Of a DNA stretch of 64,000 bases, positions 1 through 64,000 are shown one piece after another. The position numbers and the translations under genes were made by a program. The notes beneath the pieces were generated by a model. It did no database searches, was not told the DNA's origin, and saw nothing but the letters and a program-made list of their open reading frames with translations. Position 1 is the stretch's first letter. Each line of letters opens with the position of its first letter. The stretch spans positions 124,001 through 188,000 of IMG/VR virus record IMGVR_UViG_3300028536_000014, one strand, 5' to 3'. This DNA comes from a virus.

Positions 1-243
1 GAATTGAGGAATATAGTCTGTTGTATTATCTTTACTTAAATGTTCTATTGCCTCAGCTGGAGGAAGATTAAGCATTCTGATAAGATCGCTCATAACAACA
101 CGATATACAATGTCAGCAACTGAATCAAAATTGACTTTTTCATCAGTAATCTTACGAACATAGTCACCAATGCTATCGTAAAATCGAATAGATTCAACTC
201 CCAAGTCAAGGACAATTATTAATCCACCTTCTTGAAGTTCCAT
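1..243 (-). CDS. Partial hypothetical protein (3' end off window)
   Basis: An open frame starts with ATG at 243 and runs off the left edge without a stop, giving the first 81 residues (MELQEGGLIIVLDLGVES...). The ATG lies one base beyond the TAA of the upstream gene on the same strand, so the two are probably translationally coupled in the cluster that runs down from phuZ. The visible part has a short hydrophobic strand (LIIVLDL) followed by mostly helical, acidic sequence. I do not recognise the family and assign no function. Confidence 0.7.
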   Translation of the reverse strand, partial: MELQEGGLIIVLDLGVESIRFYDSIGDYVRKITDEKVNFDSVADIVYRVVMSDLIRMLNLPPAEAIEHLSKDNTTDYIPQF

Positions 244-244
244 T

Positions 245-763
245 TTAATTATCTCCCAAAATAAAGGTTTTACCCATTGGAAGAATGTCTTTTTCAAGAC
301 ATAGACAAATTGAAATAGGATCAACCCATTTATAGAAAACATAATGACCAGAGCAAAAATAGTCTGGTGACTTACGTGCGATCTCGAGTTCCAATTCTTG
401 TGTGAGACCTTCAAAGAAGATGAAAAGGCTATCAATATCGATTTTTTCCATCATCGATCCCATTCGCTCTTCGACATAAAACAATAAGCGATCAGTAAGT
501 CCTGGAATTTCTGCATTCTTAATACTGACTGATAACAACATTTCTATCATGTCGTGTAACGGAAACACCTGATAAAGTCTTACCATGTTATTGAAACGCA
601 TATATCGACCTATCGTACTCGATACATCCGTAATCATAAATGGTTGAATAATCGATGGTGTATCTGGAAATGGTGGGGTACTATAATCTATATACTCAAT
701 GAAATTGGTTCGTTCAGTTGGAGGGTATAGATGCTTATAGATTGCAGAACGTTCTTGTACCAT
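245..763 (-). CDS. Hypothetical protein, 172 aa
   Basis: I do not recognise this protein. It is 172 residues, soluble-looking, with a Pro-rich N-terminal third (YSTPPFPDTPS around residues 28-38) and a helical middle. It begins with ATG at 763, nine bases after the stop of the preceding gene, and its stop nearly abuts the next ATG, so it belongs to a tightly packed minus-strand run. The Shine-Dalgarno is weak, which fits translational coupling. It is probably a phage-specific protein of the phuZ-proximal cluster; a structural or early role cannot be told from sequence. Confidence 0.75.
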   Translation of the reverse strand: MVQERSAIYKHLYPPTERTNFIEYIDYSTPPFPDTPSIIQPFMITDVSSTIGRYMRFNNMVRLYQVFPLHDMIEMLLSVSIKNAEIPGLTDRLLFYVEERMGSMMEKIDIDSLFIFFEGLTQELELEIARKSPDYFCSGHYVFYKWVDPISICLCLEKDILPMGKTFILGDN

Positions 764-772
764 AATGGCTCA

Positions 773-1501
773 TCAGCGTTTTAATTCAATAGGAATGAAA
801 CTTTCCGAGATACCTCCAAGGTCATGATCATAACCATCTGAATTCTTGATCTGACTCATATGCCAATCTACGATTCTGAAATCAAGACCTTTTTCAATTA
901 TAAGTGTAGTTCCCAGTACCCTATAAAAATATAAGTTCCAGGAATCACGTCCTACGAAATCTCTAACTTCAAGGAAGAGTTCATCAAACGCTATTTCATA
1001 ACTCTCTTGATCGAGTAAGTAATGAGATTCTTCTTTAACCAATAAAGGAAGTTGATAGTTATAAGCAGCAACGTTTGTGTGTGGTGATAGTGTATTCAGA
1101 TACCCTACAACTGTTGCGATTGCAACTTCACACCCCTTAACTGGAATGTTTGGATTCGTAATGAAATATGGTTTAACCCGTTCATATTGAGAACGTCTTA
1201 ATCTAAATTTCATCTTCTCATGAAAGAAATCACCACCAGGAAGACGTTTGTCATTAATGAAATCTTTCATAATGTCATCAAATGTAATTTGAATAACACC
1301 TCTCTTTTGAATAAGTGTGTAAACCTCACCCTTTTCAAAAATCGGTTGAATTGAACCTGGCATATAAAGACCTGGTCGAGGATCATTTAAGGCGGCTAAT
1401 AAATTTGGAGCAATACCAACAGCATGAGGAATGAGATCGATAATCTTACATTCCACAATCTCATTATAAAGATCCATAATGCTGGTATATATTTTACTCA
1501 T
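773..1501 (-). CDS. Hypothetical protein, 242 aa
   Basis: This 242-residue protein is not recognised. It is soluble, with alternating strands and helices and no membrane segment. A motif-like NDPRPGLYMPGS stretch near residues 39-50 and a basic patch near residue 100 (FRLRRSQYERVK) are its most distinctive parts. Its ATG overlaps the stop of the upstream WYL-like gene in an ATGA arrangement, implying coupled translation and joint expression with that gene. No function is assigned. Confidence 0.75.
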   Translation of the reverse strand: MSKIYTSIMDLYNEIVECKIIDLIPHAVGIAPNLLAALNDPRPGLYMPGSIQPIFEKGEVYTLIQKRGVIQITFDDIMKDFINDKRLPGGDFFHEKMKFRLRRSQYERVKPYFITNPNIPVKGCEVAIATVVGYLNTLSPHTNVAAYNYQLPLLVKEESHYLLDQESYEIAFDELFLEVRDFVGRDSWNLYFYRVLGTTLIIEKGLDFRIVDWHMSQIKNSDGYDHDLGGISESFIPIELKR

Positions 1502-1938
1502 TTCTCATGATCCTGCTTTTGAATAACATCTGGACTGAAAACTAACGTTTCTCTCAAATTTCCATCACTGTCTATAAATGGTAAATCCAAATCAGACGAT
1601 GTAGTTTTTACTATCATTTTAAATCCCGGTTCATTTAAATTACCTATGAAGGAGATTTCATCTACTGGAGGTGGAGAAGTTAGTTTGGATATTGCATCAG
1701 TTGTTAAGGCATTATTTTCTTCTTCGAGAGTTTCTATCCATGAATGGATATCTTTCATTGCAAATGTTTGTATTTCGTATTTAGCTATATCGAAAGCAAC
1801 AAGAAACCATTGCGGTTTAGTATGATATTCCGTTGTTCCGTGGAAAATACTCATCGGTATAACAGAGCGTTTATGTCTTTCACTTTTATAGTCAGTATAG
1901 TCGATGACTATTTTTTTAATTACGTCTGTATTACTCAT
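1498..1938 (-). CDS. Small WYL-domain-like protein
   Basis: The first 65 residues read like the short stand-alone WYL-type domain found in many bacteria and phages: IDYTDYKSERHKRSVIPMS, then TKPQWFLVAFDIAKYEIQTFAMKDI. The PQW(F/L)L.AFD and FA(M/L)KDI signatures are what I rely on. WYL domains are SH3-like barrels that bind ligands or nucleic acid and often regulate transcription or defence systems; here there is no helix-turn-helix, so any regulatory role is inference. The C-terminal 80 residues are unrecognised. A good Shine-Dalgarno (AAGGAG) precedes the ATG at 1938, and the stop overlaps the next gene. Confidence 0.65.
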   Translation of the reverse strand: MSNTDVIKKIVIDYTDYKSERHKRSVIPMSIFHGTTEYHTKPQWFLVAFDIAKYEIQTFAMKDIHSWIETLEEENNALTTDAISKLTSPPPVDEISFIGNLNEPGFKMIVKTTSSDLDLPFIDSDGNLRETLVFSPDVIQKQDHEK

Positions 1939-1946
1939 ATAGCTCC

Positions 1947-2318
1947 TTAAAATTCGAACAACATTCCAACAACAAGAATATTTCCAACCGTCATCATCTT
2001 TAGATGACGTAATGATCTTGGACGTTTCTCCAATCTTAGCTGTTCAACCAATAAACCGATATAATGTTCAATATCAGGAAATTGAGTATATAAGAATTTC
2101 CCTATATCACTGTGAAAATGACTAATGACTGGACATCGTAAGATCCGACTAAAACCTTCTCTAACCATCCATTCAAATGCTGTCTCAATGTCTTCAGGCC
2201 AAGCAACATGGCTTTTATTCCACTCTAATAAGAAATTATTAATAAGAGGAACATATTGATTTCTAAGATATTGAAGTTCTATCAAACGAACTTCATAATC
2301 AGAAGTGGCTGTCAACAT
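1947..2318 (-). CDS. Hypothetical protein, 123 aa
   Basis: A 123-residue, mostly helical protein that I do not recognise. The C-terminus ends in a hydrophobic stretch (MTVGNILVVGMLFEF) that could be a buried helix or strand; it is short for a membrane anchor. The gene sits between phuZ's terminator hairpin and the WYL-like gene. Its stop lies just before the Shine-Dalgarno of the latter, so it probably heads the small operon that continues leftwards. Confidence 0.7.
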   Translation of the reverse strand: MLTATSDYEVRLIELQYLRNQYVPLINNFLLEWNKSHVAWPEDIETAFEWMVREGFSRILRCPVISHFHSDIGKFLYTQFPDIEHYIGLLVEQLRLEKRPRSLRHLKMMTVGNILVVGMLFEF

Positions 2319-2384
2319 AAATTAGCTCGTATAACCATTTCTCAAACCTCAACTAATGAACGGGTACGAAATAATAAAACCAGA

Positions 2385-2418
2385 AGCTCCTATAGCCTTT
2401 GTAGGGGCTATAGGAGCT
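2385..2418 (-). terminator. Intrinsic terminator after phuZ
   Basis: A perfect 13-bp inverted repeat (AGCTCCTATAGCC / GGCTATAGGAGCT) with an 8-base spacer lies 12 bases past the phuZ stop. On the minus strand it is followed by a T-rich run, as expected of a rho-independent terminator. Confidence 0.75.
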
Positions 2419-2430
2419 ATCAGATATCTC

Positions 2431-3426
2431 TTACAGAATCAAACCATCATTGGTTTTCTTATCACTATTTACTGCGATTGTTTTCATTGAGATTTGACGA
2501 CCTTTTTCTTCATGAGCAGCAAGCTGTTTAGATAAACGAGCTACCACACTTGGAAAGAAACCAGACAGTGTGACAACATGAAGCGGAAGACGATCTTTTG
2601 TCATCTCGATAACTTCTGCATTGGTAACTCCAGTTACCTGGAAATCTACCAGGACATCACCGTGGTCCACTTCGATAGCTTGGTCAATCAATGTCACTGC
2701 ACTGATGGCCAACGTATCCGGATACAACTTGATCGTCTTGCTAAAGAAGTCGAGTGCTGTTAAACGAGGTTCGTAAGACGTAACGCGATTATAATGCAAG
2801 AAGTTCCGAAGATCTGCCGTATCCAATCCATGATTCTTTCCACCGAAGAATGCAGAAAGAAGGTAAATGTAATTTACCAGTTCCGAGTCAACATTTCCAC
2901 GAGGTGTGGTTGATGTGTTTTCACGATATAACACATTGATCGGAGTCTTCAGCATTTCTGAAAGACTTTCGTAAGTCCTCAGAGTGTTTAGTGTATTTTT
3001 GAGATCGATTTTAGAAGAACCGGATCCGATCAGAATAACAACTACGTTATGACCGGCTGCAATCAATTCCTTTGCGATCAGAGGACCCGCAACTGATCCA
3101 GTTCCTCCACCACCGCTATGAATTATGATATTCAGATCCGTCGGTTTGAATTGGTTCAAAATCCGATTGGTTGTTGAGTTTTCGGATAATACTGAATAAT
3201 TGGAACTTCTCAACTTTCCATTACCATCCAATAGTTCGCCGTTGTCGTCCTTATATAGGAACACTCTATCATCCGAAAGATCATCCGGAAGATTGCTTCT
3301 GGATGTATCGATGAAATAGGACTTGATAGAAGCAAACCCGCTTGGTCCATCGTTATGAAACTTAGCGAATTTTCCACCTATGTTTGCGCCAGTACCCCCC
3401 ACACAGTAAAGATTTACAGTATTCAA
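2431..3426 (-). CDS. phuZ: PhuZ-type phage tubulin/FtsZ homologue
   Basis: A 331-residue tubulin/FtsZ superfamily GTPase. The N-terminal strand is followed by a GGTGANIG loop (residues 10-17). The tubulin signature SGGGGTGS sits at 104-111 and contacts the GTP phosphates. In phiKZ-like phages PhuZ polymerises into a dynamic spindle that centres the phage nucleus and carries capsids to it. The length fits that family, which lacks the long tubulin C-terminus. The start codon is TTG at 3426, seven bases after an AGGAG Shine-Dalgarno; no better ATG exists nearby. A candidate promoter lies about 50 bases upstream and a hairpin terminator follows, so it appears to be a single-gene unit. Family assignment is firm; the spindle function is inferred from homologues. 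Confidence 0.93.
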   Translation of the reverse strand: MNTVNLYCVGGTGANIGGKFAKFHNDGPSGFASIKSYFIDTSRSNLPDDLSDDRVFLYKDDNGELLDGNGKLRSSNYSVLSENSTTNRILNQFKPTDLNIIIHSGGGGTGSVAGPLIAKELIAAGHNVVVILIGSGSSKIDLKNTLNTLRTYESLSEMLKTPINVLYRENTSTTPRGNVDSELVNYIYLLSAFFGGKNHGLDTADLRNFLHYNRVTSYEPRLTALDFFSKTIKLYPDTLAISAVTLIDQAIEVDHGDVLVDFQVTGVTNAEVIEMTKDRLPLHVVTLSGFFPSVVARLSKQLAAHEEKGRQISMKTIAVNSDKKTNDGLIL

Positions 3427-3474
3427 AATTCACTCCTAGCTAAGAAAGGTAAAACATCCGAGAGGTCGACATCT

Positions 3475-3492
3475 CTCATATAGAGTATATCT
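3475..3492 (-). promoter_or_regulatory. Candidate phage promoter upstream of phuZ
   Basis: The minus strand reads AGATATACTCTATATGAG about 50 bases before the phuZ start. The same ATATACTyTAtnTGAG pattern recurs upstream of other minus-strand genes (see 21504, 55552, 56132, 24209, 19060). The promoter role is inferred from this repetition and placement. Confidence 0.6.
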
Positions 3493-3820
3493 GGTCAAAA
3501 AATCATTATAAATTGTTCTTACTTTAATTTCCTTATTATTGTAATAAGAATGATAGGAAGATATGATTCTTAGCGAATCATATCTGTAATGACTTTATAC
3601 ATTGCTCCGATAGGAAAATGTTATTTAATGTATATAAAATGGAGGAGGAGGGAAATATGACGTCCACCTATATTTTCCACCTTTATTGATAGGTGGAAAG
3701 TTAGGCAATACTCACACTATTATTGGTGATCAATTGAAAAATACTAGATATTATATTTTAAAACCTATATCACAATAGGGATTAGATGATACCACATCAA
3801 TCATTAATAGGATAATACCC
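3493..3820. other. Divergent intergenic region with possible leader minicistron
   Basis: This 328-base gap separates phuZ from the plus-strand block. It holds a TATAAAAT box at 3633-3640, a very strong purine tract (GGAGGAGGAGGG, 3641-3652), then ATG at 3657 opening a 10-codon frame (MTSTYIFHLY, stop at 3687-3689). An inverted repeat TTTCCACCT/AGGTGGAAA (3674-3699) overlaps the stop, and an alternative arm CCACCTAT (3664-3671) can pair with ATAGGTGG (3689-3696). The rest, to 3820, is AT-rich with no convincing gene. Confidence 0.4.
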
Positions 3821-4360
3821 ATGAGTATTTTCATGATCAGTCAGAAAGATGAACCGGTTGTAGAAAAACCAGTTACATCAAAAGAGACTCCTGATCTTGA
3901 AACACAGGAAAATAAAGAAGTTACTCCAGCTCCTGATATGGAATATCTTACCATGAAGGAGATTGATGAAAACACAATTGTGTTAGATGGACCTTTAAGT
4001 CAAGTCTATACTGATGCGCTAAATAAGGCATATGCTCGTGAGAGTTATATTACTGAAATAGCAGCCATAAAAGATTCTGCCGATGATCAAACAGAAAAAG
4101 AAGAAGAAAATCCTGCCATTGGTAATTATATTTACCTTGTTGATGGTAAATATTTAGAAGGTGATGAATACGTCAATGTTTTTAACAATCTTCAAGTTGC
4201 AACAGAAATGTGGGCAAATGTTTATGTTTGTATTGAACATCATGGTAACATTACAAATCGTGTTGCTGAATTCAGACAGATCTGTCGAGAGATGAAAGCG
4301 ATTGTTATGGATTCACGTGAAGAAGGTCTAGAGTTCATTCGTTCTAAAATGAAGGGGTAA
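3821..4360 (+). CDS. Hypothetical acidic protein, 179 aa
   Basis: A 179-residue protein, not recognised. The first 40 residues are low-complexity and rich in Glu, Pro and Thr, so probably disordered; a second acidic stretch (DDQTEKEEENP) lies near residue 90. The remainder looks like a small alpha/beta domain. It opens the plus-strand block leading to the terminase and is followed two bases later by the next gene. The start at 3821 has an AGGATA Shine-Dalgarno nine bases upstream. Its place in the block suggests a virion or packaging-related protein, but that is inference only. Confidence 0.75.
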   Translation: MSIFMISQKDEPVVEKPVTSKETPDLETQENKEVTPAPDMEYLTMKEIDENTIVLDGPLSQVYTDALNKAYARESYITEIAAIKDSADDQTEKEEENPAIGNYIYLVDGKYLEGDEYVNVFNNLQVATEMWANVYVCIEHHGNITNRVAEFRQICREMKAIVMDSREEGLEFIRSKMKG

Positions 4361-4362
4361 TA

Positions 4363-5649
4363 ATGACTTCTGTTACCGCGTTAGTTCGAACGATTGAAGG
4401 TCCTCAGTTTGCTTTAGAAGCAAAAGCAGGACTTTCAGTTATTGAAGTATTAGATACCTTTTTCAAATCTATACCGATTACAAAAGCATTGGCTAAGAAA
4501 GTTTACCAATTTCAAATCGGTTATATTAACACATCTAGAGATTATGTTGAGTTTTTTGGTTCTAATCTTTTAGGTGTTCATGTCATTCGGTTTAGAGAAG
4601 TGGACGTTCTTCGTTTCTTTAATGAAGTTTTAGAAATCGAATATGACGATCTAGAAGCTCAGATTCGTGAAACTGACATTATCAATCATACATTCAAAAT
4701 TAGTGGTGATATCTTTAATCTAACTCTGATTTATCTCGTTCATCGTTTTCTTTCAGAAAAAACATTAGACGAACGAGATAAACATTGGGGTGCTTATAAC
4801 ACAGGGTTGGTCTTTTTCTATCGAGCGATGGCAGCGATGTTATCGGCTTGGTTTACCTATCCGGCAGATCCCAAAATTGCACAAGCTGCTTATGCTAACT
4901 TAAGTTATAAATTCCTAATTAAGAAATTAGGAAGTTGGCATAAGGTTATGGATTATCGTTCTAGTGAGCTTATTTCAAAATCTGGTGTTCAATATCAAAA
5001 GTTATTTAAAATGAATAACGATCTTGATTTAGTTGATGTCATTAATGATGGTGCAAACTCTATCAAGGATATGCTCAAGAACTATTATGCAGAATTTGCA
5101 AAAGTTCATGCTCAAGGTGATAAGATTGGTGTCACTAAAATCACCGGATTTGATTTAGAAGGTGAAGAAGTTGTCCGTGATAACATTCGCAATATTGATA
5201 GAAGTATTGCGCAGGGTAAAAAGTATTTATCGGATCCAACAGCATTTGTTCGAGACGATTTAATTCGAGTTATCTCAGATATTAATCGGAACACCTCTCC
5301 AAGACTTCTTAAAGAAACACTCGTTTGGATATCAGGTCATGCTAATGCAAAGGAATATAAACTAATTGATGAAGCTGTTACAAAAATAATTATCTATTCG
5401 TTTTTCCTTATTAATACTAGAATCGAATCATCACATCTTAACGATGTGGGGTATATCCTGGTTCAACTTAAGAATCTTTATTTAAGTTCTCGAAGTACAG
5501 ATGACGATTTAATCAAGATTCGTGATCTGACAGATCGTATCATTAATAAAGCCCATCAAGATTTATCCTCACCTCTTTTGTTGGCAACTCGTACAGCTAC
5601 GATTTTATACATTACCTTTAGAGTCTTAGTAGGACAAAGGAGTTCTTAA
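4363..5649 (+). CDS. Hypothetical protein, probable virion component, 428 aa
   Basis: A 428-residue, largely helical soluble protein without recognisable motifs. The AAGGGG Shine-Dalgarno overlaps the end of the preceding gene and its stop abuts the next ATG, placing it firmly in the four-to-five gene run that ends with the large terminase. In phiKZ the genes just upstream of the terminase (gp23-gp24 region, from memory) include structural proteins, so a virion role is plausible. No catalytic signature is visible. Confidence 0.75.
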   Translation: MTSVTALVRTIEGPQFALEAKAGLSVIEVLDTFFKSIPITKALAKKVYQFQIGYINTSRDYVEFFGSNLLGVHVIRFREVDVLRFFNEVLEIEYDDLEAQIRETDIINHTFKISGDIFNLTLIYLVHRFLSEKTLDERDKHWGAYNTGLVFFYRAMAAMLSAWFTYPADPKIAQAAYANLSYKFLIKKLGSWHKVMDYRSSELISKSGVQYQKLFKMNNDLDLVDVINDGANSIKDMLKNYYAEFAKVHAQGDKIGVTKITGFDLEGEEVVRDNIRNIDRSIAQGKKYLSDPTAFVRDDLIRVISDINRNTSPRLLKETLVWISGHANAKEYKLIDEAVTKIIIYSFFLINTRIESSHLNDVGYILVQLKNLYLSSRSTDDDLIKIRDLTDRIINKAHQDLSSPLLLATRTATILYITFRVLVGQRSS

Positions 5650-6189
5650 ATGAAAATGATATTGAACCGAATCCTCTTTAAAATATATGTTTTTTTTATT
5701 GGGTTTCGATTCTATCACACATCTATAGATAATAGTAGTACGATCTATAACAATCTGACTATTAACTTTAATGAGGGGAAACCTTTAGTTTTTAACTTCT
5801 ATAGAACCATGGTAGATAGAAATTATTATCGATTTGGAAAAATGAAGATGAGTCAAGTTCCTTTATATGGAATTGGTACTCAATTTGCTAATCCAGACTT
5901 CCCTGAACTCACAGATAACTATAACAATAGAGTGATGTCATTTTACATTCCTTATTTCAAATTGTTGTCAGAAGACAGTTTATCTCGCTATATTCTTGAA
6001 CTTTATATCGATTATATTTCTAAACAGATTAAGAGTAGTGAACTTCCTATTGGTCGTAGACAAGGTACTAATGCCGATTATAAAGGACCTGAACGTCGAC
6101 GTTCAAATTCAAATAACGAACGTCATATCACCATTATAACAAGTGATAGTCATTCTAAAGAGTTTGACACGATCGAAAAAGAAACGTAA
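5650..6189 (+). CDS. Hypothetical protein with hydrophobic N-terminus, 179 aa
   Basis: A 179-residue protein starting immediately after the upstream stop (TAAATG), with AAAGGAG as Shine-Dalgarno. Residues 5-20 (LNRILFKIYVFFIGFRFY) form a hydrophobic segment that could anchor the protein in a membrane. The C-terminal 50 residues are charged and Ser/Asn-rich (PERRRSNSNNERH), probably disordered. Family unknown. A strong hairpin follows, so it is the last gene of this transcription segment before the terminase pair. Confidence 0.72.
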   Translation: MKMILNRILFKIYVFFIGFRFYHTSIDNSSTIYNNLTINFNEGKPLVFNFYRTMVDRNYYRFGKMKMSQVPLYGIGTQFANPDFPELTDNYNNRVMSFYIPYFKLLSEDSLSRYILELYIDYISKQIKSSELPIGRRQGTNADYKGPERRRSNSNNERHITIITSDSHSKEFDTIEKET

Positions 6190-6201
6190 CTCAACGTATT
6201 C

Positions 6202-6240
6202 ATAGATCACTACACTCGTACAACGAGTGTAGTGATCTAT
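6202..6240 (+). terminator. 18-bp perfect hairpin terminator
   Basis: Perfect 18-bp inverted repeat (ATAGATCACTACACTCGT and its complement) with a 3-base loop, 12 bases after the stop at 6189. The following sequence is T-rich but lacks a clean U-tract, so it may act as an RNA processing or stability element as well as a terminator. Confidence 0.65.
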
Positions 6241-6302
6241 ATGTTTCTATATTTATCCTAGAGATTATTTAGGTATCTGAATACCAAACAGGAAATGAAT
6301 TC

Positions 6303-6629
6303 ATGTCGACCAAACCTTATGTGATTTCCCGTAGAAATGCTCCTGGGAAATATTTAGTAATCAATATTTCTAAGTTCGTTGTTGTTCCAACAACGATCGA
6401 AGAACTTATCGATAAACTAGTTCAGCATCCTGAAGCGGTTGAATTTGATTGTGGTATTGGACAACAAAATGAAGCCTTTGTTATAAAGCTTAAGGACATT
6501 CATTCTCGAGCTGCTTTAATGGGCTACGCAATCAGTGCTAAGGAAGATGAGCCTGGTTATGCACAACAAGTTAAGGAATTGGCTGAACGTTCTGGTATTT
6601 ATAGCCGTTATTGTAAGACGCCTGATTAA
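6303..6629 (+). CDS. Small protein coupled to the terminase gene, 108 aa
   Basis: A 108-residue protein of unknown family whose TAA stop shares a base with the ATG of the terminase gene (TAATG), so the terminase is likely translated by coupling. It has an AGGAA Shine-Dalgarno before ATG at 6303. It is a small alpha/beta protein with a Lys/Glu-rich helical C-terminus. Position just before terL would suit a small terminase subunit, but I see no helix-turn-helix signature and make this only a suggestion. Confidence 0.72.
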   Translation: MSTKPYVISRRNAPGKYLVINISKFVVVPTTIEELIDKLVQHPEAVEFDCGIGQQNEAFVIKLKDIHSRAALMGYAISAKEDEPGYAQQVKELAERSGIYSRYCKTPD

Positions 6630-9196
6630 TGTTACTTTTTGAAAAAGATTGGAATGAACTTTATCCAACAGCGATAGTTCATTACGATTGTCCGAACAAA
6701 AGCTTTCTTCATTATGCCCAGTTACTTAAAGCGATGGGTATAAAGAACTGGGCATGGTGTCTTGCTTTAATTCATTCGGAATTAAGACATGTCGATCCGT
6801 TTAATCCAAATCTTACGTTGGATCAACAACTTCTGATTACTCTGGAGTGCAAACTAAATCCTTGGTATTATTTTCGCTCTGTAGCAAGAGCTATTGGAAG
6901 TACGTCAGATACACCTATTTATTTTAACGCTAATCGTTCTAACATGGCGTTGTATTGGTTATTTTTTAATCACATTACAGTTTGTTTACTTCAACCAAGA
7001 CAGACGGGTAAAACATTTGGTTCAACATCTTTAGATACTTATCTTTTAAATATCGCAAGTACGGGTGGTCGAACACTACTTCTAACTAAAGATGAACAAC
7101 TTAGAGCTAAGACATTAAGTGAAATTAAAACGATTGAAGAATTATTACCGTTTTATCTTCGTCAACATAATAAACACGACATAGGAAATCGTGAAGAAAT
7201 AAATGTTTCTTCATTAGACAACAATTATAAAGCGTTAATTGCTAGAAACGATCCTATTGCAGCAGATAAAACAGGTAAAGGTCATACTGTAGAAAACGTT
7301 CGAGTTGATGAATTCGCATTCCTGTTTTATATTAGCATTGCTTTATCGTCATTACTACCTGTAACAACAGCTGCACGTAAGACCGCTGAAATAGTAGGTA
7401 AACCCTACGGTAATATTTTCATGACAACGGCTGGTAAAAAAGACGATAGAGATGGCGCTTTTGCTTTTAATTATTTCAATTCTGGTGCGCCGTGGACAGA
7501 GTTTCTATTTGATTGTGCGAACATAGAAGAACTTAGAAATGTTATTAAAAGTTCATCTAGAGATGGTAATATTCATCGTGTTCATTGTGTTTTTAATCAC
7601 CGTCAATTAGGATATACTGATGAATGGCTTCGAAATGTTGCTGCTGAGAATAGCTCTTACGGAGAAGCATTCGAACGTGATTATCTTAATATCTGGACAT
7701 CAGGTAGTCAAAATAGTCCGTTGACTGTTGAGGAATCAAAGAAGGTTAGAGATTCTCAAACAGAAATTAAATACGCTGAGATATCTAAATACGGTCAAAT
7801 CGTTCTTCGTTGGTATATCAGAGAAGAAGAAATTAAACGTGTAATGTTAAACGAATATACCGTGGCTGCAGTAGATACAAGTGACGGTATGGGTAAGGAC
7901 GAGATCGCACTGAATATTCGTCACCTTAAGACAGGTGAAATTCTTGCAGTTTGTGGGATTAATGAAATCAATCTCATTACCGTTTCGAATTTCTTTGTTG
8001 AACTTCTAAAGATTTATCCTAAATTAACAATGATTATTGAGCGTCGTAATCAAGCAGCTAGTATTGTTGATTACATGCATAAACAACTAATTGCTGTTGG
8101 GATAGATCCATTTAGACGACTCTTCAATATGGTTGTTCAGGAGCATATGGAATATCCTGAACGTTATGCCGAAATACAAGAACGAAGAAATATCGGTAAT
8201 GAGAATTTCCTTGCTCAGTATAAAAAATATTTTGGGTTCACGACATCAGGAGGAGGTACTACTTCTCGTTCTGAACTCTACGGAACAACATTTCGTGCAG
8301 CAGTGAAATATACAGGCGATCTAATTAAAGATAAACCCACTATCGATCAGCTTCTTGCACTTATTATTAAGAATGGACGAGTAGATCATCCAACAGGTGG
8401 TCATGATGATCTTTGTTTCGTTGGTTCTACCCTAGTAAGAACTATAAAGGGTAATATACCGATTTCTGAATTAAAGATAGGAGATCTAGTATTAACTAGA
8501 GAAGGTTACAAACCTATACTCTACATTTATAATAGAGAAAAAGAAGTTATTAGTAAGTTTGGTTTAACAGGAACAGCCAACCATCCTTTCATTACCCCAA
8601 ACGGAGAAATACCGTTTGAAGATCTTACATTAGAGAGTGTTGTGTACACATGGCACGAGAATCTATCGAGTATAGCGGAAAAACGTATCATAGATATCTT
8701 GAATCATAAAGACTACACATCCAAAGATATTACTCAAGAAATAAAGCTGATGAAGTCAGAAGGAAGAAAAGAGAAAGTTTACAATCTATTAGTGGCTGAT
8801 TGTCATGAATATTTTGTTAATGATATTCTAGTTCATAACTGCGTTTCATGGTTATTGAGTTATTGGTTCATGTCTCAAGGAAAAAATCTCCAGTATTATG
8901 GAATTCCTTCTAACTATGTTTTGTCTCAAAATCAAGTTATTCATTCTCATGCTAATAGAGAAGAGATGTATCAGCTTGAACTTTCTCGTCGTGCAAAAGA
9001 ACACATCGAAAAACTTATAGAAGCTATTCGTAAAGAGCGAGATCCTAATGTATCTGAACGTCTTGTGTATGAAATAGAAAGTGTTAAAAGACTTTTAGGT
9101 GATCAACATGAGGTATCGCTATCAGTCGATGCAATGTTAAGTGAAATCAAGAAACAAAAGATACTAAAGTATTCGGTAAAACGATCACTCTATTGA
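6629..9196 (+). CDS. terL: Terminase large subunit with embedded mini-intein
   Basis: The DNA-packaging motor. The N-terminal ATPase has Walker A QPRQTGKT at 122-129 and Walker B VRVDEFAF with D227-E228. The C-terminal RNase H-fold nuclease has D416 (AAVDTSDG), E471 (IIERRNQ) and the third acidic motif GGHDDL at 590-595. Straight after HDDL the frame continues into a 142-residue intein (residues 596-737), then resumes with CVSWLLSYWFM, the normal continuation of the nuclease. Translation gives 855 residues; the spliced terminase would be 713. No Shine-Dalgarno is evident at 6629, in keeping with overlap with the upstream gene. It corresponds to phiKZ gp25 by position. Packaging presumably requires intein removal because the insertion splits the catalytic motif from its helix. 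Confidence 0.93.
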   Translation: MLLFEKDWNELYPTAIVHYDCPNKSFLHYAQLLKAMGIKNWAWCLALIHSELRHVDPFNPNLTLDQQLLITLECKLNPWYYFRSVARAIGSTSDTPIYFNANRSNMALYWLFFNHITVCLLQPRQTGKTFGSTSLDTYLLNIASTGGRTLLLTKDEQLRAKTLSEIKTIEELLPFYLRQHNKHDIGNREEINVSSLDNNYKALIARNDPIAADKTGKGHTVENVRVDEFAFLFYISIALSSLLPVTTAARKTAEIVGKPYGNIFMTTAGKKDDRDGAFAFNYFNSGAPWTEFLFDCANIEELRNVIKSSSRDGNIHRVHCVFNHRQLGYTDEWLRNVAAENSSYGEAFERDYLNIWTSGSQNSPLTVEESKKVRDSQTEIKYAEISKYGQIVLRWYIREEEIKRVMLNEYTVAAVDTSDGMGKDEIALNIRHLKTGEILAVCGINEINLITVSNFFVELLKIYPKLTMIIERRNQAASIVDYMHKQLIAVGIDPFRRLFNMVVQEHMEYPERYAEIQERRNIGNENFLAQYKKYFGFTTSGGGTTSRSELYGTTFRAAVKYTGDLIKDKPTIDQLLALIIKNGRVDHPTGGHDDLCFVGSTLVRTIKGNIPISELKIGDLVLTREGYKPILYIYNREKEVISKFGLTGTANHPFITPNGEIPFEDLTLESVVYTWHENLSSIAEKRIIDILNHKDYTSKDITQEIKLMKSEGRKEKVYNLLVADCHEYFVNDILVHNCVSWLLSYWFMSQGKNLQYYGIPSNYVLSQNQVIHSHANREEMYQLELSRRAKEHIEKLIEAIRKERDPNVSERLVYEIESVKRLLGDQHEVSLSVDAMLSEIKKQKILKYSVKRSLY
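8414..8839 (+). mobile_element. Mini-intein in terL (142 aa, no endonuclease)
   Basis: The frame-preserving insert starts with Cys596 (CFVGSTLVRT, block A), has a block B GTANHPFITP with the TxxH-type His, and ends with block F VYNLLVADCHEYFV and block G LVHN, followed by Cys738 as the +1 nucleophile. These are the splicing residues of a class 1 intein: Cys1, block B His, penultimate His, terminal Asn, Cys+1. At 142 residues it has only the Hint splicing fold and no LAGLIDADG or HNH endonuclease. The host site is the terminase nuclease active-site motif. Confidence 0.92.
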
Positions 9197-9204
9197 ACAA
9201 CAAA

Positions 9205-9236
9205 GATAACCAGTACCTTATCAGGTACTGGTTATC
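9205..9236. terminator. Bidirectional hairpin between convergent genes
   Basis: Perfect 14-bp inverted repeat (GATAACCAGTACCT and complement, 4-base loop) just after terL. The right arm overlaps the 3' end of the convergent minus-strand gene, so one structure probably ends both transcripts. Confidence 0.65.
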
Positions 9237-9511
9237 GATGTCTTTATTCTTTTTTTGAACAAACTCTTCTTGAAAAACATCAATATGATTAGTAAAATAA
9301 ACACAAGTGGGTAGACAAACATTAACTCACTTCGAACATAGTAAACTTTACTTAATTGATCTTTTGTAAAGCCACAACTTTTTAAAGTATACCAAGCAAA
9401 AAGAAAGTTGGGTTTGTACAACATGTAACCAATCGCAAGATATAAAAAGGTATAGGCAATTCCTTTTGCGTAGAACATTTCGATACAAAGATAGTGATTT
9501 TCTATTTTCAT
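9221..9511 (-). CDS. Small membrane protein, 96 aa
   Basis: I place the start at ATG 9511 (MKIENHYLCIEM...), preceded by AAAGGAA eight bases upstream, rather than at the longer in-frame extension to 9751, which would run through the previous gene and a terminator. The 96-residue product has two hydrophobic helices, about residues 17-33 and 67-83, and a lysine-rich tail (FFKKSLFKKRIKTS), consistent with an inner-membrane protein with a cytoplasmic basic end. Family unknown. Confidence 0.65.
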   Translation of the reverse strand: MKIENHYLCIEMFYAKGIAYTFLYLAIGYMLYKPNFLFAWYTLKSCGFTKDQLSKVYYVRSELMFVYPLVFILLIILMFFKKSLFKKRIKTSITST

Positions 9512-9570
9512 AACGTTGATTCCTTTTATAGATTCATAATATCTTTTATTTTTATATTTTGATAAAAAAA

Positions 9571-9600
9571 ATACAGCCAAGATATTATTCTTGGCTGTAT
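9571..9600 (-). terminator. Intrinsic terminator, minus strand
   Basis: Perfect 12-bp inverted repeat (ATACAGCCAAGA and complement) followed on the minus strand by a run of eight T residues. It ends the transcript of the 83-residue membrane protein gene at 9606-9857. Confidence 0.8.
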
Positions 9601-9605
9601 GATAA

Positions 9606-9857
9606 TTACACAATCGGATGTGACCGGTGTTGACCGCCTCCTCCGGAAAGGATCTGAAACAGCTTGTAGAGGATGTAAAACCCAAGGATAGTAAGAGCAA
9701 ATTCGCCCCAGATCCCCCAGAGTAATGCAATGATGAAACAGCCGGATTCAACAGCCTGGCTGGTATAGCCGCGTTTGAACATCAGCTTGACAAGGATGTT
9801 GAAGAGAACGACTGTAACGAGAAGATAGAAAGCGATACCCATGATAGCGGAAAGCAT
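9606..9857 (-). CDS. Small membrane protein, 83 aa
   Basis: An 83-residue protein with two long hydrophobic segments (about 4-25 and 42-70), a Gly-rich turn (LSGGGGQHRS) and a short polar tail. AGGAG lies eight bases before ATG at 9857. It is GC-richer than its left neighbour and matches the composition of the gene upstream, with which it is probably co-transcribed. I do not recognise a family. A small phage protein with this topology could act at the inner membrane (lysis timing, superinfection exclusion), but nothing in the sequence proves this. Confidence 0.7.
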   Translation of the reverse strand: MLSAIMGIAFYLLVTVVLFNILVKLMFKRGYTSQAVESGCFIIALLWGIWGEFALTILGFYILYKLFQILSGGGGQHRSHPIV

Positions 9858-9892
9858 GACGGTACTCCTGATGAAATTGATGAATGTTGTAA

Positions 9893-10774
9893 CTAGGCCG
9901 CCTGTGATTGAGGCAGATAGAACTTGGTTTTGCCGATGAAATGTTTCTCGTTGGTTTCGTAGAACATCCCATCACTGAAGACTCGCGGTACCTTCCAGAT
10001 CTGACCGCAAGTAGAAATCAGTCGTTTGATGATGTACCAACGATGATCGGTGTTATTGACGAGACGGGTTGTGACGATACGACCTTCAGTCAAAACCCAA
10101 TTCGGATTGATGCCGCTGGCGAGTAGATTCTTGGTTTCATTCACTGCACGAAGATAGCGAAGTTGGACCGCTGTCTCGTCAACCTTGAGGTCCCATGGGT
10201 GCTGGTAATACAGATACTCGAAGGCCATCTTGATGACAGCAAAGGCCATTGCAAGAGACTGCAGAGTCGTTGTCGATTTGTTCTGGAAAGTATTGATGAG
10301 GTAGCCATACCCCATGATGGTTTCAACATCGATGAGTTTTTCCTCGTTTTTCTCATCATCGATAGACATGATCTGTTCGATCACTTGATGGACCAGTGAT
10401 TCGTACGCACCCGTACGAATTTCGATGCTGGTTTGAACAGGCAGTTCTGTGGTGTTGGGGATATACGCGATATGCTTGACGTGAATCTTGCGTGCTACGA
10501 TTTCAGCCGGCTGGAAACCCAACCAGTACAGAATCGCATCTTTGCTGAAATCTATTTTGTCGATCTGTTCGTATTCAAAAACACGAACTTCAGAGTAAAA
10601 TTTCAGTACTGCCGCTGCAAACAGACTGTTCTCGTCGAATCGATCGTAGATGAAAATCTGCTCTTCAGGTTTGACGCTTTGATTCAGAACTGAAGCATTG
10701 GTGATTGCTTCGAATCGTTCTTGGTTGATCACCGCAACAACCGATACGGGATCGTATTCGATGAGGTCATTCAT
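9893..10774 (-). CDS. Hypothetical protein, 293 aa, distant DHH-like layout
   Basis: A 293-residue protein of GC-richer composition. The order of elements faintly resembles DHH-type phosphoesterases such as NrnB: IFIYDRFDENSLFAAAVLKFY (about 41-61), where such enzymes have a H-x-D-x-D-G-x-x-A-A loop, then a strand-turn ILYWLGFQ, then KHIAYIPNT. The metal-binding His/Asp residues are not conserved here, so even if the fold is shared an active enzyme is unlikely. It starts at ATG 10774 after a Shine-Dalgarno-like GGAG (TAGGAGAGTACAG). A long untranslated region lies upstream. Confidence 0.7.
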   Translation of the reverse strand: MNDLIEYDPVSVVAVINQERFEAITNASVLNQSVKPEEQIFIYDRFDENSLFAAAVLKFYSEVRVFEYEQIDKIDFSKDAILYWLGFQPAEIVARKIHVKHIAYIPNTTELPVQTSIEIRTGAYESLVHQVIEQIMSIDDEKNEEKLIDVETIMGYGYLINTFQNKSTTTLQSLAMAFAVIKMAFEYLYYQHPWDLKVDETAVQLRYLRAVNETKNLLASGINPNWVLTEGRIVTTRLVNNTDHRWYIIKRLISTCGQIWKVPRVFSDGMFYETNEKHFIGKTKFYLPQSQAA

Positions 10775-11110
10775 TCCTGTACTCTCCTAGTGAGTTGAAT
10801 TGAACTTGAATCATTACATCGTGGGTGAAAACGAATTCGTGTATGACACGTTACATCTGTATGGGTTTATTACTCTTTCTGACACACTATCAATTTGTGG
10901 GTTACTGCTGAGTCAGTGGTACACTAACAATCAATGGATGAATTTTTTCTCTTGATGCACGATAAGTCATTGTTGACTAGATTGAAACACTGCTCGATTT
11001 TGGATGAATTGGTATCGATGATACAGTAATCACCTCCGGGTTTATTTATGAGAAAGGTAAATAAAACTCTCATTCACAATTAAAGTATATGTGATTGAAA
11101 TTGGTTAAGA
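10775..11110. other. Long intergenic region upstream of the 293-aa gene
   Basis: 336 bases without a convincing gene. On the minus strand it contains a promoter-like CACATATACTTTAATTG at about 11077-11093. Next come an 8-bp inverted repeat TTTATTTA/TAAATAAA (11041-11065) and a near-perfect Shine-Dalgarno GGAGGTGAT (11029-11037). No ATG, GTG or TTG frame of useful length follows the last. The region may be a long 5' leader of the gene ending at 9893. Confidence 0.4.
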
Positions 11111-11157
11111 ATACTTCCATACACACTCTGGGATTAACCAGGTGTGTATGGAAGTAT
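11111..11157 (-). terminator. 16-bp perfect hairpin downstream of the 871-aa virion gene
   Basis: Perfect 16-bp inverted repeat (ATACTTCCATACACAC and complement, 15-base loop) five bases past the stop of the gene at 11162-13777. No strong U-tract follows on the minus strand. Confidence 0.6.
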
Positions 11158-11161
11158 ATGA

Positions 11162-13777
11162 TTAAATGTAATAATAATTGCCAACATCATCGATAGCACC
11201 AGGAGCTGCTAATGCTGATGATCGAACAATGAAGTTAATTTGATTAGCACTACTTAAATGGATCGCAGCACTACGAGGTGTTGGAACGATTGTAAAACTA
11301 CTATTTCCAACATAACCAAAACTAGTGTTACACGGGCTTACATTCAATAAATACATGTAAGGTGCTAGAATGGTTTCAACTTCTGAATCCGTTAATGTTG
11401 GATCAACATCAGCGGTGGTAATAACACCACTCAAGATATCATCAGTAATTTTAGAATGGAACGGACAAATCAACTTATACGGTGAAGCTATTGTTGTTTC
11501 AGTAGCACGCGTTGGGAAAATAAAGTTTGCGTTCATAAATGTTTTCAAGTTACTATCGAGCGTATTAGCAATTTCTCGAAGTGATTCTTGGGAGTCATTA
11601 AGGTATTCCGATACAGGAACAACGTAATGTTGAACCTGATAGGGAAGACCATTCAAACTATTAGTAGGATTATTTCCTGTTGGGTAATCCTGAGAGAATT
11701 TTAATGTGCTAGCAATTTTGATATAACCATCAATAGAGATACGAATAGGTTTGTCGTTCTTAGGAACGTATTTACCACTTGTACCAACATATCCGTTATT
11801 CACAACACCGCTATCTAGCACGTATTCAAACTGAAGACTTCCATTACCAAGACCTGTTACACGATAGTGAAAAAACTGATCTTGAGTGGCAACGTCTTGA
11901 TTTAGATAGTTAAAGTTCGTAATATAAACGTTTGGAAAATCAATGAAATAATCCATATTACGAACTAAAGAACGTGTGTTCATAAATAACGTGATATCAG
12001 ATCCAGGAACAGCAATTGGATATTGTAGTATACCATCACCCTGACCTCGATCCATATATTCCGTTAATTGGAATGTCATCAAGTTATTATTGAATAATTG
12101 TGTAAAGGTATTGGTAGTAAACTTTGAATCATCACGAATCATCATGTATCGTGTATCACTAGGATTAGTCCACGATACGATATTTGCTGTTGTATCAATC
12201 GTATAATCACTTGTATCTGTGATATCAGTCCAATTATATTGCGGTACATCACTGATTTGATCACAAGCAAAAACACGATAAGCATGATTTGGAATATAAA
12301 TAAGATCATTATTTCCACAAGACGATGAAGGTCCGAAGTCAGCTAAACCTTTCATCAATTCAATCATGTTACAATTAAGGTTAGTTGCGGTATATATACT
12401 TCCGCTACTTGAAGTATGATTCTCAAGATACTGACCCGTAACATTATATTCATAACCAGTACAACCGGACTGATAACCAATAGGAATGGGTGTGGATTTC
12501 ACAGAACCAGCAACGGTTGCTTTGATATTCTCAACACCATAATAAAAAGAAATGAAATTATAACCCAAAACAGTTTCAGAAAATTCTTGTGTGATACTCG
12601 TTTGGTCATCTTTCATTGCTTGAATATAAGGTGAATTCTCCATTGTTGGAGCTGAGAAAGTTGCGAAAGTGACAGGATCCTGAATCAACGCATTCAAAAT
12701 AGATGCATTCGGTAATGTATAAAGATCCTTTACTAAAGAAGTATTAGGATAAATAGGTCGATCATAACCTGATTTACGAAACTTGACTTCAACTGAAATT
12801 GTGACAGGTTGCGTTGAAGGATTCAAAGTTGTAATGGAATTGATTACTGCAGTTAAGATTGATGAGCTTAATGCATAATCACGATGTGTTAACATACGGA
12901 TTGATCTATCACTAGAAATAGGATAATGCGCACCGTACGAAACACTACTTGAAAGACTCATAAACAAATCGACTTCTAGATCGTCTTGGTATTCGATCGT
13001 AGTAAAATAACTTGTAGAAGAAGAGTGAAGAATAGATTTACTTTCACTATCTAAACTACTTGTGTAAGTTGGAGCTGATGATAACAAATAAGTTTCAACA
13101 TGTTCTACAGTTGGATCATAGATCCATTCAACATAGTCGCCAGCTGAAACAAATGTTGTATCAGGAGTCTTATACCGTTGACCATTAATGGTCAACGTAC
13201 AATAACCTCTGGTTGTAATCAATGTTTGAATTTGAGTATTGATGGCAGTAATATCCGACGCAGCAGTCAAAATAGAACCACCTGTTTGTAAATTATAATC
13301 TGTTCCAGATGAACGACTTGAGTTATAAAACGCATTCACATAGAAGCGTAAATATAAATCCTCTGTGCTCAAATTAGCCGGAATGATATTGTTATGTTCT
13401 ACTGCAATCAGTAAAGCTTTTTCTTTTGTAAAGAGATAATAACTTCTAAACAAAGGAAATACAATTCCTTTCGATGTATATAAGGTTGTTAAAACATTAC
13501 TTTCTATTAAAGGTTGTGTTAATAAACGCCATTGTTCCATTTCCCAAACATGTTGGTATAAAGGAAGTTGGTCTTGAGATTCATAATAAGTTCCGACCTG
13601 ATAAATAAACCAACCACTCGACTGAGTTGGAAGTTTAATTTCTCGACCTAAAAAATTAAGACTATTAAATATCGGATTAGAAGAATGGAGCCTACCTGGT
13701 TTCATGATCAGTTCTTGATCTTGCCCAGGAGTACACCAAATATTATCGAGAACGAATTGTTCAAGAACGTTTGTCAT
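11162..13777 (-). CDS. Probable virion structural protein, 871 aa
   Basis: An 871-residue protein rich in Ser, Thr, Tyr and Asn with predominantly beta-strand character and no membrane segment. This composition is typical of tail or baseplate proteins. The C-terminus is AIDDVGNYYYI. It is the second gene of a two-gene minus-strand unit divergent from tail sheath. In phiKZ the equivalent slot (gp27) is a virion protein as I recall. Its start nearly abuts the stop of the upstream 329-residue gene, so translation is probably coupled. The family is not otherwise recognised. Confidence 0.7.
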   Translation of the reverse strand: MTNVLEQFVLDNIWCTPGQDQELIMKPGRLHSSNPIFNSLNFLGREIKLPTQSSGWFIYQVGTYYESQDQLPLYQHVWEMEQWRLLTQPLIESNVLTTLYTSKGIVFPLFRSYYLFTKEKALLIAVEHNNIIPANLSTEDLYLRFYVNAFYNSSRSSGTDYNLQTGGSILTAASDITAINTQIQTLITTRGYCTLTINGQRYKTPDTTFVSAGDYVEWIYDPTVEHVETYLLSSAPTYTSSLDSESKSILHSSSTSYFTTIEYQDDLEVDLFMSLSSSVSYGAHYPISSDRSIRMLTHRDYALSSSILTAVINSITTLNPSTQPVTISVEVKFRKSGYDRPIYPNTSLVKDLYTLPNASILNALIQDPVTFATFSAPTMENSPYIQAMKDDQTSITQEFSETVLGYNFISFYYGVENIKATVAGSVKSTPIPIGYQSGCTGYEYNVTGQYLENHTSSSGSIYTATNLNCNMIELMKGLADFGPSSSCGNNDLIYIPNHAYRVFACDQISDVPQYNWTDITDTSDYTIDTTANIVSWTNPSDTRYMMIRDDSKFTTNTFTQLFNNNLMTFQLTEYMDRGQGDGILQYPIAVPGSDITLFMNTRSLVRNMDYFIDFPNVYITNFNYLNQDVATQDQFFHYRVTGLGNGSLQFEYVLDSGVVNNGYVGTSGKYVPKNDKPIRISIDGYIKIASTLKFSQDYPTGNNPTNSLNGLPYQVQHYVVPVSEYLNDSQESLREIANTLDSNLKTFMNANFIFPTRATETTIASPYKLICPFHSKITDDILSGVITTADVDPTLTDSEVETILAPYMYLLNVSPCNTSFGYVGNSSFTIVPTPRSAAIHLSSANQINFIVRSSALAAPGAIDDVGNYYYI

Positions 13778-13786
13778 ACAGAATTC

Positions 13787-14776
13787 TTAAGCAAGACCTT
13801 CGACTGCCAGAGTCGAATGTGTACTCGTGATGTTATAGTCAGATAGAATCTTGTGATACTGCTTGACATAGTCGTCAGCAATTCCTCGTTTACCGACACG
13901 TTCTGCAATTTTATAGATAAGACTCTGACGATAACTACGTTCTTCTAAGGCCGCATGGATGATAGCCATCCAAGTAGGAGGGTGTTCGGTTGCAACCGCA
14001 ATGATATCTTTGCTGTTGGTACCATACCAACTATTCTTCAGAAGTGTTAAAAGTGTTAAAACATTCAAGTCTTTCAAACGAATGTTATCTGTCGTAGCTT
14101 TAACACCCTCGACAAATGTATCAACACCTTTCATCATCGGCATCTTCTCAAAGACTTTATTAACAGTCTTGGCATCAGCTGCAGTGACTTTGCTGGTGTG
14201 AATCTGCCATTTCTGTAATGTTTCTTCATCGTAATCGGTTTCGTCTGTGAAGAGCGATTGATAATAGTAGGATGCTGTGATAGCAATGATTAACTGATCC
14301 ATTGGGTTCAACGCATAAGCTCTAGCCAAAATATCAGCCATCCAACGACCAAACATCATCGTTGAGAAATACAAATTGATTTTCAATGCTTCTACATCTC
14401 CTTCTAACCACTCTATGTTAAGAATGGCGCGAGAACGTGCAAAGTTATATTCAACCTGACTACTGATCGCTGCTGACAATGATGTCAATGTACCGTCAAA
14501 GATCCTTTTCCTCAAATATAAACGCATATCCGTTACCATTAACCGATTTCCATCTCGGGTCCTATAAGCATACGGATGAGCAAATAAGGGGATCTTTTCT
14601 TCAGAATCTTGTAGTGATGTGATAAAAACTGGATATATCGGACCCAGTTTTTTTACATCCAATGAGGACGTCAACAAATTGTCCCGAATCAAGGACTCAC
14701 TTATTGCTTCGGAAAGCCGTGTTGTATTAAACCTGGATCCGAGAGTCGTTTGATACCCATCAGTGAATTTTGACAT
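13787..14776 (-). CDS. Probable virion protein, 329 aa
   Basis: A 329-residue, largely helical protein without recognised motifs. It is transcribed divergently from tail sheath, with only 40 bases between the two starts, so that short interval must carry control elements for both. The downstream gene is the 871-residue structural protein. By position it resembles the phiKZ gp28 slot, suggesting a virion or tail-assembly role. No enzymatic signature is seen. Confidence 0.7.
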   Translation of the reverse strand: MSKFTDGYQTTLGSRFNTTRLSEAISESLIRDNLLTSSLDVKKLGPIYPVFITSLQDSEEKIPLFAHPYAYRTRDGNRLMVTDMRLYLRKRIFDGTLTSLSAAISSQVEYNFARSRAILNIEWLEGDVEALKINLYFSTMMFGRWMADILARAYALNPMDQLIIAITASYYYQSLFTDETDYDEETLQKWQIHTSKVTAADAKTVNKVFEKMPMMKGVDTFVEGVKATTDNIRLKDLNVLTLLTLLKNSWYGTNSKDIIAVATEHPPTWMAIIHAALEERSYRQSLIYKIAERVGKRGIADDYVKQYHKILSDYNITSTHSTLAVEGLA

Positions 14777-14816
14777 TTCGTTTTATCCAAAAACAGTTTA
14801 AGGAAAGGTTAACCAT

Positions 14817-17348
14817 ATGACGCAGCAAACCATTGTCAATGGTGCAGGTATGACGATCAATCTGGGTACGGACGACCTTTCTAAGAAAGTCGTTCCTATT
14901 ACCCCAGAGCAGATACCACAGCATCTGCCCATGTTTTTCTTATTTGCTCAGAGGGGGAATGGTAAATTTCTCGTCGATGGCAATACGTCTCAACTGATCT
15001 TTGGTAGTTCAACGTTTGATCCGCGTAGCGACTACTTCAATCACGCCACATTGTTTGCCAACGAATCAATCGCACAAGCCAATAGCATTATGGTCAAGCG
15101 TTTGATTCCGACCGATGCTGGACCGATGTCTAACGTTGTCGTTTGGCTTGATGTACTGGTCACAATGGTCGATCTGTACCAGCGTAATCCGGATGGATCA
15201 ATCACGCTGGACTCGATGGGTGATCCAACAATTGTAGGATCGGCTCCTGGTCTGAAAGCCAAATTTGTCAAAACCTATCGTACGACAGTTGTCGAACAAG
15301 AAACGATTGGTGATAAGACAGAAGTCGTTGGTGATCAAACCGATGCTGGTACTGTTGGTACAGTAGCGGTTGCTCAGACAGCAGTTGGAACTACACTGGT
15401 TATGAATAGCGGTGTCGGTATTATTCCGACTCAAGCTGTGACTGGTACCGGTATCGCATCTAACACAACAGTGTCGGCAGTAGCTGGTACAGCCACTACC
15501 ACGACTGCTGCTAATGGTGCTGCATCTTCGGCACAAGCAGTCATTACAGTTGATGCTACTACCGGTCTTGCAGTGGGTATGGTGGTGCGTGATACCACAA
15601 CCAGTGGTGCCATTCCGGTTGGTGCAAAGATTCTATCCATTGGAACTGGCACCATTACACTGAATGTCAATCTAACATCTGGTATTCTGGATAACGATGT
15701 GATCGTTGCTTATCCGACTGTCACATTGTCTGCAGCCACTACTTCTGCTCTTTCGTCTAGTGCCTCTGTCAGTTTTGGTGCTAATGCTACTTCGACGCGC
15801 TATCCGCTCTTCGAATTGCAGAATAGCTATTATGGTGCTGATGGTAACAATACTGGTTTCCGTCTTTGGGCTCCGACAACAGCTGGTGGCAATAGCATGC
15901 CTACAGCCATGATGGCTCAATATAAGGTCTATCCGTATATGTTCTCTGTTATCGAACGTGCGGATGTTAATAGTAATCCTACGTATGACAAGACCATTTC
16001 GGGTGAAACCCAAGTCATGTTTACGTTTGCAGAAGGTGTGATCAATCCGACAACTGATCAGCAGATCGGTTGGGATCAGATCATTCTTCAATCTTACAAT
16101 ATGATCGATAATCCCGGTTATCCGGATGTGATTGGTCGTATCAGCAATATGTATGTCTACGAAGCTAATATCACAACGGTTACAAACCTGATGTGGGAAT
16201 TTGAATCAGTCTATATCGATTCCAACAGTGATATCACTTCGGATTCGACATCGGCTGGTCTGATGAACTTCGTGACGGGTGTGTCTTCTGATAACGTTCC
16301 ATATCAAACCTATCAGTTCGTGGATTCGAGCACTTCTGTTCGCATGTCTCAATATAGCAACGTTTTCCTGTCTGGTGGTGCTGATGGCACGATGGACAGT
16401 ACGATGTATGAAACGTTGGTGTCTGCTGAGATGGATAAGTATGCCGATCCAACAGATGAAGTTCAGGATATTGCGTATAATGTCGAATCGATTATCTACG
16501 ATTCTGGCTTCTCGCTTGATACTAAGTTCAAGCTGGCTGAATTCATTTCTGTTCGTAAAGATACTGTTTGCATTCTCGGCACACATACCGTTGGTGATGA
16601 TACACTAACTGAGTCCGAAGAGCATTCGGTTGCTGTTTCACTTCGTACCCGCCTGCAGATGTATCCGGAATCCGATTACTTCGGAACACCTGTTATGCGT
16701 GGTATGATCATGGGACGCAGTGGTCTTGTTCGCAATAGCGAATATACTCAACGTGTTCCGGCAACATTCGAGATTCTTAGCAAGTTTGCTAAATACATGG
16801 GTGCTGGTAATGGTAACTGGAAATCAGGATCTTCTCCGGAAGGTTCTCCCGGTAACAACATCACTCGGATGAAAGATATCAACATTACCTGGGTTTCTGA
16901 TACCGTTCGTAACTTGAATTGGGATACGGGTCTGAACTGGGTTCTGAGATTTGATCGTTCCAGGTATTTCATTCCGGCTTACAAAACCGTGTATGACGAT
17001 GATACCTCCGTGCTGAACAGCATCGTGGTAGCACTTGCGATTGCTCAGCTGAACAAGATCGCGAACTCGGTCTGGCGAACATTGACGGGCCGTACTGATC
17101 TGACTCCAGCACAACTTTGTGATCGTAGTAATGGTCTTGTTAACGATCGTGTCAAGGGTATCTTTGACAATCGTTATGTGATCATTCCTGCTGCAACGAT
17201 TAGCGATCTGGATAATCTGCGTGGCTTTAGCTGGTCGATGCCGATCAAGATCGGAGCCGATAACATGCGGACTGTGATGACGACTTGGGTTGAATCTTAT
17301 CGTCAAGCAGATCTTGTCCCCAACAACAATGCCCCGACGGGAGGTTAA
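14817..17348 (+). CDS. Contractile tail sheath protein
   Basis: The 843-residue product is placed as tail sheath, the subunit that contracts around the tube. Support is its N-terminal sequence, its length class, and the adjacent tube-like gene, matching the phiKZ gp29-gp30 pair. The C-terminal half contains sheath-type stretches such as TVCILGTHTVGD, GWDQIILQSYN and, near the end, AATISDLDNLRGFSWSMPIK. Residues about 160-325 are a Thr/Ala/Gly/Val-rich insertion with at least two beta-repeat units (AVGTTLVM...TGTGIASNTTV and LAVGMVVRDTTT...GAKILSIGTGTITL). The phiKZ sheath is shorter by about this amount, from memory. Codon use is GC-richer than in neighbours, as for a very abundant protein. 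The start follows AAGGAAAGG. Confidence 0.85.
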   Translation: MTQQTIVNGAGMTINLGTDDLSKKVVPITPEQIPQHLPMFFLFAQRGNGKFLVDGNTSQLIFGSSTFDPRSDYFNHATLFANESIAQANSIMVKRLIPTDAGPMSNVVVWLDVLVTMVDLYQRNPDGSITLDSMGDPTIVGSAPGLKAKFVKTYRTTVVEQETIGDKTEVVGDQTDAGTVGTVAVAQTAVGTTLVMNSGVGIIPTQAVTGTGIASNTTVSAVAGTATTTTAANGAASSAQAVITVDATTGLAVGMVVRDTTTSGAIPVGAKILSIGTGTITLNVNLTSGILDNDVIVAYPTVTLSAATTSALSSSASVSFGANATSTRYPLFELQNSYYGADGNNTGFRLWAPTTAGGNSMPTAMMAQYKVYPYMFSVIERADVNSNPTYDKTISGETQVMFTFAEGVINPTTDQQIGWDQIILQSYNMIDNPGYPDVIGRISNMYVYEANITTVTNLMWEFESVYIDSNSDITSDSTSAGLMNFVTGVSSDNVPYQTYQFVDSSTSVRMSQYSNVFLSGGADGTMDSTMYETLVSAEMDKYADPTDEVQDIAYNVESIIYDSGFSLDTKFKLAEFISVRKDTVCILGTHTVGDDTLTESEEHSVAVSLRTRLQMYPESDYFGTPVMRGMIMGRSGLVRNSEYTQRVPATFEILSKFAKYMGAGNGNWKSGSSPEGSPGNNITRMKDINITWVSDTVRNLNWDTGLNWVLRFDRSRYFIPAYKTVYDDDTSVLNSIVVALAIAQLNKIANSVWRTLTGRTDLTPAQLCDRSNGLVNDRVKGIFDNRYVIIPAATISDLDNLRGFSWSMPIKIGADNMRTVMTTWVESYRQADLVPNNNAPTGG

Positions 17349-17354
17349 TAGATC

Positions 17355-18230
17355 ATGGCTCGCTCAAGTGCTACATTACTGGGTTCACAAGCTTTTGGTG
17401 AACAACTTACACAATTTGCTACCGATCCCACTTATGGTGGTCAAGGCGGTTGGGCTAACGATCTGACACAATGGCTGAATAACCAGGCTTATGTCAGCAA
17501 ACAAGTCTTTGCGATTGTCATGGAAGCACCAGGTTTCTTCAACTTGATGTCTGATCCCAATAAGTGGGTCGAGATCCTACGTGCATTCTTCGAAACACAC
17601 GTTCGAACAATTGAAGGACTTCACTCGGGTGTCGAATATGAATTCGAAGAACATCCTGTTGGTGGTGCTGGTGAAGTTCAACATGAAGTTGTCAACGCTC
17701 GCCGTACTCCGTCTGCACCTGTCGTCAGTGTGATAGACAAGGTTGGTCTTCCGTTCCAGAACTTCTTCCGTAGCTGGGGTCAGTACGGTATGATGGATCC
17801 GGATACGAAATACGCGTTGGCTTCCAATCTGGACAATACGCCCAGTGAACCATGGACAGCTGATCAATATACGGCAACGGTTCTCTTTATTGAACCCGAT
17901 GCTTCTCACAACCGCGTGGTGAAGGCTTGGTTGTGTACAAACATGATGCCACATAGCAATGGTGAAGAAGATGGTCGTCGTGATATGACAGCTGCTGGTG
18001 AGCTTCTGACGTTATCGATCGAATTCACTGCATTGACTCAGACTGGAGTGGGTGTCCGTACTTTGGCGCAATCCATGCTGGACAATCTGAATCAGACTAA
18101 TGCCAATCCTTATCTGCGTGAATCGTTTATCTCTGATCAGGACAGTGATGTTGCTGTTGCGCAAGATGACTATGCCAACACTATGGCTGAAGTAGCGGAT
18201 ACTGCAGTAAGTCTCCCTGTAAATCCGTAA
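17355..18230 (+). CDS. Tail tube protein
   Basis: The 291-residue protein lies six bases after sheath with its Shine-Dalgarno (GGGAGG) inside the end of the sheath gene. This sheath-tube order is conserved in contractile-tailed phages, and the length and alternating beta-strand sequence suit the inner tube of phiKZ-type phages (gp30). The C-terminal 45 residues are acidic and Asp/Asn-rich. It shares the GC-richer codon use of sheath. A bidirectional terminator follows. Confidence 0.82.
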   Translation: MARSSATLLGSQAFGEQLTQFATDPTYGGQGGWANDLTQWLNNQAYVSKQVFAIVMEAPGFFNLMSDPNKWVEILRAFFETHVRTIEGLHSGVEYEFEEHPVGGAGEVQHEVVNARRTPSAPVVSVIDKVGLPFQNFFRSWGQYGMMDPDTKYALASNLDNTPSEPWTADQYTATVLFIEPDASHNRVVKAWLCTNMMPHSNGEEDGRRDMTAAGELLTLSIEFTALTQTGVGVRTLAQSMLDNLNQTNANPYLRESFISDQDSDVAVAQDDYANTMAEVADTAVSLPVNP

Positions 18231-18256
18231 TAGTAGAATTGAAGTAAAAAAAATAG

Positions 18257-18286
18257 AGAGGATACAGGCATTAGCCTGTATCCTCT
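18257..18286. terminator. Bidirectional terminator after tail tube
   Basis: Perfect 13-bp inverted repeat (AGAGGATACAGGC and complement, 4-base loop) between convergent genes. T-rich sequence follows on the plus strand (TCTTTGTTTATT), and an A-run precedes it, which reads as a T-run on the minus strand. Confidence 0.8.
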
Positions 18287-18296
18287 TCTTTGTTTA

Positions 18297-19025
18297 TTAC
18301 AACGTGGTAATGTTGATATCGAAATCAAAAGGTCCAAAAGTGTGAGATCGTCCTAGTTTTATTGCTCGAGCAATTTTCTTATCTTCTTCACTTAGACCAG
18401 CTTTCTTTTTATCAAGGAAAGAAAGCATGTTATCAAGATTTCCATTACCACCTTCGACAAACTGTCCTGAGAAATCATGAATTGAAACATTATGAATTTC
18501 GTTTTCAGTATGCTCAACCCTGATTACGAATGGCGAGATAAATTCAGATGTAATTGTATCGAGAACGACGACTGCTAAAGTGGTGTCATCGTTGTTGACA
18601 GTTTCCAGACTGGTAAGAAAATCTTCTTGACTTTCGATATTACCACGATCAAACCGAACCTGATAAGTTGTTTTAGGTATGAGGGTTTTGATGAAATCTT
18701 CTTCAGTACCTTCGTTACCAGCTTGTAACCATTGTTGATAACTAGTTTTGTCATCAGTATTTAAAATATTTTCAGAAGAACTTACATCTTCTTCATTAAC
18801 GTTTGTATCTGGAATAAAGTTTGAAATTGGAAGTTCAATAATTTCACCAACTTCCATTTTATCGATTTGTGCTTGTATTTCTTCATCAATTTCAAAACCA
18901 CTTGATCCCGAGATTTTTATTACATCTTTAATATCTTTTCCATTACAGACAACAACATTAGGTTCATCACTATCCGTCACTTCGCACAAATAACCTGAAT
19001 CTTCCCTACTGATTTTCAATGTCAT
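18297..19025 (-). CDS. Hypothetical acidic protein, 242 aa
   Basis: I start it at ATG 19025 (MTLKISREDSG), which has AAGGA eight bases upstream; an in-frame ATG at 19049 has none. The 242-residue product is strongly acidic and soluble. A segment of about residues 95-125 (KTSYQQWLQAGNEGTEEDFIKTL) resembles the short collagen-like or fibre-associated motif 'YQxWLxxGNxGTExDFL' seen in many phage tail and fibre proteins, so a virion or fibre-associated role is possible. A candidate promoter is 35 bases upstream, and the gene ends at the bidirectional terminator. Confidence 0.68.
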   Translation of the reverse strand: MTLKISREDSGYLCEVTDSDEPNVVVCNGKDIKDVIKISGSSGFEIDEEIQAQIDKMEVGEIIELPISNFIPDTNVNEEDVSSSENILNTDDKTSYQQWLQAGNEGTEEDFIKTLIPKTTYQVRFDRGNIESQEDFLTSLETVNNDDTTLAVVVLDTITSEFISPFVIRVEHTENEIHNVSIHDFSGQFVEGGNGNLDNMLSFLDKKKAGLSEEDKKIARAIKLGRSHTFGPFDFDINITTL

Positions 19026-19059
19026 GATAAAATCCTTCTGGTAAAACAAGCGAGAATTC

Positions 19060-19076
19060 CACTAGAGTATATAAAG
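19060..19076 (-). promoter_or_regulatory. Candidate phage promoter
   Basis: Minus strand TTTATATACTCTAGTGG, matching the core ATATACTyTA motif and lying 35 bases before the start of the gene at 18297-19025. Confidence 0.5.
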
Positions 19077-19134
19077 CTAAGAATACTTAAGAGCTCATTT
19101 TATATAATAGAATGGAAGATTAAAGGAGAAAACG

Positions 19135-19299
19135 ATGGATCTCATAATTGTGGTTCTGATTCTACTCCTCTTGTTTGGAGGCGGTGGTGGTTTATATTTA
19201 AATCATCATACTCTTGACTTGGGAGGAAACAACATTCTTTATGTTTTATTAGTAGTGGTTATAATCATTATCCTTTTTAGAATGATTGGTCGTCGATGA
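19135..19299 (+). CDS. Tiny membrane protein, 54 aa, DUF3309-like
   Basis: A 54-codon frame on the plus strand with a strong AAAGGAG seven bases before ATG at 19135. The product has two hydrophobic helices (residues 3-14 and 35-48) joined by a GGGGG turn and a polar GG-containing linker, ending in FRMIGRR. This layout (two helices, glycine turn, Arg end) is like the short DUF3309 membrane proteins of bacteria. A TATAAT box at 19103-19108 lies about 30 bases upstream, and a hairpin terminator follows. It is the only plus-strand gene in this minus-strand accessory region. Confidence 0.72.
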   Translation: MDLIIVVLILLLLFGGGGGLYLNHHTLDLGGNNILYVLLVVVIIIILFRMIGRR

Positions 19300-19319
19300 T
19301 GTTTTAATGTGAGAACTAA

Positions 19320-19350
19320 CTCTACTACAACTATGAAAGTTGTAGTAGAG
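19320..19350 (+). terminator. Hairpin after the 54-aa membrane protein gene
   Basis: Perfect 13-bp inverted repeat (CTCTACTACAACT and complement), 20 bases beyond the stop at 19299; no strong U-tract. Confidence 0.6.
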
Positions 19351-19372
19351 CGTGTGTTTATGCAAAAAAAAA

Positions 19373-19406
19373 ACCACTCCGGCGGCAAACACACGCCAGG
19401 AGTGGT
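19373..19406 (-). terminator. Intrinsic terminator of the cREC operon
   Basis: Inverted repeat ACCACTCC/GGAGTGGT with an inner GGCG/CGCC pair, followed on the minus strand by a run of T residues (an A-run at 19364-19373). It lies about 30 bases past the stop of the gene at 19439-19897. Confidence 0.78.
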
Positions 19407-19438
19407 GTCGCAAATGGGCGACATGTACATCAACAGTG

Positions 19439-19897
19439 TTAACCGACTTCAGTGATATGGCGTAAAAAGCTTTTCCAATAACACTCCATGTTTCTCTTCC
19501 CAACTGGATTTTGAGTATGAAAATACAATTGTGGTTCTTTTAATAGCGGGTTATCCAACCAACCATTACAGAGTTTCTTTAAGAGATCATAACCGGTTTG
19601 GTTCGTTTGTTTTCCCAAATCATGATCAAAGGAGTAAACGTCAAATGTTTTACGATTGGTTTGATGAATAAAATCATCAGGTGTTCTTACCGTAGTCCAT
19701 TTAATTTTTCCACGATAACGACACCAAGTTACATCTATCCAATTCCTTTCATCATCTAGAAAGAGACCTTCAAGTATTTTGTCATCTCTCCTGTTCTTCT
19801 TTAAGATTACAATCCAATAATAAATAATAAGGATTACAGGAAATAAGACGTAGAAAATATTGAATAATAGTGATTCTAAGTTATTGTTACTATTCAT
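19439..19897 (-). CDS. Membrane-anchored cREC-like receiver domain protein
   Basis: 152 residues. Residues 9-32 form one membrane helix followed by a basic stop-transfer (KKNRR). Residues 44-150 form a receiver-like domain: GLFLDDERN (acidic D48, D49, E50), KWTTVRTPDDF, VYSFDHDLG, then GYDLLKKLC and LYFHTQNPVGKRNM. This is the pattern of the family annotated cyclic-phosphate processing receiver (cREC), proposed from comparative genomics to act in RNA repair or nucleotide metabolism; function is predicted, not proven. All key acidic and His residues are present, so it may be active at the cytoplasmic membrane face. AAAGGA precedes ATG at 19897. It has a degenerate paralogue two genes upstream. 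Confidence 0.7.
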   Translation of the reverse strand: MNSNNNLESLLFNIFYVLFPVILIIYYWIVILKKNRRDDKILEGLFLDDERNWIDVTWCRYRGKIKWTTVRTPDDFIHQTNRKTFDVYSFDHDLGKQTNQTGYDLLKKLCNGWLDNPLLKEPQLYFHTQNPVGKRNMECYWKSFLRHITEVG

Positions 19898-19934
19898 TGC
19901 TGTTTTCCTTTAACGGTGTATATGACATATATGT

Positions 19935-20138
19935 TTAATGACGTAATGATTTTATTTTTTCTCTTAATGTTGTTAATTCTTTATTAGCAGACGTTAACTC
20001 ATTTCGTATAGATCTTAAACGATTATTTATAGAAATAGTCGTAAAAATTATCATCCCTATATAAATGACGGTAATACTAAAAATGATAACAATTGTGCAT
20101 GTTAAATAATCGATGTTAGTAAAATCAATATTATTCAC
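19935..20138 (-). CDS. Small membrane coiled-coil protein, 67 aa
   Basis: I choose the GTG at 20138, which follows AAAGGAG by nine bases, over the upstream ATG at 20183, which lacks a Shine-Dalgarno and would overlap the preceding gene. The 67-residue product has one strong membrane helix (about residues 12-34) and then a heptad-like helix (NNRLRSIRNELTSANKELTTLREKIKSL). It sits between two cREC-like genes in the same orientation and probably belongs to their operon, perhaps as a membrane scaffold; that role is speculation. Confidence 0.62.
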   Translation of the reverse strand: MNNIDFTNIDYLTCTIVIIFSITVIYIGMIIFTTISINNRLRSIRNELTSANKELTTLREKIKSLRH

Positions 20139-20151
20139 GGTACATTCTCCT

Positions 20152-20607
20152 TTAAGAATCTTTCTTTGGTGTTTTTCGATCATTTAATTCATCCTCAAAT
20201 TCATACCACATAGCTGACATTTTAGCAACCATTGTGTTATCTTGAGAATGAAATCTTACGATAGGAAGATCTGTTATTTTATCTTCTTCCAATGAACCTA
20301 TGAATTCTGCTAAGAGAACCTGGCCAGTAATACTACCAGCACTGAGATAATAATCAAAGGAATAGATGTCAAACTTCTTTTCCTTGATAATAGCCATGAA
20401 TTCTTTTGGCGTTCTAACAATCGTCCACTTAACGTTATCGGGATAATGTACGCCATGGACATCTTGAGGATTTCGTTCGTCATCGAGAAAGAGACCAGAT
20501 AATATCTTCTCATCGAAATCATGTATGACTCGTGTTCGTCTTGATTGGTATATTGGTAAGTCTTTCTTTTTCTTATTGATAACTTTACCAAATCTTACTT
20601 CATACAT
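20152..20607 (-). CDS. Degenerate cREC-like receiver domain protein
   Basis: A 151-residue soluble paralogue of the protein encoded at 19439-19897. Residues about 36-140 align by eye: GLFLDDERNPQDV, KWTIVRTPKEF, IYSFDYYLSAGSITGQ, PIVRFHSQDN. The first acidic cluster is kept, but the DHDLG motif of its paralogue is replaced by DYYLS, and the C-terminal HTQNPxG by HSQDNTM, so catalysis may be lost or altered. Residues 1-30 are lysine-rich. One active and one degenerate copy in tandem suggest duplication and specialisation, for example a regulatory or target-sensing copy. Confidence 0.65.
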   Translation of the reverse strand: MYEVRFGKVINKKKKDLPIYQSRRTRVIHDFDEKILSGLFLDDERNPQDVHGVHYPDNVKWTIVRTPKEFMAIIKEKKFDIYSFDYYLSAGSITGQVLLAEFIGSLEEDKITDLPIVRFHSQDNTMVAKMSAMWYEFEDELNDRKTPKKDS

Positions 20608-20619
20608 GTTGTTTATCTC

Positions 20620-20844
20620 TCATTGACAAACAGTAATTGGAGAAAAGAGATTGATGATGTGTCCAACCGTCAGATACCAATCGTACGGTGGGAACACAAT
20701 TGCAAACAACGTCATCCAGAAACCATATGTCGTTACTACACCATTAATCCAAGATAATAATAACACCAAAGCTAAGGTGTATCCTAATACTAAATTGATG
20801 ATATATCCGGTATCGGTTTTAAACTCACGTTTGAATGTATCCAT
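20620..20844 (-). CDS. Small membrane protein, 74 aa
   Basis: Starts at ATG 20844 (MDTFKREFKTD) with AGGAG eight bases upstream; the longer frame from 20868 would begin inside a hairpin. Two hydrophobic segments (about 15-32 and 41-55) and an amphipathic end (GHIINLFSPITVCQ) mark it as membrane-embedded. It is the first small gene after the hairpin that follows the 172-residue gene and is likely co-transcribed with the cREC-like genes. Family unknown. Confidence 0.63.
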   Translation of the reverse strand: MDTFKREFKTDTGYIINLVLGYTLALVLLLSWINGVVTTYGFWMTLFAIVFPPYDWYLTVGHIINLFSPITVCQ

Positions 20845-20863
20845 TATTTTCTCCTGTTTGAAG

Positions 20864-20893
20864 ATCACTGACTCCTTTTAGAGAGTCAGTGAT
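20864..20893 (-). terminator. Hairpin between the 172-aa gene and the cREC operon
   Basis: Perfect 11-bp inverted repeat (ATCACTGACTC and complement) just before the Shine-Dalgarno of the 74-residue membrane protein gene. It may attenuate read-through from the upstream gene rather than end it completely, since few T residues follow. Confidence 0.55.
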
Positions 20894-20911
20894 AGAGTTG
20901 ACAGTGTTGGA

Positions 20912-21430
20912 CTACTTCTTTTTCTTCAACACCTCAGCTGCCAGTTCGGCAACTGCATTGCGAACAACCTTCAACTGACCTGTTGTGTGTTCGCCTTTGA
21001 TATCGACCTCGCTGGAAAGAACACCGTCTTTTTCGGATGTTCTGCGATCTGCGCCGCTGCCATAGCTATATTCACGATGACGTTCGACAGAATGACGTGT
21101 AATATCGGATTTGCCCATACGCAATTCTGCAGTGACAACATCGAGCTTCTTATTGTCACGCAAAGTATTGATGGCAATGGTGCCGACGGCTAACGCAGAT
21201 GCTGCGACGAAACGCTGACGATAATCAGTGATCGCATCATCGATTTCCGGTGTAACTTCAGGCGGAAGATTTTCACGATAGTTATCCCTAATTTCAGAGA
21301 TGACACCATCGGATTTACTGACATCGAGACCACCCACGATGATTTCACTCAACGTCTTGATTTCGGGTTTGATCTTGCTGGCTGCTGAGACAGCCACAAC
21401 GGGCTTTTCTGCTTCTGCGACTTTTGACAC
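20912..21430 (-). CDS. Hypothetical helical protein, 172 aa, GC-rich gene
   Basis: A 172-residue helical protein (Ala/Glu/Lys-rich, lysine tail KKKK) with an alanine-rich hydrophobic stretch near residues 75-88 (ASALAVGTIAIN). The start codon is GTG at 21430, six bases after AAGGAG, with no closer ATG. Base composition is GC-richer than its neighbours, as in the sheath and tube genes, suggesting high expression. A clear copy of the recurrent promoter motif lies 75 bases upstream. I do not recognise the family; it may be an abundant phage-specific protein. Confidence 0.7.
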   Translation of the reverse strand: MSKVAEAEKPVVAVSAASKIKPEIKTLSEIIVGGLDVSKSDGVISEIRDNYRENLPPEVTPEIDDAITDYRQRFVAASALAVGTIAINTLRDNKKLDVVTAELRMGKSDITRHSVERHREYSYGSGADRRTSEKDGVLSSEVDIKGEHTTGQLKVVRNAVAELAAEVLKKKK

Positions 21431-21503
21431 TGTGAACTCCTTATAACGTTATAACGAATGTAAGAAACCCAGAAGACTACCTTGGCCAAGATTTCCTGGC
21501 TTC

Positions 21504-21521
21504 CTCACATAGAGTATATCT
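21504..21521 (-). promoter_or_regulatory. Candidate phage promoter
   Basis: Minus strand AGATATACTCTATGTGAG, identical to the phuZ-upstream copy at 17 of 18 positions, 75 bases before the GTG start at 21430. It probably drives the 172-residue gene and, by read-through, the cREC cluster. Confidence 0.62.
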
Positions 21522-21544
21522 GTTTAAATAAAGTTTAGAAAGGG

Positions 21545-23671
21545 TTAATATCCTTGTTGACTAAGATTTAAGTCTTGTTTCGCAAAGAAACCAATTGATT
21601 CTAACACAAGCCTATGGGCTTTAAGATGGTCGATTACTAGACTTTCAACGTCAATAATTGCTTCTATTTCCTTAGGAATACCATAACCAAATACATGGTC
21701 TTGTGAAACATAAATGGTATTCATATCCTTACGTTGTGTTCGTTCAAAATATTGAATTAATCGACTACGAAGTTCTTCATCTTGAATTTGATTAAACCAT
21801 ATCGATAAAACACGTTTTGATGAAAGTGTTGTTGGGAATTTAACAGTGGTGTAAGTTGGATTTGGTGCCATTCCATATTTTGGTCCAAACACTTCATTCC
21901 AGAAAAGATGATTACGATAATTACTTTGTTCTGGGCCACCACTATAAGCATCGGCTGGTTTGATATTTAAACGACCTAAATAAGTTGTATCACCAGCTAA
22001 CACAGATAATTTAATCCGTCGCTCAAGATTTGCAACATGTTCAACCCAATGTGAAAGACTAATCTTTTCACCTCTCAATGGCGTACTCAAGATTTCTTCC
22101 ATCATCACCTTCACATCGTCTGTAATGATCTTAGGAGATGCAGAACTTTTGAGATGAACACCTTTAATTTCAGTTTCCATTTTCTTATAAACAGAACCTT
22201 CTTTGATATTCACGTAAGTAAAATAATGCTTACCTGCAGAAGTCAATGCGAAGATACTGAACACGAATTCCGGCTTCATAGCAGCCATGAAAAGTTTCTT
22301 GCGATCAACATTTAAATTTGCTGAATAGATCGCAAGATTATGAGCGATACATTGTGTTGCCATAAACATAACTGCACCGGCAACTGCAAAGGCATCTTCA
22401 GTAAAACGGATATCACCAAAATACCATTGTACCCACTCATCACAACTGAACATTGTACTATCAGTATCAGACAACACTACAGTACGACGGATACTATCAC
22501 GTATGTAGGCAACTGAACAAGGAAGATTTGATGTTAAAAAGAATGTTTTCACAAACTCTTCATATTCAATAATTGTTGCTGTAATGTTAGAACATGTAGC
22601 AGCAACCGTATTAACTTTCTCTGGAGTTAAGAGAGAATAATCTTTTCCAATACCTTTGACTTCTTCTAAACATATTTGATGTGCATAATTAACGTACATC
22701 TCGTCTGTTGCTTTAATTGTTTTAACCGGATCTTCAAAAACTTGATCGGTAATCTTCTGACTTAGTTTTGTGATGAACTGATGAATAACATCTTGATTAA
22801 GTCGACGAAGTTGATAAAGGTCACCTGTATAAACAATTGTTGCTCGTTCTTCATCTGTTAACTTTTCAATAAAATCTCTAATTTTCTGAAGTTGTTTTTG
22901 ATCAACCCAATACAAGCTTGTTGAGAACTCAATGCAATCCATCGTTTCTTCAACCGTTGGAATTTTCAAATGAAATTGTTTTATTGCATTATTGATCTGT
23001 GTTGTATCAACTGTTTGAGCTAATACCACGATGTTATTCAATGTAATTTCTGGATTACGATAATGACGGTTTCCAGAAATTAGTCGTTCATTACTTGCAT
23101 TTCCGATTGATGTCATCGTTCGAGTTGTTGAAGTTAATGAACTATGTGCTGTTGGATTCCTGATAACAGAACCTCCAGAACTGTAAGCACCAGACATGGC
23201 ATTATTAGACAACTTCTTATTTTCTTGTTGTCCGTTAAAATGCATGAATTTATCGTTGTCACCTAATGCTTTCCATTTCGCTGCTTCTTTTCTCGAAATA
23301 TTACGTATCTTTACATTCTCATCTGTAAATTCAGAATGTAGAGAAAGTCGTTCTTTACTATTGACATAACACGTCAGACTCGGTGCCATCGTCAAGTTTT
23401 CAGTATTAATGGTTTTTAAGAAATAACTTAATGAACGAACAGTCAATTCACGATCTTCATAATTATGACGTTCATAGAACTGAACAGTTGGATCTCGAAT
23501 ATCAGGAAAAGATTTTGTTTTCATCTTCTCCATGATTTTACTTTTAGCCTCTTCAATCGTTATTCCTTTCATTTTTGATAAATAAAAGGAAGACTGTTCA
23601 ACATATTGCTTAAGAGGATTTAAGTCTCTTTGATAAAAAGATTCGTCATGAAGAAACGCATTCTTACTCAT
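21545..23671 (-). CDS. Family B DNA polymerase, C-terminal (palm/thumb) portion
   Basis: This 708-residue protein carries two of the three polymerase motifs of family B. Motif B is KKLSNNAMSGAYSSGG near residue 155 (consensus Kx3NSxYG). Motif C is VVLSDTDSTMFS near residue 400, with the catalytic DTDS. KMETEIKGVHLKSS downstream of motif C resembles the KxRG-type thumb entry. I cannot find motif A (DxxSLYPS) or exonuclease motifs upstream of motif B; only about 150 residues precede it. The gene therefore looks like the C-terminal half of a split polymerase, with the partner carrying motif A and the exonuclease encoded elsewhere. The start nearly abuts the stop of the Nudix gene, so the two are co-transcribed. 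The identity of polymerase B is likely, that of the partner unknown. Confidence 0.72.
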   Translation of the reverse strand: MSKNAFLHDESFYQRDLNPLKQYVEQSSFYLSKMKGITIEEAKSKIMEKMKTKSFPDIRDPTVQFYERHNYEDRELTVRSLSYFLKTINTENLTMAPSLTCYVNSKERLSLHSEFTDENVKIRNISRKEAAKWKALGDNDKFMHFNGQQENKKLSNNAMSGAYSSGGSVIRNPTAHSSLTSTTRTMTSIGNASNERLISGNRHYRNPEITLNNIVVLAQTVDTTQINNAIKQFHLKIPTVEETMDCIEFSTSLYWVDQKQLQKIRDFIEKLTDEERATIVYTGDLYQLRRLNQDVIHQFITKLSQKITDQVFEDPVKTIKATDEMYVNYAHQICLEEVKGIGKDYSLLTPEKVNTVAATCSNITATIIEYEEFVKTFFLTSNLPCSVAYIRDSIRRTVVLSDTDSTMFSCDEWVQWYFGDIRFTEDAFAVAGAVMFMATQCIAHNLAIYSANLNVDRKKLFMAAMKPEFVFSIFALTSAGKHYFTYVNIKEGSVYKKMETEIKGVHLKSSASPKIITDDVKVMMEEILSTPLRGEKISLSHWVEHVANLERRIKLSVLAGDTTYLGRLNIKPADAYSGGPEQSNYRNHLFWNEVFGPKYGMAPNPTYTTVKFPTTLSSKRVLSIWFNQIQDEELRSRLIQYFERTQRKDMNTIYVSQDHVFGYGIPKEIEAIIDVESLVIDHLKAHRLVLESIGFFAKQDLNLSQQGY

Positions 23672-23674
23672 TGG

Positions 23675-24178
23675 TTACAAATTTGTCCAACGATTACTTG
23701 GATTGTTTAACCATTCTTGCGCCATAGGAACAAGATAAGGAACATTCCAAACGAGATCATCCATGTGTTTAATTCGATGACGTCTAACACTACTCACAGC
23801 TGTTGGAATAATATAATCACCATCGTTCGTTTTTAATCGTTGAATCGCTTTATGATAAGCTTCAGGTTCGTTAGTAACAAAATAGTGAACCTCAACTCCA
23901 TCTTGATAGATTTCTTTTCTGAAACATTGAAGATATTGACGATCAAGTTTTATATCAAATTCTTCTATAACTTCACGAATAGCAGTATTGTAGTAGGTTT
24001 CTTCTGGATGCAAATTGTCTTCATCAATTTCCTCTACTTTACCACCAGCTCCGTTCAGTTTATTTTTCTGACCATTTGGATTGCTCGGTGTTGGACCTTT
24101 ACCTTTCTGCACTAATATAACACTTGTATGCGGTTTACTAAACATAAACACACAAGCAAATCTCTTCTGGATTGTCAT
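23675..24178 (-). CDS. Nudix hydrolase
   Basis: A 167-residue Nudix-fold protein: the box is recognisable as GGKVEEID...HPEETYYNTAIREVIEEFDI, with the REVIEE metal-binding core and an insertion between the first Gly-Gly and the core relative to the usual GX5EX7REUXEEXGU. Nudix enzymes hydrolyse nucleoside diphosphate derivatives (dNTP clean-up, NAD or RNA-cap processing); the substrate cannot be read here. I choose ATG 24178 (MTIQKRF), preceded by ATGAGG, over the longer frame to 24262 that would include the promoter region. It is the first gene of a unit with the DNA polymerase fragment, hinting at nucleotide-pool sanitation. Confidence 0.8.
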   Translation of the reverse strand: MTIQKRFACVFMFSKPHTSVILVQKGKGPTPSNPNGQKNKLNGAGGKVEEIDEDNLHPEETYYNTAIREVIEEFDIKLDRQYLQCFRKEIYQDGVEVHYFVTNEPEAYHKAIQRLKTNDGDYIIPTAVSSVRRHRIKHMDDLVWNVPYLVPMAQEWLNNPSNRWTNL

Positions 24179-24208
24179 ATCGAACCTCATTCCTAAGCAA
24201 GTAATAAC

Positions 24209-24226
24209 GAGTAAAGTATATATATT
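24209..24226 (-). promoter_or_regulatory. Candidate phage promoter for the Nudix-polymerase unit
   Basis: Minus strand ATATATATACTTTACTCG, a variant of the recurrent motif, 31 bases before the Nudix start. Confidence 0.5.
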
Positions 24227-24246
24227 TATAGAATAATACAAATAAA

Positions 24247-24279
24247 GATAGGTACTCTGCATTTAGCAGAGTACCTATC
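24247..24279 (-). terminator. Intrinsic terminator after the Ser/Thr-tailed protein gene
   Basis: Perfect 14-bp inverted repeat (GATAGGTACTCTGC and complement, 5-base loop) 14 bases past the stop at 24293, with T-rich sequence on both sides. Confidence 0.75.
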
Positions 24280-24292
24280 TTTTTAATAAAAA

Positions 24293-25417
24293 CTAATCGG
24301 TTTTGGTTTCATTCACTGTAGTACTTGTACCAGTACTAGGCGTCACTACAACGCCGCTGGTAGACGTATCTGTTACTGGAGTACTAACGGGTGTCTCACT
24401 TGTTGCAGTAGCATCTGTGCTAGCTGCAGGAGCTTGAGTTGACATATCAGACGTCACAGTTTCTGTTGTACTTGACGTGGTGTCTGTAGACGTCGTTGTA
24501 GTCGTATCAGCTGTTGTCGAAGAAGAAGTAGAAGCGTCTGTTACAACAGAAGATTTCACTGCAGTGGTAACTGCAACAGATGAATCAGTTTCAGCAACAG
24601 CAGGTAATACTGTAGCACCAGAAACACCCTTCGGATATAGATAGATAAAAGGAGTAACATCCAGATCCACTGTGCGAGCCACAGTGTAACTTGTACCAGC
24701 GATTGATTTCTCAATCAACTCACTTAAAGTTGGAGGAATACCACCAAAATTAGTTACTGTTGTTTGAAGATCCGTATAAGCAGCTTCCATTGTTACATCT
24801 TCTGCTAATGCAGCAGAAAGATTGAAAGTCATCATACCGGATTCTGTCCAGCGATCCTTACCTGTACGACGATTTGCAACGATGGCATCACCAACCAATT
24901 TGGTCAGTTCAGTAACCAACGTATTAGTTTTCGTATTGATAACTTGACGATTGGTAACCGTTGTTAGATATTTAGTACCGATCTGCAACTTGTCCTTGTC
25001 TGTTGACGTGATAATATATTTAGCAAGATCCACTTGTTCAAGTTTGTTTGCAGCTTTCGGATTATACCAATATAGACAGACAATGAATTTCGGATGTACA
25101 GTTTCGATACCAGCCAATGCTTCTGCAGAAATATTAGCGATCTTGAAATTATTCGCTACAATACCAGCGAAGAACTGATTAATTGTGCCGCCCATGAAGA
25201 GTTTCAACGGACCTTTAGCAGTCTGTGAAATAATACCATCTTCATTAAGTTGGTATTCGGTATAGTTGTAAAAACCAGAACGTGCAGTCTGTGCATAACT
25301 TCCGATATCACCACCTTGGAATTCGACGAAATAACCCGCTTTAGTATTGTCAAATGTGATCTTACCTGTTGAGGCCAGATTACCGTTGATCAAATTATCG
25401 ATGATTTTGCTGGTCAC
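24293..25417 (-). CDS. Probable abundant virion or phage protein with Ser/Thr-rich tail, 374 aa
   Basis: Residues 1-270 form a folded domain with mixed strands and helices and no recognised motif. Residues about 275-374 are almost entirely Thr, Ser, Val, Asp and Ala (runs such as TTTTTSTDTTSSTTETV), a disordered tail. It starts at GTG 25417 after TAGGAG, with no suitable ATG. The gene stands alone between two hairpins. A folded domain with a disordered acidic Ser/Thr tail would suit a surface-exposed or scaffold-like protein; no function is assigned. Confidence 0.72.
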   Translation of the reverse strand: MTSKIIDNLINGNLASTGKITFDNTKAGYFVEFQGGDIGSYAQTARSGFYNYTEYQLNEDGIISQTAKGPLKLFMGGTINQFFAGIVANNFKIANISAEALAGIETVHPKFIVCLYWYNPKAANKLEQVDLAKYIITSTDKDKLQIGTKYLTTVTNRQVINTKTNTLVTELTKLVGDAIVANRRTGKDRWTESGMMTFNLSAALAEDVTMEAAYTDLQTTVTNFGGIPPTLSELIEKSIAGTSYTVARTVDLDVTPFIYLYPKGVSGATVLPAVAETDSSVAVTTAVKSSVVTDASTSSSTTADTTTTTSTDTTSSTTETVTSDMSTQAPAASTDATATSETPVSTPVTDTSTSGVVVTPSTGTSTTVNETKTD

Positions 25418-25500
25418 AATAAACTCCTAAAAGGATTTGGGATGGTTCATTAGAACCGAGCATCTCTTTGTGATATTCGGTAAGAACTCATAAGATCATA

Positions 25501-25536
25501 GATAGCGACTATCCAGGTAACTGGATAGTCGCTATC
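25501..25536. terminator. 16-bp perfect hairpin in the 25418-25657 intergenic region
   Basis: Perfect 16-bp inverted repeat (GATAGCGACTATCCAG and complement, 4-base loop). It lies 120 bases beyond the stop of the minus-strand gene at 25658 and about 80 before the GTG at 25417. The remainder of the 240-base gap shows no gene. Confidence 0.62.
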
Positions 25537-25657
25537 GTTTTGTGTAAGCAACAATACAAGTGTTGAGGGTCGTAACTCCTATAATGCGGTTTCCGTTCGG
25601 ATGCTGAATTCGCCCATATTACCTGCATTGCTCCAAACTATATAGATGTAAAGTAAA

Positions 25658-27352
25658 TTAATAATTTACATCACTTTTAAGTGGAATATCTAGATAACCG
25701 ACTTGAGCTTCTTTACCAAGATCGCATTTGTTCTTAGGATAAGCTAAAGTACCGATAATCATTGTATTAAGACGACCTTTGCTTTCATGGGTTATTTGAT
25801 GAAGCAGTTGTTGTGAGATTCCTAGTCTTTGGAAGATTCCATGAATACTCCATCCGACTTGAGAATTCTTTAACCCAGGTTCTTTTCCTAAGAGCCCACG
25901 ATAAATTGCGTTAAATTCTAGTTCAGTTAAAGGTTTGGTTCTATTTAATTTAACCATCTCAGGGTTTTCACGGAAAGCTCGATTAATAGCTTTCACGACT
26001 TTGTAAATAACTTTTGGATATTTTCGTAATCTTGCTATTGCATCTTGAGTAATAAAATCAATATCCGTTACAACTGAGAAGCGAATGTGATATTGATTAC
26101 GAAGCGTCATCATAGCTGTTGATGAAATATTTAAACTACTATCTACAGTAATATGACTATAATTTTGTATGATATTGTTTTGATATAAATCCACATGAAA
26201 AATGGATTTATATGGTTGATTAAGATAAGGGTATTCTGATTCGATAAGGAATTGAAGAACATCATCATCTAGTACGACATCTCCCAATTCTTGGAGAGAA
26301 AGAATACTTGATTGATCAGTTTCAGTAATTTGTCCTAGTGCTTGAATAATACCTGCTGTAAAACGCATATAGCTTGCAGGTTTAAAATCATCGAATATTG
26401 GAATTTTAATAACTCCATCTTCTGCTTTGATGCGATCCATATCGGTATCAGCTCTGAAGATTCTTAAAGCGCGCTGAGTTCTACTTGAATCAACTGTTGA
26501 TCTTGCAATAGCGCGTGTCTCATCAGACGTAAAGCTGACAAATTCAAGAGGCATCTCTTGATTATGAACCATGATTGGATATCGAAGATGTGATCCAATT
26601 GGTTTATCATAATTAAAACGATATGTAAATCCAATTGACCACATTCCACCTTCTTTCTCTTTGACAGGTTTTGTTGGAAGACCTTCAAACTCATAAATAC
26701 CATAGATTTCAGTTTGAGTTTCAGCAACTGCAAAAACAGAATCTTGACCTACAATATCACCCACAACTGTTAAACGAGGAGTGGTGTGAGTTTTAATATA
26801 TTGATCAAATGTCTGACCATAAGGTGCTTGTGTTTCCCGTAAGGTATAGACTTGTTTGATAATGTCATAAAATTTCTTATGTAGATTATAGTGATATTGA
26901 ACAGTATGTACATTGATATCACGAAGACGTGCAACATTCATTCGAATCTCTTGAAGCCAGCGAGTGGCTTCTGTTTGACTCGGACAACTATAATTAAAAG
27001 TGACTGTCACGTTATGTTTAGCATAAACAGGTGATAGTATAAGTCCTAAAAGACGATCTTCTAAGATTGGAGTATATTCATTTCCATTGAAGAATGTTGG
27101 AGATATTTCTTCTCTATCGATTTCTTCCTCAACGGTAATTTCGTTCATTCGTTTACTGGTTGTGGCAACATAACGATCATCTTTACTATCAATCGTTCCA
27201 CTAGACGTTGCAACTTTCTTATCATCATCAGGAAAGTAGATGATCGCATCCTTCATCTTAGTGATGTCTTGGACTTGTTTCACGACCGCTATTACAACCG
27301 GACGAAAAATACTTTGTTGCGTTTCGGGCAATGCGGTATGTATATTCGGCAT
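25658..27352 (-). CDS. Probable virion/baseplate structural protein, 564 aa
   Basis: A 564-residue soluble protein starting at ATG 27352, back-to-back with the tail-fibre gene (starts only 48 bases apart). It has mixed alpha/beta sequence without enzymatic motifs. Proteins next to large fibre genes in this phage type are usually baseplate or fibre-attachment components, which is my inference here. The C-terminal part (about residues 480-545) is Arg/Lys-rich. I cannot name the family. Confidence 0.68.
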   Translation of the reverse strand: MPNIHTALPETQQSIFRPVVIAVVKQVQDITKMKDAIIYFPDDDKKVATSSGTIDSKDDRYVATTSKRMNEITVEEEIDREEISPTFFNGNEYTPILEDRLLGLILSPVYAKHNVTVTFNYSCPSQTEATRWLQEIRMNVARLRDINVHTVQYHYNLHKKFYDIIKQVYTLRETQAPYGQTFDQYIKTHTTPRLTVVGDIVGQDSVFAVAETQTEIYGIYEFEGLPTKPVKEKEGGMWSIGFTYRFNYDKPIGSHLRYPIMVHNQEMPLEFVSFTSDETRAIARSTVDSSRTQRALRIFRADTDMDRIKAEDGVIKIPIFDDFKPASYMRFTAGIIQALGQITETDQSSILSLQELGDVVLDDDVLQFLIESEYPYLNQPYKSIFHVDLYQNNIIQNYSHITVDSSLNISSTAMMTLRNQYHIRFSVVTDIDFITQDAIARLRKYPKVIYKVVKAINRAFRENPEMVKLNRTKPLTELEFNAIYRGLLGKEPGLKNSQVGWSIHGIFQRLGISQQLLHQITHESKGRLNTMIIGTLAYPKNKCDLGKEAQVGYLDIPLKSDVNY

Positions 27353-27399
27353 GGTTTAGTTATCTCGTTGGTACCACAGAATCCCTCTTAGGAGTTAAG

Positions 27400-30300
27400 A
27401 TGCCTTCGCTTGTTGTTCCTCAAATCGAGTTGGATCGCCTGATTCAGTTAATATTGGATCATTACAAATTTCAATACGGAATCACCGTAACAGCCGACAC
27501 GATTACTGCTTCATTCATTCAACCTCGTGTCGGTTGGATAACAGGTTTTGAAATCGTCAGTAATAGTGATTCAGATAATTTTAGTTGTCGTTTTTATATT
27601 AACTATACTTCTGATTATAAATCAAATCTAGATCCTTTTCAGATTGAAGAAATCATTAACACATCTTATACATCCGGATTAGCGAATAATCGATATGTTT
27701 GCTATGCAGTTCTTCCCAGGACTCAGTTTCCAACACTATCTAAATATGTTTTTGTACCCGTAGACGACGGGGGTGGTGGAAGTCCAAGTACTTATACTGT
27801 AGGATTTCTACAAACAACCGGTAGTGTTGTTTCTGGTCAATCTCTTGACATCAATATTGGAATTGATAGCGCACCTTCTGCAATTGTTACAGCTCACTAC
27901 GCTTCTGCTAACGGAACCGCTGTAGCATCAGTAGACTATGTCGCTCTTGATGGAACTACAACGTGGGATGTTAATGATGGCGTTCAGAAAACAATTACAC
28001 TTTATACTGGTGAACCCTATTATTATCATTGGGTAGCCGGATATGATACATCGCAATTCACACTTGTTGACAGTGCCGATGGTCTTATTTATAATGCGAC
28101 GAATAACGATACCCAAAATACTTACTATCCAAGTATTCGCACTTTCAATCTCGCACTACCATCAGTAGATCAAAACTATTATCACGAGTTCTTATTTGGG
28201 CCTAATGGATTCCAACAGCATATAACTATTGAAATCGATATCAATACGGTCGATGGTAGCGGAAATACGAGTAGCTCATTTTACGCAGCGTATTTACAAT
28301 ACAATACAGGCACTAATGTATTTGATGCTCAAATCTATTCTACTTTTAATGGTCAAAATTTAACACCACCAAATCCAATTACGATGCCAGTTACCATTGG
28401 GTTCGAAATAAATCATGATTCGGCAATTAAGTTCTTTATTAATGATACTTGGTATAATGTCGATGACTTCAGTTTCAATTCTGATGCTTCTCAGATCGCT
28501 TTCTCTGATATGAGTTATCTATCTGGTTTGACAATTACGAGTGTTAATTTATTGATTACTTTTGATCTAACAACGAACGGTGGTGGATCAAATATCTTTG
28601 ATATGACTGCAAAGGTATCACCAAATCAAATCCATGTACCGTCAGATGCGATTAGTCCACCAGCTGGTTATATCGGAACGTCGGGTGGTACGCTAAGTCT
28701 CACGTTGAGTAATCCTAGCAGTAATGCTACAATTGGTACTACTACAGATAACATAACGATTTTAGATGCGAATGTTTGTTATCAGAAACTTATTGTGAAT
28801 GATGATGAAACCGGATTTGATAATTCAACTGGTTCCATCATAACAGGTTATGGTGGTATTCATTATCTCTATACGAATGTGAATTGGAGTAATACTACAT
28901 CAAGTTGTGGTGTTATTGCTGATCTTCGTTTAACTGCAACAAATGATCCAACTCAACTTGGTGTTACTGATTTTAGTCAGACGCCATTAACAGCAGCAGG
29001 AATTACTAACTTCCCAGTATTTCCAAACATCATGATCGATGATGTTCGAGAAGTTACTACGTTCTCATGGCCTAATGGTAAATTTCCAGTTTCTGGAAAT
29101 TTTAGTTTTAATACAACCGATAATGATCTTCCTTATAATCTTACCCTTAATTCAGATGGTAGTTATGAGGTAAAATTCAGATTCAGATCTTTCCCAATCT
29201 CTGGTCAAAGTAACTTGATGTATAAGTTAATGGATTATAATAATACAGATACGAAGGGTTCACTTCCTAAACTTAATAAACCCAGTCTATTAATCCAGTC
29301 TTATGACGGAACTAGTGCATACATCTTGATTTATTCAAACGATGTTTTATATGATCATACCGGTTCTGTAATTAACCAAGGTTATACTTTCACATATACA
29401 CTAGACGGCTCTGATCCTAATAGTGGTGGGTCAACCATTTCTTCAGGTAGTCAATTCCAGACTGCAGCTACTCCTGGAACGATTGTAAAATTTAAAGCAT
29501 CAGCTACAGGGTTCACTGATAGTGACGTATCAACCTGTACTTTGAACTACTTTACTCGTGATCTTACTTTCCCTTATTTGACAAATAGTATTTCTGGGAA
29601 TACAAATAACATTTTCTATTTCAATGCAGATGGACCATTTACTGGGTATGAAAGTATTCTGATTACACTTACTGATCAGAATTCTAGTCCTGGATCTGAC
29701 ACAATGGTATATTCTTTTGATGGAGAAACATGGCATGATTATACAGCACCATTTAGTTTCCCTGTAGGATGGAAAACTCCAATTGGTAAGGCTGGTTTTC
29801 CATCCGTATTTTACTATACCAAACAAGCAAATACACATACATCGAGTATTGCAAATCTTAATATCTTTATTGAATACCCCAGTCGTAATCTAACATTTGT
29901 TCCAAATCAAAATGATACAAGTGTTAGTGTTGCCAACAAAACAGTAACACTTGTCAATACAATTCACAACAATACTGAATTAGTTCCTGTTGCATATTTC
30001 CAAACACATGCAACATGTACGGATGATTTTCGTTATATCGAAATGAAATGTACCAATCTTGTTGATCAAGATGGAATTCTTCAGATTCATTTTAATTCTG
30101 TTGGATTTGGTCAAGACGGACATGTTTATCCGACCAATTATAGTCCTGTTAGTGTTCCAGCTCTTGCTTGGACTGTGGGTGATACACTTTGTTTCTGGTA
30201 TAATTATCTTAATGGATCGTTCCAAGTAAGAGTTAATAATGGTGCTTGGCAGAACACATCACAAGAATTGTTTTACACAACGTATTCTGAATTCAATATG

Positions 30301-30429
30301 GGAATTCAATATTTTGAGTCCAACGGTCATTCGTTGAATGGAAGTGCTTTCCAGCTTCATTCATTAGCGTCTGAATTTGAATTCGCTATTCCCTCTAACA
30401 CTCTTCCTACGGAAACTCTCACGCCATGA
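27400..30429 (+). CDS. Tail fibre/adhesin with beta-sandwich domains, 1009 aa
   Basis: I start at ATG 27400 (MPSLVVPQ), seven bases after TAGGAG, rather than 27331, which would overlap the divergent gene. Residues 1-127 are a compact N-terminal domain, probably for attachment. A GGGGSPS linker follows, then a Calx-beta-like domain (about 135-215: VGFLQTTGSVVSGQSLDI...NGTAVASVDYVA...WDVNDG). Several beta-rich domains come next, including a chitobiase C-terminal-like unit (YTFTYTLDGSDPNSGG...VKFKASATGFTDSDV, near 665-705) and a lectin-like C-terminal part. Such arrays bind host surface glycans. The stop overlaps the following gene in ATGA, tying it to a glycosyltransferase-like gene. Confidence 0.78.
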   Translation: MPSLVVPQIELDRLIQLILDHYKFQYGITVTADTITASFIQPRVGWITGFEIVSNSDSDNFSCRFYINYTSDYKSNLDPFQIEEIINTSYTSGLANNRYVCYAVLPRTQFPTLSKYVFVPVDDGGGGSPSTYTVGFLQTTGSVVSGQSLDINIGIDSAPSAIVTAHYASANGTAVASVDYVALDGTTTWDVNDGVQKTITLYTGEPYYYHWVAGYDTSQFTLVDSADGLIYNATNNDTQNTYYPSIRTFNLALPSVDQNYYHEFLFGPNGFQQHITIEIDINTVDGSGNTSSSFYAAYLQYNTGTNVFDAQIYSTFNGQNLTPPNPITMPVTIGFEINHDSAIKFFINDTWYNVDDFSFNSDASQIAFSDMSYLSGLTITSVNLLITFDLTTNGGGSNIFDMTAKVSPNQIHVPSDAISPPAGYIGTSGGTLSLTLSNPSSNATIGTTTDNITILDANVCYQKLIVNDDETGFDNSTGSIITGYGGIHYLYTNVNWSNTTSSCGVIADLRLTATNDPTQLGVTDFSQTPLTAAGITNFPVFPNIMIDDVREVTTFSWPNGKFPVSGNFSFNTTDNDLPYNLTLNSDGSYEVKFRFRSFPISGQSNLMYKLMDYNNTDTKGSLPKLNKPSLLIQSYDGTSAYILIYSNDVLYDHTGSVINQGYTFTYTLDGSDPNSGGSTISSGSQFQTAATPGTIVKFKASATGFTDSDVSTCTLNYFTRDLTFPYLTNSISGNTNNIFYFNADGPFTGYESILITLTDQNSSPGSDTMVYSFDGETWHDYTAPFSFPVGWKTPIGKAGFPSVFYYTKQANTHTSSIANLNIFIEYPSRNLTFVPNQNDTSVSVANKTVTLVNTIHNNTELVPVAYFQTHATCTDDFRYIEMKCTNLVDQDGILQIHFNSVGFGQDGHVYPTNYSPVSVPALAWTVGDTLCFWYNYLNGSFQVRVNNGAWQNTSQELFYTTYSEFNMGIQYFESNGHSLNGSAFQLHSLASEFEFAIPSNTLPTETLTP

Positions 30430-31067
30430 TCGAAGTTCAAGTAATCACCTCTAGTCAAGACAATCAAGACTGGTACCAGAAATGTCTAACTGGACTTCAA
30501 TCTCCTGTCGTGAATATCCATTATGGAGAGCTGGTTGAAGGAAATACAAGTGCAGCACGTATGGCGGTCTGGGATGCTTGTGGTGGCGATCTGTTAAGTT
30601 TTGCAGATCCTGATGACATTCCGGTAGCGAATGCCTGGCAGAAGCTTCAGGATGCGTTAGACGCGAATCCTAAGGCCATGGGGGCATATACACTTGAACA
30701 AATCATCGGTGATGATGGATCACCACGAGGTAAGCCGATTAACAACCAGTATTTGGATGCTACACATTCCGTTCTGGTAGTTCATCATCTCCTGGTTGTT
30801 CGTCGTCCACTCTACGAATTAATTCGTCCTTATCTTCAAACGATCAATAGCGGATGCGAATGGTTCTTAGCTATTGCTGCATTAAAGAAAGGCGGTCTTA
30901 TAAAGATTCCAGAAGTGGGTTACTATTGGCGTCGACATGACGTACCAGGAATGTTTGCGGGGCCTGATCCAAATGGAAAGATTCGTAACTTAGCATCTAA
31001 GCTTGATACCACTATGAAACAACGAGATGATTTCATTAAGTGGCTTGACGCTCAATCTTCTCTTTAA
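30426..31067 (+). CDS. Glycosyltransferase-like (GT-A, family 2-type) protein
   Basis: 213 residues with GT-A layout: VQVITSSQDNQDW at the N-terminus, NTSAARMAVWDACGGDLLSFADPDDIPV at 40-66 with the metal/nucleotide-binding DPDD (D61, D63, D64), and a C-terminal acceptor part (INSGCEWFLAIAAL, VGYYWRRHDVPGMF). This is how small GT2 enzymes look; the ED/WD equivalent E-W near the middle is plausible. It transfers a sugar from an activated donor, with acceptor unknown. Overlap of four bases with the fibre gene implies tight co-expression, so it may glycosylate the fibre or another virion protein, or alter the host surface. A terminator follows. Confidence 0.65.
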   Translation: MIEVQVITSSQDNQDWYQKCLTGLQSPVVNIHYGELVEGNTSAARMAVWDACGGDLLSFADPDDIPVANAWQKLQDALDANPKAMGAYTLEQIIGDDGSPRGKPINNQYLDATHSVLVVHHLLVVRRPLYELIRPYLQTINSGCEWFLAIAALKKGGLIKIPEVGYYWRRHDVPGMFAGPDPNGKIRNLASKLDTTMKQRDDFIKWLDAQSSL

Positions 31068-31075
31068 GACATAAT

Positions 31076-31114
31076 GACTATACACTCACTGGTTATTCCA
31101 GTGAGTGTATAGTC
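31076..31114. terminator. 17-bp perfect hairpin between convergent genes
   Basis: Perfect 17-bp inverted repeat (GACTATACACTCACTGG and complement, 5-base loop) between the stops at 31067 (plus) and 31123 (minus), so probably bidirectional. Confidence 0.68.
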
Positions 31115-31122
31115 TATGTTGT

Positions 31123-32412
31123 TTATGCTGTTTCAGATGTCTTGATATTATTAATAGACATTTCAATGTAACGTGTCATCGCACGAAGCCCACGGAAGGA
31201 ATAGTACGGAATTTCGAAATAGATTTCGTGGGTCAGTTGAATAATCGATGTAATAAAACGATTGATTAACCTGACATACTGTTTATTCTGAGGATCCTTC
31301 TTCATCATACTCTGGATTGTTCTGGTGATCTGTGGAAGTATTTCATACAACTTTGCCATCACCTTGAAAACAGCAACGTCTTTGGACATGATGGATAATG
31401 ATGTTTTGGCGAATGTTTTGGTTTCTTTGATCATCATAGCAATCTCACTAGGTTGAATTGCTGAGACCATACTAACAATTGATTTACCACGTTCGATATT
31501 CACCATATCGAATTCGTATGCCGAACCATCGATAACAATCGTCACGTTACCAACATCCATGAAGTTATAACCAATAGTCGGACCAAATTTCCGAGTTTTA
31601 TCAAAAACACTATGTCCTTCATTGGTTTGAGGAAGTGATTTTAGTAGTTCTTCTTCAAACTTCATTAGTTCTTTGAAGATGGGTTCGAAATTATATTTTT
31701 CAGCTGTCAATTCTTTCAGAACCTTACTTGTCAAATCGATGGTTTTTTCAACCACAGTAAATGCTTTGGTTGAAAGTTTATTCGTGTTATCCATCAACTT
31801 CGAAGCACTTTCTGCATTAGCGGTTGTTCCATCATACGTTAATTGACGTGCAATAGTGGAATCGTTAAATTCCGATTTCTTCATTGTACCTTTTGATTTA
31901 CCTTCCAGCTTAATCTCAAGCTCATCCAGCATCTTGAGATACTTTTTGTAGACAGATACGTACGAATGGAAGAAATCGCTTATGTTATTCCAGATTCGTG
32001 TCAGGTGATTGGCAATTCCTGTCCAGATTCTGGAAATACTATCCAAGATATTAGATTCCAGAGCCGCTTCTGTCATCGTCAAACGAGTGTCTGGATTTGC
32101 AAATCCTTCCATTGCCAATTTCTTGGCTGGCATGCCGAGACGAATTTGGATTGATTCCAACGTTACTCGAACAGCTTCTGCAGAATATTGATCAAGACCA
32201 ACCTTGTCATCGATCGCACCCTGAACCACACCGGACAGATCACATAGTGTATCAATCGATTCTAGCGCAGCTTCGACGTTCAGATGGTCCTGAATCACTT
32301 CTTCAGCCAGGTGTTCAATTTGACCGATTGTTGTTTCCACTTCGACAAATGCATTTGGATCATCAGGCACATCAGCGATGATGGGTTCGTTCTCAAGAGC
32401 AAAAAGTTTCAT
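31123..32412 (-). CDS. Inner head (internal capsid) protein with propeptide, 429 aa
   Basis: A 429-residue, strongly helical protein. The N-terminal 130 residues are acidic and carry repeated A-L-E/S-type sites (FALEN at 4-8, AALES at 48-52, another AALES near residue 115). phiKZ's protease gp175 cuts after Glu in S/A/G-X-E sites, so these mark a removable propeptide. The rest is Lys-rich and helical, as for proteins packaged with DNA in the capsid inner body. The gene lies next to the prohead protease gene, strengthening the call. ATG 32412 follows AGGA. It is the last gene of the long minus-strand block and ends at the 31076 hairpin. Confidence 0.68.
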   Translation of the reverse strand: MKLFALENEPIIADVPDDPNAFVEVETTIGQIEHLAEEVIQDHLNVEAALESIDTLCDLSGVVQGAIDDKVGLDQYSAEAVRVTLESIQIRLGMPAKKLAMEGFANPDTRLTMTEAALESNILDSISRIWTGIANHLTRIWNNISDFFHSYVSVYKKYLKMLDELEIKLEGKSKGTMKKSEFNDSTIARQLTYDGTTANAESASKLMDNTNKLSTKAFTVVEKTIDLTSKVLKELTAEKYNFEPIFKELMKFEEELLKSLPQTNEGHSVFDKTRKFGPTIGYNFMDVGNVTIVIDGSAYEFDMVNIERGKSIVSMVSAIQPSEIAMMIKETKTFAKTSLSIMSKDVAVFKVMAKLYEILPQITRTIQSMMKKDPQNKQYVRLINRFITSIIQLTHEIYFEIPYYSFRGLRAMTRYIEMSINNIKTSETA

Positions 32413-32449
32413 TGTTTAATCCTGGATTGGAATTGTTTTTTGATACAAC

Positions 32450-32483
32450 ACTCTTCATCTCTTTTGAATGAGAGATGAAGAGT
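32450..32483 (-). terminator. Hairpin between protease and inner head protein genes
   Basis: Perfect 12-bp inverted repeat (ACTCTTCATCTC and complement). No U-tract follows, so it may be a partial terminator or processing site. Confidence 0.5.
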
Positions 32484-32495
32484 AGATATAACAGA

Positions 32496-33251
32496 TTACC
32501 ATCTAGTATAAAGAGGAATGATAGGAAGCTCAGAAACTGAAACTTTCCTGAGAGCATCGAGTGCAAGTTCACGTGTACTTTCCATCGCAACCAGTTCACG
32601 AGAGTCCACGATACGACGGAGTTGTTTTTCTGTTACTTTTGTTTCAGAAACCGATTCAAGTGAAGGCGAATCCCATTTATTTGCCATGGTAATACCTTGC
32701 TCATTAACTTGATCAAACGTTACGATCGTTGTTAGAACACGATAACACTGACCACGTTCATAATAATTATTGGTTAAACCACGAATTGAGAATCCAACAT
32801 TTTCAGATGGATTCAATAAAGATGCGGCAAGTGATGCACCGTGAGGACCAGACGGCTTGATTCGTGCCATAATAGCAACGAGTTTAGGATTCTTGAACTG
32901 TGGATTACGACCACCAAATTCATAATCCAGACGAAGTTCCCGAATATGACAACAAACATTGGTTTCCTCAATCGTTAGAATACGTTCCAAATAAGAATCT
33001 TCTGATTGACCAGGTTGCTTTTTGGGATGACCCAATTCCGATTTAAGAACACCTTTATTAATGCGCCGCATCAGAATTGAAGAACTCTTAAAAAGATCTT
33101 CAGCGCCCTGCAGGGTGTAATACTCACCTGCGCTATTGAACGCATTCAAACCACCTACAGGGAACTCGTAATAACCATCTGAATCAGGTGTCAGAATTCC
33201 TTTCTTCCCTTGGGGGAGAAGACGAGTCGATGTAAAGCGAATCGATTTCAT
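32496..33251 (-). CDS. Prohead protease (T4 gp21 / phiKZ gp175 type)
   Basis: 251 residues. It has the pattern of capsid maturation serine proteases of the herpesvirus-protease fold: LKSELGHPKK with catalytic His75, a helical stretch then VAIMARIKPSGPHG, and SLLNPSENVGFSIRGL with the nucleophile Ser155 in the FSIRG motif. These enzymes digest scaffold and inner-body propeptides in the prohead, usually after Glu of small-x-Glu sites, then cleave themselves. Neighbours include a candidate substrate (31123-32412) and RNAP genes, as in the phiKZ gp175-gp180 region. The ATG lies just after the stop of the previous gene, indicating coupling. Confidence 0.83.
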   Translation of the reverse strand: MKSIRFTSTRLLPQGKKGILTPDSDGYYEFPVGGLNAFNSAGEYYTLQGAEDLFKSSSILMRRINKGVLKSELGHPKKQPGQSEDSYLERILTIEETNVCCHIRELRLDYEFGGRNPQFKNPKLVAIMARIKPSGPHGASLAASLLNPSENVGFSIRGLTNNYYERGQCYRVLTTIVTFDQVNEQGITMANKWDSPSLESVSETKVTEKQLRRIVDSRELVAMESTRELALDALRKVSVSELPIIPLYTRW

Positions 33252-33253
33252 AA

Positions 33254-33973
33254 TTAGGCTCGTAAGATCTTTTCGATCTTTCCTGTTTTAGTTGAAGGAT
33301 TTACAATCGCTGAAACGATACCGTCGTGAAAATAAGCACCGGACAATTTACTGACCGTATTATTCACGGCGTATAAGACAGACTTCAACGAAATGAATTC
33401 GATCTTATCCAAACCATAGTCATTAATATCTTTAGCAGTTTGTCTCAAAGACTTTGAACGCTCTTCAATCCGACGGGCGATAACGCCTACTAAGAACTCA
33501 ATAGTCTGTGGAACTTTAGCGATTTTAGATCCAGCATGTTTATCGGCTGTATCAAAAATTGAACATAAGTCATCGACATTTGCCCACCAAGGAACCTTTC
33601 CTTTCATAATAAATTCGTCTAATACGTTAAACGTCAACGTATCTTGACGTATCAATTTTAATGAACGAATAATAGGCGTATCGATATCAAAATGGAATTC
33701 ATAATACGATTCTTCTTCAATAGTCGCCATCGTTGTACGAGAAGGAGTTAAATCCATCAGTGAACAAACGTTCATTACAGTATAAACATCATCTTCGAAG
33801 AGTATTGGAAAGAATCCATAAACAGACGTGACATCTGTAATACTCCCCAGTCCAACATTCATCCATCGCTCAGGAACCTGTATACGGCAAGGTACTCGTG
33901 TGAGTACCTTGCCGTCTTCTAATACAGTTAAACGATCGAGACAAATATTTTTGTCACGTTTGAATAAGGTCAT
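33254..33973 (-). CDS. Hypothetical protein between protease and virion gene, 239 aa
   Basis: A 239-residue alpha/beta protein I do not recognise, with no membrane segment. Its stop sits two bases before the protease ATG, and its ATG overlaps the stop of the upstream gene (TAATG), so it is locked into the block RNAP-virion-protease. In phiKZ the gp176 slot lies here. It could be a virion or head-assembly protein; the sequence gives no catalytic clue. Confidence 0.72.
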   Translation of the reverse strand: MTLFKRDKNICLDRLTVLEDGKVLTRVPCRIQVPERWMNVGLGSITDVTSVYGFFPILFEDDVYTVMNVCSLMDLTPSRTTMATIEEESYYEFHFDIDTPIIRSLKLIRQDTLTFNVLDEFIMKGKVPWWANVDDLCSIFDTADKHAGSKIAKVPQTIEFLVGVIARRIEERSKSLRQTAKDINDYGLDKIEFISLKSVLYAVNNTVSKLSGAYFHDGIVSAIVNPSTKTGKIEKILRA

Positions 33974-35448
33974 TAAATCCTGACGATTTGAATCTGACCT
34001 TGGAGATAATCGACGATATAATTGATCGTCGCAATGAACGCTGCTTCTTCGGGTGAGGTATTTTCACTCAATGTTCCGATCTCCTGCATGTCGTTCACAA
34101 ACTTTTCGGCATAAGTAAAGTGATATTTATAACCAGCGATCAGTTTCTTTGCCATTGTCTGTACATCACAAAGTGTTTCTTTCCTCAGACCGTGGAGATA
34201 TTTCTCCACTTCTTTCTTGATATTATCATGACAAGAAGGATTCCTCAATAGGAACGATTGTTCCAGATCTTCTTGATAATCAGCTGTCATATATCGGCAG
34301 AACAGATCATAATAGAACTTACGCAGACTTGCTGCTTTAGTGTATTCAAGACTTTCAAGATAAACCTGAACGTACTTCTTCCAGGTGTCTTGAAGCACGA
34401 TAGCGTTCTTATCGATCTCACTAACCGAATAGAAACGCTTGGAACCCACCAGGATACCCATGATGATATCAGCATTACCACCAGCGGTTAACCAACGATC
34501 ATACACTTCTGACGAAACTGTGATTTTCTTGTGGAACGTATCCACATAAGTAACCAGGATATCAGATTTGTTATTGTTACTGATACGACCCAGAGTATTA
34601 ATTAACACTGTTCCTGCATAAAACATATGTTCGAACAAACGATTCTTCACTGAAGCAGTTGATTCGTTCGTGATCATATCGGGCAGATGATTCGTGTAAT
34701 AGTTAGCAATCAGAAAATAAGCTAACGACACATTAAGTCGAACATACATATCAGGAGAATTCATATCGTCTTGACTGACGAAAGAACCTTTATAGTTCCT
34801 ATTCACGTTAGAGCTAGCAAAGAAACTATACCAGACAGAATCCAGATATTTGAACTGGTTGGTAACATACCAACTCGCTACTAAATTATCCAAAGCCGTA
34901 TTGCTGGTCGAAGCGACTGTCAAGAAATCATCCGGAATACCCATGTCGAAATTTAACGTTGAGGTATTCGGATTAACTGTTTTCTTGTATTTGAATGTTT
35001 CCAGAAGACTTAAGAAACCAGCTTCCTGAACAATATCGGGGATGCTAGTACGACAGATCTCGAGTTCAGAAGCTGCATTGGATCCACCCAGCATTTCCAT
35101 GAAAGCTTGGGAATCTTTAGCAAATTCTATTGTACGAGGGACTACCGTGTTATGAATATAACTGATGTGAGCTTTGATACACCCCGTCAATTTCTCCACA
35201 CTGGAGTCGAATGATGCCCCCCATATCACACCAAAATCACCAGCGCTATGGAATTCCAACATATCGCTGTAGAAGTTGAGGTTGTCATCATAATCGATAG
35301 GAGCTGGCACCGGTCGATCATTTTCAATCGGTGTCGAAAGTCCGACGAGTTCAGAAAGCACACTCGACATAGAAGGCTGAAGTAGGATACCCTTCTTCGC
35401 CAGATCTTCTGCAAATGCAGCAGCAGTATTAAACGAACGTCCAAGCAT
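33973..35448 (-). CDS. Probable virion structural protein, 491 aa
   Basis: A 491-residue protein, mostly helical, with no recognised motif. N-terminal sequence MLGRSFNTAAAFAEDLAKKG and the later IIMGILVGSKRFYSVSEIDKNAIVLQ are its most distinctive parts. It sits between the RNAP beta gene and the protease gene. In phiKZ the region gp176-gp177 encodes virion proteins. The ATG at 35448 follows a CAAATGTCCTTAA-type spacer complement with no strong Shine-Dalgarno apart from AAGGAC. Role assigned by context only. Confidence 0.7.
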   Translation of the reverse strand: MLGRSFNTAAAFAEDLAKKGILLQPSMSSVLSELVGLSTPIENDRPVPAPIDYDDNLNFYSDMLEFHSAGDFGVIWGASFDSSVEKLTGCIKAHISYIHNTVVPRTIEFAKDSQAFMEMLGGSNAASELEICRTSIPDIVQEAGFLSLLETFKYKKTVNPNTSTLNFDMGIPDDFLTVASTSNTALDNLVASWYVTNQFKYLDSVWYSFFASSNVNRNYKGSFVSQDDMNSPDMYVRLNVSLAYFLIANYYTNHLPDMITNESTASVKNRLFEHMFYAGTVLINTLGRISNNNKSDILVTYVDTFHKKITVSSEVYDRWLTAGGNADIIMGILVGSKRFYSVSEIDKNAIVLQDTWKKYVQVYLESLEYTKAASLRKFYYDLFCRYMTADYQEDLEQSFLLRNPSCHDNIKKEVEKYLHGLRKETLCDVQTMAKKLIAGYKYHFTYAEKFVNDMQEIGTLSENTSPEEAAFIATINYIVDYLQGQIQIVRI

Positions 35449-35459
35449 GTCAAATGTCC

Positions 35460-35657
35460 TTAAATAGAATCGATGATGTTGCTGGTGAGTTTGGACACAA
35501 CAAGATGTTCAATCTTATCGCGAGTCAAAGATTCGTCATTCAGAGTCTTCGAAATATGTTGTTCGCTGATACCTGCAATGATGGCATGAGCGAGAGCGGT
35601 AGCATTTGACAACACGGTACCGTTTTGTTTGATAGCAGCGGCATTTGGGTTTTGCAT
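35460..35657 (-). CDS. Small hypothetical protein, 65 aa
   Basis: I choose ATG 35657 (MQNPNAAAIKQNG), preceded by CGAGG at seven bases, over the longer frame to 35705, which would overlap the end of RNAP beta. The 65-residue product is helical, Ala/Ile/Ser-rich, soluble. It lies between RNAP beta and the 491-residue gene. Unknown function. Confidence 0.6.
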   Translation of the reverse strand: MQNPNAAAIKQNGTVLSNATALAHAIIAGISEQHISKTLNDESLTRDKIEHLVVSKLTSNIIDSI

Positions 35658-35670
35658 TTGAACCTCGTGT

Positions 35671-36789
35671 TTATTCGTTATACAACTTGACCGCATTCTG
35701 AGCAAACAATTTCAGAAGCGTAATGGTAGTACCCAGGATATAAGGAGACATCACATTACGAGCTGCGATGGACCGACATCCAAAAACCGCATCGATTTCT
35801 TCACCTGCTTCTGTATAAAGTTTGTAATCCATGACTTCTGAGTTAACACTTTTCATTTGATTCGCGAAAACCACCTTATCAGCAATTCCCATATTCATGT
35901 TAACAGTGATATAGAAACGAATCTCGGCTTTATTCAAACCAAGCGGCGTTCCTTCAACACGATAATCGTCAGTCACTTCCCCAGTAAACTTGGGTTTATG
36001 GGTGCTTTTAGCTTGTTCAGAAATGAATTGATCGCTAAGATCAGCTAATTTACGGAGAGAAGAACTCATCTGTTCCTTATCACCGTGATAGAAGACCTCT
36101 ATACGATCCACAATTCCGAAATAATTGGAACGAGGAGATTGCTTAGAAAGACCTTTCAGTGTCTCAATAGCGTTCTCACCAAACGTTCCGATTTGAGATG
36201 TTATTTCATCTTCGACACTCATTAAAATGTCTTGTGGTTTAACAGTTTGAGAAGGTTTTACAACATGATGAATATTCTGTTCGAATGTCACCACAAAACT
36301 TCTCAAGTAAGTAACCCTAGTCTCAAGCTTCTCTGATAACTTTTTCGAAATAGAAGAAGCATCTTCATGAGTTTGTTTGGTTTCCCATAATACAGTTTTA
36401 GCTGTCAATGAGTTTTTCATCACAAGTTGACCAGGATTCCAAACATCATATTCGAAATAAGAAATGTTATAAGCAATGGGATCTCCCTTCTTAAAGGACT
36501 CCCCTTCCTTAACAGATGCTTCGATATCAAACGGAAAGATCGATCCTTCAGATCGACCAAACTGACGTCCTAATTCAACACCGATCATTTTACCACTTTT
36601 GTATTGAACAACAACACCTTTATCAGTTACCTTAGTAACAACACCATCCTCTTTTGCACAGTAAGCAAAAAGAGGATTTGTCCGTTGTGCAATAATCGAT
36701 TCAAATCCAGTTCTTACAAAAGGTGGGTGATATCCTTTTGCTGGAATGCCGTGACTATTCTGAATTGAGATGAAATTGATACGATTCAT
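35671..36789 (-). CDS. RNA polymerase beta subunit, exon 2 (372 codons)
   Basis: This frame continues the beta subunit from the conserved site HDD|MNRINF. It shows MNRINFISIQNSHGIPAKG followed by FVRTGFESIIAQR, equivalent to bacterial beta NRALMGANMQRQAVPLL and VGTGMExxVA; then THEDASSISKKLSEKL, equivalent to NYEDAIVISERL; and near the end ADKVVFANQ and EEIDAVFGCRSIAARNVMSPYI, equivalent to DKMAGRHGNKG and [21 protein letters not shown]. It lacks its own Shine-Dalgarno and starts exactly where the intron ends, so it is an exon rather than a separate gene. The C-terminal clamp part of beta is missing and appears as the separate gene at 57371. Spliced beta would be 1417 residues. Confidence 0.85.
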   Translation of the reverse strand: MNRINFISIQNSHGIPAKGYHPPFVRTGFESIIAQRTNPLFAYCAKEDGVVTKVTDKGVVVQYKSGKMIGVELGRQFGRSEGSIFPFDIEASVKEGESFKKGDPIAYNISYFEYDVWNPGQLVMKNSLTAKTVLWETKQTHEDASSISKKLSEKLETRVTYLRSFVVTFEQNIHHVVKPSQTVKPQDILMSVEDEITSQIGTFGENAIETLKGLSKQSPRSNYFGIVDRIEVFYHGDKEQMSSSLRKLADLSDQFISEQAKSTHKPKFTGEVTDDYRVEGTPLGLNKAEIRFYITVNMNMGIADKVVFANQMKSVNSEVMDYKLYTEAGEEIDAVFGCRSIAARNVMSPYILGTTITLLKLFAQNAVKLYNE

Positions 36790-37243
36790 CGAGAATATTC
36801 AAACAAACTCGCTAGGTCTGTTTCGCGCCATTACGCGCAGCTTTAGGTCTCCCTAAAGTCTAGGTCATATCTTCACCCACAGCTTAACCTGGTTGGGTGC
36901 TTCCCATTTCGGATCGCTTGATCCTACAGGCTGACAAAGCCCTGACCGTCGAACCTTCTCCATATCCGAAGACGTAGGAGCTTGGCTGCTGATTGTCTCT
37001 ACTCCGGGCTTTTCCAACCCTGGCTTTGTCTTTCGACTCGCAGTGGTGACCGGATTTGACGAGATGTTCCAGCAATTAAAGAAGATTCAACTGTAGATTT
37101 CTCTACAGTCGGACTATAGTACGAATAGATGTATCCATCGGGATAAACACCTTTGTTATTGTTGGTTCTAAACCCCATGTTAAGTGTGGTTTTCTTGATA
37201 TTGAATCAAGAAAAAATCAACAATAACAATTTACGTACGTTCA
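36790..37243 (-). ncRNA. Group I self-splicing intron in the RNAP beta gene
   Basis: A 454-base non-coding interval splits beta between codons for HDD (ends 37244) and MNR (starts 36789). The last exon base is T and the last intron base G, as group I introns require. On the minus strand the core elements appear in order: AATTGCTGGAACATC (P3/P4 region), AATCAGCAGCCAAGC (P6/P7 5'), GAAGGTTCGACGGTCAGGG (P7/P3'), and AAGATATGACCTAGACTT (P7 3' area and P8 side). An ACTATAGTCC element with a 10-bp hairpin lies nearer the 5' end. There is no homing endonuclease frame. An exact 5' boundary shift of a base or so cannot be excluded. Confidence 0.88.
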
Positions 37244-40200
37244 ATCGTCGTGCATTGCACCCGCTGCTAAAAGAACAGCCGAACAGTGTCGATTAGCATT
37301 TTGGACTTCCGCATCATGATTCTTAAGACCACGATGATTACGAAGATGAGGATCTGAAGAGGTATAGATATTAACACCCACATCAGAACTATCTACAGTT
37401 CCTTCAGAGATTACACCGACATCTTGAACATGAAAAGATCGAGAAGCTTTATTCATTCCATCAGAAGAACGACCGCCTTCTCCAACATAGGTTACACTTT
37501 CATCATTCTTAATGTCTTGAATCGGATTGATTTCAGGAACTAACATTACAGTTGGATCACTGTTGATAGCTGACCAGACCTTATAAGGACTGATATCAAT
37601 CTTACTTCGACCTGCTATGTTCTTACTCCGGAACTGACGAATAGCTGCCGTCATTTCTTTATAGACAGCACCAGAGAAACGTTCATATCCTCGAATACGT
37701 GTATAGGAACCATCGTATTCTTTTGGATGTTGATATGACATTAACATTTCAGTAGCTTTCAAAAGTAATCCATCGAAAGTCACTGGTTCATTCATGTCTT
37801 TTAATATTTCTTCAGTGATAGGATCGATGAAATAATCAAACAACATATCAATCTCACGAAGATAGATTGCACCTAGACCTTTACTGGTTAAGAGATTCAT
37901 GTAGATATCTTGATGTTCAAAATCCTTAACACTTGCCGATTTCGTCATCTTGGCATAATCTAAGAATCCAGCCAGTATCATTGTTGCAAAGTGATTTTTA
38001 CGAGAGAAGATATAAACACCGTCATTAAACGGAATGGGATATTCATCTGGCGTAAGATTCAATCGTTTCTTTGGTTCAACAAAACGTGGTTTGACTTCCA
38101 ATAAAGCTAGAAGTTTAGACCACCCCAATCGGTAACCTAAAATCACACCTACTGGCACATTTTTGCGAAAGATTGCTAATTCACTAAAACGAATAGGTGA
38201 GTTATGAGGATCCAAATTAAGAACTTTAAAGATATCCCCAAAAAGTTCTAATTTTCCTTCTTTTAAAATATAAAAGTCATTATTCATATCAACCCAAAGA
38301 AGTCCGTTATCCGGAGCATGTCCACACCACCGCATACCTTCTCTAGGAGATGACATCCTAATATTCTTACCGTTATCGCACATCAAAGAAAAGCCTCCTG
38401 CTTTAAAGGAGACGAAGCTTGTTGAAAGTAAACCGAAGATATAAGGTATCTTGGCATAAGAATCAAAGGTATTACCAGGTACTACATCTTTGATCCATTC
38501 ACTACCTTCAAAAGAAGCCTTATTGATTTGCTTTAAGATCCAATCAGAAGTGCTATTTGCAATTTTACTTTCCGAAGAAACAAATGCTTTTCCATAGTAG
38601 CTATTCAGAGAGACTTCGTTCGGACTGATCTTACGAATCGGTAAGTCTGCACGATTCTTTCTAAGCATATAACGGTTACCCGCTACCTTAAACGAACCGT
38701 CATGTTCAACGACTGGAAGTTTAAACCAAATTGAAGAAGCAGTACCATTGATAGGTTTCAATTGTAGATTATGAATTTCTACATTTCCCATCACGGTATG
38801 TTCTTGAGTGATCTCATGTTTTTGAATAATGACACCACCCTTCTGAAGACCACCCACCATTTTAATAACATCATTCTTCATGTGTTCATCGATGTAATCA
38901 CGAGTATAACTCTGAAGTGTACTTTGAGTCATGCTCTTATCAATGATAGTTGGATGATCGGCTAACTGTGTCTCACTTGAATGAATGATCAGTTGTTCTG
39001 GATGGATTTCAGTCTTTTGAGCTGTTAAATTACCACTACCATAAGGGTCTAACATCTTAATATAAGCATCGGCATCTTGAAGCGCTTTCTTATAAGAAGC
39101 AGCATTCAATGTTCCATCTTCTAATGCTTCGACCATTTTCTTCTTTAAGGCATTATTAGGTATTAATGCTGTATGAACTTCTTCATGAATATCTTCGTGG
39201 TTATAAACTGTCGTAGGATGAACTTCTACAACTTCGTTATCTTTTAATGAAATACCACGCTTATGAAGATCAAAACGATTCTTTTGTTCCAGAATCTCCA
39301 TATCGTCATTCAGATTCTGGATGATATTATCGCTAAGTTCATCGATTGCATCGATAGATTTCAAAGGTTCTTGAAACTTCTTTTCTATAGGGGGGGTTAT
39401 ATTCTTTTGTTGAAAACTTTCGATCGGACCTTCGTCGATGTAATCGTGTTCATCATTATGATCTTCAATCTCTTCAACAGTTTCTTCTGTCTGAGGAATA
39501 GTTTCAGCTGCATCTTCAGGAATCGCAGAAGAAATAACCAATAGGTATTTAAGTAAAGCTCTAACCATGATCTTACGATCACGTTGTAAAGATACTTTAA
39601 TCGTAGAGACGTTTTCATCACCTTTGATCCAACTATAAAAGTACGAAAGGTTCAAAGTGCTACAACGTCCATCTGCTAACATGAAAACCATGTTAATCTT
39701 CTTCAGTGCTTCAATAGGAATCAAATTGAAAACACTACGATCTCTCAACTCGTCTTTGATAAAATTAGACAAATGAAGAATCAAACGTTTCTCATGAGTA
39801 TTAAATAAACGAGCTAACGTCATACCTTCTTTATCAGAATAATTCAACAACATGTTATAACTGGGGATATTAATGATTGGATCCAAAAGAACAAAATGTT
39901 GACGATTAGATTTTAATGCCAATGCACCAATATGTGACCAGAATGTTTTCTGATAACTCTCCCATTTCTGATATTCGGAAATGGGAGTATGAACATATCG
40001 ATATGTGAATTTCAATGGATTGTAATCCACCACAATCATCGTACGTTCATCAATTTGTATGTCAGATGCTCGAGGAATATAACGAAACAGATTATGTTTC
40101 TTGATGAATGGTAGAATAAAACGTTGTGGAACAAACGGAAGTGTTCTTGGATGCCCTTCCATTAAGTCACTGTGATAAACCAGTTCTAAAGGAAGACGTT

Positions 40201-40378
40201 TGCTATATCCTTGAAAATAAGGTTTTGATGCATCTGGAAACATTTCATCATCTTGAGTGAAATGATGCAACATTGAATTACGAGGAAATCCTTTAAAGAT
40301 TTGAAGACGTGGAGATATCAGTTCGTTAAAACGACGTACTCCTGTCTCACGGTAAAATTGCGTATAAAGTTGTAACAT
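37244..40378 (-). CDS. RNA polymerase beta subunit, exon 1 (1045 codons)
   Basis: Encodes the N-terminal part of a multisubunit-type RNA polymerase beta subunit. Around residues 557-580 the sequence HDGSFKVAGNRYMLRKNRADLPI matches bacterial beta G-T/S-F-xINGxERVxVxQLxRSP. The exon ends in LLAAGAMHDD, matching the conserved FLEHDD just before NRALMG. A stop (TGA) follows at once inside the intron, so the unspliced message would give a truncated 1045-residue protein. AAGGAA precedes ATG at 40378. It follows the beta-prime fragment gene by 24 bases and matches the phiKZ gp178 slot (virion RNAP, injected with the DNA to transcribe early genes). A 190-residue acidic, low-complexity insertion lies near residues 290-450. 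Confidence 0.85.
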
Positions 40379-40401
40379 GCTATTCCTTAGGTAAATACGA
40401 T

Positions 40402-42015
40402 TTAAGAAAAGTTACCTAATACAAGATCGATGACGTCATTGCTAGAACTGAACGCAATTGATCCATCAACCGCAACGTAATAATCACGACTATTCAGGAG
40501 TTTCTTAAACTCCGCTTTTGAATCATCAATCATGTAACATGTTAATGAAGTTGTATCGCCATCATAATCACCACCAAGACGACCTAGGTGCTGACTAGCT
40601 GGACTTAACGCATCAAAGAAGTAATCTTCCATCTTTGGATATTCTGGTGCGATCACACCTGTTCTCTTCCATTCGTCATCGAGTTCGTATTTAACGAGTC
40701 CTGTAACTGTACTTTTTAAATAGTTGTAACTAGGATAAATACTTCCAAATCCAGTTACAGGATATCGAGTGATTGTACCGGGTGTTTCAGGTGCTATTTG
40801 AAAGACAGATAAATAGAAGAGTTCGGCATAAGTGATTGGATGAACATGTTCTTTCTTAAGGTTAACAGGAAGTTCATCGATGTTTGTAAGAAACCGATAA
40901 GTGTTATCTGGTCCATTATAAATCAAACCTAGATAATAACCACTAATCATAATTGATTCATGACGTAGATCTTTGACTTTAAAACGATGGAACTGTTTTT
41001 CCAGTCCATCATTCGTCATCCAGTCATCATAGAAACTTGGATCGATATTGACATTCACTGACTTAAGAGTTTTAGTAGAAATTAAGTTTGCTGGTGCATT
41101 TGGCCCTACAAAGATCTTTGATAGATATCCATCACGAACGAGCTGAACTGCTTTCGGAAAGATTGATCGAAGAAATTGATACAGACCTACAACATGTTGA
41201 GTCGCTGATACAAACTGCGGATCATCTCGATGTTTGACATTCTGAATATAAGGAGTGATGACATTTCGAGTTGAATTATCGATATGTCGAGCAACCCACT
41301 TTCCTTGGATCAGTTTACCTTTACCTTCCAGGATGTTAGTAATGTAATCGTAAATCTGATTCACAGCGATTTGAAGATTATATCGCATGTTATTCAAATA
41401 TTCTTCATTACTAGTAATAGAGACATTCTCGATCACATTGGAGAGTCCAATTACTTTTCGATAAAGATTATTAATCTCATCTTCAGTAGGCTTTCCATTG
41501 TCATCAATTGTGTAATCTCGAAGACCTGCAGGAAGTACTAGCAATTTATCAAATAAAGGATTCTTGCGGTACTTCTCTACCAGTTTAATATTAAACGATC
41601 GTTTTGCAGAATCACGTTCAGTAAATTTCAAAACTGGAAAGTGATCTAAGAAGAATTTATAACCTGTTTCTCCATTGATCGGATCAGACTTTATAAAATC
41701 TTTAATTTGATGATCAAAGGTTGCGTATTCACGGCCAGAAATGATCTGGCCGTATAGTTCTTTAAGATCAGTAATTGCTTTGAAATAGACTGGATGAAAG
41801 ATTGGAATTTGAAGATTAACATATCCAAAGTTTCTTGAACGACGAGCATCTCCTACTTTACCAAAAGTTTCAGTAGAGTAAAGACCGTCTGGATGAAAGT
41901 TTTTGGTCATACCGGACGTAATGTCCATAACCGATATTCGTCTTAAATTCTTAACGCTTTCATTACCTGATAACAAAAGAAGCTCGATGTTAAAGGGTGG
42001 AAAGTTCTCTAGCAT
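40402..42015 (-). CDS. RNA polymerase beta-prime subunit, N-terminal half
   Basis: 537 residues from ATG 42015, which has AAAGGA eight bases upstream; an in-frame GTG at 42042 would add nine residues. The catalytic signature NADFDGD appears as GGDYDGDTTS, with the three metal-binding Asp at about 483, 485 and 487. Earlier, DGLYSTETFGKVGDARRSRNFGYVNLQIPIFHP matches the beta-prime N-terminal DGLFCxxIFGP...GHIELAxPVxH, and KGKLIQGKWVARHIDNSTRNVITPYI matches KGKxGRFRxNLLGKRVDYSGRSVI. The zinc-binding Cys set seen in bacteria between these is absent. The chain stops just after the active site, so the C-terminal half must be another gene outside this window, as in phiKZ (gp180 plus gp80). It heads the long minus-strand operon. 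Confidence 0.87.
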   Translation of the reverse strand: MLENFPPFNIELLLLSGNESVKNLRRISVMDITSGMTKNFHPDGLYSTETFGKVGDARRSRNFGYVNLQIPIFHPVYFKAITDLKELYGQIISGREYATFDHQIKDFIKSDPINGETGYKFFLDHFPVLKFTERDSAKRSFNIKLVEKYRKNPLFDKLLVLPAGLRDYTIDDNGKPTEDEINNLYRKVIGLSNVIENVSITSNEEYLNNMRYNLQIAVNQIYDYITNILEGKGKLIQGKWVARHIDNSTRNVITPYIQNVKHRDDPQFVSATQHVVGLYQFLRSIFPKAVQLVRDGYLSKIFVGPNAPANLISTKTLKSVNVNIDPSFYDDWMTNDGLEKQFHRFKVKDLRHESIMISGYYLGLIYNGPDNTYRFLTNIDELPVNLKKEHVHPITYAELFYLSVFQIAPETPGTITRYPVTGFGSIYPSYNYLKSTVTGLVKYELDDEWKRTGVIAPEYPKMEDYFFDALSPASQHLGRLGGDYDGDTTSLTCYMIDDSKAEFKKLLNSRDYYVAVDGSIAFSSSNDVIDLVLGNFS

Positions 42016-42064
42016 GTTTGTGATCCTTTGATGGTTGTTCACCCTTTACTAGGGATAAATTTTA

Positions 42065-45000
42065 ATGGCTAAACAAAAGAAGAGTCGTATTGATAATGGA
42101 GATTTCAGGTTTGATAGTGAACTTGACTTCAATTTTGATGGTGGTTTCGATACTTTCGATACTAAGAAAGCAAGTAAGAAACGCAAACCTGTTCATGATG
42201 TTATACGTGGTACTGCTGATGCTACAAAGAGCAAACTAAAGTCAGGATCTTTCTGGAACGACTTTGCCAAGAAGGCATTACCAAAGTCTTATAGCATTAT
42301 CACTGATGAACTTAAGAAGTCAAGTGAAATTCTTTCGGAAACATATCGAGAATCAGCTCGTCTCTTAAAACCCGACTTAGCTCGTATTGGTCGGCAAGTT
42401 GATTCATTGGTTCCTGAAGAATCTCGTCGAATCAAGAAATGGACCAATAAACTCAAATCGCATCAGGAACAGAATATTTCTGCATCTGCAGAAGCATTTC
42501 AAAATCAGGCTATTACTCAAGCTCAGACAGAAATCTTTGGTCGTATGCAAGATCATACCGATGCTAAGGAAGCTAGAGATCGTGCAGAACAGCGTGTCAA
42601 AGATAAGTTAGATGCCAAACGATTCTCTGCTAATGCAAATATTCTCGGTAATATTAACGAAGGTATTCAGAGATTGGCTTCGTATACAATGTCAGTGAAC
42701 TCTTCTTATCAGAAGAAATCATTAGAACTTCAGTATCGTTCTTATTTCGTTCAAGCTGAACTTTTAAAAACTACAACGAAATATAACGAACTCTTTAAAG
42801 CCTATTTTGAGGCCATCAAGGATAATACTGCACTTCCTGACTTTGTGAAGATTACAAAATCTGAACGTTTTAGAGAAATTGCTAGAACTAATATTTATTC
42901 AGGTATTCAGCAAGGTATCTCTGGAGGTTTTAAACGAGCAACAAAACGACTGGGTGGTTATGTTAGAGGAGCTGCTGGTCGTTTAGGTGATATAACAATG
43001 GGTCTGGACTCTGTTGATATGTTAAGAGACCAGATGAAAACTGCAAAAGAAATGGGCATAGACGAGTCTATGCTTTATCATAGTTCAAATGGAATAGGTG
43101 GTGCTCTAATAGATTTCATTGCAAGCAAAGCAGGTAAGAAATTAGGGCGCTTTTTTCCACAAGGTGGGTTTGTCTCTCGTAATCTAGCACGAGGTGCAAG
43201 GTTTGTTAAAAACCCAACCCAAGGAATTGATAAACTTCAAAAATCAAAAGGCTATCAGAAATTCATAAATCAGAAAGGACCTATGGGTGACTTTGCTCGT
43301 TTTATGAATATGTTTGTTAATGATTTTAAAACTCCTAAAGAAAATGCTAACTTAACCAAGGGTGGAGATTCTGCTGGACATATGACACCACACTTCTTCA
43401 GTCAAAAAGCTCATAAGTCTTTGACTGAAGTGATTCCTGGTTATTTGGCTCGTATTCTTCAAGAAACATCAGCGATCCGAATGGGCAGTCGTAATTTAGG
43501 ACAATTGCCTACTTATGATTGGAGACGGGGTAGGTTTACAACATCAAGTAAACTTCAATCAAAAATTCGTACTGGACTTCTTGGAGTATCTTCAACAGGA
43601 GCAATGGATTATAAACTGGACCAGGTTTCAAAAGCTTTTACTGGTAATGAATTAACAGGTGATCAATCTGTTCGTGTTAAACAGTTTATACACACGATCT
43701 CAGGCAATCCTGAAATGGATTATAACTCCAATAAAGTATTTCGGAGTAAAGCATTTCTAACACTTCCTCGTGAAGATCGTCGAATGATTATTACACAGAT
43801 GAAAAAGCATCGTGGTAGTCAAGAAGCCAAAAGTGTTATTACCAACGTAATGCGTGATGTTGGTGAAACACATAGTAATCAGATAGCTGCTGCTAAGAAT
43901 ATGATGCAACAGTTAATTCAAGAAGGTCATCAAGAAGAATTAATTCGTGCTAAATTAATTAGACCCAATAAACAAGGTGGGTATGATATTAATCTTCAGA
44001 AATATAATCAACTTATTCAGTCTCGTGGAATTACAGCTAAAGGTATTGCTCCTAAGAAAGCAAGTGGTTGGATTATTCCAACGAATGAGAAAGGCGAGCA
44101 TGAGAATATCGGAGATATAGAAGGTAAAATCTACGATACAAGTAAGAAACGTTATATGCATGATCCGAATTATACACCTGATCCGGACAAGAAACCGTTC
44201 ATGACGTTTTCTGATCGTAATGCTAAAACTAATATCGGTAAAAACCGTCGTCGTGGAGTGTTAAGTCGACTGGCTCGATTGGCAACTTATAAATATCGTT
44301 ACCGTGGTGGTAACGATAAGAATCAACACCAAGGATTTATGGCTCAGGAAGTCAATAAAACTTTTGGTGATAATGCTGCTCCTGGCGGGACTGCAGTTGA
44401 CATGAGTTATATGACATCGATGAATACTGAAGGTATACAGGAACTTCATCGTGATCAACAGAAACAGATGAAAGATCCAACATCGATCGATCTGTTACGA
44501 GACATTAGTAAACGTCTTGGTGAATTAGGAGCTATCAGTAAGGTTGGTATGGGTATTGAACCTACTGGTGATTCAAAGAGTTTATTTGGCGATACCGCTA
44601 ATCTTGCAAGTCGTTATATTCGTATTTTAGCAAGTAGAGGTGCAGCTGGAACTGGACGTGCTGGTCGTTTACTATTTGGAACTGCTGGTGCTATCGGTCG
44701 TCTTGTTCGTCGTCATGGTGGAGGATTACTCTCTAATGTCGGTGATCTTGCAGGAGAATATGGTCCGTCAGTAGCACATCAAGGCATATCTGGATTAGGT
44801 CGTGGTGGTCGATTCTTACTTGGAGCGACAGGCGGTCTTTTCGGTGCAGCTGGTGGTGTTGGACGTTTAACCAGAAGAGCACTTGGCCGTTATGCTAGAC
44901 CAGCAATATCAAGTACTGCTGGGTTTATAGGTAATCATCTCTTTGACGGTTTAGGTCGAATGGGGGATTTCTTAACGGGTAGTGCTAAATTAGGAGGGCG

Positions 45001-48000
45001 TGCTCTTGGTGGTTTAGGAGGCGGTCTTCGTTCCATATTAGGAGGGTTCGGTTCAGGTAAAACGAACAAAACTCTTGAAAAGATACTTGGAATATTGAAG
45101 AAATGGGATAAGCGAGGAATGGGTGGTGGTATGAGTGGAGCATCTCCCACAACAGCTGCCGCAGCTGCGATGGATAGTGACGATACATCATCAGTAGGAG
45201 GATCTGGACAAGGTTTTGCTGCTATGGGAGCAGTTAGTTCCGGACTTCGCGGACTGCGTAATATTATCGGTGGTCCTAAAGCACAAGCTCTATTTGGACG
45301 GTTTAAAGGTCTGAAAGGTATTAAACGTTTAGGTGGTTTAGGAGGCGGACGTCTAGGCCGTTGGGGTGGTGGATTGATGAGTGGGCTAGGTTCCTTATTT
45401 GGAGCTGGAGCGTCCGATGAATCTCACGACCCATCGGACCCACAACAAGCTGCTACCAAATCACCCGGACTATTTTCTCGTCTTATGAATTCCGTTAAAC
45501 GAGTCTCTACAGGTCCGGCCGCTGAACTTAATCCAGAGGGTGAAAAAGGACGTCGTGGAGGTGATTGGCGTACTCGTCTGGAAAATATGAAAGGTGGTTT
45601 AAATAATCAAGGTCCTGCTATTATTGCGGGTCCAAGATACCAAGAAAATACTGGAGGTGGTATCTTCGGTTTACTTAAAGGTTTTACCAGTTTCTTAACA
45701 GGTAACTTAGGCAGTATCTTCAGTTTCGCTAGAGGAACGTTAGGTAAACTAGGCGGGGTTGGTGGACGACTTGCAGGTATGTTGGGTAAAACTCGTCTAG
45801 GAGCTGCTGCTGGTAATTTACTTGGAAAAGTAGGAGCCCCTGTTCGTTCAGTATTAGGACGAGTAGGCGCTAGATTAGGTCTTAGTGCGGCTGCTGATGC
45901 GGTAGGTGCTACAGCTGCAGAAGGTGCTGTTGCAGCAGGTGCTGAAGCAGTTGTAGGAGCGGGTGTAGCCGAAGCAGGTATTGGAATCGTGGGTGCTGGT
46001 TTAACAGCCTTAGGTGCGATCTTTGCTTCTCCTTTTGTCCTCGGTGCCTTAGCTGTTGGTGTAGTTGCTTATGGAGGTTATAAACTCTTTAAGTATTTAA
46101 CTCGCGACAATCTTGACGAGTTCCAGAAATTCCGGTTTATGCAATACGGCTTTGGAACTTCATCAACGGAAAGCTATAATCATAAACTAGCAAATTTGGA
46201 AAACTATCTGTTAGATGGTAAAGTCGCTTATCAACCAGCGCCTGGTTCTACAGATAAAAAGGCTTATATCTTAGGTAAAAGTGTGGTTGCTGAAGAACTC
46301 TATAAAGTCTTTGATGTTGATCCTACTAATCGAGATCAAGTCTATCCATTCCAGATCTGGCTCAAAGGACGGTTCCTTCCGTTCTTCTTAAATACCATGA
46401 CTGCATTGTATAATACAAATCAGAAAGTCAAATTAGATAAATTAGATAAATTGACTCCGGATGAGAAACTTAAATTCTTGAAGGCAGCACAGTTCGATGG
46501 TGGTCCTTATAACCTTCTTGATAGTCCTGTTCCGACAGAAGTCATTTCTCTCTCTTCTAATAAAGAGGCGGTGAATAAACAAGTTGAATTCTTAATCGGC
46601 TCGGCTTCGTATGACAAAAAGAAACAACATGCACAAGCAACGAATTTAACTAAGCAAGATAAAGCCATTCTTGCTAACAAAATGGCTGCTGAAACAGCAG
46701 CACAAACTAAGAAAGTAACTCAAGACACGCTAAACGCAGCTAAAGACAAAGTCTATCAGACACGTTTAGATACCGTTACTCAAAACGGTAATCAGGTTTC
46801 CAATAATGGTAAACTACCTAGTGTTGTTAATACTGAAGCTGAAGGTTCAGTATTAGGTAAAGGTTCTGGTGGTACCGCTCTTGATCCTAGTGCTGTAGGT
46901 GGCACAAAGGGTGGTACGTCTAACCTAACATTGGCAGCAGGTGCTATCTTAGATGGCAATGGTGCAATGAAGTATATCAAACTGAAAGATCAGTCAGTGA
47001 CTTTCGATGGCGTCAATCCATCTGTTCTTAAGAACTTTATGGGAATGGTTCAAGAGTATGGTGATGCCACAGGTAATAGTGTTCAAGTCAATTCTGCTTA
47101 TCGTAGTCTTCAAGAACAGATTGCCGAATATCAAAAGAATCCAGGTAAAGCTGCAAGACCCGGTGGAAGCATGCATGGGTTTGGTTTAGCTTTAGATGTG
47201 AATTCTAAAGATGTCGATGCATTGGAAAAGATGGGTCTTATGCGCAAGTATGGATTTACTCGTCCAGTAGGAGGAGAAACTTGGCATATAGAACCAGCTG
47301 GTGTTCAAGAAAATATTGCATTAGCAAAATCAAATCCGAATATGGCAACTCAGATGACAGACGCTTCTTTACTTAAAGGTGGTGGTGGACTTGGCTCTAT
47401 AGCTGGTAGTCCTATGGGTAAACGAGATCGTGATCTTCAAGTTGCTATTTTGAATGCGGATTCACAACCAGCGAATAATACAACTGCAGGTTCTGCAGCA
47501 GGTAAGTTATCAAATTTAACAACACCCGCTACTGTTCCTACTGCTGCTAATGATAAGACGTACAATGCGTCTTCAGCAGTTGCTAAATTAGGAAATCAAA
47601 ACCTTGCTCCAATGACTAATACGACAGGTAATAAGTCATTGAACGTAGTCAAGAATAATCAATACACCATGGATGTTTCACCGAAAACTTCTTTCGATAC
47701 TGAGAAAGGTTCTCCCAGTACTCAAGCGGGTGGAATGGGAAGTGATAATGCTGATGGTAGTAACTTTACCATGGATCGTGATGGTATCTTAAAAGCCATT
47801 GATGTTAATGCTAAGAAAGCGGGTGTGGATGGTAAACATATGCAAGTAATTGCAGCAGTTGAATCAGGTCTTGATCCTCAAGCGCGTGCTTCTTCTACAG
47901 GAGCATCAGGATTATTCCAATTCGAAGCAAGTACTTGGAATGAATCCATGCGCAAGTATGGAAGTAAATACGGTTTATCAGGTAACGAGTCTCCTAGCAA

Positions 48001-48766
48001 TATTGGAGCGAGTACCGTTCTGGCAGGCGAATATATGAAGTCGAACCTGCAAGCTGTTAAACAAGCTAATCCTCAAGCTGGAGTTGTTGATGCTTACCTT
48101 GCACATTTCTTAGGTGCAAGTGGAGCACGAACATTTCTACATTCAAATCCACAAGCGATCGGAGCACAAGTTTTCCCAGGACCTGCTAAACGTAATCCTG
48201 GCATCTTCTTTGAAGGTGGACGTGCTTTAACGATCGCAGAAATTTATACGAAGATTGGTAATCGTCTTGATACTGCCGCTAAGTCTTTTGGAATTAGTGG
48301 TGTAACGATTTCTAAATCATTCCCTAATTTACCATCAGGTCGAACCGGAATGATACCCGCTGTAGCGATGAATCAAAGCGTTGTGGGAACTTCAGCTGCT
48401 GTGTTTAGAGCACCAGCTTCTCCTGCAACTGGCGATTACCAATCTTCTCAAGGAATGACACCTGTTTATCAGCCACCGAAACAGATCGCTGCATCTTCAC
48501 CGGTTTATACTTCTAATCGGAGAGATAGTGATCGTATTGAATCGGGTCCAACACCGTTGGATAACATGGTTATCATTGCAGGAAGTACTTTAAATATTCA
48601 ACAGAAGTCGCTCGATACTATGATCGAGATCCGTGATTTAATTAAGACTTTCGTAAGTATGAAGTCTGGCTCATCAACATCACCGGTTATAGCTGCTCAA
48701 CAACCGAGTAATGCTGACGTTATTCAGCCAATGATTAATACTTCTCGTACACGAAATGTAACTTAA
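42065..48766 (+). CDS. Giant virion murein hydrolase (S74, M15 and SLT domains), 2233 aa
   Basis: Length equals phiKZ gp181 (about 2237, from memory), and its place beside the RNAP genes agrees. Residues 1-700 are helical and Lys-rich. At 716 FSDRNAKTNIGKN begins a peptidase S74-like stretch (Ser716, Asp717, then QHQGFMAQEVNKTFGD near 755). Residues about 800-1150 and 1230-1360 are Gly-rich and hydrophobic. A VanY/M15 carboxypeptidase domain has H1704 and D1711 (MHGFGLALDVN) and H1741 in WHIEP. A soluble lytic transglycosylase domain has E1933 (AAVESGLDPQARASS...GLFQF). The two hydrolases would cut peptide and glycan parts of peptidoglycan during DNA ejection. A terminator follows. Confidence 0.87.
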   Translation: MAKQKKSRIDNGDFRFDSELDFNFDGGFDTFDTKKASKKRKPVHDVIRGTADATKSKLKSGSFWNDFAKKALPKSYSIITDELKKSSEILSETYRESARLLKPDLARIGRQVDSLVPEESRRIKKWTNKLKSHQEQNISASAEAFQNQAITQAQTEIFGRMQDHTDAKEARDRAEQRVKDKLDAKRFSANANILGNINEGIQRLASYTMSVNSSYQKKSLELQYRSYFVQAELLKTTTKYNELFKAYFEAIKDNTALPDFVKITKSERFREIARTNIYSGIQQGISGGFKRATKRLGGYVRGAAGRLGDITMGLDSVDMLRDQMKTAKEMGIDESMLYHSSNGIGGALIDFIASKAGKKLGRFFPQGGFVSRNLARGARFVKNPTQGIDKLQKSKGYQKFINQKGPMGDFARFMNMFVNDFKTPKENANLTKGGDSAGHMTPHFFSQKAHKSLTEVIPGYLARILQETSAIRMGSRNLGQLPTYDWRRGRFTTSSKLQSKIRTGLLGVSSTGAMDYKLDQVSKAFTGNELTGDQSVRVKQFIHTISGNPEMDYNSNKVFRSKAFLTLPREDRRMIITQMKKHRGSQEAKSVITNVMRDVGETHSNQIAAAKNMMQQLIQEGHQEELIRAKLIRPNKQGGYDINLQKYNQLIQSRGITAKGIAPKKASGWIIPTNEKGEHENIGDIEGKIYDTSKKRYMHDPNYTPDPDKKPFMTFSDRNAKTNIGKNRRRGVLSRLARLATYKYRYRGGNDKNQHQGFMAQEVNKTFGDNAAPGGTAVDMSYMTSMNTEGIQELHRDQQKQMKDPTSIDLLRDISKRLGELGAISKVGMGIEPTGDSKSLFGDTANLASRYIRILASRGAAGTGRAGRLLFGTAGAIGRLVRRHGGGLLSNVGDLAGEYGPSVAHQGISGLGRGGRFLLGATGGLFGAAGGVGRLTRRALGRYARPAISSTAGFIGNHLFDGLGRMGDFLTGSAKLGGRALGGLGGGLRSILGGFGSGKTNKTLEKILGILKKWDKRGMGGGMSGASPTTAAAAAMDSDDTSSVGGSGQGFAAMGAVSSGLRGLRNIIGGPKAQALFGRFKGLKGIKRLGGLGGGRLGRWGGGLMSGLGSLFGAGASDESHDPSDPQQAATKSPGLFSRLMNSVKRVSTGPAAELNPEGEKGRRGGDWRTRLENMKGGLNNQGPAIIAGPRYQENTGGGIFGLLKGFTSFLTGNLGSIFSFARGTLGKLGGVGGRLAGMLGKTRLGAAAGNLLGKVGAPVRSVLGRVGARLGLSAAADAVGATAAEGAVAAGAEAVVGAGVAEAGIGIVGAGLTALGAIFASPFVLGALAVGVVAYGGYKLFKYLTRDNLDEFQKFRFMQYGFGTSSTESYNHKLANLENYLLDGKVAYQPAPGSTDKKAYILGKSVVAEELYKVFDVDPTNRDQVYPFQIWLKGRFLPFFLNTMTALYNTNQKVKLDKLDKLTPDEKLKFLKAAQFDGGPYNLLDSPVPTEVISLSSNKEAVNKQVEFLIGSASYDKKKQHAQATNLTKQDKAILANKMAAETAAQTKKVTQDTLNAAKDKVYQTRLDTVTQNGNQVSNNGKLPSVVNTEAEGSVLGKGSGGTALDPSAVGGTKGGTSNLTLAAGAILDGNGAMKYIKLKDQSVTFDGVNPSVLKNFMGMVQEYGDATGNSVQVNSAYRSLQEQIAEYQKNPGKAARPGGSMHGFGLALDVNSKDVDALEKMGLMRKYGFTRPVGGETWHIEPAGVQENIALAKSNPNMATQMTDASLLKGGGGLGSIAGSPMGKRDRDLQVAILNADSQPANNTTAGSAAGKLSNLTTPATVPTAANDKTYNASSAVAKLGNQNLAPMTNTTGNKSLNVVKNNQYTMDVSPKTSFDTEKGSPSTQAGGMGSDNADGSNFTMDRDGILKAIDVNAKKAGVDGKHMQVIAAVESGLDPQARASSTGASGLFQFEASTWNESMRKYGSKYGLSGNESPSNIGASTVLAGEYMKSNLQAVKQANPQAGVVDAYLAHFLGASGARTFLHSNPQAIGAQVFPGPAKRNPGIFFEGGRALTIAEIYTKIGNRLDTAAKSFGISGVTISKSFPNLPSGRTGMIPAVAMNQSVVGTSAAVFRAPASPATGDYQSSQGMTPVYQPPKQIAASSPVYTSNRRDSDRIESGPTPLDNMVIIAGSTLNIQQKSLDTMIEIRDLIKTFVSMKSGSSTSPVIAAQQPSNADVIQPMINTSRTRNVT

Positions 48767-48781
48767 TTGAATAATTAACAG

Positions 48782-48820
48782 AGATCGATCGCTCTTAGTG
48801 GGCGATCGATCTTTTTTTTT
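48782..48820 (+). terminator. Intrinsic terminator after the giant lysin gene
   Basis: 11-bp inverted repeat AGATCGATCGC/GCGATCGATCT with a 9-base loop, immediately followed by a run of nine T residues: a textbook rho-independent terminator. The next gene's Shine-Dalgarno lies just beyond. Confidence 0.9.
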
Positions 48821-48837
48821 TATTAAGGAGATACCTT

Positions 48838-51060
48838 TTGGCCGATACTTCTAGTAGCTCAGCAGCACCGCGTATCATTACAAATGAACAAGGGCAAATT
48901 GCACCAACACAATCTCAGTATGCGTCTGGCATTGATCCTCTTTCTAATATCTTAGATAAGTCTTGGGTGCAAAATGCATTCATGATTTCTAATGCCGGAT
49001 TTACTGATCCTAACGATGTTGAAAATCGTTACTATAGTACAGCTAACATGAAATTCACAGATACGAGATTGGGAGGTAGTATAGGAATTAATCCACGTCC
49101 ACAATTTTGTCAATACTCAGATATTCCAGTTGGTGGACGCTTAAAAGATGCTCGTAATACACCATCAATTCTTGATTTTAATGGTAATTACGGTATGGGT
49201 CGTCAATATAGTGAATTTATTGACGACGCTGCACAGCGAGTTTATATGACTTTCGGTGTTCCGCAATTCAATTCTCTCTTTCAATTCTTCTCAGCTGCTT
49301 ATGAATCCAACCAAATGACACTGGCTCGTACTGGTCGAGCTAGTTCTATATTTTATACAGCAGGTCAGTTCGTAGGTGCTGGGGCATTGCTTTATGCATT
49401 TCCTCTAATCTCAGTTGGGTTATTCTTAGGTAAACTTTATAACTTTTTTATAAGTAAACCTAAATCTAAATACTACAGTATGAAACCCACCATGTTCATG
49501 TATTGGAGTGCTGTTAATCAACTTGTTCAAGCCATGGCTATCAATCGTGGTATTCTTCCACGTATTTTAGCATCTGACGAAAAACAAAATATTGGCAGAG
49601 CTTATGTCTTAGATAATGACTTTCTTGCAGCACTTTCTGATCTTATGCCTGATGTATTTCGTGATGCTGGTTTAGGCAATTCCGATGATAAAGGAAGAGC
49701 TCCGTCATTTGACGTATATGCTATTGCTACTAGAGCACAACGAGTAGCAAACCAATTACTTACCGAAGAATACAACAAACTAGACACGAGTGACGATATT
49801 CAACACGATTTCTTAGGTTATGTTAAACAGACCATGACAGGAAATGGTGGACATTCAACAGCTATTACTAATAGTGATGGTAGTACCAGAATAGGTGCTA
49901 CTCTTGATAATTTTTCAAAGACAACTGTCTTACTTGAAAAGTTTTTTGAAACAATCACTAACATCGAAGCTTCTGTCAATACTTTTATGACTAATGATCT
50001 TGGCATAGGTATTGAAATTGATCCTCGTTCTGATACTGTTGCTAGTAAAAATAGTATTGGAGGTGATATAACAACTCCAAAACCAGGAGGTCAAGCAGAG
50101 GCTGTTGCAAACGGTCTTTTCTCTCAGATCGATGCACTTCAGCGAGATGGTGGATTATTTGCTACTTTCATTGTGGATTATACTGGCGCACAACAAGAAA
50201 GCTGGTCTAACTCAGCAACTGAATCTGAACTTCAACAGAAACTAAATGGAGCAGTATCTGGTTTCTCTGAAGCCCGATTTAGTCTTATGGAAGGAAATGT
50301 ATTAGGAAGTGCTGTAGGAAGCGTTGTAGGTGCTGCCGCAAGCGCTGTAACAGACGCTCTATCTGGTGTAGCTTCTAAGATCACTGGTGGTCTCTCAGAC
50401 ACAATACAAGGTCTTGCAGGTGCTGGCTATATAGATGTTCCTAAACACTGGAGTAGTTCATCTTTCCAGGGAACTCGTGCTAACTACACTATGCAATTAA
50501 TCTCTCCTTATGGAAACCCTATTTCACAGTTGATGGCGATGGATATTCCACTTGCTATGCTAATGGTAGCAGCACTTCCACGCTCAACAGGTAAAGCTTC
50601 TTATACTGCACCATTTCTTTGTCAGTTATACGACAGAGGTCGGTGTCAGATTCGTTTAGGTATGATTGAAAGTCTTTCCTTTACACGAGGAACTTCGCAT
50701 TTAGGGTTCTCCGATAATGGAAACGCAATGTGTATTGATGTTAACTTCAGTGTATTGGATCTTTCAAGCATTATGCACATGCCTATTTCATCAGGTTCTT
50801 TTGGTGGAATTGATATGACTATGGATGACGATAATATTTTGCAAGATTATCTTGCAGTAATTGCTGGTCAAAGTATTGAAAATCAAATCTATGCAATTCC
50901 GAAATTAAAGCTTAAAGCAGCTAAATTGATTATGAATGCATCTCGTCTAACTTCTCCAGCTTATTGGGGATTTGCTATGACTAATAATCCAGTTGCTCAT
51001 CTCATGCAGGCATTTACTCGTCAAACTGCTGTACTTGATTTCTCTGGAGCGACACAGTAA
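48838..51060 (+). CDS. Baseplate/tail-associated virion protein, 740 aa
   Basis: The start codon is TTG at 48838, seven bases after AAGGAG; no ATG fits. Residues about 170-205 are hydrophobic with small residues (FYTAGQFVGAGALLYAFPLISVGLFLG), so the protein could insert in a membrane or core. The C-terminal region (FLCQLYDRGRCQIRLGMIESLSFTRGTSHLGFSDNGNAMCIDVNFSVLDLSS, about 598-650) resembles the end of baseplate hub/tail proteins in which a LysM-like or hub beta-domain ends in DGNPMxVDVxFSxxDL. It follows the lysin gene in the virion gene block, so a tail/baseplate role is likely. Confidence 0.72.
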   Translation: MADTSSSSAAPRIITNEQGQIAPTQSQYASGIDPLSNILDKSWVQNAFMISNAGFTDPNDVENRYYSTANMKFTDTRLGGSIGINPRPQFCQYSDIPVGGRLKDARNTPSILDFNGNYGMGRQYSEFIDDAAQRVYMTFGVPQFNSLFQFFSAAYESNQMTLARTGRASSIFYTAGQFVGAGALLYAFPLISVGLFLGKLYNFFISKPKSKYYSMKPTMFMYWSAVNQLVQAMAINRGILPRILASDEKQNIGRAYVLDNDFLAALSDLMPDVFRDAGLGNSDDKGRAPSFDVYAIATRAQRVANQLLTEEYNKLDTSDDIQHDFLGYVKQTMTGNGGHSTAITNSDGSTRIGATLDNFSKTTVLLEKFFETITNIEASVNTFMTNDLGIGIEIDPRSDTVASKNSIGGDITTPKPGGQAEAVANGLFSQIDALQRDGGLFATFIVDYTGAQQESWSNSATESELQQKLNGAVSGFSEARFSLMEGNVLGSAVGSVVGAAASAVTDALSGVASKITGGLSDTIQGLAGAGYIDVPKHWSSSSFQGTRANYTMQLISPYGNPISQLMAMDIPLAMLMVAALPRSTGKASYTAPFLCQLYDRGRCQIRLGMIESLSFTRGTSHLGFSDNGNAMCIDVNFSVLDLSSIMHMPISSGSFGGIDMTMDDDNILQDYLAVIAGQSIENQIYAIPKLKLKAAKLIMNASRLTSPAYWGFAMTNNPVAHLMQAFTRQTAVLDFSGATQ

Positions 51061-51067
51061 GACAACA

Positions 51068-51102
51068 CTACACACGACCTGAAATAATCAGGTCGTGTGT
51101 AG
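51068..51102. terminator. 15-bp perfect hairpin between convergent genes
   Basis: Perfect 15-bp inverted repeat (CTACACACGACCTGA and complement, 5-base loop) between stops at 51060 and 51110. Confidence 0.68.
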
Positions 51103-51109
51103 AATTATG

Positions 51110-52309
51110 TCAACAATTGAATTTAATACAACAGCTAGTTTGATTGGCCAACTGACGTAGATAACTAACCCCATTTGGATCATTCGCTATCATTGCTGCA
51201 ATAACACAATCTTCAGTTGTTCCAAAGGTGATAGTAAGATCACTTTCACTAAACGTATTATCAGCCACCATAGCAGATAATACTTCAGTAACATCAGACG
51301 AGACTGTTTGAATATGTTGAGTACTTGGAATTGCATCATAATCGCTAATATTCCAATTCGGATCTAACGCTATAATACTGTTGACTAATGCTGTACCTAA
51401 AGCTCCCATGTTTTGTTCAGTAGAACCTGGCGGTAATGTAAACTGCGCCATAGTGTCTGTGATGATAGAAGGAGCGAAACTAATAGGGCTGTTGTCTGTT
51501 GTAATTACAGCAGTAGCACCTATTGACATATCAATCACTGCAGTCGCATTGCCTTTCGTTGATTGTTCTGTCATGACGATACTGATAGCCCGTGCTAAAA
51601 CATCAGGTGTCATATTTGGCGTATTACTTAATGCTTTCATTACACCCGTCATATTAGCATCATATCCTAAATTACCTAGAATAACAGTTTGACGAAGTAG
51701 CGCATTGTTATCAACAGATGTATGTGGATAATTACTATTCGATACTTTATCTATAGCTTTAACTAAAGTATCGTAATCATAAATAGGATTACCTACTGAA
51801 ACGGGTTGTGAACATCCAGGAGGATTAGCAGCACCACTTGGAAGATGAACTGTAGGTCTATAGGGTTTACCTGTAGTAACATCTCCAAATAAATTCTTTC
51901 CATTATTAAGAACCCTCATATATCCTTGTACAACAGGATCATTCTTGAAGATTCCAGTTAATAAATTATTGATATCTTTAGATGAAAAACTATCGGTATT
52001 GAGAGTTGATTTTAAGATCCCTCTAACCTTACGAATAGCACTTTCAACTTTCAGAATCGTTGAAAGTGCTTTAGTTAATCCTAATGCTGATTCAACGCTA
52101 TTTTTTGTTTTAACAACATCACTTATTAATGTACCAGCACTCATAGTTCTCGACATACTACTAATCGAGCTCAGTATTGATTTCGTAATTGCAGCAACGC
52201 TATTTGATGCGCTATTTAAAATAACAGAGGGGTCACTCTGTTTGATTGACGTCATTGCGACGTTGAATTCTGTATCTAACGAATTAAATCGTACTGCCGG
52301 AATGGCCAT
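51110..52309 (-). CDS. Probable virion structural protein, 399 aa
   Basis: A 399-residue protein rich in Ser, Ala, Val and Asn; the first 120 residues are helical, the remainder mixed, and the last residues are CCIKFNC. No known motif. AGGAG precedes ATG 52309. It faces the 740-residue baseplate-like gene across a shared hairpin. Its composition is typical of phage virion proteins and the neighbourhood is structural, but this is inference. Confidence 0.68.
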   Translation of the reverse strand: MAIPAVRFNSLDTEFNVAMTSIKQSDPSVILNSASNSVAAITKSILSSISSMSRTMSAGTLISDVVKTKNSVESALGLTKALSTILKVESAIRKVRGILKSTLNTDSFSSKDINNLLTGIFKNDPVVQGYMRVLNNGKNLFGDVTTGKPYRPTVHLPSGAANPPGCSQPVSVGNPIYDYDTLVKAIDKVSNSNYPHTSVDNNALLRQTVILGNLGYDANMTGVMKALSNTPNMTPDVLARAISIVMTEQSTKGNATAVIDMSIGATAVITTDNSPISFAPSIITDTMAQFTLPPGSTEQNMGALGTALVNSIIALDPNWNISDYDAIPSTQHIQTVSSDVTEVLSAMVADNTFSESDLTITFGTTEDCVIAAMIANDPNGVSYLRQLANQTSCCIKFNC

Positions 52310-52347
52310 TAAAATCTCCTATAACCATAGAATTCAATTAGAGACAT

Positions 52348-52387
52348 AAAAAAAAAAGAAGAGACCGGTGTTATCCGGTCTCTTCTT
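52348..52387 (-). terminator. Intrinsic terminator, minus strand
   Basis: 13-bp perfect inverted repeat (AAGAAGAGACCGG and complement, 6-base loop) followed on the minus strand by a run of about ten T residues. Ends the 612-residue gene. Confidence 0.88.
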
Positions 52388-52405
52388 ATAAACAACAGAG
52401 TGAAG

Positions 52406-54244
52406 TTATCCTTCGATCAATTCACTCTCATTGACTACTGATACTTCCGTTGACATCGTGGTTGTGCCACTATCTTCCTGGAAGTTGGTATCGACTTCAT
52501 CCTCATGGAGGAGACTGCTGTCCACGAGCGTTGCACCCGTGGTACCATCAACAACATCGACGAAGACGTTATCAGCACTACCTTCGACAAAGGTATTGCT
52601 ATCGACCAAAACACCTTCCGTCGATTTGTCAGAAACGCCCTCGGTCTGCTTGTCGACATTCAGAGCGTAGCTGTGATCATCGGCAGACAGCTGTTGGGTG
52701 GGTTCAGGAATGATCTGACCACGGAACAACGTGAATGTATAGCCCTTGATATCGTACACCGGGTTCGCATTCAGCTCTTCCTCGTCAAACATCACACGTT
52801 CCTTGTTATCGTCGTCGTGCGAACCTGTGCTGATACCAAAACACTTGACATTACCACTTAGGAACAACCCCGGCTGTTCATTCATCAGCATGATAAGGTT
52901 GAACGACACACCAAGCACAATGTACTTGTATTTGTCCGAATCCATCTGGTTACGAACAAGATCTTCTGCATCAACAACGAAAGGCGGCTTGACTCCGGTC
53001 TCGGTCAGAAGACTGTCGATCGGCTTGTACAACAGCACATCACGCTTCAGCTTAATGGTGTCACCACCTTCTGAATTTTCCATCACCACCTGTTTGTCAC
53101 CTTCCCGATCAATGTTCCGATCCATCAGCTTGAGCCACAGCGGAATGCTGTAGACTTCTATTTCACCGAGTACGCCTACCACAAACGTGTCCAACTTGAT
53201 CAGGTTGTTTGTTTCGAAGCCATCGACAAAGGTCCGTTCGATAATCGGTGCTGCACGAATGACGTCATCACTTGTGATCAGACCCGCACGAAAAAGTTCC
53301 TGATGATCGCTGATCTGCAATAGCGGAAGACTGACGTCGGCGACGACCGGACCAGTCTGAACCGCGATATCGTTGATCTTGACCGTACGACGGAACTGTT
53401 TGAGGAACAGAATGTCGGTCGATTCGTTGATGCTGGGAACGAGGATCGTGTACTTCTGATCAGGCTTGAAGATGAAGATATCACGATCGCGCTTCGATGT
53501 CTTCGGAGTTTTCGATTCGTGAACCGGCTTCGACGTCGTTGGCTTCTTGCTTTCTTCACGAGTCTGCAGACGCCGCTTGGTGGATTCCGGAATCACCGGA
53601 CGAATGGTTTCGTAGATGTCGGTCGGAGGATTGTTCGGATCATCGCACAGGAAACTGAAGTTCGGTTCCCTGCCTTCCTGAATGGCCTTCTGGATCTCCA
53701 TGTAACCATTCACAACCCAATCGTGATGCGCCGGACGAATCCGAACGCCCGTTTCGCCAGCACGATACATGTCGAACGGAAGTTCGTTCTCGTACATCTG
53801 CTGATTCAATTGCGTGCTGCAACGGATACGCTGATAAGCCGCATCCATGACGATCGCTTTGAGATGGGGAATCTTGCGCTGAGTCAACTGCTTGGTGAGA
53901 CTCTGCAGTTCACGACCTACCGCAAAACGCAGACGATCCGAACGTTCTTCAGAACGGATGTAAGCCCAGAAGCCGCTGATCGTTGCGAAGTTCAGGAAGA
54001 TGGGATGTTTGAAGTTCAACCGGTAGCTGAAGTCGAGCATTTTGCCGAGATTGGTCTCTGCGTAAAAGTCGATGTTGATGTGATCTTCACCATCACCCTT
54101 CCAGCTGTCAGCAGCTTTCCATACGCCTGTCTTCCCGTTGGTCTTGCGGACGACGAGATTATTGTTCCTCAGAGCGCCTGAAACGGCATCACCCATCGCG
54201 CTGTTGTGCTGACGGTCATAATTCTTGTTGTACTTCTTGGACAT
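52406..54244 (-). CDS. Hypothetical protein, 612 aa, GC-rich gene
   Basis: This 612-residue protein is unrecognised. Residues 1-30 are basic and polar. Residues about 55-185 look like a folded alpha/beta unit (DFSYRLNFKHPIFLNFATISGFWAYIRSEERSDRLRF). A basic Ser/Thr/Lys linker follows (about 222-258, KKPTTSKPVHESKTPKTSKR), then a beta-rich domain, and the last 100 residues are acidic and Asp/Ser/Thr-rich (SADDHSYALNVD..., ELIEG), probably disordered. Codon use is GC-richer than in the flanking genes, as in sheath and tube, suggesting high expression. AAGGA precedes ATG 54244 and a strong terminator follows. A DNA-binding or early abundant role is possible but unproven. Confidence 0.7.
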   Translation of the reverse strand: MSKKYNKNYDRQHNSAMGDAVSGALRNNNLVVRKTNGKTGVWKAADSWKGDGEDHINIDFYAETNLGKMLDFSYRLNFKHPIFLNFATISGFWAYIRSEERSDRLRFAVGRELQSLTKQLTQRKIPHLKAIVMDAAYQRIRCSTQLNQQMYENELPFDMYRAGETGVRIRPAHHDWVVNGYMEIQKAIQEGREPNFSFLCDDPNNPPTDIYETIRPVIPESTKRRLQTREESKKPTTSKPVHESKTPKTSKRDRDIFIFKPDQKYTILVPSINESTDILFLKQFRRTVKINDIAVQTGPVVADVSLPLLQISDHQELFRAGLITSDDVIRAAPIIERTFVDGFETNNLIKLDTFVVGVLGEIEVYSIPLWLKLMDRNIDREGDKQVVMENSEGGDTIKLKRDVLLYKPIDSLLTETGVKPPFVVDAEDLVRNQMDSDKYKYIVLGVSFNLIMLMNEQPGLFLSGNVKCFGISTGSHDDDNKERVMFDEEELNANPVYDIKGYTFTLFRGQIIPEPTQQLSADDHSYALNVDKQTEGVSDKSTEGVLVDSNTFVEGSADNVFVDVVDGTTGATLVDSSLLHEDEVDTNFQEDSGTTTMSTEVSVVNESELIEG

Positions 54245-54283
54245 GATAGAATCCTTGAATTGTTAAAGAGAGAGAGAGAAAGA

Positions 54284-54823
54284 CTACCTGAGATCAGTCA
54301 GAGGTTTCTGACCTAAAACGGTTGCTCGAAACACCATGTTAAGCATAGACAAACTAACCAACCATGGGTTCTGCAAATAAACGGAACGAACATCTTCGAA
54401 ACTTTGTGCGATGCTAGTCAAAACAGCTTCTATACCGGTATCCTGTCTATTTTTGGATGGCTCGGCTTTGCTAGTGAATGATGATTTGGCTAAGGTATTA
54501 ATTAACCTTATAAAAACATCTTCACCGATTGGTGTGATTTCCAAAACAACACGTTCCAGTAATTCGAGATGGAAATCTCTTATGAAAGCATTACTAAAGA
54601 TAACTTGATTATTTCTCTCCACTGATTGAGGTAATGAAATTTGATACAAACGAAACGAGGTATAAAAGTCTCCTATGTATTTGCTTAGTTCTTCAACATC
54701 TCCTTCAAGAACGAAGGAACTGGTGATAGCATCAAAGATGTTAACGTAAACAGATTTAATCCGTTCATATTCTTCTAAATTTAATAAATTGATACTCGGT
54801 TGTTTTGTAGGTTCAATTGCCAT
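54284..54823 (-). CDS. Hypothetical protein, 179 aa
   Basis: A 179-residue, mostly helical protein with no recognised motif, following the 229-residue gene by eight bases. The start lacks a clear Shine-Dalgarno, consistent with coupling. It shares the arrangement of small unknown genes in the phiKZ gp145-gp148 region. Function unknown. Confidence 0.7.
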   Translation of the reverse strand: MAIEPTKQPSINLLNLEEYERIKSVYVNIFDAITSSFVLEGDVEELSKYIGDFYTSFRLYQISLPQSVERNNQVIFSNAFIRDFHLELLERVVLEITPIGEDVFIRLINTLAKSSFTSKAEPSKNRQDTGIEAVLTSIAQSFEDVRSVYLQNPWLVSLSMLNMVFRATVLGQKPLTDLR

Positions 54824-54831
54824 GAAAGAGA

Positions 54832-55521
54832 TTACCGGAATACCAACGTTTTCTGATGAGTGGAAATCAGTTTGTTTTCATACAACAAGTTCAGGTGGAA
54901 AATCATTTTATAAGTCCTCAAGAAAAGGATACCTTTTATAAAGATTTTCCAACTAATGTAATCTTTCAGAATTTCCCTCCTTAACGAACACTTCGTGGTA
55001 TACTGGTCAACAGGTGTACTACCCGGTTTTGAAATCTTGACATAATGATCAAGATAGTCAGAGAATTGTTCATCATTAATTTTAAGCTCATCCAAGATCT
55101 GTCTTAGAAAAAGCTCCAACACGTTAGCATCCTTAGAATTAGCTGACTCATCTTTAACTAACTCATCAGAAATAGCGAACTCGTATTCATGGATTGTGGT
55201 TTTACTATCATCCCTGAACATTGTCACTGACATGATAATATTAGTGACTTTTAAGAACTTTAACCCTTTGAGAAAAACTTTCCAGGTCATTGTTGGGTTT
55301 AATAATTCCCTACGAAATGCAGAACGTGATGTAGAAATTTCGGCAGTATTACTTGCTAATCCTTCTCTGATGATATATTTATCTAGCAGAGCTAAGAAAC
55401 GGTTAGTATCGATATGAAGATCTTTGAGGATGTCTCTAAAGTAACTTGATAAAATCGCGTCACTTCCACCACTACCGATCCTTTCACCATACTGAATTTC
55501 TGCGGACTTCATATCAGACAT
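54832..55521 (-). CDS. Hypothetical protein with internal duplication, 229 aa
   Basis: The protein is two tandem copies of a domain of about 100 residues. Copy 1: FRDILKDLHIDTNRFLALLDKYI ... STSRSAFRRELLN..MTWKVFLKGLKFLKV. Copy 2: LRQILDELKINDEQFSDYLDHYV ... TTKCSLRREILK..ISWKIFIKGILFLRT. Both have helix-loop-helix, an S-x-x-R-R-E-(I/L)-L core, a W-K-(V/I)-F-(L/I)-K-G segment and a strand (IIMSVTMF / MIFHLNLLY). No enzyme motif is seen. A promoter candidate lies 30 bases upstream of ATG 55521, so it starts the unit that continues into the 179-residue gene. Confidence 0.72.
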   Translation of the reverse strand: MSDMKSAEIQYGERIGSGGSDAILSSYFRDILKDLHIDTNRFLALLDKYIIREGLASNTAEISTSRSAFRRELLNPTMTWKVFLKGLKFLKVTNIIMSVTMFRDDSKTTIHEYEFAISDELVKDESANSKDANVLELFLRQILDELKINDEQFSDYLDHYVKISKPGSTPVDQYTTKCSLRREILKDYISWKIFIKGILFLRTYKMIFHLNLLYENKLISTHQKTLVFR

Positions 55522-55551
55522 TCGTATCGTCCCGTTTTAAACGTAGGTGTT

Positions 55552-55569
55552 CTCAAATAGAGTATGTAG
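55552..55569 (-). promoter_or_regulatory. Candidate phage promoter
   Basis: Minus strand CTACATACTCTATTTGAG, matching ATATACTyTAtnTGAG except for one base, about 31 bases before ATG 55521. Confidence 0.58.
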
Positions 55570-55592
55570 GGTTATTATTTTTTACGAATGCT

Positions 55593-56111
55593 TTAACGGA
55601 GCTCAGAATTTTTGATCGCATTCGTATTCGAATGATTAACATCGTATTGCGTTGCGATAATTAAACAATTAACGATGTCTTTTATTTGATTCAATACTGG
55701 ACCTACATGAAAAAGTGTTTTTCCTTGTAAGTTAGAATTATCAGCTTCAAATTTAATGTAGTTCTGAACGAGTTTTGTACTTCGTTCTTTGAAGACTTCT
55801 AATTCTGATTTCAGATTCAAATAGTTATTATTGGAATCTACAAACCAATCTCTTAATTCAATTTCTATTAATGGATTGGAAAATAGTTGTGGATTGATTT
55901 CTTTTGAAATACTCAACCGATCATTGATTCTTCTCAAGAATTGGTTATACTCCTGAATTGATTGGAAAGGAGTTCTAATCCTTATTATATCTAAATTAGG
56001 TGAGAAGACTCTAATCGCTCGCTCACTCCGAATCAATCCGATTCGTGTCAATAAAGTTTCATGAGAACTTTCAACTTTTATTACTCTCTTCTTTTGAAGG
56101 AAGCGAAACAT
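55593..56111 (-). CDS. Hypothetical protein, 172 aa
   Basis: I prefer ATG 56111 (MFRFLQKKRVIK), which has a strong GGAGG seven bases upstream, to ATG 56123 four codons earlier; the two are in the same frame. The product is helical with basic N-terminus and unknown family. It is divergent from the plus-strand gene at 56178, with a promoter-like motif between them. Function unknown. Confidence 0.66.
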   Translation of the reverse strand: MFRFLQKKRVIKVESSHETLLTRIGLIRSERAIRVFSPNLDIIRIRTPFQSIQEYNQFLRRINDRLSISKEINPQLFSNPLIEIELRDWFVDSNNNYLNLKSELEVFKERSTKLVQNYIKFEADNSNLQGKTLFHVGPVLNQIKDIVNCLIIATQYDVNHSNTNAIKNSELR

Positions 56112-56131
56112 TTCAACCTCCATCGTACCTG

Positions 56132-56149
56132 CTCAAAGAAAGTATGTAT
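56132..56149 (-). promoter_or_regulatory. Candidate phage promoter
   Basis: Minus strand ATACATACTTTCTTTGAG, a variant of the recurrent motif 21 bases before ATG 56111. Confidence 0.5.
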
Positions 56150-56177
56150 GATTGAAAATATCTGAAAAGGAATATGT

Positions 56178-56567
56178 ATGACCGACGCTAATGTTTTTAC
56201 TCCGGAGGAAACGACGGAAGTTTTGGATGTCCAGAACGTTCGTAAAGCTCTGATCCGAGAGTTAACAGTGGACGGTAAACCACCAGCCCATACTTCTGAC
56301 AAAGTGTTACTCCTTGGTTTACTTGATGGAGCTGATCGTTCTGTTTTCACTCGTGCTAAATTGAAAGCTGATCGAATGAAAGATGAGAATACTCAAAGTG
56401 TTCTCAAAGTAACTGCTGAATTGCTTCGCAGTATCAATACTCGAACCTATCGTCCAAATGCAAATATGGGTGATCGTATTCTGCCTGAATCAGTTGTTGA
56501 AAGAGAGTTCGTGCCTGGTGAATTGGATATCGGAATTGAACCTATCTCATTAGAGCAACAAATATAG
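56178..56567 (+). CDS. Hypothetical protein, 129 aa
   Basis: A 129-residue soluble protein with no recognised motif. It has charged helices in the middle (ALIRELTVDGKPPAHTSDKVLLLGLLDGAD) and a Pro/Glu-rich end. AAAAGGAA lies upstream of ATG 56178. The gene is alone on the plus strand between two divergent/convergent minus-strand units and ends in a hairpin. The region LLGLLDGADRSVFTRAKLKADR resembles a small regulator-like helical fold, but I claim no function. Confidence 0.7.
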   Translation: MTDANVFTPEETTEVLDVQNVRKALIRELTVDGKPPAHTSDKVLLLGLLDGADRSVFTRAKLKADRMKDENTQSVLKVTAELLRSINTRTYRPNANMGDRILPESVVEREFVPGELDIGIEPISLEQQI

Positions 56568-56588
56568 ATTTAATGAAGAAAAAATACC

Positions 56589-56628
56589 ACTACATACCTA
56601 TCCCTGATAGTAGGGATAGGTATGTAGT
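56589..56628. terminator. 17-bp perfect hairpin between convergent genes
   Basis: Perfect 17-bp inverted repeat (ACTACATACCTATCCCT and complement, 6-base loop) between stops at 56567 and 56642. Confidence 0.68.
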
Positions 56629-56641
56629 AACGTTTATGTAT

Positions 56642-57355
56642 TTATTTTTTAATAGGTTTATTAACAGAAACGTTGGCTGAAAATAGTTTTGAAACCATAA
56701 GTTCCAAATCAATAAAAGGTTTAGCTAACATTTCCATATAACGTTGTAATTCAAGCGCATTAATGGTTAGATCGTTTATATTCCTAATCAACAAAGGCCC
56801 GATCATTGTAACCATAGGACAAGAATTTTTCCGTAAATTATTATTTTTACTATGAGTTTCTAGCCATTCATAAGGATCATAAATTGCAATAACAGAAGTT
56901 TCTTGTTTTAAATATCCAGGACTTATATCTTCATATTTCATATATACGAATTCGATCTTTGTGATTTTTCCAGTTCGAATTTGAAGTCCTTTCTTCAATA
57001 ACTCTTTTTCATCTTCTGTTAATTGATAAGGATAAAGATTAACAACAATACGAGGTTCTCGTAAGAAGGGTGTTTTGATATTTCCTTCATACGTACGTTG
57101 ACAAAAATCTCGTATGTAATTCACAATCGGTGTCATCATAGAAGCTTGAAGTGTGAGTTTATCACGATTCTTATAAAGCTCCTGGAATTTATTTTGATCA
57201 ACACCTTTAAACACATCACGATCTCGAGTAAAATAACCACCTTTGATATAATCTTCAAGACGGTTTGGATCGATCCTCATTAATGTACCCATACGGGTAT
57301 CGATGATAGCATCAAGTTCTGTAAAGAAAACAGAAGGAAGTACTTTTTCAGCCAC
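56642..57355 (-). CDS. Hypothetical protein, 237 aa
   Basis: A 237-residue mostly alpha/beta soluble protein, start GTG at 57355 (GTGGCTGAAAAAG; MAEKVLPSVF). Ends in Lys-rich KPIKK. No motif recognised. The stop of the upstream RNAP fragment gene is 15 bases away, so they share an operon. In phiKZ this slot is near gp148. Function unknown. Confidence 0.7.
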   Translation of the reverse strand: MAEKVLPSVFFTELDAIIDTRMGTLMRIDPNRLEDYIKGGYFTRDRDVFKGVDQNKFQELYKNRDKLTLQASMMTPIVNYIRDFCQRTYEGNIKTPFLREPRIVVNLYPYQLTEDEKELLKKGLQIRTGKITKIEFVYMKYEDISPGYLKQETSVIAIYDPYEWLETHSKNNNLRKNSCPMVTMIGPLLIRNINDLTINALELQRYMEMLAKPFIDLELMVSKLFSANVSVNKPIKK

Positions 57356-57370
57356 AACGTTCTAGTTTGA

Positions 57371-58045
57371 TCATAGATTATTACGAAGCATAGCTGCACT
57401 TAAAAAGGTACGAAGTGATGCTGTAGATTCTACTCCACCCTGATATTTATCCAAGGTAGCAAGATTCACCGAACCGTATCGTGACATCAACCCATTAAAC
57501 GCAATACGACTCTGAATATCACCTCCACGATGTTTCATCGCTTCAATCAAAGGCGCTTCCAGATTCATAGCAGATAAAACTTGAATTTCAGGTCCTGAAA
57601 GTGCAGCACCTTTGGATTCACCTGTTACTTGACCTGTTAAAGAATCAACAACACGAGTGCTCTTAGGAACCTTGATTTTCTTATCAGAGGTTTGAGATAA
57701 ACGACGAACAGGTAAATCGATGACCATATATTCAATTGGAGTAAGATGGTCGGGAAGACCTTCTTTACCGATAACCATAATCTTTGTAAAGAAACTATGA
57801 CCTATCTTATCACCTACTTCTAAATTGTTATCAAGACTGAGACCATCGTCAGTATGATTAGGAGAAATGATCATTAAAATCTCTTCTCCACTACTGAGTC
57901 TGTTCATGAAACGATTAAACTCATCATCAGACATCGCTTTGAATCGTTTTTCATAAAGCTCACGATTCTGCTTGGACTTCGGAGTCAGACTCTCGATGCT
58001 ATCGAGAATAAACATTTCAACCTGTTTCCGTTTGTTAGCAGCCAT
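57371..58045 (-). CDS. Probable RNA polymerase beta C-terminal fragment (phiKZ gp149 type)
   Basis: 224 residues. The middle (about residues 110-175) follows the order of the bacterial beta C-terminus: hydrophobic strand YMVIDLPVRRLSQTSDKKIKV resembles YxxKLxHxVDDKIHARS, then VVDSLTGQVTGESKGAALSGPEIQVLSAMNLEAPLIEAM resembles GPYSLVTxQPLGGKAxFGGQRFGEMEVWALEAYGA. This segment is exactly what is missing after the exon-2 piece at 35671. The position before the membrane protein and recombinase genes matches phiKZ gp149, a virion RNAP subunit. The alignment is by eye and distant; sequence conservation is low. Confidence 0.6.
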   Translation of the reverse strand: MAANKRKQVEMFILDSIESLTPKSKQNRELYEKRFKAMSDDEFNRFMNRLSSGEEILMIISPNHTDDGLSLDNNLEVGDKIGHSFFTKIMVIGKEGLPDHLTPIEYMVIDLPVRRLSQTSDKKIKVPKSTRVVDSLTGQVTGESKGAALSGPEIQVLSAMNLEAPLIEAMKHRGGDIQSRIAFNGLMSRYGSVNLATLDKYQGGVESTASLRTFLSAAMLRNNL

Positions 58046-58061
58046 GATTGTCTCTCACTAA

Positions 58062-58433
58062 TTAAGGAATATAAATAGGAAGTTGATGTTGAAATACAAA
58101 CGGAAGAACGGTGTTAGTAAATAAACGCATCCAGTCTTCTTCCGAACCATTTGCAATCAAATGCAATCGAATTTCAATGGTGTCTATATTCAACATCATT
58201 AACTGTCGTGTCCAATAACGATTCAGCAGAAATCGCTGAATATGCGATTGTTTATCAACAGCCTCCATAATGATCGGGTCGTTATCAAACCCATTGATAG
58301 ATTGGCCATTAAACATACCACTTGCGACAAGTTGGTTTCGAACCAGTGTAACCAGATCAATATCTCCATCTTGACGAGGAGCACTGAAACGTTCGAATCC
58401 TTCTTTTAATAGTCCAACGTTAAGATCTTGCAT
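58062..58433 (-). CDS. Hypothetical protein, 123 aa
   Basis: A 123-residue soluble, helical protein with no known motif. It is packed between the RNAP fragment gene and the membrane protein gene in the same direction (16-66 base gaps). In phiKZ this is the gp150 slot. Function unknown. Confidence 0.7.
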   Translation of the reverse strand: MQDLNVGLLKEGFERFSAPRQDGDIDLVTLVRNQLVASGMFNGQSINGFDNDPIIMEAVDKQSHIQRFLLNRYWTRQLMMLNIDTIEIRLHLIANGSEEDWMRLFTNTVLPFVFQHQLPIYIP

Positions 58434-58499
58434 GAGAATTCCTCAATATGCTCCAATGTTGATGTTTTACGTTTTCTAAATATTTAATATTCGTATTCA

Positions 58500-59174
58500 T
58501 TAACACGAACACGGAGCTGGATATGTACCTAACACCCACCCAGTATAAGTATTGATAACGCGATCGAAACAACCTTGTGGTGTTTGAATACGTTGTCGAA
58601 GAATACCATCGCCAATGAAAACTTGACACATGACGATACCACTACCGAATTGAATTGGAATCAAACGAGGTTGTTCGTGATGTGTGTCACTAACCCATAA
58701 AGCATTTGTAGTATGTGGTTGTAATGCATTTTCAGAATCATGAAATGCATTACTTCCAATATCTGTTTTGCCGGATGTTAATACTGCAACATCTGACCAT
58801 GCTACCCAACGATATTGAAATTGTTGCCAACCTGGACGTTTACCTCGAAGTAAAACATCTCCGGTATTGCAAACAGCCGATGAAATCTGAACACCTTCTT
58901 CCGTTGTGACAGAAGTGAAAATAGTTTTCTGTACACAATCGAAATTGATTTGCCATAATGAAGCTTGTACTTTGGCATCATCTACTCGACTGATAGGAAC
59001 CCCCAGTTGCCACGACTCTATCGCTTTAATGACAGTAGGAATGGCTCCCATAAGAGAAATAGCGAGGGTTGGATAGATTAGAAACCATTGCCACCATCGA
59101 TTGATCTTAGGTGTTGGGGCTGGACTCTCGGGAACAGGTGTCTCGGATACCACTTCAGTAACTGAATCGTTCAT
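58500..59174 (-). CDS. Membrane-anchored protein, 224 aa
   Basis: 224 residues: a Pro/Glu-rich N-terminus (VTEVVSETPVPESPAPTP), one hydrophobic helix at about 30-48 (WFLIYPTLAISLMGAIPTV), then a domain with several Cys residues (FDCV, SAVC, VMC, GCF, PCSC), as expected for a protein exposed to an oxidising compartment. It may lie in the inner membrane with the Cys domain in the periplasm. Its ATG overlaps the recombinase stop (ATGA), so both are translated together. Family not recognised. Confidence 0.7.
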   Translation of the reverse strand: MNDSVTEVVSETPVPESPAPTPKINRWWQWFLIYPTLAISLMGAIPTVIKAIESWQLGVPISRVDDAKVQASLWQINFDCVQKTIFTSVTTEEGVQISSAVCNTGDVLLRGKRPGWQQFQYRWVAWSDVAVLTSGKTDIGSNAFHDSENALQPHTTNALWVSDTHHEQPRLIPIQFGSGIVMCQVFIGDGILRQRIQTPQGCFDRVINTYTGWVLGTYPAPCSC

Positions 59175-60640
59175 TTCCCTTTCCTCAAAAATTGCTTCTT
59201 AACGGTTTTGTGGTCGTCTTCCATCCAGTATGGACAATAGTTACCAGCTGACATTTCAAGCAAGTCTAATGAACTGAGATAGTAATCTCCAACACTTTCA
59301 TTACTATATGTCCACCACCCTCGTGTGTTTTCAAGAATAAAATCAACGTCATAACCCTGTGCTTTAAGTCCAGTATAAAGTGCATCAGCTGTCATCAATT
59401 TCTCACCGATATAAGGTTTCTGAAACTGATACATCTGAGCCAGTTCTGAAGTGATATTCAAAGCACGACGTAGTTTTCTTGATTCATCGATCTTCTGTCG
59501 AACTGTTGTTCTTTGAAGTGTTTCTTCAGGAAATAGAAATAATCGATAGGTTCGATCGTTTCCATCAAATCCAAAAGATTCATAATCCTTCAGTAAGTTG
59601 AATTCAGTGAGAGAGGGCAGAACACCTTCCGACTGAGATACCACGATATCCAATTTGAACCCATTCGGACCCGCGTTACCACGGATGTGTTGGAGAGAAA
59701 CAAGATTAAGGTCAGTATCACCAACCACTGCCTGACCTTGTAACTTAGGGAATTTTGGTGTTTTGTCATCTTTATTCCAAAGCAAACCACAATTTGTAAC
59801 AAGCCATAAATTGTGTTGTTGATAGAGAAACTGTCCAGTAACACCTTTAATCTTGGTGTCGGTATTCAGGAATTGAAGTTGCTTCTTAGGAGGGGCTTGA
59901 CCTGGACCTGATGACATGGTGTTATTAGCACCAATATGAGCTGTTGCCAGAATATAATGTTTAGAAGCTGCTCCTAGAGAAGGAAGTTCATGAAGCATTT
60001 GGGCTTTACCTAAACCTTCTCTCATAAATAAATGAGAACCAGATGAATCACCGATATTGTTTTTATCCATTATATCAGCAGCTGCATTAATATGCATGGC
60101 AGAGATACTATCTAACTCGCTGAAAGTTGGAACCAATTCTGTAGCACGTTTACCTTCTTTGTTATTGAAAGGTAAATTAACTTGGAACTGTTTAGCATTC
60201 TTTCGTTTGTCATGCATGAATTCGCGAAGCTTTGAGTACCACTCATCGGCTAAATAAGCAGATGAATCTGAAATAACCCAAGATCCTTCATCAATAAGAT
60301 CGATATTACTGAATTGAGGAAATTGACACATAAATTTCTTTAACCACTGAGTATGAATATTCGTTTCACTATCATACGTCGAACAAGAGGTTTCAGTAGC
60401 AGTCCAAATTTTAGCCATCGCACTCAGGAGCTGATAATGTAAGATAGTAGACTTGTACATCTTACCAGGCCCAACAATGGCCGTTAATGGACCCAAACCA
60501 CCCATCAGAACCCATTCACCGTAAATGCCACGAACCCAATATCCTGTTGGAATATCAAGTGTAGCGCCAATGTTAATCAACGTCTTATGCTGATCAATTG
60601 GTTTAAACCCTGGCTTCAGAATCATTTTTATTTTTCTCAT
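59171..60640 (-). CDS. RecA-like recombinase (UvsX-like), 489 aa
   Basis: A RecA/UvsX/DnaB-fold ATPase: Walker A GPGKMYKST at 57-65, then a helix (ILHYQLLSAM), and a later acidic Walker B-type strand (NIDLIDEGSWVISD near 118-131). In phiKZ the gene in this slot (gp152) is called UvsX-like. Such proteins form filaments on single-stranded DNA for strand exchange and recombination-dependent replication; DnaB-type helicase is the alternative for this fold, and I cannot exclude it. Start choice (60640 or the ATG five codons on) is uncertain because neither has a good Shine-Dalgarno. It begins a divergent pair with the inner head protein gene. Confidence 0.75.
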   Translation of the reverse strand: MRKIKMILKPGFKPIDQHKTLINIGATLDIPTGYWVRGIYGEWVLMGGLGPLTAIVGPGKMYKSTILHYQLLSAMAKIWTATETSCSTYDSETNIHTQWLKKFMCQFPQFSNIDLIDEGSWVISDSSAYLADEWYSKLREFMHDKRKNAKQFQVNLPFNNKEGKRATELVPTFSELDSISAMHINAAADIMDKNNIGDSSGSHLFMREGLGKAQMLHELPSLGAASKHYILATAHIGANNTMSSGPGQAPPKKQLQFLNTDTKIKGVTGQFLYQQHNLWLVTNCGLLWNKDDKTPKFPKLQGQAVVGDTDLNLVSLQHIRGNAGPNGFKLDIVVSQSEGVLPSLTEFNLLKDYESFGFDGNDRTYRLFLFPEETLQRTTVRQKIDESRKLRRALNITSELAQMYQFQKPYIGEKLMTADALYTGLKAQGYDVDFILENTRGWWTYSNESVGDYYLSSLDLLEMSAGNYCPYWMEDDHKTVKKQFLRKGK

Positions 60641-60675
60641 ATAAGCGAACCATGCGCTATTTGATGAGTAGCGTT

Positions 60676-60694
60676 ATAGGTTTTTTAAACCTAT
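60676..60694. promoter_or_regulatory. 8-bp palindrome in a divergent promoter region
   Basis: ATAGGTTT-TTT-AAACCTAT, centred in the 83-base divergent region between the recombinase and inner head protein starts, with a smaller CGCTA/TAGCG pair beside it (60655-60673). It could be an operator or a short hairpin; no evidence beyond symmetry. Confidence 0.35.
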
Positions 60695-60723
60695 TCATAA
60701 ATTAAAAACCAGGAATTATATCC

Positions 60724-61581
60724 ATGAAATTTTATAAGCTTGCTTTAGAGAATAGCGCAACTTGTTTTACGGAAGCGCAGTTCATGAATGAGCTAGCTCT
60801 TGAATCGACGATGGCTACCAATGTCATTGACTTCTTTCGTAGAAGTCTTCCCATTATGACGAACGAGTTGAAAGACTACGTTAGTCATTTCAGAACACCG
60901 GATCAAGAGATCGATCTCACTGCAATCGATTCAAATTACGCAACATCCGAAAGACATAAACTTGAACGTTACTATACGAGTTGGAGGGAGGTTCTCGTTC
61001 AAGTTCCAGAAGGCTTTAAGAAGGGAGAGTTTCTTCCTTACGTTATGGCTCTCAACAGTATTGGTTCCAATCTGTTTGAACAAACTAACAAACTGATCTC
61101 GGAGTATCGATTTGCTCTCTCGTCTATTATCAGCAATAAAGAACAGCGTACATCTCTTAAAGATCTTTCTTACAATTATGAAGGGATTACCTCCGCTCGA
61201 TCCGAATTGGAAGAAAGAATCGCTTCCTTCTTTGAGTCAACAACGACTTCTCGCTACAGACTTATCGACGTCCTCCCTCGATATTCCGATAGCAAAAGAC
61301 TCATCGGAGAAACCAAACAACTCGCCAGACTCGTTAGCATCAAACAGTTAACGCAAATTAAAACACTTGTTAATGAGACTGTTAGTGTCTTGATGGTTTT
61401 AGAAAATCAAATTACCAAAGGTGATATGAGTGATATTTCTCCACAAGTCGTGAAGAATATAGCTCAAGGCGCTTATGAACTGGCCAAATATATCGACAGT
61501 ATAGCAGTCTTCTATTATGCAGGTGTTAGTATTATCACTTGCGTGAATCTTCTTTTTGATAAAATAAAAGATTTTGAATAA
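60724..61581 (+). CDS. Inner head protein, 285 aa
   Basis: A 285-residue helical protein. The N-terminal segment has two ALE sites followed by N/S (ALEN at 7-10, ALES at 25-28), the same small-x-Glu pattern as in the inner head protein at 31123 and the cleavage specificity of phiKZ's protease gp175. The position, between recombinase and RNase H genes, matches phiKZ gp153, which I recall as an inner head protein. The mature chain would start after residue 27. Near the end is a hydrophobic stretch (IAVFYYAGVSIITCVNLLF). Confidence 0.66.
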   Translation: MKFYKLALENSATCFTEAQFMNELALESTMATNVIDFFRRSLPIMTNELKDYVSHFRTPDQEIDLTAIDSNYATSERHKLERYYTSWREVLVQVPEGFKKGEFLPYVMALNSIGSNLFEQTNKLISEYRFALSSIISNKEQRTSLKDLSYNYEGITSARSELEERIASFFESTTTSRYRLIDVLPRYSDSKRLIGETKQLARLVSIKQLTQIKTLVNETVSVLMVLENQITKGDMSDISPQVVKNIAQGAYELAKYIDSIAVFYYAGVSIITCVNLLFDKIKDFE

Positions 61582-61590
61582 TTACACATC

Positions 61591-61628
61591 ACACTCCATA
61601 CTCCTGGATATCCAGGAGTATGGAGTGT
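61591..61628. terminator. 17-bp perfect hairpin between convergent genes
   Basis: Perfect 17-bp inverted repeat (ACACTCCATACTCCTGG and complement, 4-base loop) between stops at 61581 and 61635. Confidence 0.68.
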
Positions 61629-61634
61629 TATTAT

Positions 61635-62141
61635 TCAGATCAAACAGGAATTGAAACGTTTATTAAACAATTCAGTTAAACATTGCATCAAATCATTTTT
61701 GATGAAAGAAGTTGGTGCATATACAATCCATTCTGGTGTTTTACGAATGAAGAAGTTGCATATTTGTTCCAATTCTTTTTCATTGATTTCACAAACATCA
61801 AGATTAGTGACATCAATAACTTTGTCATCTAAAATGATTTGTTCTTTCAAGATGGATTTCCAAATCATATTTCGCATGAACTTAGGAATCCAATAACTTT
61901 GACCTTTATAGGTCATTTTCAAAAGATTGTTAATCTTCTCGAACAAGATGAAATCAGGCTTATCTGTGAAACTAGTAAGCGCGATGATACTTGCAATATA
62001 CAGAACCCGTTTCCACTTCCTTGGCATGTTAGGTGCAAATTCCGTTTTAAACCAATACGCAAGCCAACGCGTGATTGGATTCTGGATCGGTTCATTTAAG
62101 TACCGATAAGCTCCAGAAATTTTTTCGGGAAATGTAGTCAT
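61635..62141 (-). CDS. Hypothetical protein, 168 aa
   Basis: I choose ATG 62141 (MTTFPEKISGAYRYL), with GGAG eight bases upstream, over ATG 62183, which has no Shine-Dalgarno; 14 more residues would be added if the longer form is used. The protein is basic in its middle, with a hydrophobic stretch (WKRVLYIASIIALTSF) that could be a membrane helix. It follows the RNase H gene by 63 bases and belongs with it. Unknown family; phiKZ gp154 slot. Confidence 0.65.
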   Translation of the reverse strand: MTTFPEKISGAYRYLNEPIQNPITRWLAYWFKTEFAPNMPRKWKRVLYIASIIALTSFTDKPDFILFEKINNLLKMTYKGQSYWIPKFMRNMIWKSILKEQIILDDKVIDVTNLDVCEINEKELEQICNFFIRKTPEWIVYAPTSFIKNDLMQCLTELFNKRFNSCLI

Positions 62142-62204
62142 TACGACAACTCCAAATTTGTAAAAGGAGGAAGAAGTACTCATTTAATATTAGGATTTTT
62201 TTTT

Positions 62205-63695
62205 CTAGGAAGGAAGAACGATCTGATTGGCAAAGTAGTTAGACCATATTCCAACTCCGAAGTTTGATTGGATAATAGTCGAATATTTCATAATTCCTCC
62301 ATCTATCCAGGTTAGAAGATAAATCATTGGAATTGCATCTTCCAAATATTTAAGATTGTTTCGTGGAAGACAATCAAATCCCAACATGTAAGGGACACGA
62401 ACAGGTATCATCTTTTCACGATGTTCAATTTCGATGTCTAACGAAAGGTTTTTAAATCCTACGATAAAATCAGGAAGTAGTTCATGTTTGATTTTACCTT
62501 TCTTATCTGTTGTGATATTGAAGAATTTGTCTGTAATATCGTGGACTGTGATCTTCATTGCACCAACTAACCAATGAAGATCAACGTCACGTTCTTTAAA
62601 CCCTATTAACATTTCTTCAAGAAATGCAAAATGTTCCAACGCACGAAGTGAAAGCCCTGCAGGGTTCATTTCCAATGTCAGTGGTTTCTTATCCACTAAG
62701 TAAAGTGAAGCATCTCGCTTCTGACCATACATAGCGTAAGGACCGTATTTATATAGCCACGGATAGACCTGTTTGCTATAAACAGAATCCAGTTTCATTA
62801 ACGCAATAACGTTAATGCCGTTAGAATGTTGATATTGTTTCTTTTTGATTTCCTCAATAACTTGATCAGGTTCGTTAAGATAAATAACTGAATACCCCAT
62901 TGAAGCAGAAGGTTTACCGATAATAAAATCAGTATCTGAGGAAATTGCGAGATGATAAATACCGGCTTGGTTATATTCTGGTAGTGAATTAAAATAAAGT
63001 CTAGAGAAAGCGATATAAGGATTACGATCTGGCTCAGATTTCCAATAACCTTTTGCTACAGATGTTTCGATTGAAGTAATGATTTTTCGTTCTTGACTAT
63101 GGTTCATACCGATGCCTGCTAAGATATCGGCACGTTCATTACCCAAATGACCATCATGGCTTCTGATCCAATAAATTTGGATATCAACTCCAGTTTGACG
63201 GAGTGTTTTGAGAAGATTATAAGTCTTCTCTAACAATTCACGATTACCTACAGGTGAACCATCTGCTTTTAACCAATTGTTCTTTTCCCACCGTTTACAC
63301 CATTCTGTCATTGAAGTTCTTAAATATTCGCTATCTGTATAAACACGAACAACTTGAAGTTTGTAATCTTCGAGAAACTTTAGAAGGTGATAAAGTCCTT
63401 GGATCTCAGCAACGTTATTCGTCATCAATTCAGAATGAGAACCAAAACCGTCTACGTATTCGGTTGGTATAACACATTGAGCATGTTGTGGAAGTTCGTG
63501 TGCGATATTGACATAACCATGAGTGGTATGCTTAAATGATTCAACAACCACAGCTTTGCTGACCACCTCCTGATAAAAATAACCATGAATACCCCAGCCG
63601 ATATAACCAGGATTATGGGGTCTGCATGATCCATCTACGTAGAAGACACCCGATTGAGTTACAAGTTTGCTATGACTCTCTGTTGATTTACTCAT
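62205..63695 (-). CDS. RNase HI domain protein with large C-terminal extension, 496 aa
   Basis: The N-terminal 200 residues are an RNase HI domain with all four catalytic acids: D21 (FYVDGSCRP), E97 (TNNVAEIQGL), D121 (RVYTDSEYL) and D191 (GNERADILAG, preceded by the H-x-G-H loop). It would cut RNA in RNA-DNA hybrids, for example primers or R-loops in replication. The remaining 295 residues are unrecognised and make the protein far longer than stand-alone RNase HI (about 150). The slot equals phiKZ gp155, annotated RNase H as I recall. The ATG overlaps the upstream stop (TAATG). Confidence 0.85.
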   Translation of the reverse strand: MSKSTESHSKLVTQSGVFYVDGSCRPHNPGYIGWGIHGYFYQEVVSKAVVVESFKHTTHGYVNIAHELPQHAQCVIPTEYVDGFGSHSELMTNNVAEIQGLYHLLKFLEDYKLQVVRVYTDSEYLRTSMTEWCKRWEKNNWLKADGSPVGNRELLEKTYNLLKTLRQTGVDIQIYWIRSHDGHLGNERADILAGIGMNHSQERKIITSIETSVAKGYWKSEPDRNPYIAFSRLYFNSLPEYNQAGIYHLAISSDTDFIIGKPSASMGYSVIYLNEPDQVIEEIKKKQYQHSNGINVIALMKLDSVYSKQVYPWLYKYGPYAMYGQKRDASLYLVDKKPLTLEMNPAGLSLRALEHFAFLEEMLIGFKERDVDLHWLVGAMKITVHDITDKFFNITTDKKGKIKHELLPDFIVGFKNLSLDIEIEHREKMIPVRVPYMLGFDCLPRNNLKYLEDAIPMIYLLTWIDGGIMKYSTIIQSNFGVGIWSNYFANQIVLPS

Positions 63696-64000
63696 TACTG
63701 AATCGGTTTTGATGGCGGATGGAGTTCATTCTGACTAATTCCTGTAGGTGTCTGTGGTACAGCAGGAGGAGTACAAGTTTTCAATTGTTTTTCTTGCGTG
63801 ATTATAATCACTTCTTGTTCTTTAACTTTCTTGTAAAGAAAAAGTGTTCGATTACTTAAAAAGGAACTTAAAGAAATCAAACATACGAATAATAGAAAGA
63901 TCGTAAACTTCCGAGTATTAAAAGAACTGTGTTTAAAATCTGATTCTTCTTTATTATCAAAAAACAGATCTTTAAAGAAATCAACAATGATCGCTAGACG
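63695..64000 (-). CDS. Partial membrane protein (5' end off window)
   Basis: An open frame continues from beyond the right edge to the stop at 63695. The visible 101 residues have a charged cytoplasmic-type start, one membrane helix (KFTIFLLFVCLISLSSFL), a coil-like stretch (YKKVKEQEVIIITQEKQLK) and a Pro/Thr-rich end (CTPPAVPQTPTG). No stop or confident start appears in the window; an internal TTG at 63880 is not needed. The arrangement of helix then coil resembles an i-spanin-like or anchor protein but that is only a layout comparison. It is coupled to the RNase H gene. Confidence 0.6.
   Translation of the reverse strand, partial: RLAIIVDFFKDLFFDNKEESDFKHSSFNTRKFTIFLLFVCLISLSSFLSNRTLFLYKKVKEQEVIIITQEKQLKTCTPPAVPQTPTGISQNELHPPSKPIQ

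Follow-up and report, generated by a model that had tools for sequence, protein, structure and literature searches.

The large terminase (TerL) gene of a phiKZ-like jumbo phage carries an insertion which we read, with a probability of roughly 0.85, as a cis-splicing class 1 mini-intein at nuclease motif III of a phiKZ-type TerL, derived from a mobile intein family with an HNH homing endonuclease gene in frame +2, and with that homing gene decayed to a fossil in a linker. The window, that is, the whole stretch of 64,000 nucleotides that was analysed, lies within a virus record of 244,725 bases. The features on which this reading is built are as follows.

6629 to 9196, + strand: open reading frame of the TerL precursor, phiKZ-like by homology, 855 aa
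6629 to 8413, + strand: N-extein, residues 1-595, with GGHDDL at its end
7874 to 7876, + strand: Asp416, invariant in the alignment, probable nuclease motif I, assigned by position
8039 to 8041, + strand: Glu471, invariant in the alignment, probable nuclease motif II, assigned by position
8405 to 8410, + strand: Asp593-Asp594 of HDD, invariant in the alignment, nuclease motif III
8414 to 8839, + strand: class 1 mini-intein, 142 codons (142 aa), TerL residues 596-737, assigned by residues, Pfam and fold
8414 to 8416, + strand: Cys1 (TGT), the first splicing nucleophile
8573 to 8584, + strand: block B TANH, intein residues 54-57
8804 to 8806, + strand: block F His131
8834 to 8839, + strand: penultimate His141 and terminal Asn142
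8840 to 8842, + strand: Cys+1 (TGC), the second nucleophile and residue 1 of the C-extein
8840 to 9196, + strand: C-extein, 118 residues and stop, with CVSWLLSYW at its start

The coordinates and lengths given by an earlier, sequence-only reading (an 855 aa frame at 6629-9196, a 142 aa intein at 8414-8839 and a protein of 713 aa once this is removed) proved exact. Over its length, the TerL of the window is 33-40% identical to those of seven phages, and the intein-less 713-residue protein aligns through the insertion site with the TerLs of phiKZ, FLC9, SPN3US, BONAISHI and others. Relatives in IMG/VR were found only with an alignment as query, the single window TerL protein giving no match there; a megablast search of 24 kb against phages gave no match either, and a scan of genome contigs returned one relative only, a weak one in Palleronia. 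The alignment search yielded 80 TerL relatives with identities of up to 48%. No variation is seen at D416, E471, D593 and D594 across the aligned TerL relatives, and these residues we take, from their position and from what is known of the family, to represent the three TerL nuclease motifs.

The HDDL site is free of any insert in all of the 80 closest TerL relatives that were fetched, and in the alignment the inserted segment matches nothing in a normal TerL, the relatives reading HDDL-V-ISW. The sequence-only reading had placed the intein within the catalytic HDD motif, directly after the third nuclease motif; the latter position stands, while the insertion point lies outside HDD, one residue past it (HDDL|C). 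The residue at +1 is usually Val in the relatives and is Cys in 8 of the 76 aligned sequences, namely the window and seven intein-free relatives with readings such as HDDLCISW, HDDSCIAW and HDDGCVAW. The intein, therefore, required no change in its target protein. Larger inserts in FLC9 and similar matches ending near residue 596 were considered and ruled out, as these read HDDLVIGW or alike and are free of an insert.

Flanked by GGHDDL on the left and by Cys+1 and VSWLLSYW on the right, the segment presents Cys1, a block B TxxH, and an HN end followed by Cys+1, together with a HINT fold and a seamless empty site in intein-free relatives. Cys1 is invariant in the intein alignment (alignment A4), and its presence rules out a class 3 intein, which has no position-1 nucleophile and carries a WCT motif. 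When the insert alone was compared with Pfam, Hint_2 (1.4e-8) and PT-HINT (4.6e-7) both scored over their cut-offs and Intein_splicing (2.1e-6) scored under its own; the latter model, run over the virus record, detected no second intein. AlphaFold2, run with an alignment of 29 intein sequences (the window and the fetched loci), predicts a HINT fold with a mean pLDDT of 84.7, with 102 residues at 90 or above and values below 50 at residues 85-91 and 94-109 only; the model obtained without the alignment (pLDDT 44.7) was discarded. The top Foldseek matches of the model are solved inteins, namely gp41-1 (E 2.6e-8) and DnaB inteins. Among solved structures, gp41-1 (PDB 6qaz), which we take to be the natural split intein of a phage helicase, is also the best match by sequence (2.6e-5); unlike gp41-1, the window intein is contiguous and resides in a TerL. 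Residues, family models, predicted fold and the 80 intein-free relatives thus all bear out the earlier claim that this is a complete class 1 intein.

The intein is known from one sequence in one metagenomic record, and a second copy was not found. This leads to the question of whether it might be dead, leaving no working TerL, as would be the case in a defective phage genome or through an assembly artefact of the 244,725-base record. We consider this very improbable: no damage is seen in the catalytic residues, at either junction or in the 855-codon frame, even though the nested gene in the other frame (see below) has decayed, and the extein motifs conform to the invariant positions.

In the reading that we favor, TerL would be synthesised as an 855-residue precursor in which Cys1 would form a thioester to be attacked by Cys+1; the branched intermediate would then be resolved by Asn142 with His141, releasing a 713-residue TerL with an intact HDDLC motif and the predicted junction peptide GGHDDLCVSWLL. 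We infer splicing by this route because the residues are intact and the HINT fold is predicted, and likewise infer a loss of self-mobility and a dependence of packaging on splicing. With an intein in its nuclease active site, TerL should need protein splicing to be active; given that D593 and D594 are invariant, it is reasonable to suppose that the nuclease domain of the precursor is disturbed and that packaging would need splicing. Splicing could also constitute a regulatory switch, keeping TerL inactive until a late-infection signal releases it. Besides the interruption of the nuclease active site, it is in favor of such a switch that the authors describing Microcystis phage Mic1, which bears an intein in the TerL nuclease domain, proposed control of TerL by inteins (PMC7156551). 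The five mycobacteriophage TerL inteins that were tested, from a set located entirely in the ATPase domain, nevertheless spliced readily (PMC5050341), 80 TerL relatives do without an intein, and the HNH remains described below point to a mobile-element origin; hence, we regard a switch as unlikely.

When the intein alone was used in tblastn, other phage TerLs came first, and the plasmid matches retrieved were dismissed as remote HINT domains in other proteins. Alignment searches of IMG/VR returned 36 and 80 loci, gathered by the splicing domain and not by HNH. Most members of the resulting family are inserted 0-2 residues away from nuclease motif III of TerL, as is the window intein (HDDL|C), and their host TerLs are of several types (Terminase_3, Terminase_6, PHROGs 2, 38 and 979, and others). 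The nearest relative, L134, occupies the identical HDDL|C site in another TerL (HHSERGHDDL|CFIAGTRV...ILVHN|CDALALAALHF), is 49% identical over residues 1-94 (E 4e-26) and carries an HNH gene in frame +2. A FastTree analysis of the splicing parts places the window with L134-L138, all of them HNH-bearing, with a support of 0.80, a moderate value that rests on about 100 residues. These five share the site (HDDL|C, HDDR|C or HDD|C) and have the closest splicing-domain sequence, but are inteins of 240-316 aa in other TerL types with a nested +2 HNH gene, which the window copy is without. One +2-HNH member (L144:2313-3257) is found in an ATPase-like TerL motif (LIFTDDI|C) and not at motif III; the DNA at its site, GATGATATT|TGC, is similar to that targeted at motif III (GAYGAYNNN|TGY), which would fit homing that had tracked the DNA sequence into another domain.

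Full-length relatives span 240-364 aa in the TerL frame and have a middle part of odd composition which, when read on the same strand in frame +2, encodes an HNH endonuclease with zinc-finger cysteines. In nine of ten cases the nested gene matches Pfam HNH_3, at values between 3e-20 and 1e-12; the tenth, from Tetrasphaera phage TJE1, is clear with an HNH profile. All surveyed members with a nested HNH of this kind have it in frame +2; the profile is frame-blind, yet its ten training examples were all +2, so that it would overlook in-frame nucleases of other kinds. Across the overlap the TerL frame is open, with 0 stops against about 92 expected in 32 distinct inteins (those with HNH proteins <90% identical to each other; the expectation is the sum of per-intein means from synonymous shuffles of the HNH codons), and the third frame of the same overlaps contains 3 to 40 stops per intein. 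The possibility that the open frame is an artefact of cutting by open reading frame was ruled out by an uncut six-frame search of 1500 bases, in which 36 loci have an HNH in +2 and in none of them is the intein interrupted by a stop in the TerL frame; L138 was counted with two stops, both of which fall past its intein end. The same search showed other arrangements in L129 (+1), L161 and L177 (both antisense). The intein-like element of L129 (1421-2473), with an HNH match in frame +1 (E 2e-9), may be a case in which an out-of-frame nuclease arose independently.

Between paired relatives, most of the substitutions in the overlap are at third positions of HNH codons, which are second positions in the TerL frame (first/second/third HNH positions: 27/21/61 for L098-L100, 55/47/99 for L135-L136, and 77/76/127 for L014-L107), and the identity of the L135-L136 overlap is 0.59 in the HNH frame versus 0.33 in the TerL frame. 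The HNH protein is, therefore, under selection, and the TerL frame there is mainly kept open. An ATG precedes the HNH motif by 42-67 codons in 27 of 30 nested open reading frames; a ribosome-binding-like motif is present in only nine of the 30.

The window intein retains the beginning of such a gene:

8650 to 8754, + strand: fossil of the HNH homing-endonuclease gene, frame +2 of the intein, and disordered linker in the TerL frame, assigned by profile, alignment and model
8650 to 8652, + strand: ATG of the fossil
8707 to 8709, + strand: TAA of the fossil

The ATG is followed by 19 codons, the TAA, about 15 further homologous codons and then a deletion, homology ending at about 8754. Frame +2 of the window reads MARESIEYSGKTYHRYLES*RLHIQRYYSRNKADE at 8650-8754 and aligns without gaps to MERETIEYNGKKYNRYPNSKRRHLRVYYWRH of L134 and MERETIIYRGKKYHRYPQSKRRQLQVYFWRH of L135. 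When a profile of the HNH N-terminus was run over the 64 kb window in six-frame translation, the fossil was the best match (E 9.2e-6; next 2.2). Scored alone it reaches 20.0 bits, compared with a mean of -0.5 and a maximum of 14.8 for random recodings that keep the TerL-frame protein and the codon use of the gene itself; the fossil is 35 codons long, and its nearest relatives were part of the training set of the profile. The intein measures 819 bases in L134 versus 426 in the window, where the remainder of the HNH gene is missing, and in the AlphaFold2 model the fossil corresponds to the disordered linker, which contains all residues of pLDDT below 50.

An ordinary mini-intein with a plain loop, its HNH likeness in +2 being due to chance or a by-product of ancestry in the TerL frame, would accommodate the shortness of the fossil and its interruption by a stop, as well as the resemblance of the TerL-frame segment to that of L135 (YTWHENLSSIAEKRIIDILN versus YIWNEKLSSIEERSITDILN). 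Such an origin is nonetheless improbable, as none of the 1998 protein-preserving recodings scored matches the +2 score, relatives conserve this segment in the HNH frame but only loosely in the TerL frame, and the ATG and 30 ungapped positions line up with the HNH start. An intein descended from the mobile family targeting the motif III site, with the HNH gene nested in +2, would instead have suffered a nonsense mutation and loss of the 3' part of that gene in the window phage, leaving a fossil that would now serve only as an in-frame disordered linker. With a 35-codon, stop-interrupted remnant in place of an intact +2 HNH gene, the window intein is, judging by its sequence, a descendant and not a functional member of the out-of-frame-HNH inteins of TerL motif III; it can probably still splice but presumably no longer homes by its own nuclease.

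Other loci bear signs of similar events. A mini-intein at TerL motif III (L154:3001-3399) retains the zinc-finger end of the HNH in its +2 frame (E 3.6e-5) and is a candidate independent fossil. The inteins of vir335 (L011:2501-2896) and L117 (3001-4035) have near-identical splicing ends at the same TerL site and an HNH gene in L117 only, a putative recent loss or replacement of this gene. The out-of-frame HNH gene thus seems to have been lost several times.

In textbook inteins, the homing endonuclease is an in-frame domain. The inteins at the TerL nuclease motif, in contrast, quite likely constitute a widespread family in which one DNA is read in two frames, giving a contiguous self-splicing intein and a separate +2 HNH homing endonuclease. 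Splicing would thereby be uncoupled from homing, and a nuclease that is lost would still be recognisable as a fossil within the remaining intein, as it is in the window. If true, this would add a third architecture to those of inteins whose endonuclease is in frame and of split inteins whose halves are separated by a free-standing endonuclease gene; in it, an endonuclease in another frame of the same DNA makes selection on splicing and on homing separable base by base. The window intein would represent the next step of the homing cycle, the nuclease being lost and the start of the dead gene still legible in the linker. Our literature search did not find an out-of-frame endonuclease within an intein, though a 2025 preprint by Gosselin et al., the title of which reportedly refers to a non-canonical architecture, may report one. 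We therefore count the window intein as a further, new TerL intein and regard its family as a variant architecture that may have been described before.

Among the known TerL inteins, that of Mic1 is a mini-intein of similar size, also at motif III (DHL|C...SN|CDALRY) and also without an in-frame endonuclease; it differs in that its TerL is of another lineage and the intein itself branches more distantly, in that no clear HNH fossil is seen (HNH profile E 0.02 at best), and in that the ATPase domain contains a further, large intein (PMC7156551). The mycobacteriophage inteins likewise occupy active sites of phage TerL, but in the ATPase domain, and the active endonucleases tested are part of the intein itself (PMC5050341). 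Inteins are also contained in the TerLs of the PaBG group (PMC7412058). The ShiLan domain of mycobacteriophage DNA methylases resembles the present family in that its HNH with zinc fingers occupies the third frame and leaves the host frame open; it has no splicing domain and was reported as neither intein nor intron (PMC11855218), whereas the family described here consists of true inteins with HINT blocks and class 1 residues.

The virus record encodes phiKZ-type core genes (RNA polymerase subunits, DNA polymerase and sheath) and, outside the window, a homologue of the phiKZ nuclear shell (G000:C1:116389-117591; E 2.1e-16, 26% identity), from which the phage probably builds a phage nucleus. 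TerL would, therefore, act in a phiKZ-type life cycle. The intein lies where the packaging motor of a probably nucleus-forming jumbo phage has its nuclease active site. Also outside the window, a 302-codon frame has a weak HNH_3 match under the cut-off (G000:C1:78293-78379; E 1.3e-5), and within it an open reading frame of 1032 aa (27331-30429, + strand) lies between phiKZ-type genes and has no PHROG match at 1e-3.

Further intein-like segments were seen in other TerLs. L119 (679-4080) and L141 (1213-4104) each seem to have a second one upstream, as in Mic1, with a LAGLIDADG_3 match at residues 252-313 in the former and an intein-type PHROG match at 124-201 in the latter. Finally, Erwinia phage RisingSun (L010:1246-4542) and Pseudomonas phage GXNNA8 (L009:1261-4524) each have an insert of ~330 aa in TerL, located precisely at Walker A (RQQGK|...HN|TVSV); with no position-1 nucleophile, EHLW in block B, a Cys in block F and a THN end, it looks like a class 3 (WCT) intein, another TerL intein of phiKZ-related phages, unannotated as such.

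Follow-up and report, generated by a model that had tools for sequence, protein, structure and literature searches.

The virion RNA polymerase (RNAP) beta gene of phage phiPA3 carries a putative group I intron right after two conserved aspartates, and this intron carries the HNH endonuclease gp210 (Birkholz et al. 2024, PMC11620839). In vitro, gp210 nicks the intronless sequence and likewise the gp178 gene of phiKZ, and it gives phiPA3 an advantage over phiKZ (PMC11620839). In the public record of 201phi2-1, gp273/274 appears as a join of two pieces; it was identified by mass spectrometry and is described as "interrupted by a mobile ...". The site is already known, and the intron described here is an added occupant that has lost its endonuclease. 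Nucleus-forming phages have an intron hotspot at this site, and for one occupant, that of phiPA3 with gp210, a competitive benefit to its phage has been demonstrated.

We analysed a 64-kb stretch of viral DNA (hereafter, the window), taken from a virus record of 244,725 bases (positions 124001-188000). The initial annotation had reported a group I intron in a beta gene; the documented occupancy in phiPA3, the interrupted annotation in 201phi2-1 and the endonuclease relic reported below were absent from that account. We consider it highly probable (roughly 93%) that the beta gene of this chimallivirus-type jumbo phage contains a once-mobile group I intron, which would have lost its endonuclease by internal deletion and would still splice. 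Splicing in vivo, past mobility and current immobility are what we infer from the sequence. A homologue of phiKZ's nuclear shell protein is encoded at G000:C1:116389-117591 (minus strand; 26% identity, E 2e-16), which places the phage with the nucleus-forming phages.

Insertion point in the virion RNAP beta gene

In tblastn, the two exon parts align side by side on a single unbroken gene in many jumbo phages, including phiKZ gp178, in agreement with the gp178-type beta gene named in the initial annotation. The gp180-like gene followed by the beta gene reproduces the gp180-gp178 order of phiKZ. In phiKZ, the two tblastn matches are spaced by six bases because two codons are unaligned. When both exons were placed on each genome, the insert at the junction was 0 nt in phiKZ, 0 nt in GXNNE2 and 454 nt in the window; the intron coordinates are therefore exact, and the boundaries first proposed hold against these insertion-free beta genes. 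Exact excision of the 454 nt restores the gene that is uninterrupted in these relatives (phiKZ gp178, GXNNE2).

The last codons of exon 1 are CAC GAC GAT (HDD), ending at 37244, and exon 2 begins with ATG AAT CGT (MNR, in MNRINF) from 36789. The junction had been drawn between HDD and NR; it does lie directly after HDD, but the next codon is the M of MNR. The intron sequence begins with TGAACG and ends with ATTCTCG. Its first codon is an in-frame TGA, as had been noted, and the open reading frame of 1045 codons (40378..37241, minus strand) stops directly after HDD. Translation of unspliced RNA would therefore terminate at once. The coordinates are collected in Table 1.

Table 1. Features of the interrupted beta gene and its intron (positions in the window).
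Feature	Position	Strand	Evidence
RNAP beta'-type neighbour (gp180-like), just upstream, same direction	40402..42042	-	PF04997, E 1e-7, under the family's curated cutoff
Exon 1, virion RNAP beta gene (1045 codons, end HDD)	37244..40378	-	ORF and tblastn to phiKZ gp178 and relatives, 100% of length
Group I intron, 454 nt; 5' splice after GAT, 3' end G	36790..37243	-	Rfam match; boundaries from interrupted and uninterrupted homologues
12-bp perfect inverted repeat, P1 loop	37153..37229 (arms 37229-37218 and 37164-37153)	-	sequence, fold
C-terminus relic of gp210-type HNH homing endonuclease (intron nt 39-137, third frame)	37107..37205	-	tblastn; HMM
Catalytic core, full model 1-253 of RF00028	36841..37130	-	Rfam match
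Internal guide UAGUC	37112..37116	-	fold; pairs with exon GAU|UG (37246-37242) as P1, U.G at 5' splice site
P7 5' strand GGUCA	36943..36947	-	pairs with UGACC
P7 3' strand UGACC	36863..36867	-	pairs with GGUCA
Exon 2, virion RNAP beta gene (372 codons, start MNR)	35671..36789	-	ORF and tblastn

Group I core and splice-site pairing

A covariance-model search matched RF00028 (Intron_gpI) with 60.4 bits and an E-value of 7.5e-13 (37130..36841, minus strand), above the Rfam gathering score of 50, which confirms the proposed 454-base group I intron. It was the only Rfam match within the 64-kb window. The guide lies just before the P2 hairpin, and AGUCC or GGUCC precedes P2 at the same place in most same-site introns. 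In the fold of the 5' region, the P1 pairing is extended by GUACG/CGUAC. Exon 1 ends in U and the intron ends in G; the initial annotation had called both bases correctly, and the exon U forms the U.G pair of P1. P1 comprises only 5 contiguous pairs, and across introns the match of each 5' end to its own guide is only modestly better than with permuted partners, with 96 of 5000 permutations reaching the score. GUUAUUG near the 5' end was also considered as the guide and was dropped, since AGUCC before P2 fits the fold and most same-site introns. We saw no convincing P10 in the window intron.

P7 reads GGUCA/UGACC, where most of the other introns in the comparison have GACUA/UAGUC. The two differ on both sides in three pairs, and all five pairs of the window intron are standard, including the retained G264-C311 pair of P7 (Tetrahymena position numbers). 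Such double-sided changes with pairing kept would be expected under selection on the ribozyme. A pattern scan found the variant P7 in 30 IMG/VR stretches, which rules it out as a unique feature. Two short hairpins can be drawn by eye between P7 and P3, at the place of the IA2 extra hairpins P7.1 and P7.2.

The intactness of this core bears on whether the element has decayed and no longer splices, so that beta would be made as two polypeptides, the second starting from the ATG at 36789. Exon 2 does happen to start with ATG, and in the records of EL and phiPA3 the junction separates two annotated beta proteins. However, the ribozyme core is intact at the level of the family model and P7 is fully paired, the first exon 2 codons are part of a motif that runs unbroken in phiKZ and GXNNE2, and the 201phi2-1 record joins both parts. 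In other phages with an insert at this site, exon 2 opens with CCG, CCA or GTC, and the ATG is therefore not a general feature. We regard a split beta subunit as extremely improbable. According to the splicing model that we prefer, the transcript would fold so that exon GAU pairs with GUC of the internal guide, with the U.G pair at the splice site; two-step self-splicing, initiated by guanosine, would then join HDD to MNR and yield a 1418-aa beta subunit.

Elsewhere in the genome, outside the window, a second group I intron of 340 nt (G000:C1:112493-112832) scores 59.5 bits, above the Rfam cutoff, and is without an endonuclease. It splits a non-virion beta'-type RNAP gene within the catalytic motif, NAD|FDGD. 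The phiKZ gp55/gp56/gp56.1 intron appears to split the NADFDGD motif six nt earlier (N|ADFDGD), gp56.1 being part of the second exon. A third candidate (C1:77299-77571) was rejected as an intron: its 24.5 bits are below the cutoff, it has no R element, and a tRNA-Leu and a free-standing HNH gene are close by.

An endonuclease relic in the P1 loop

The window intron contains no intact HNH endonuclease; its longest open reading frame spans 63 aa and is without a Pfam match. Its third frame, however, retains about 33 codons (FNIKKTTLNMGFRTNNNKGVYPDGYIYSYYSPT) that match residues 291-330 of the 330 residues of phiPA3 gp210 with an E-value of 5e-8 and 35.0 bits in tblastn; among 1000 shuffled introns, the best score was 28.5. 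The 2050HW endonuclease matches over residues 298-326 of 328 (tblastn, E 5e-6). An HMM of 12 same-site-type endonuclease C-termini gives the relic 30.1 bits, while the best of 6000 shuffled frames reached 9.6. The relic sits between the 5' splice site and the guide, which is the place of gp210 in phiPA3, and similar partial relics are present in two IMG/VR loci, L055 and L126. The relic in the window intron is newly seen.

Could the intron never have had an endonuclease, the peptide match being due to chance or to conserved RNA structure? The match runs at its end into the P1 3' strand and the first part of P2, and the short peptide alone, searched against all phage records, has phiPA3 gp210 as its sole match with an E-value of only 0.3. 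This explanation nevertheless seems very unlikely to us, as the relic scores far above the shuffled controls, corresponds to the C-terminus of same-site intron endonucleases at the same position within the intron, and has counterparts in L055 and L126. We therefore favor past mobility: the intron was probably a homing element when it reached this gene, with a gp210-type HNH endonuclease encoded in its P1 loop, and a later internal deletion would have removed the endonuclease save for the C-terminal codons. The intron would therefore be unable to home by itself.

A free-standing HNH endonuclease gene of 287 aa lies beside tRNA-Leu in the same genome (L010:1835-2698, minus strand; G000:C1 about 77.8-78.7 kb). 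Its presence raises the idea that the intron is still mobile through a nuclease encoded elsewhere, acting on the intronless site. The 287-aa protein showed no match to the relic above shuffled controls, and its gene is far from the beta gene, next to the tRNA; we consider mobility in trans unlikely.

The P1 loop also contains a perfect 12-bp inverted repeat (TTGTTATTGTTG / CAACAATAACAA), one arm of which is within the endonuclease relic.

Occupancy of the site and comparison with known introns

A scan of IMG/VR with an alignment-based query yielded 80 loci, some of which are reference phages or near-copies; a single exon 2 protein as the query found no IMG/VR loci. The gene is uninterrupted in 57 of the 80 loci, 14 have an insert at the site of the window intron, and 9 have one at a second site about 11 nt downstream. 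Rfam Intron_gpI exceeded its cutoff in 13 of the 14 same-site loci, phiPA3 and 201phi2-1 among the 13 being scored on their GenBank copies. A long intact open reading frame with a gp210-like C-terminus is present in eight of these 14 loci and absent from the other six. The intron core tree was mostly without resolution and did not place the origin of the window intron. A single clade of all same-site introns was mildly rejected (p-AU 0.023, from few columns and with long branches), suggesting repeated invasion.

The downstream site, after DDxKRV, is represented by L053, L070, L083-L085, L092, L096, L105, L124 and L020-L022, and some of the endonucleases there have a gp210-type C-terminus. In L081:2510-4007, two group I introns, one per neighbouring site, seem to enclose a micro-exon that spans about 11 nt and holds the PKRV codons.

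The window intron, the relics in L055 and L126, the intact introns and the EL/GXNNE2 pair together cover, at one site, most of the steps that a homing cycle should pass through, from invasion and decay of the endonuclease to the bare intron and the empty site. It is thus testable whether bare introns are mere leftovers or are kept for protection. We tentatively suggest, while holding it to be rather doubtful, that an intron without endonuclease may be kept as a passive shield, whose splitting of the target would let the essential beta gene resist gp210-type nucleases of co-infecting phages. If this is true, a disarmed selfish intron acts in phage-phage competition at a hotspot.

The GAT| site is occupied in phiPA3 (1352 nt), 201phi2-1 (336 nt), 2050HW (1371 nt), HPP-Temi (about 348 nt) and EL (415 nt). 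Rfam supports a group I assignment for the first four inserts. The EL insert did not reach the Rfam cutoff, and group I core elements are present in it in order.

The phiKZ gp71-73 intron is likewise a group I intron in an RNAP gene of a phiKZ-type phage; however, that gene is the non-virion one, the site is another, and gp72 lies inside the intron. The EL gp186/gp187 insert shares the site of the window intron and is without an endonuclease, but by its core it falls with the phiKp_32 intron at the downstream site. EL and its close relative GXNNE2, 97.7% identical over the beta gene, differ there by precisely this insert; they are a natural intron-plus/intron-minus pair usable for experiments. 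The 201phi2-1 gp273/274 intron is at the same site without an intact endonuclease; in contrast to the window intron, it has another core sequence and seems by eye to have nothing left of a phiPA3-like endonuclease tail but its last codons. The HPP-Temi beta intron, at the same site and also without an endonuclease, has the top core identity to the window intron (66-67%), but a relic is not detectable in its P1 loop. The phiPA3 gp211/gp210/gp209 intron is longer than the window intron and has an intact HNH gene of 330 aa, of which the window intron keeps only the tail. It shares with the window intron the gene, the GAT| insertion point to the base, the CTCG end and the group I core, and the C-terminus of its gp210 matches the window relic.
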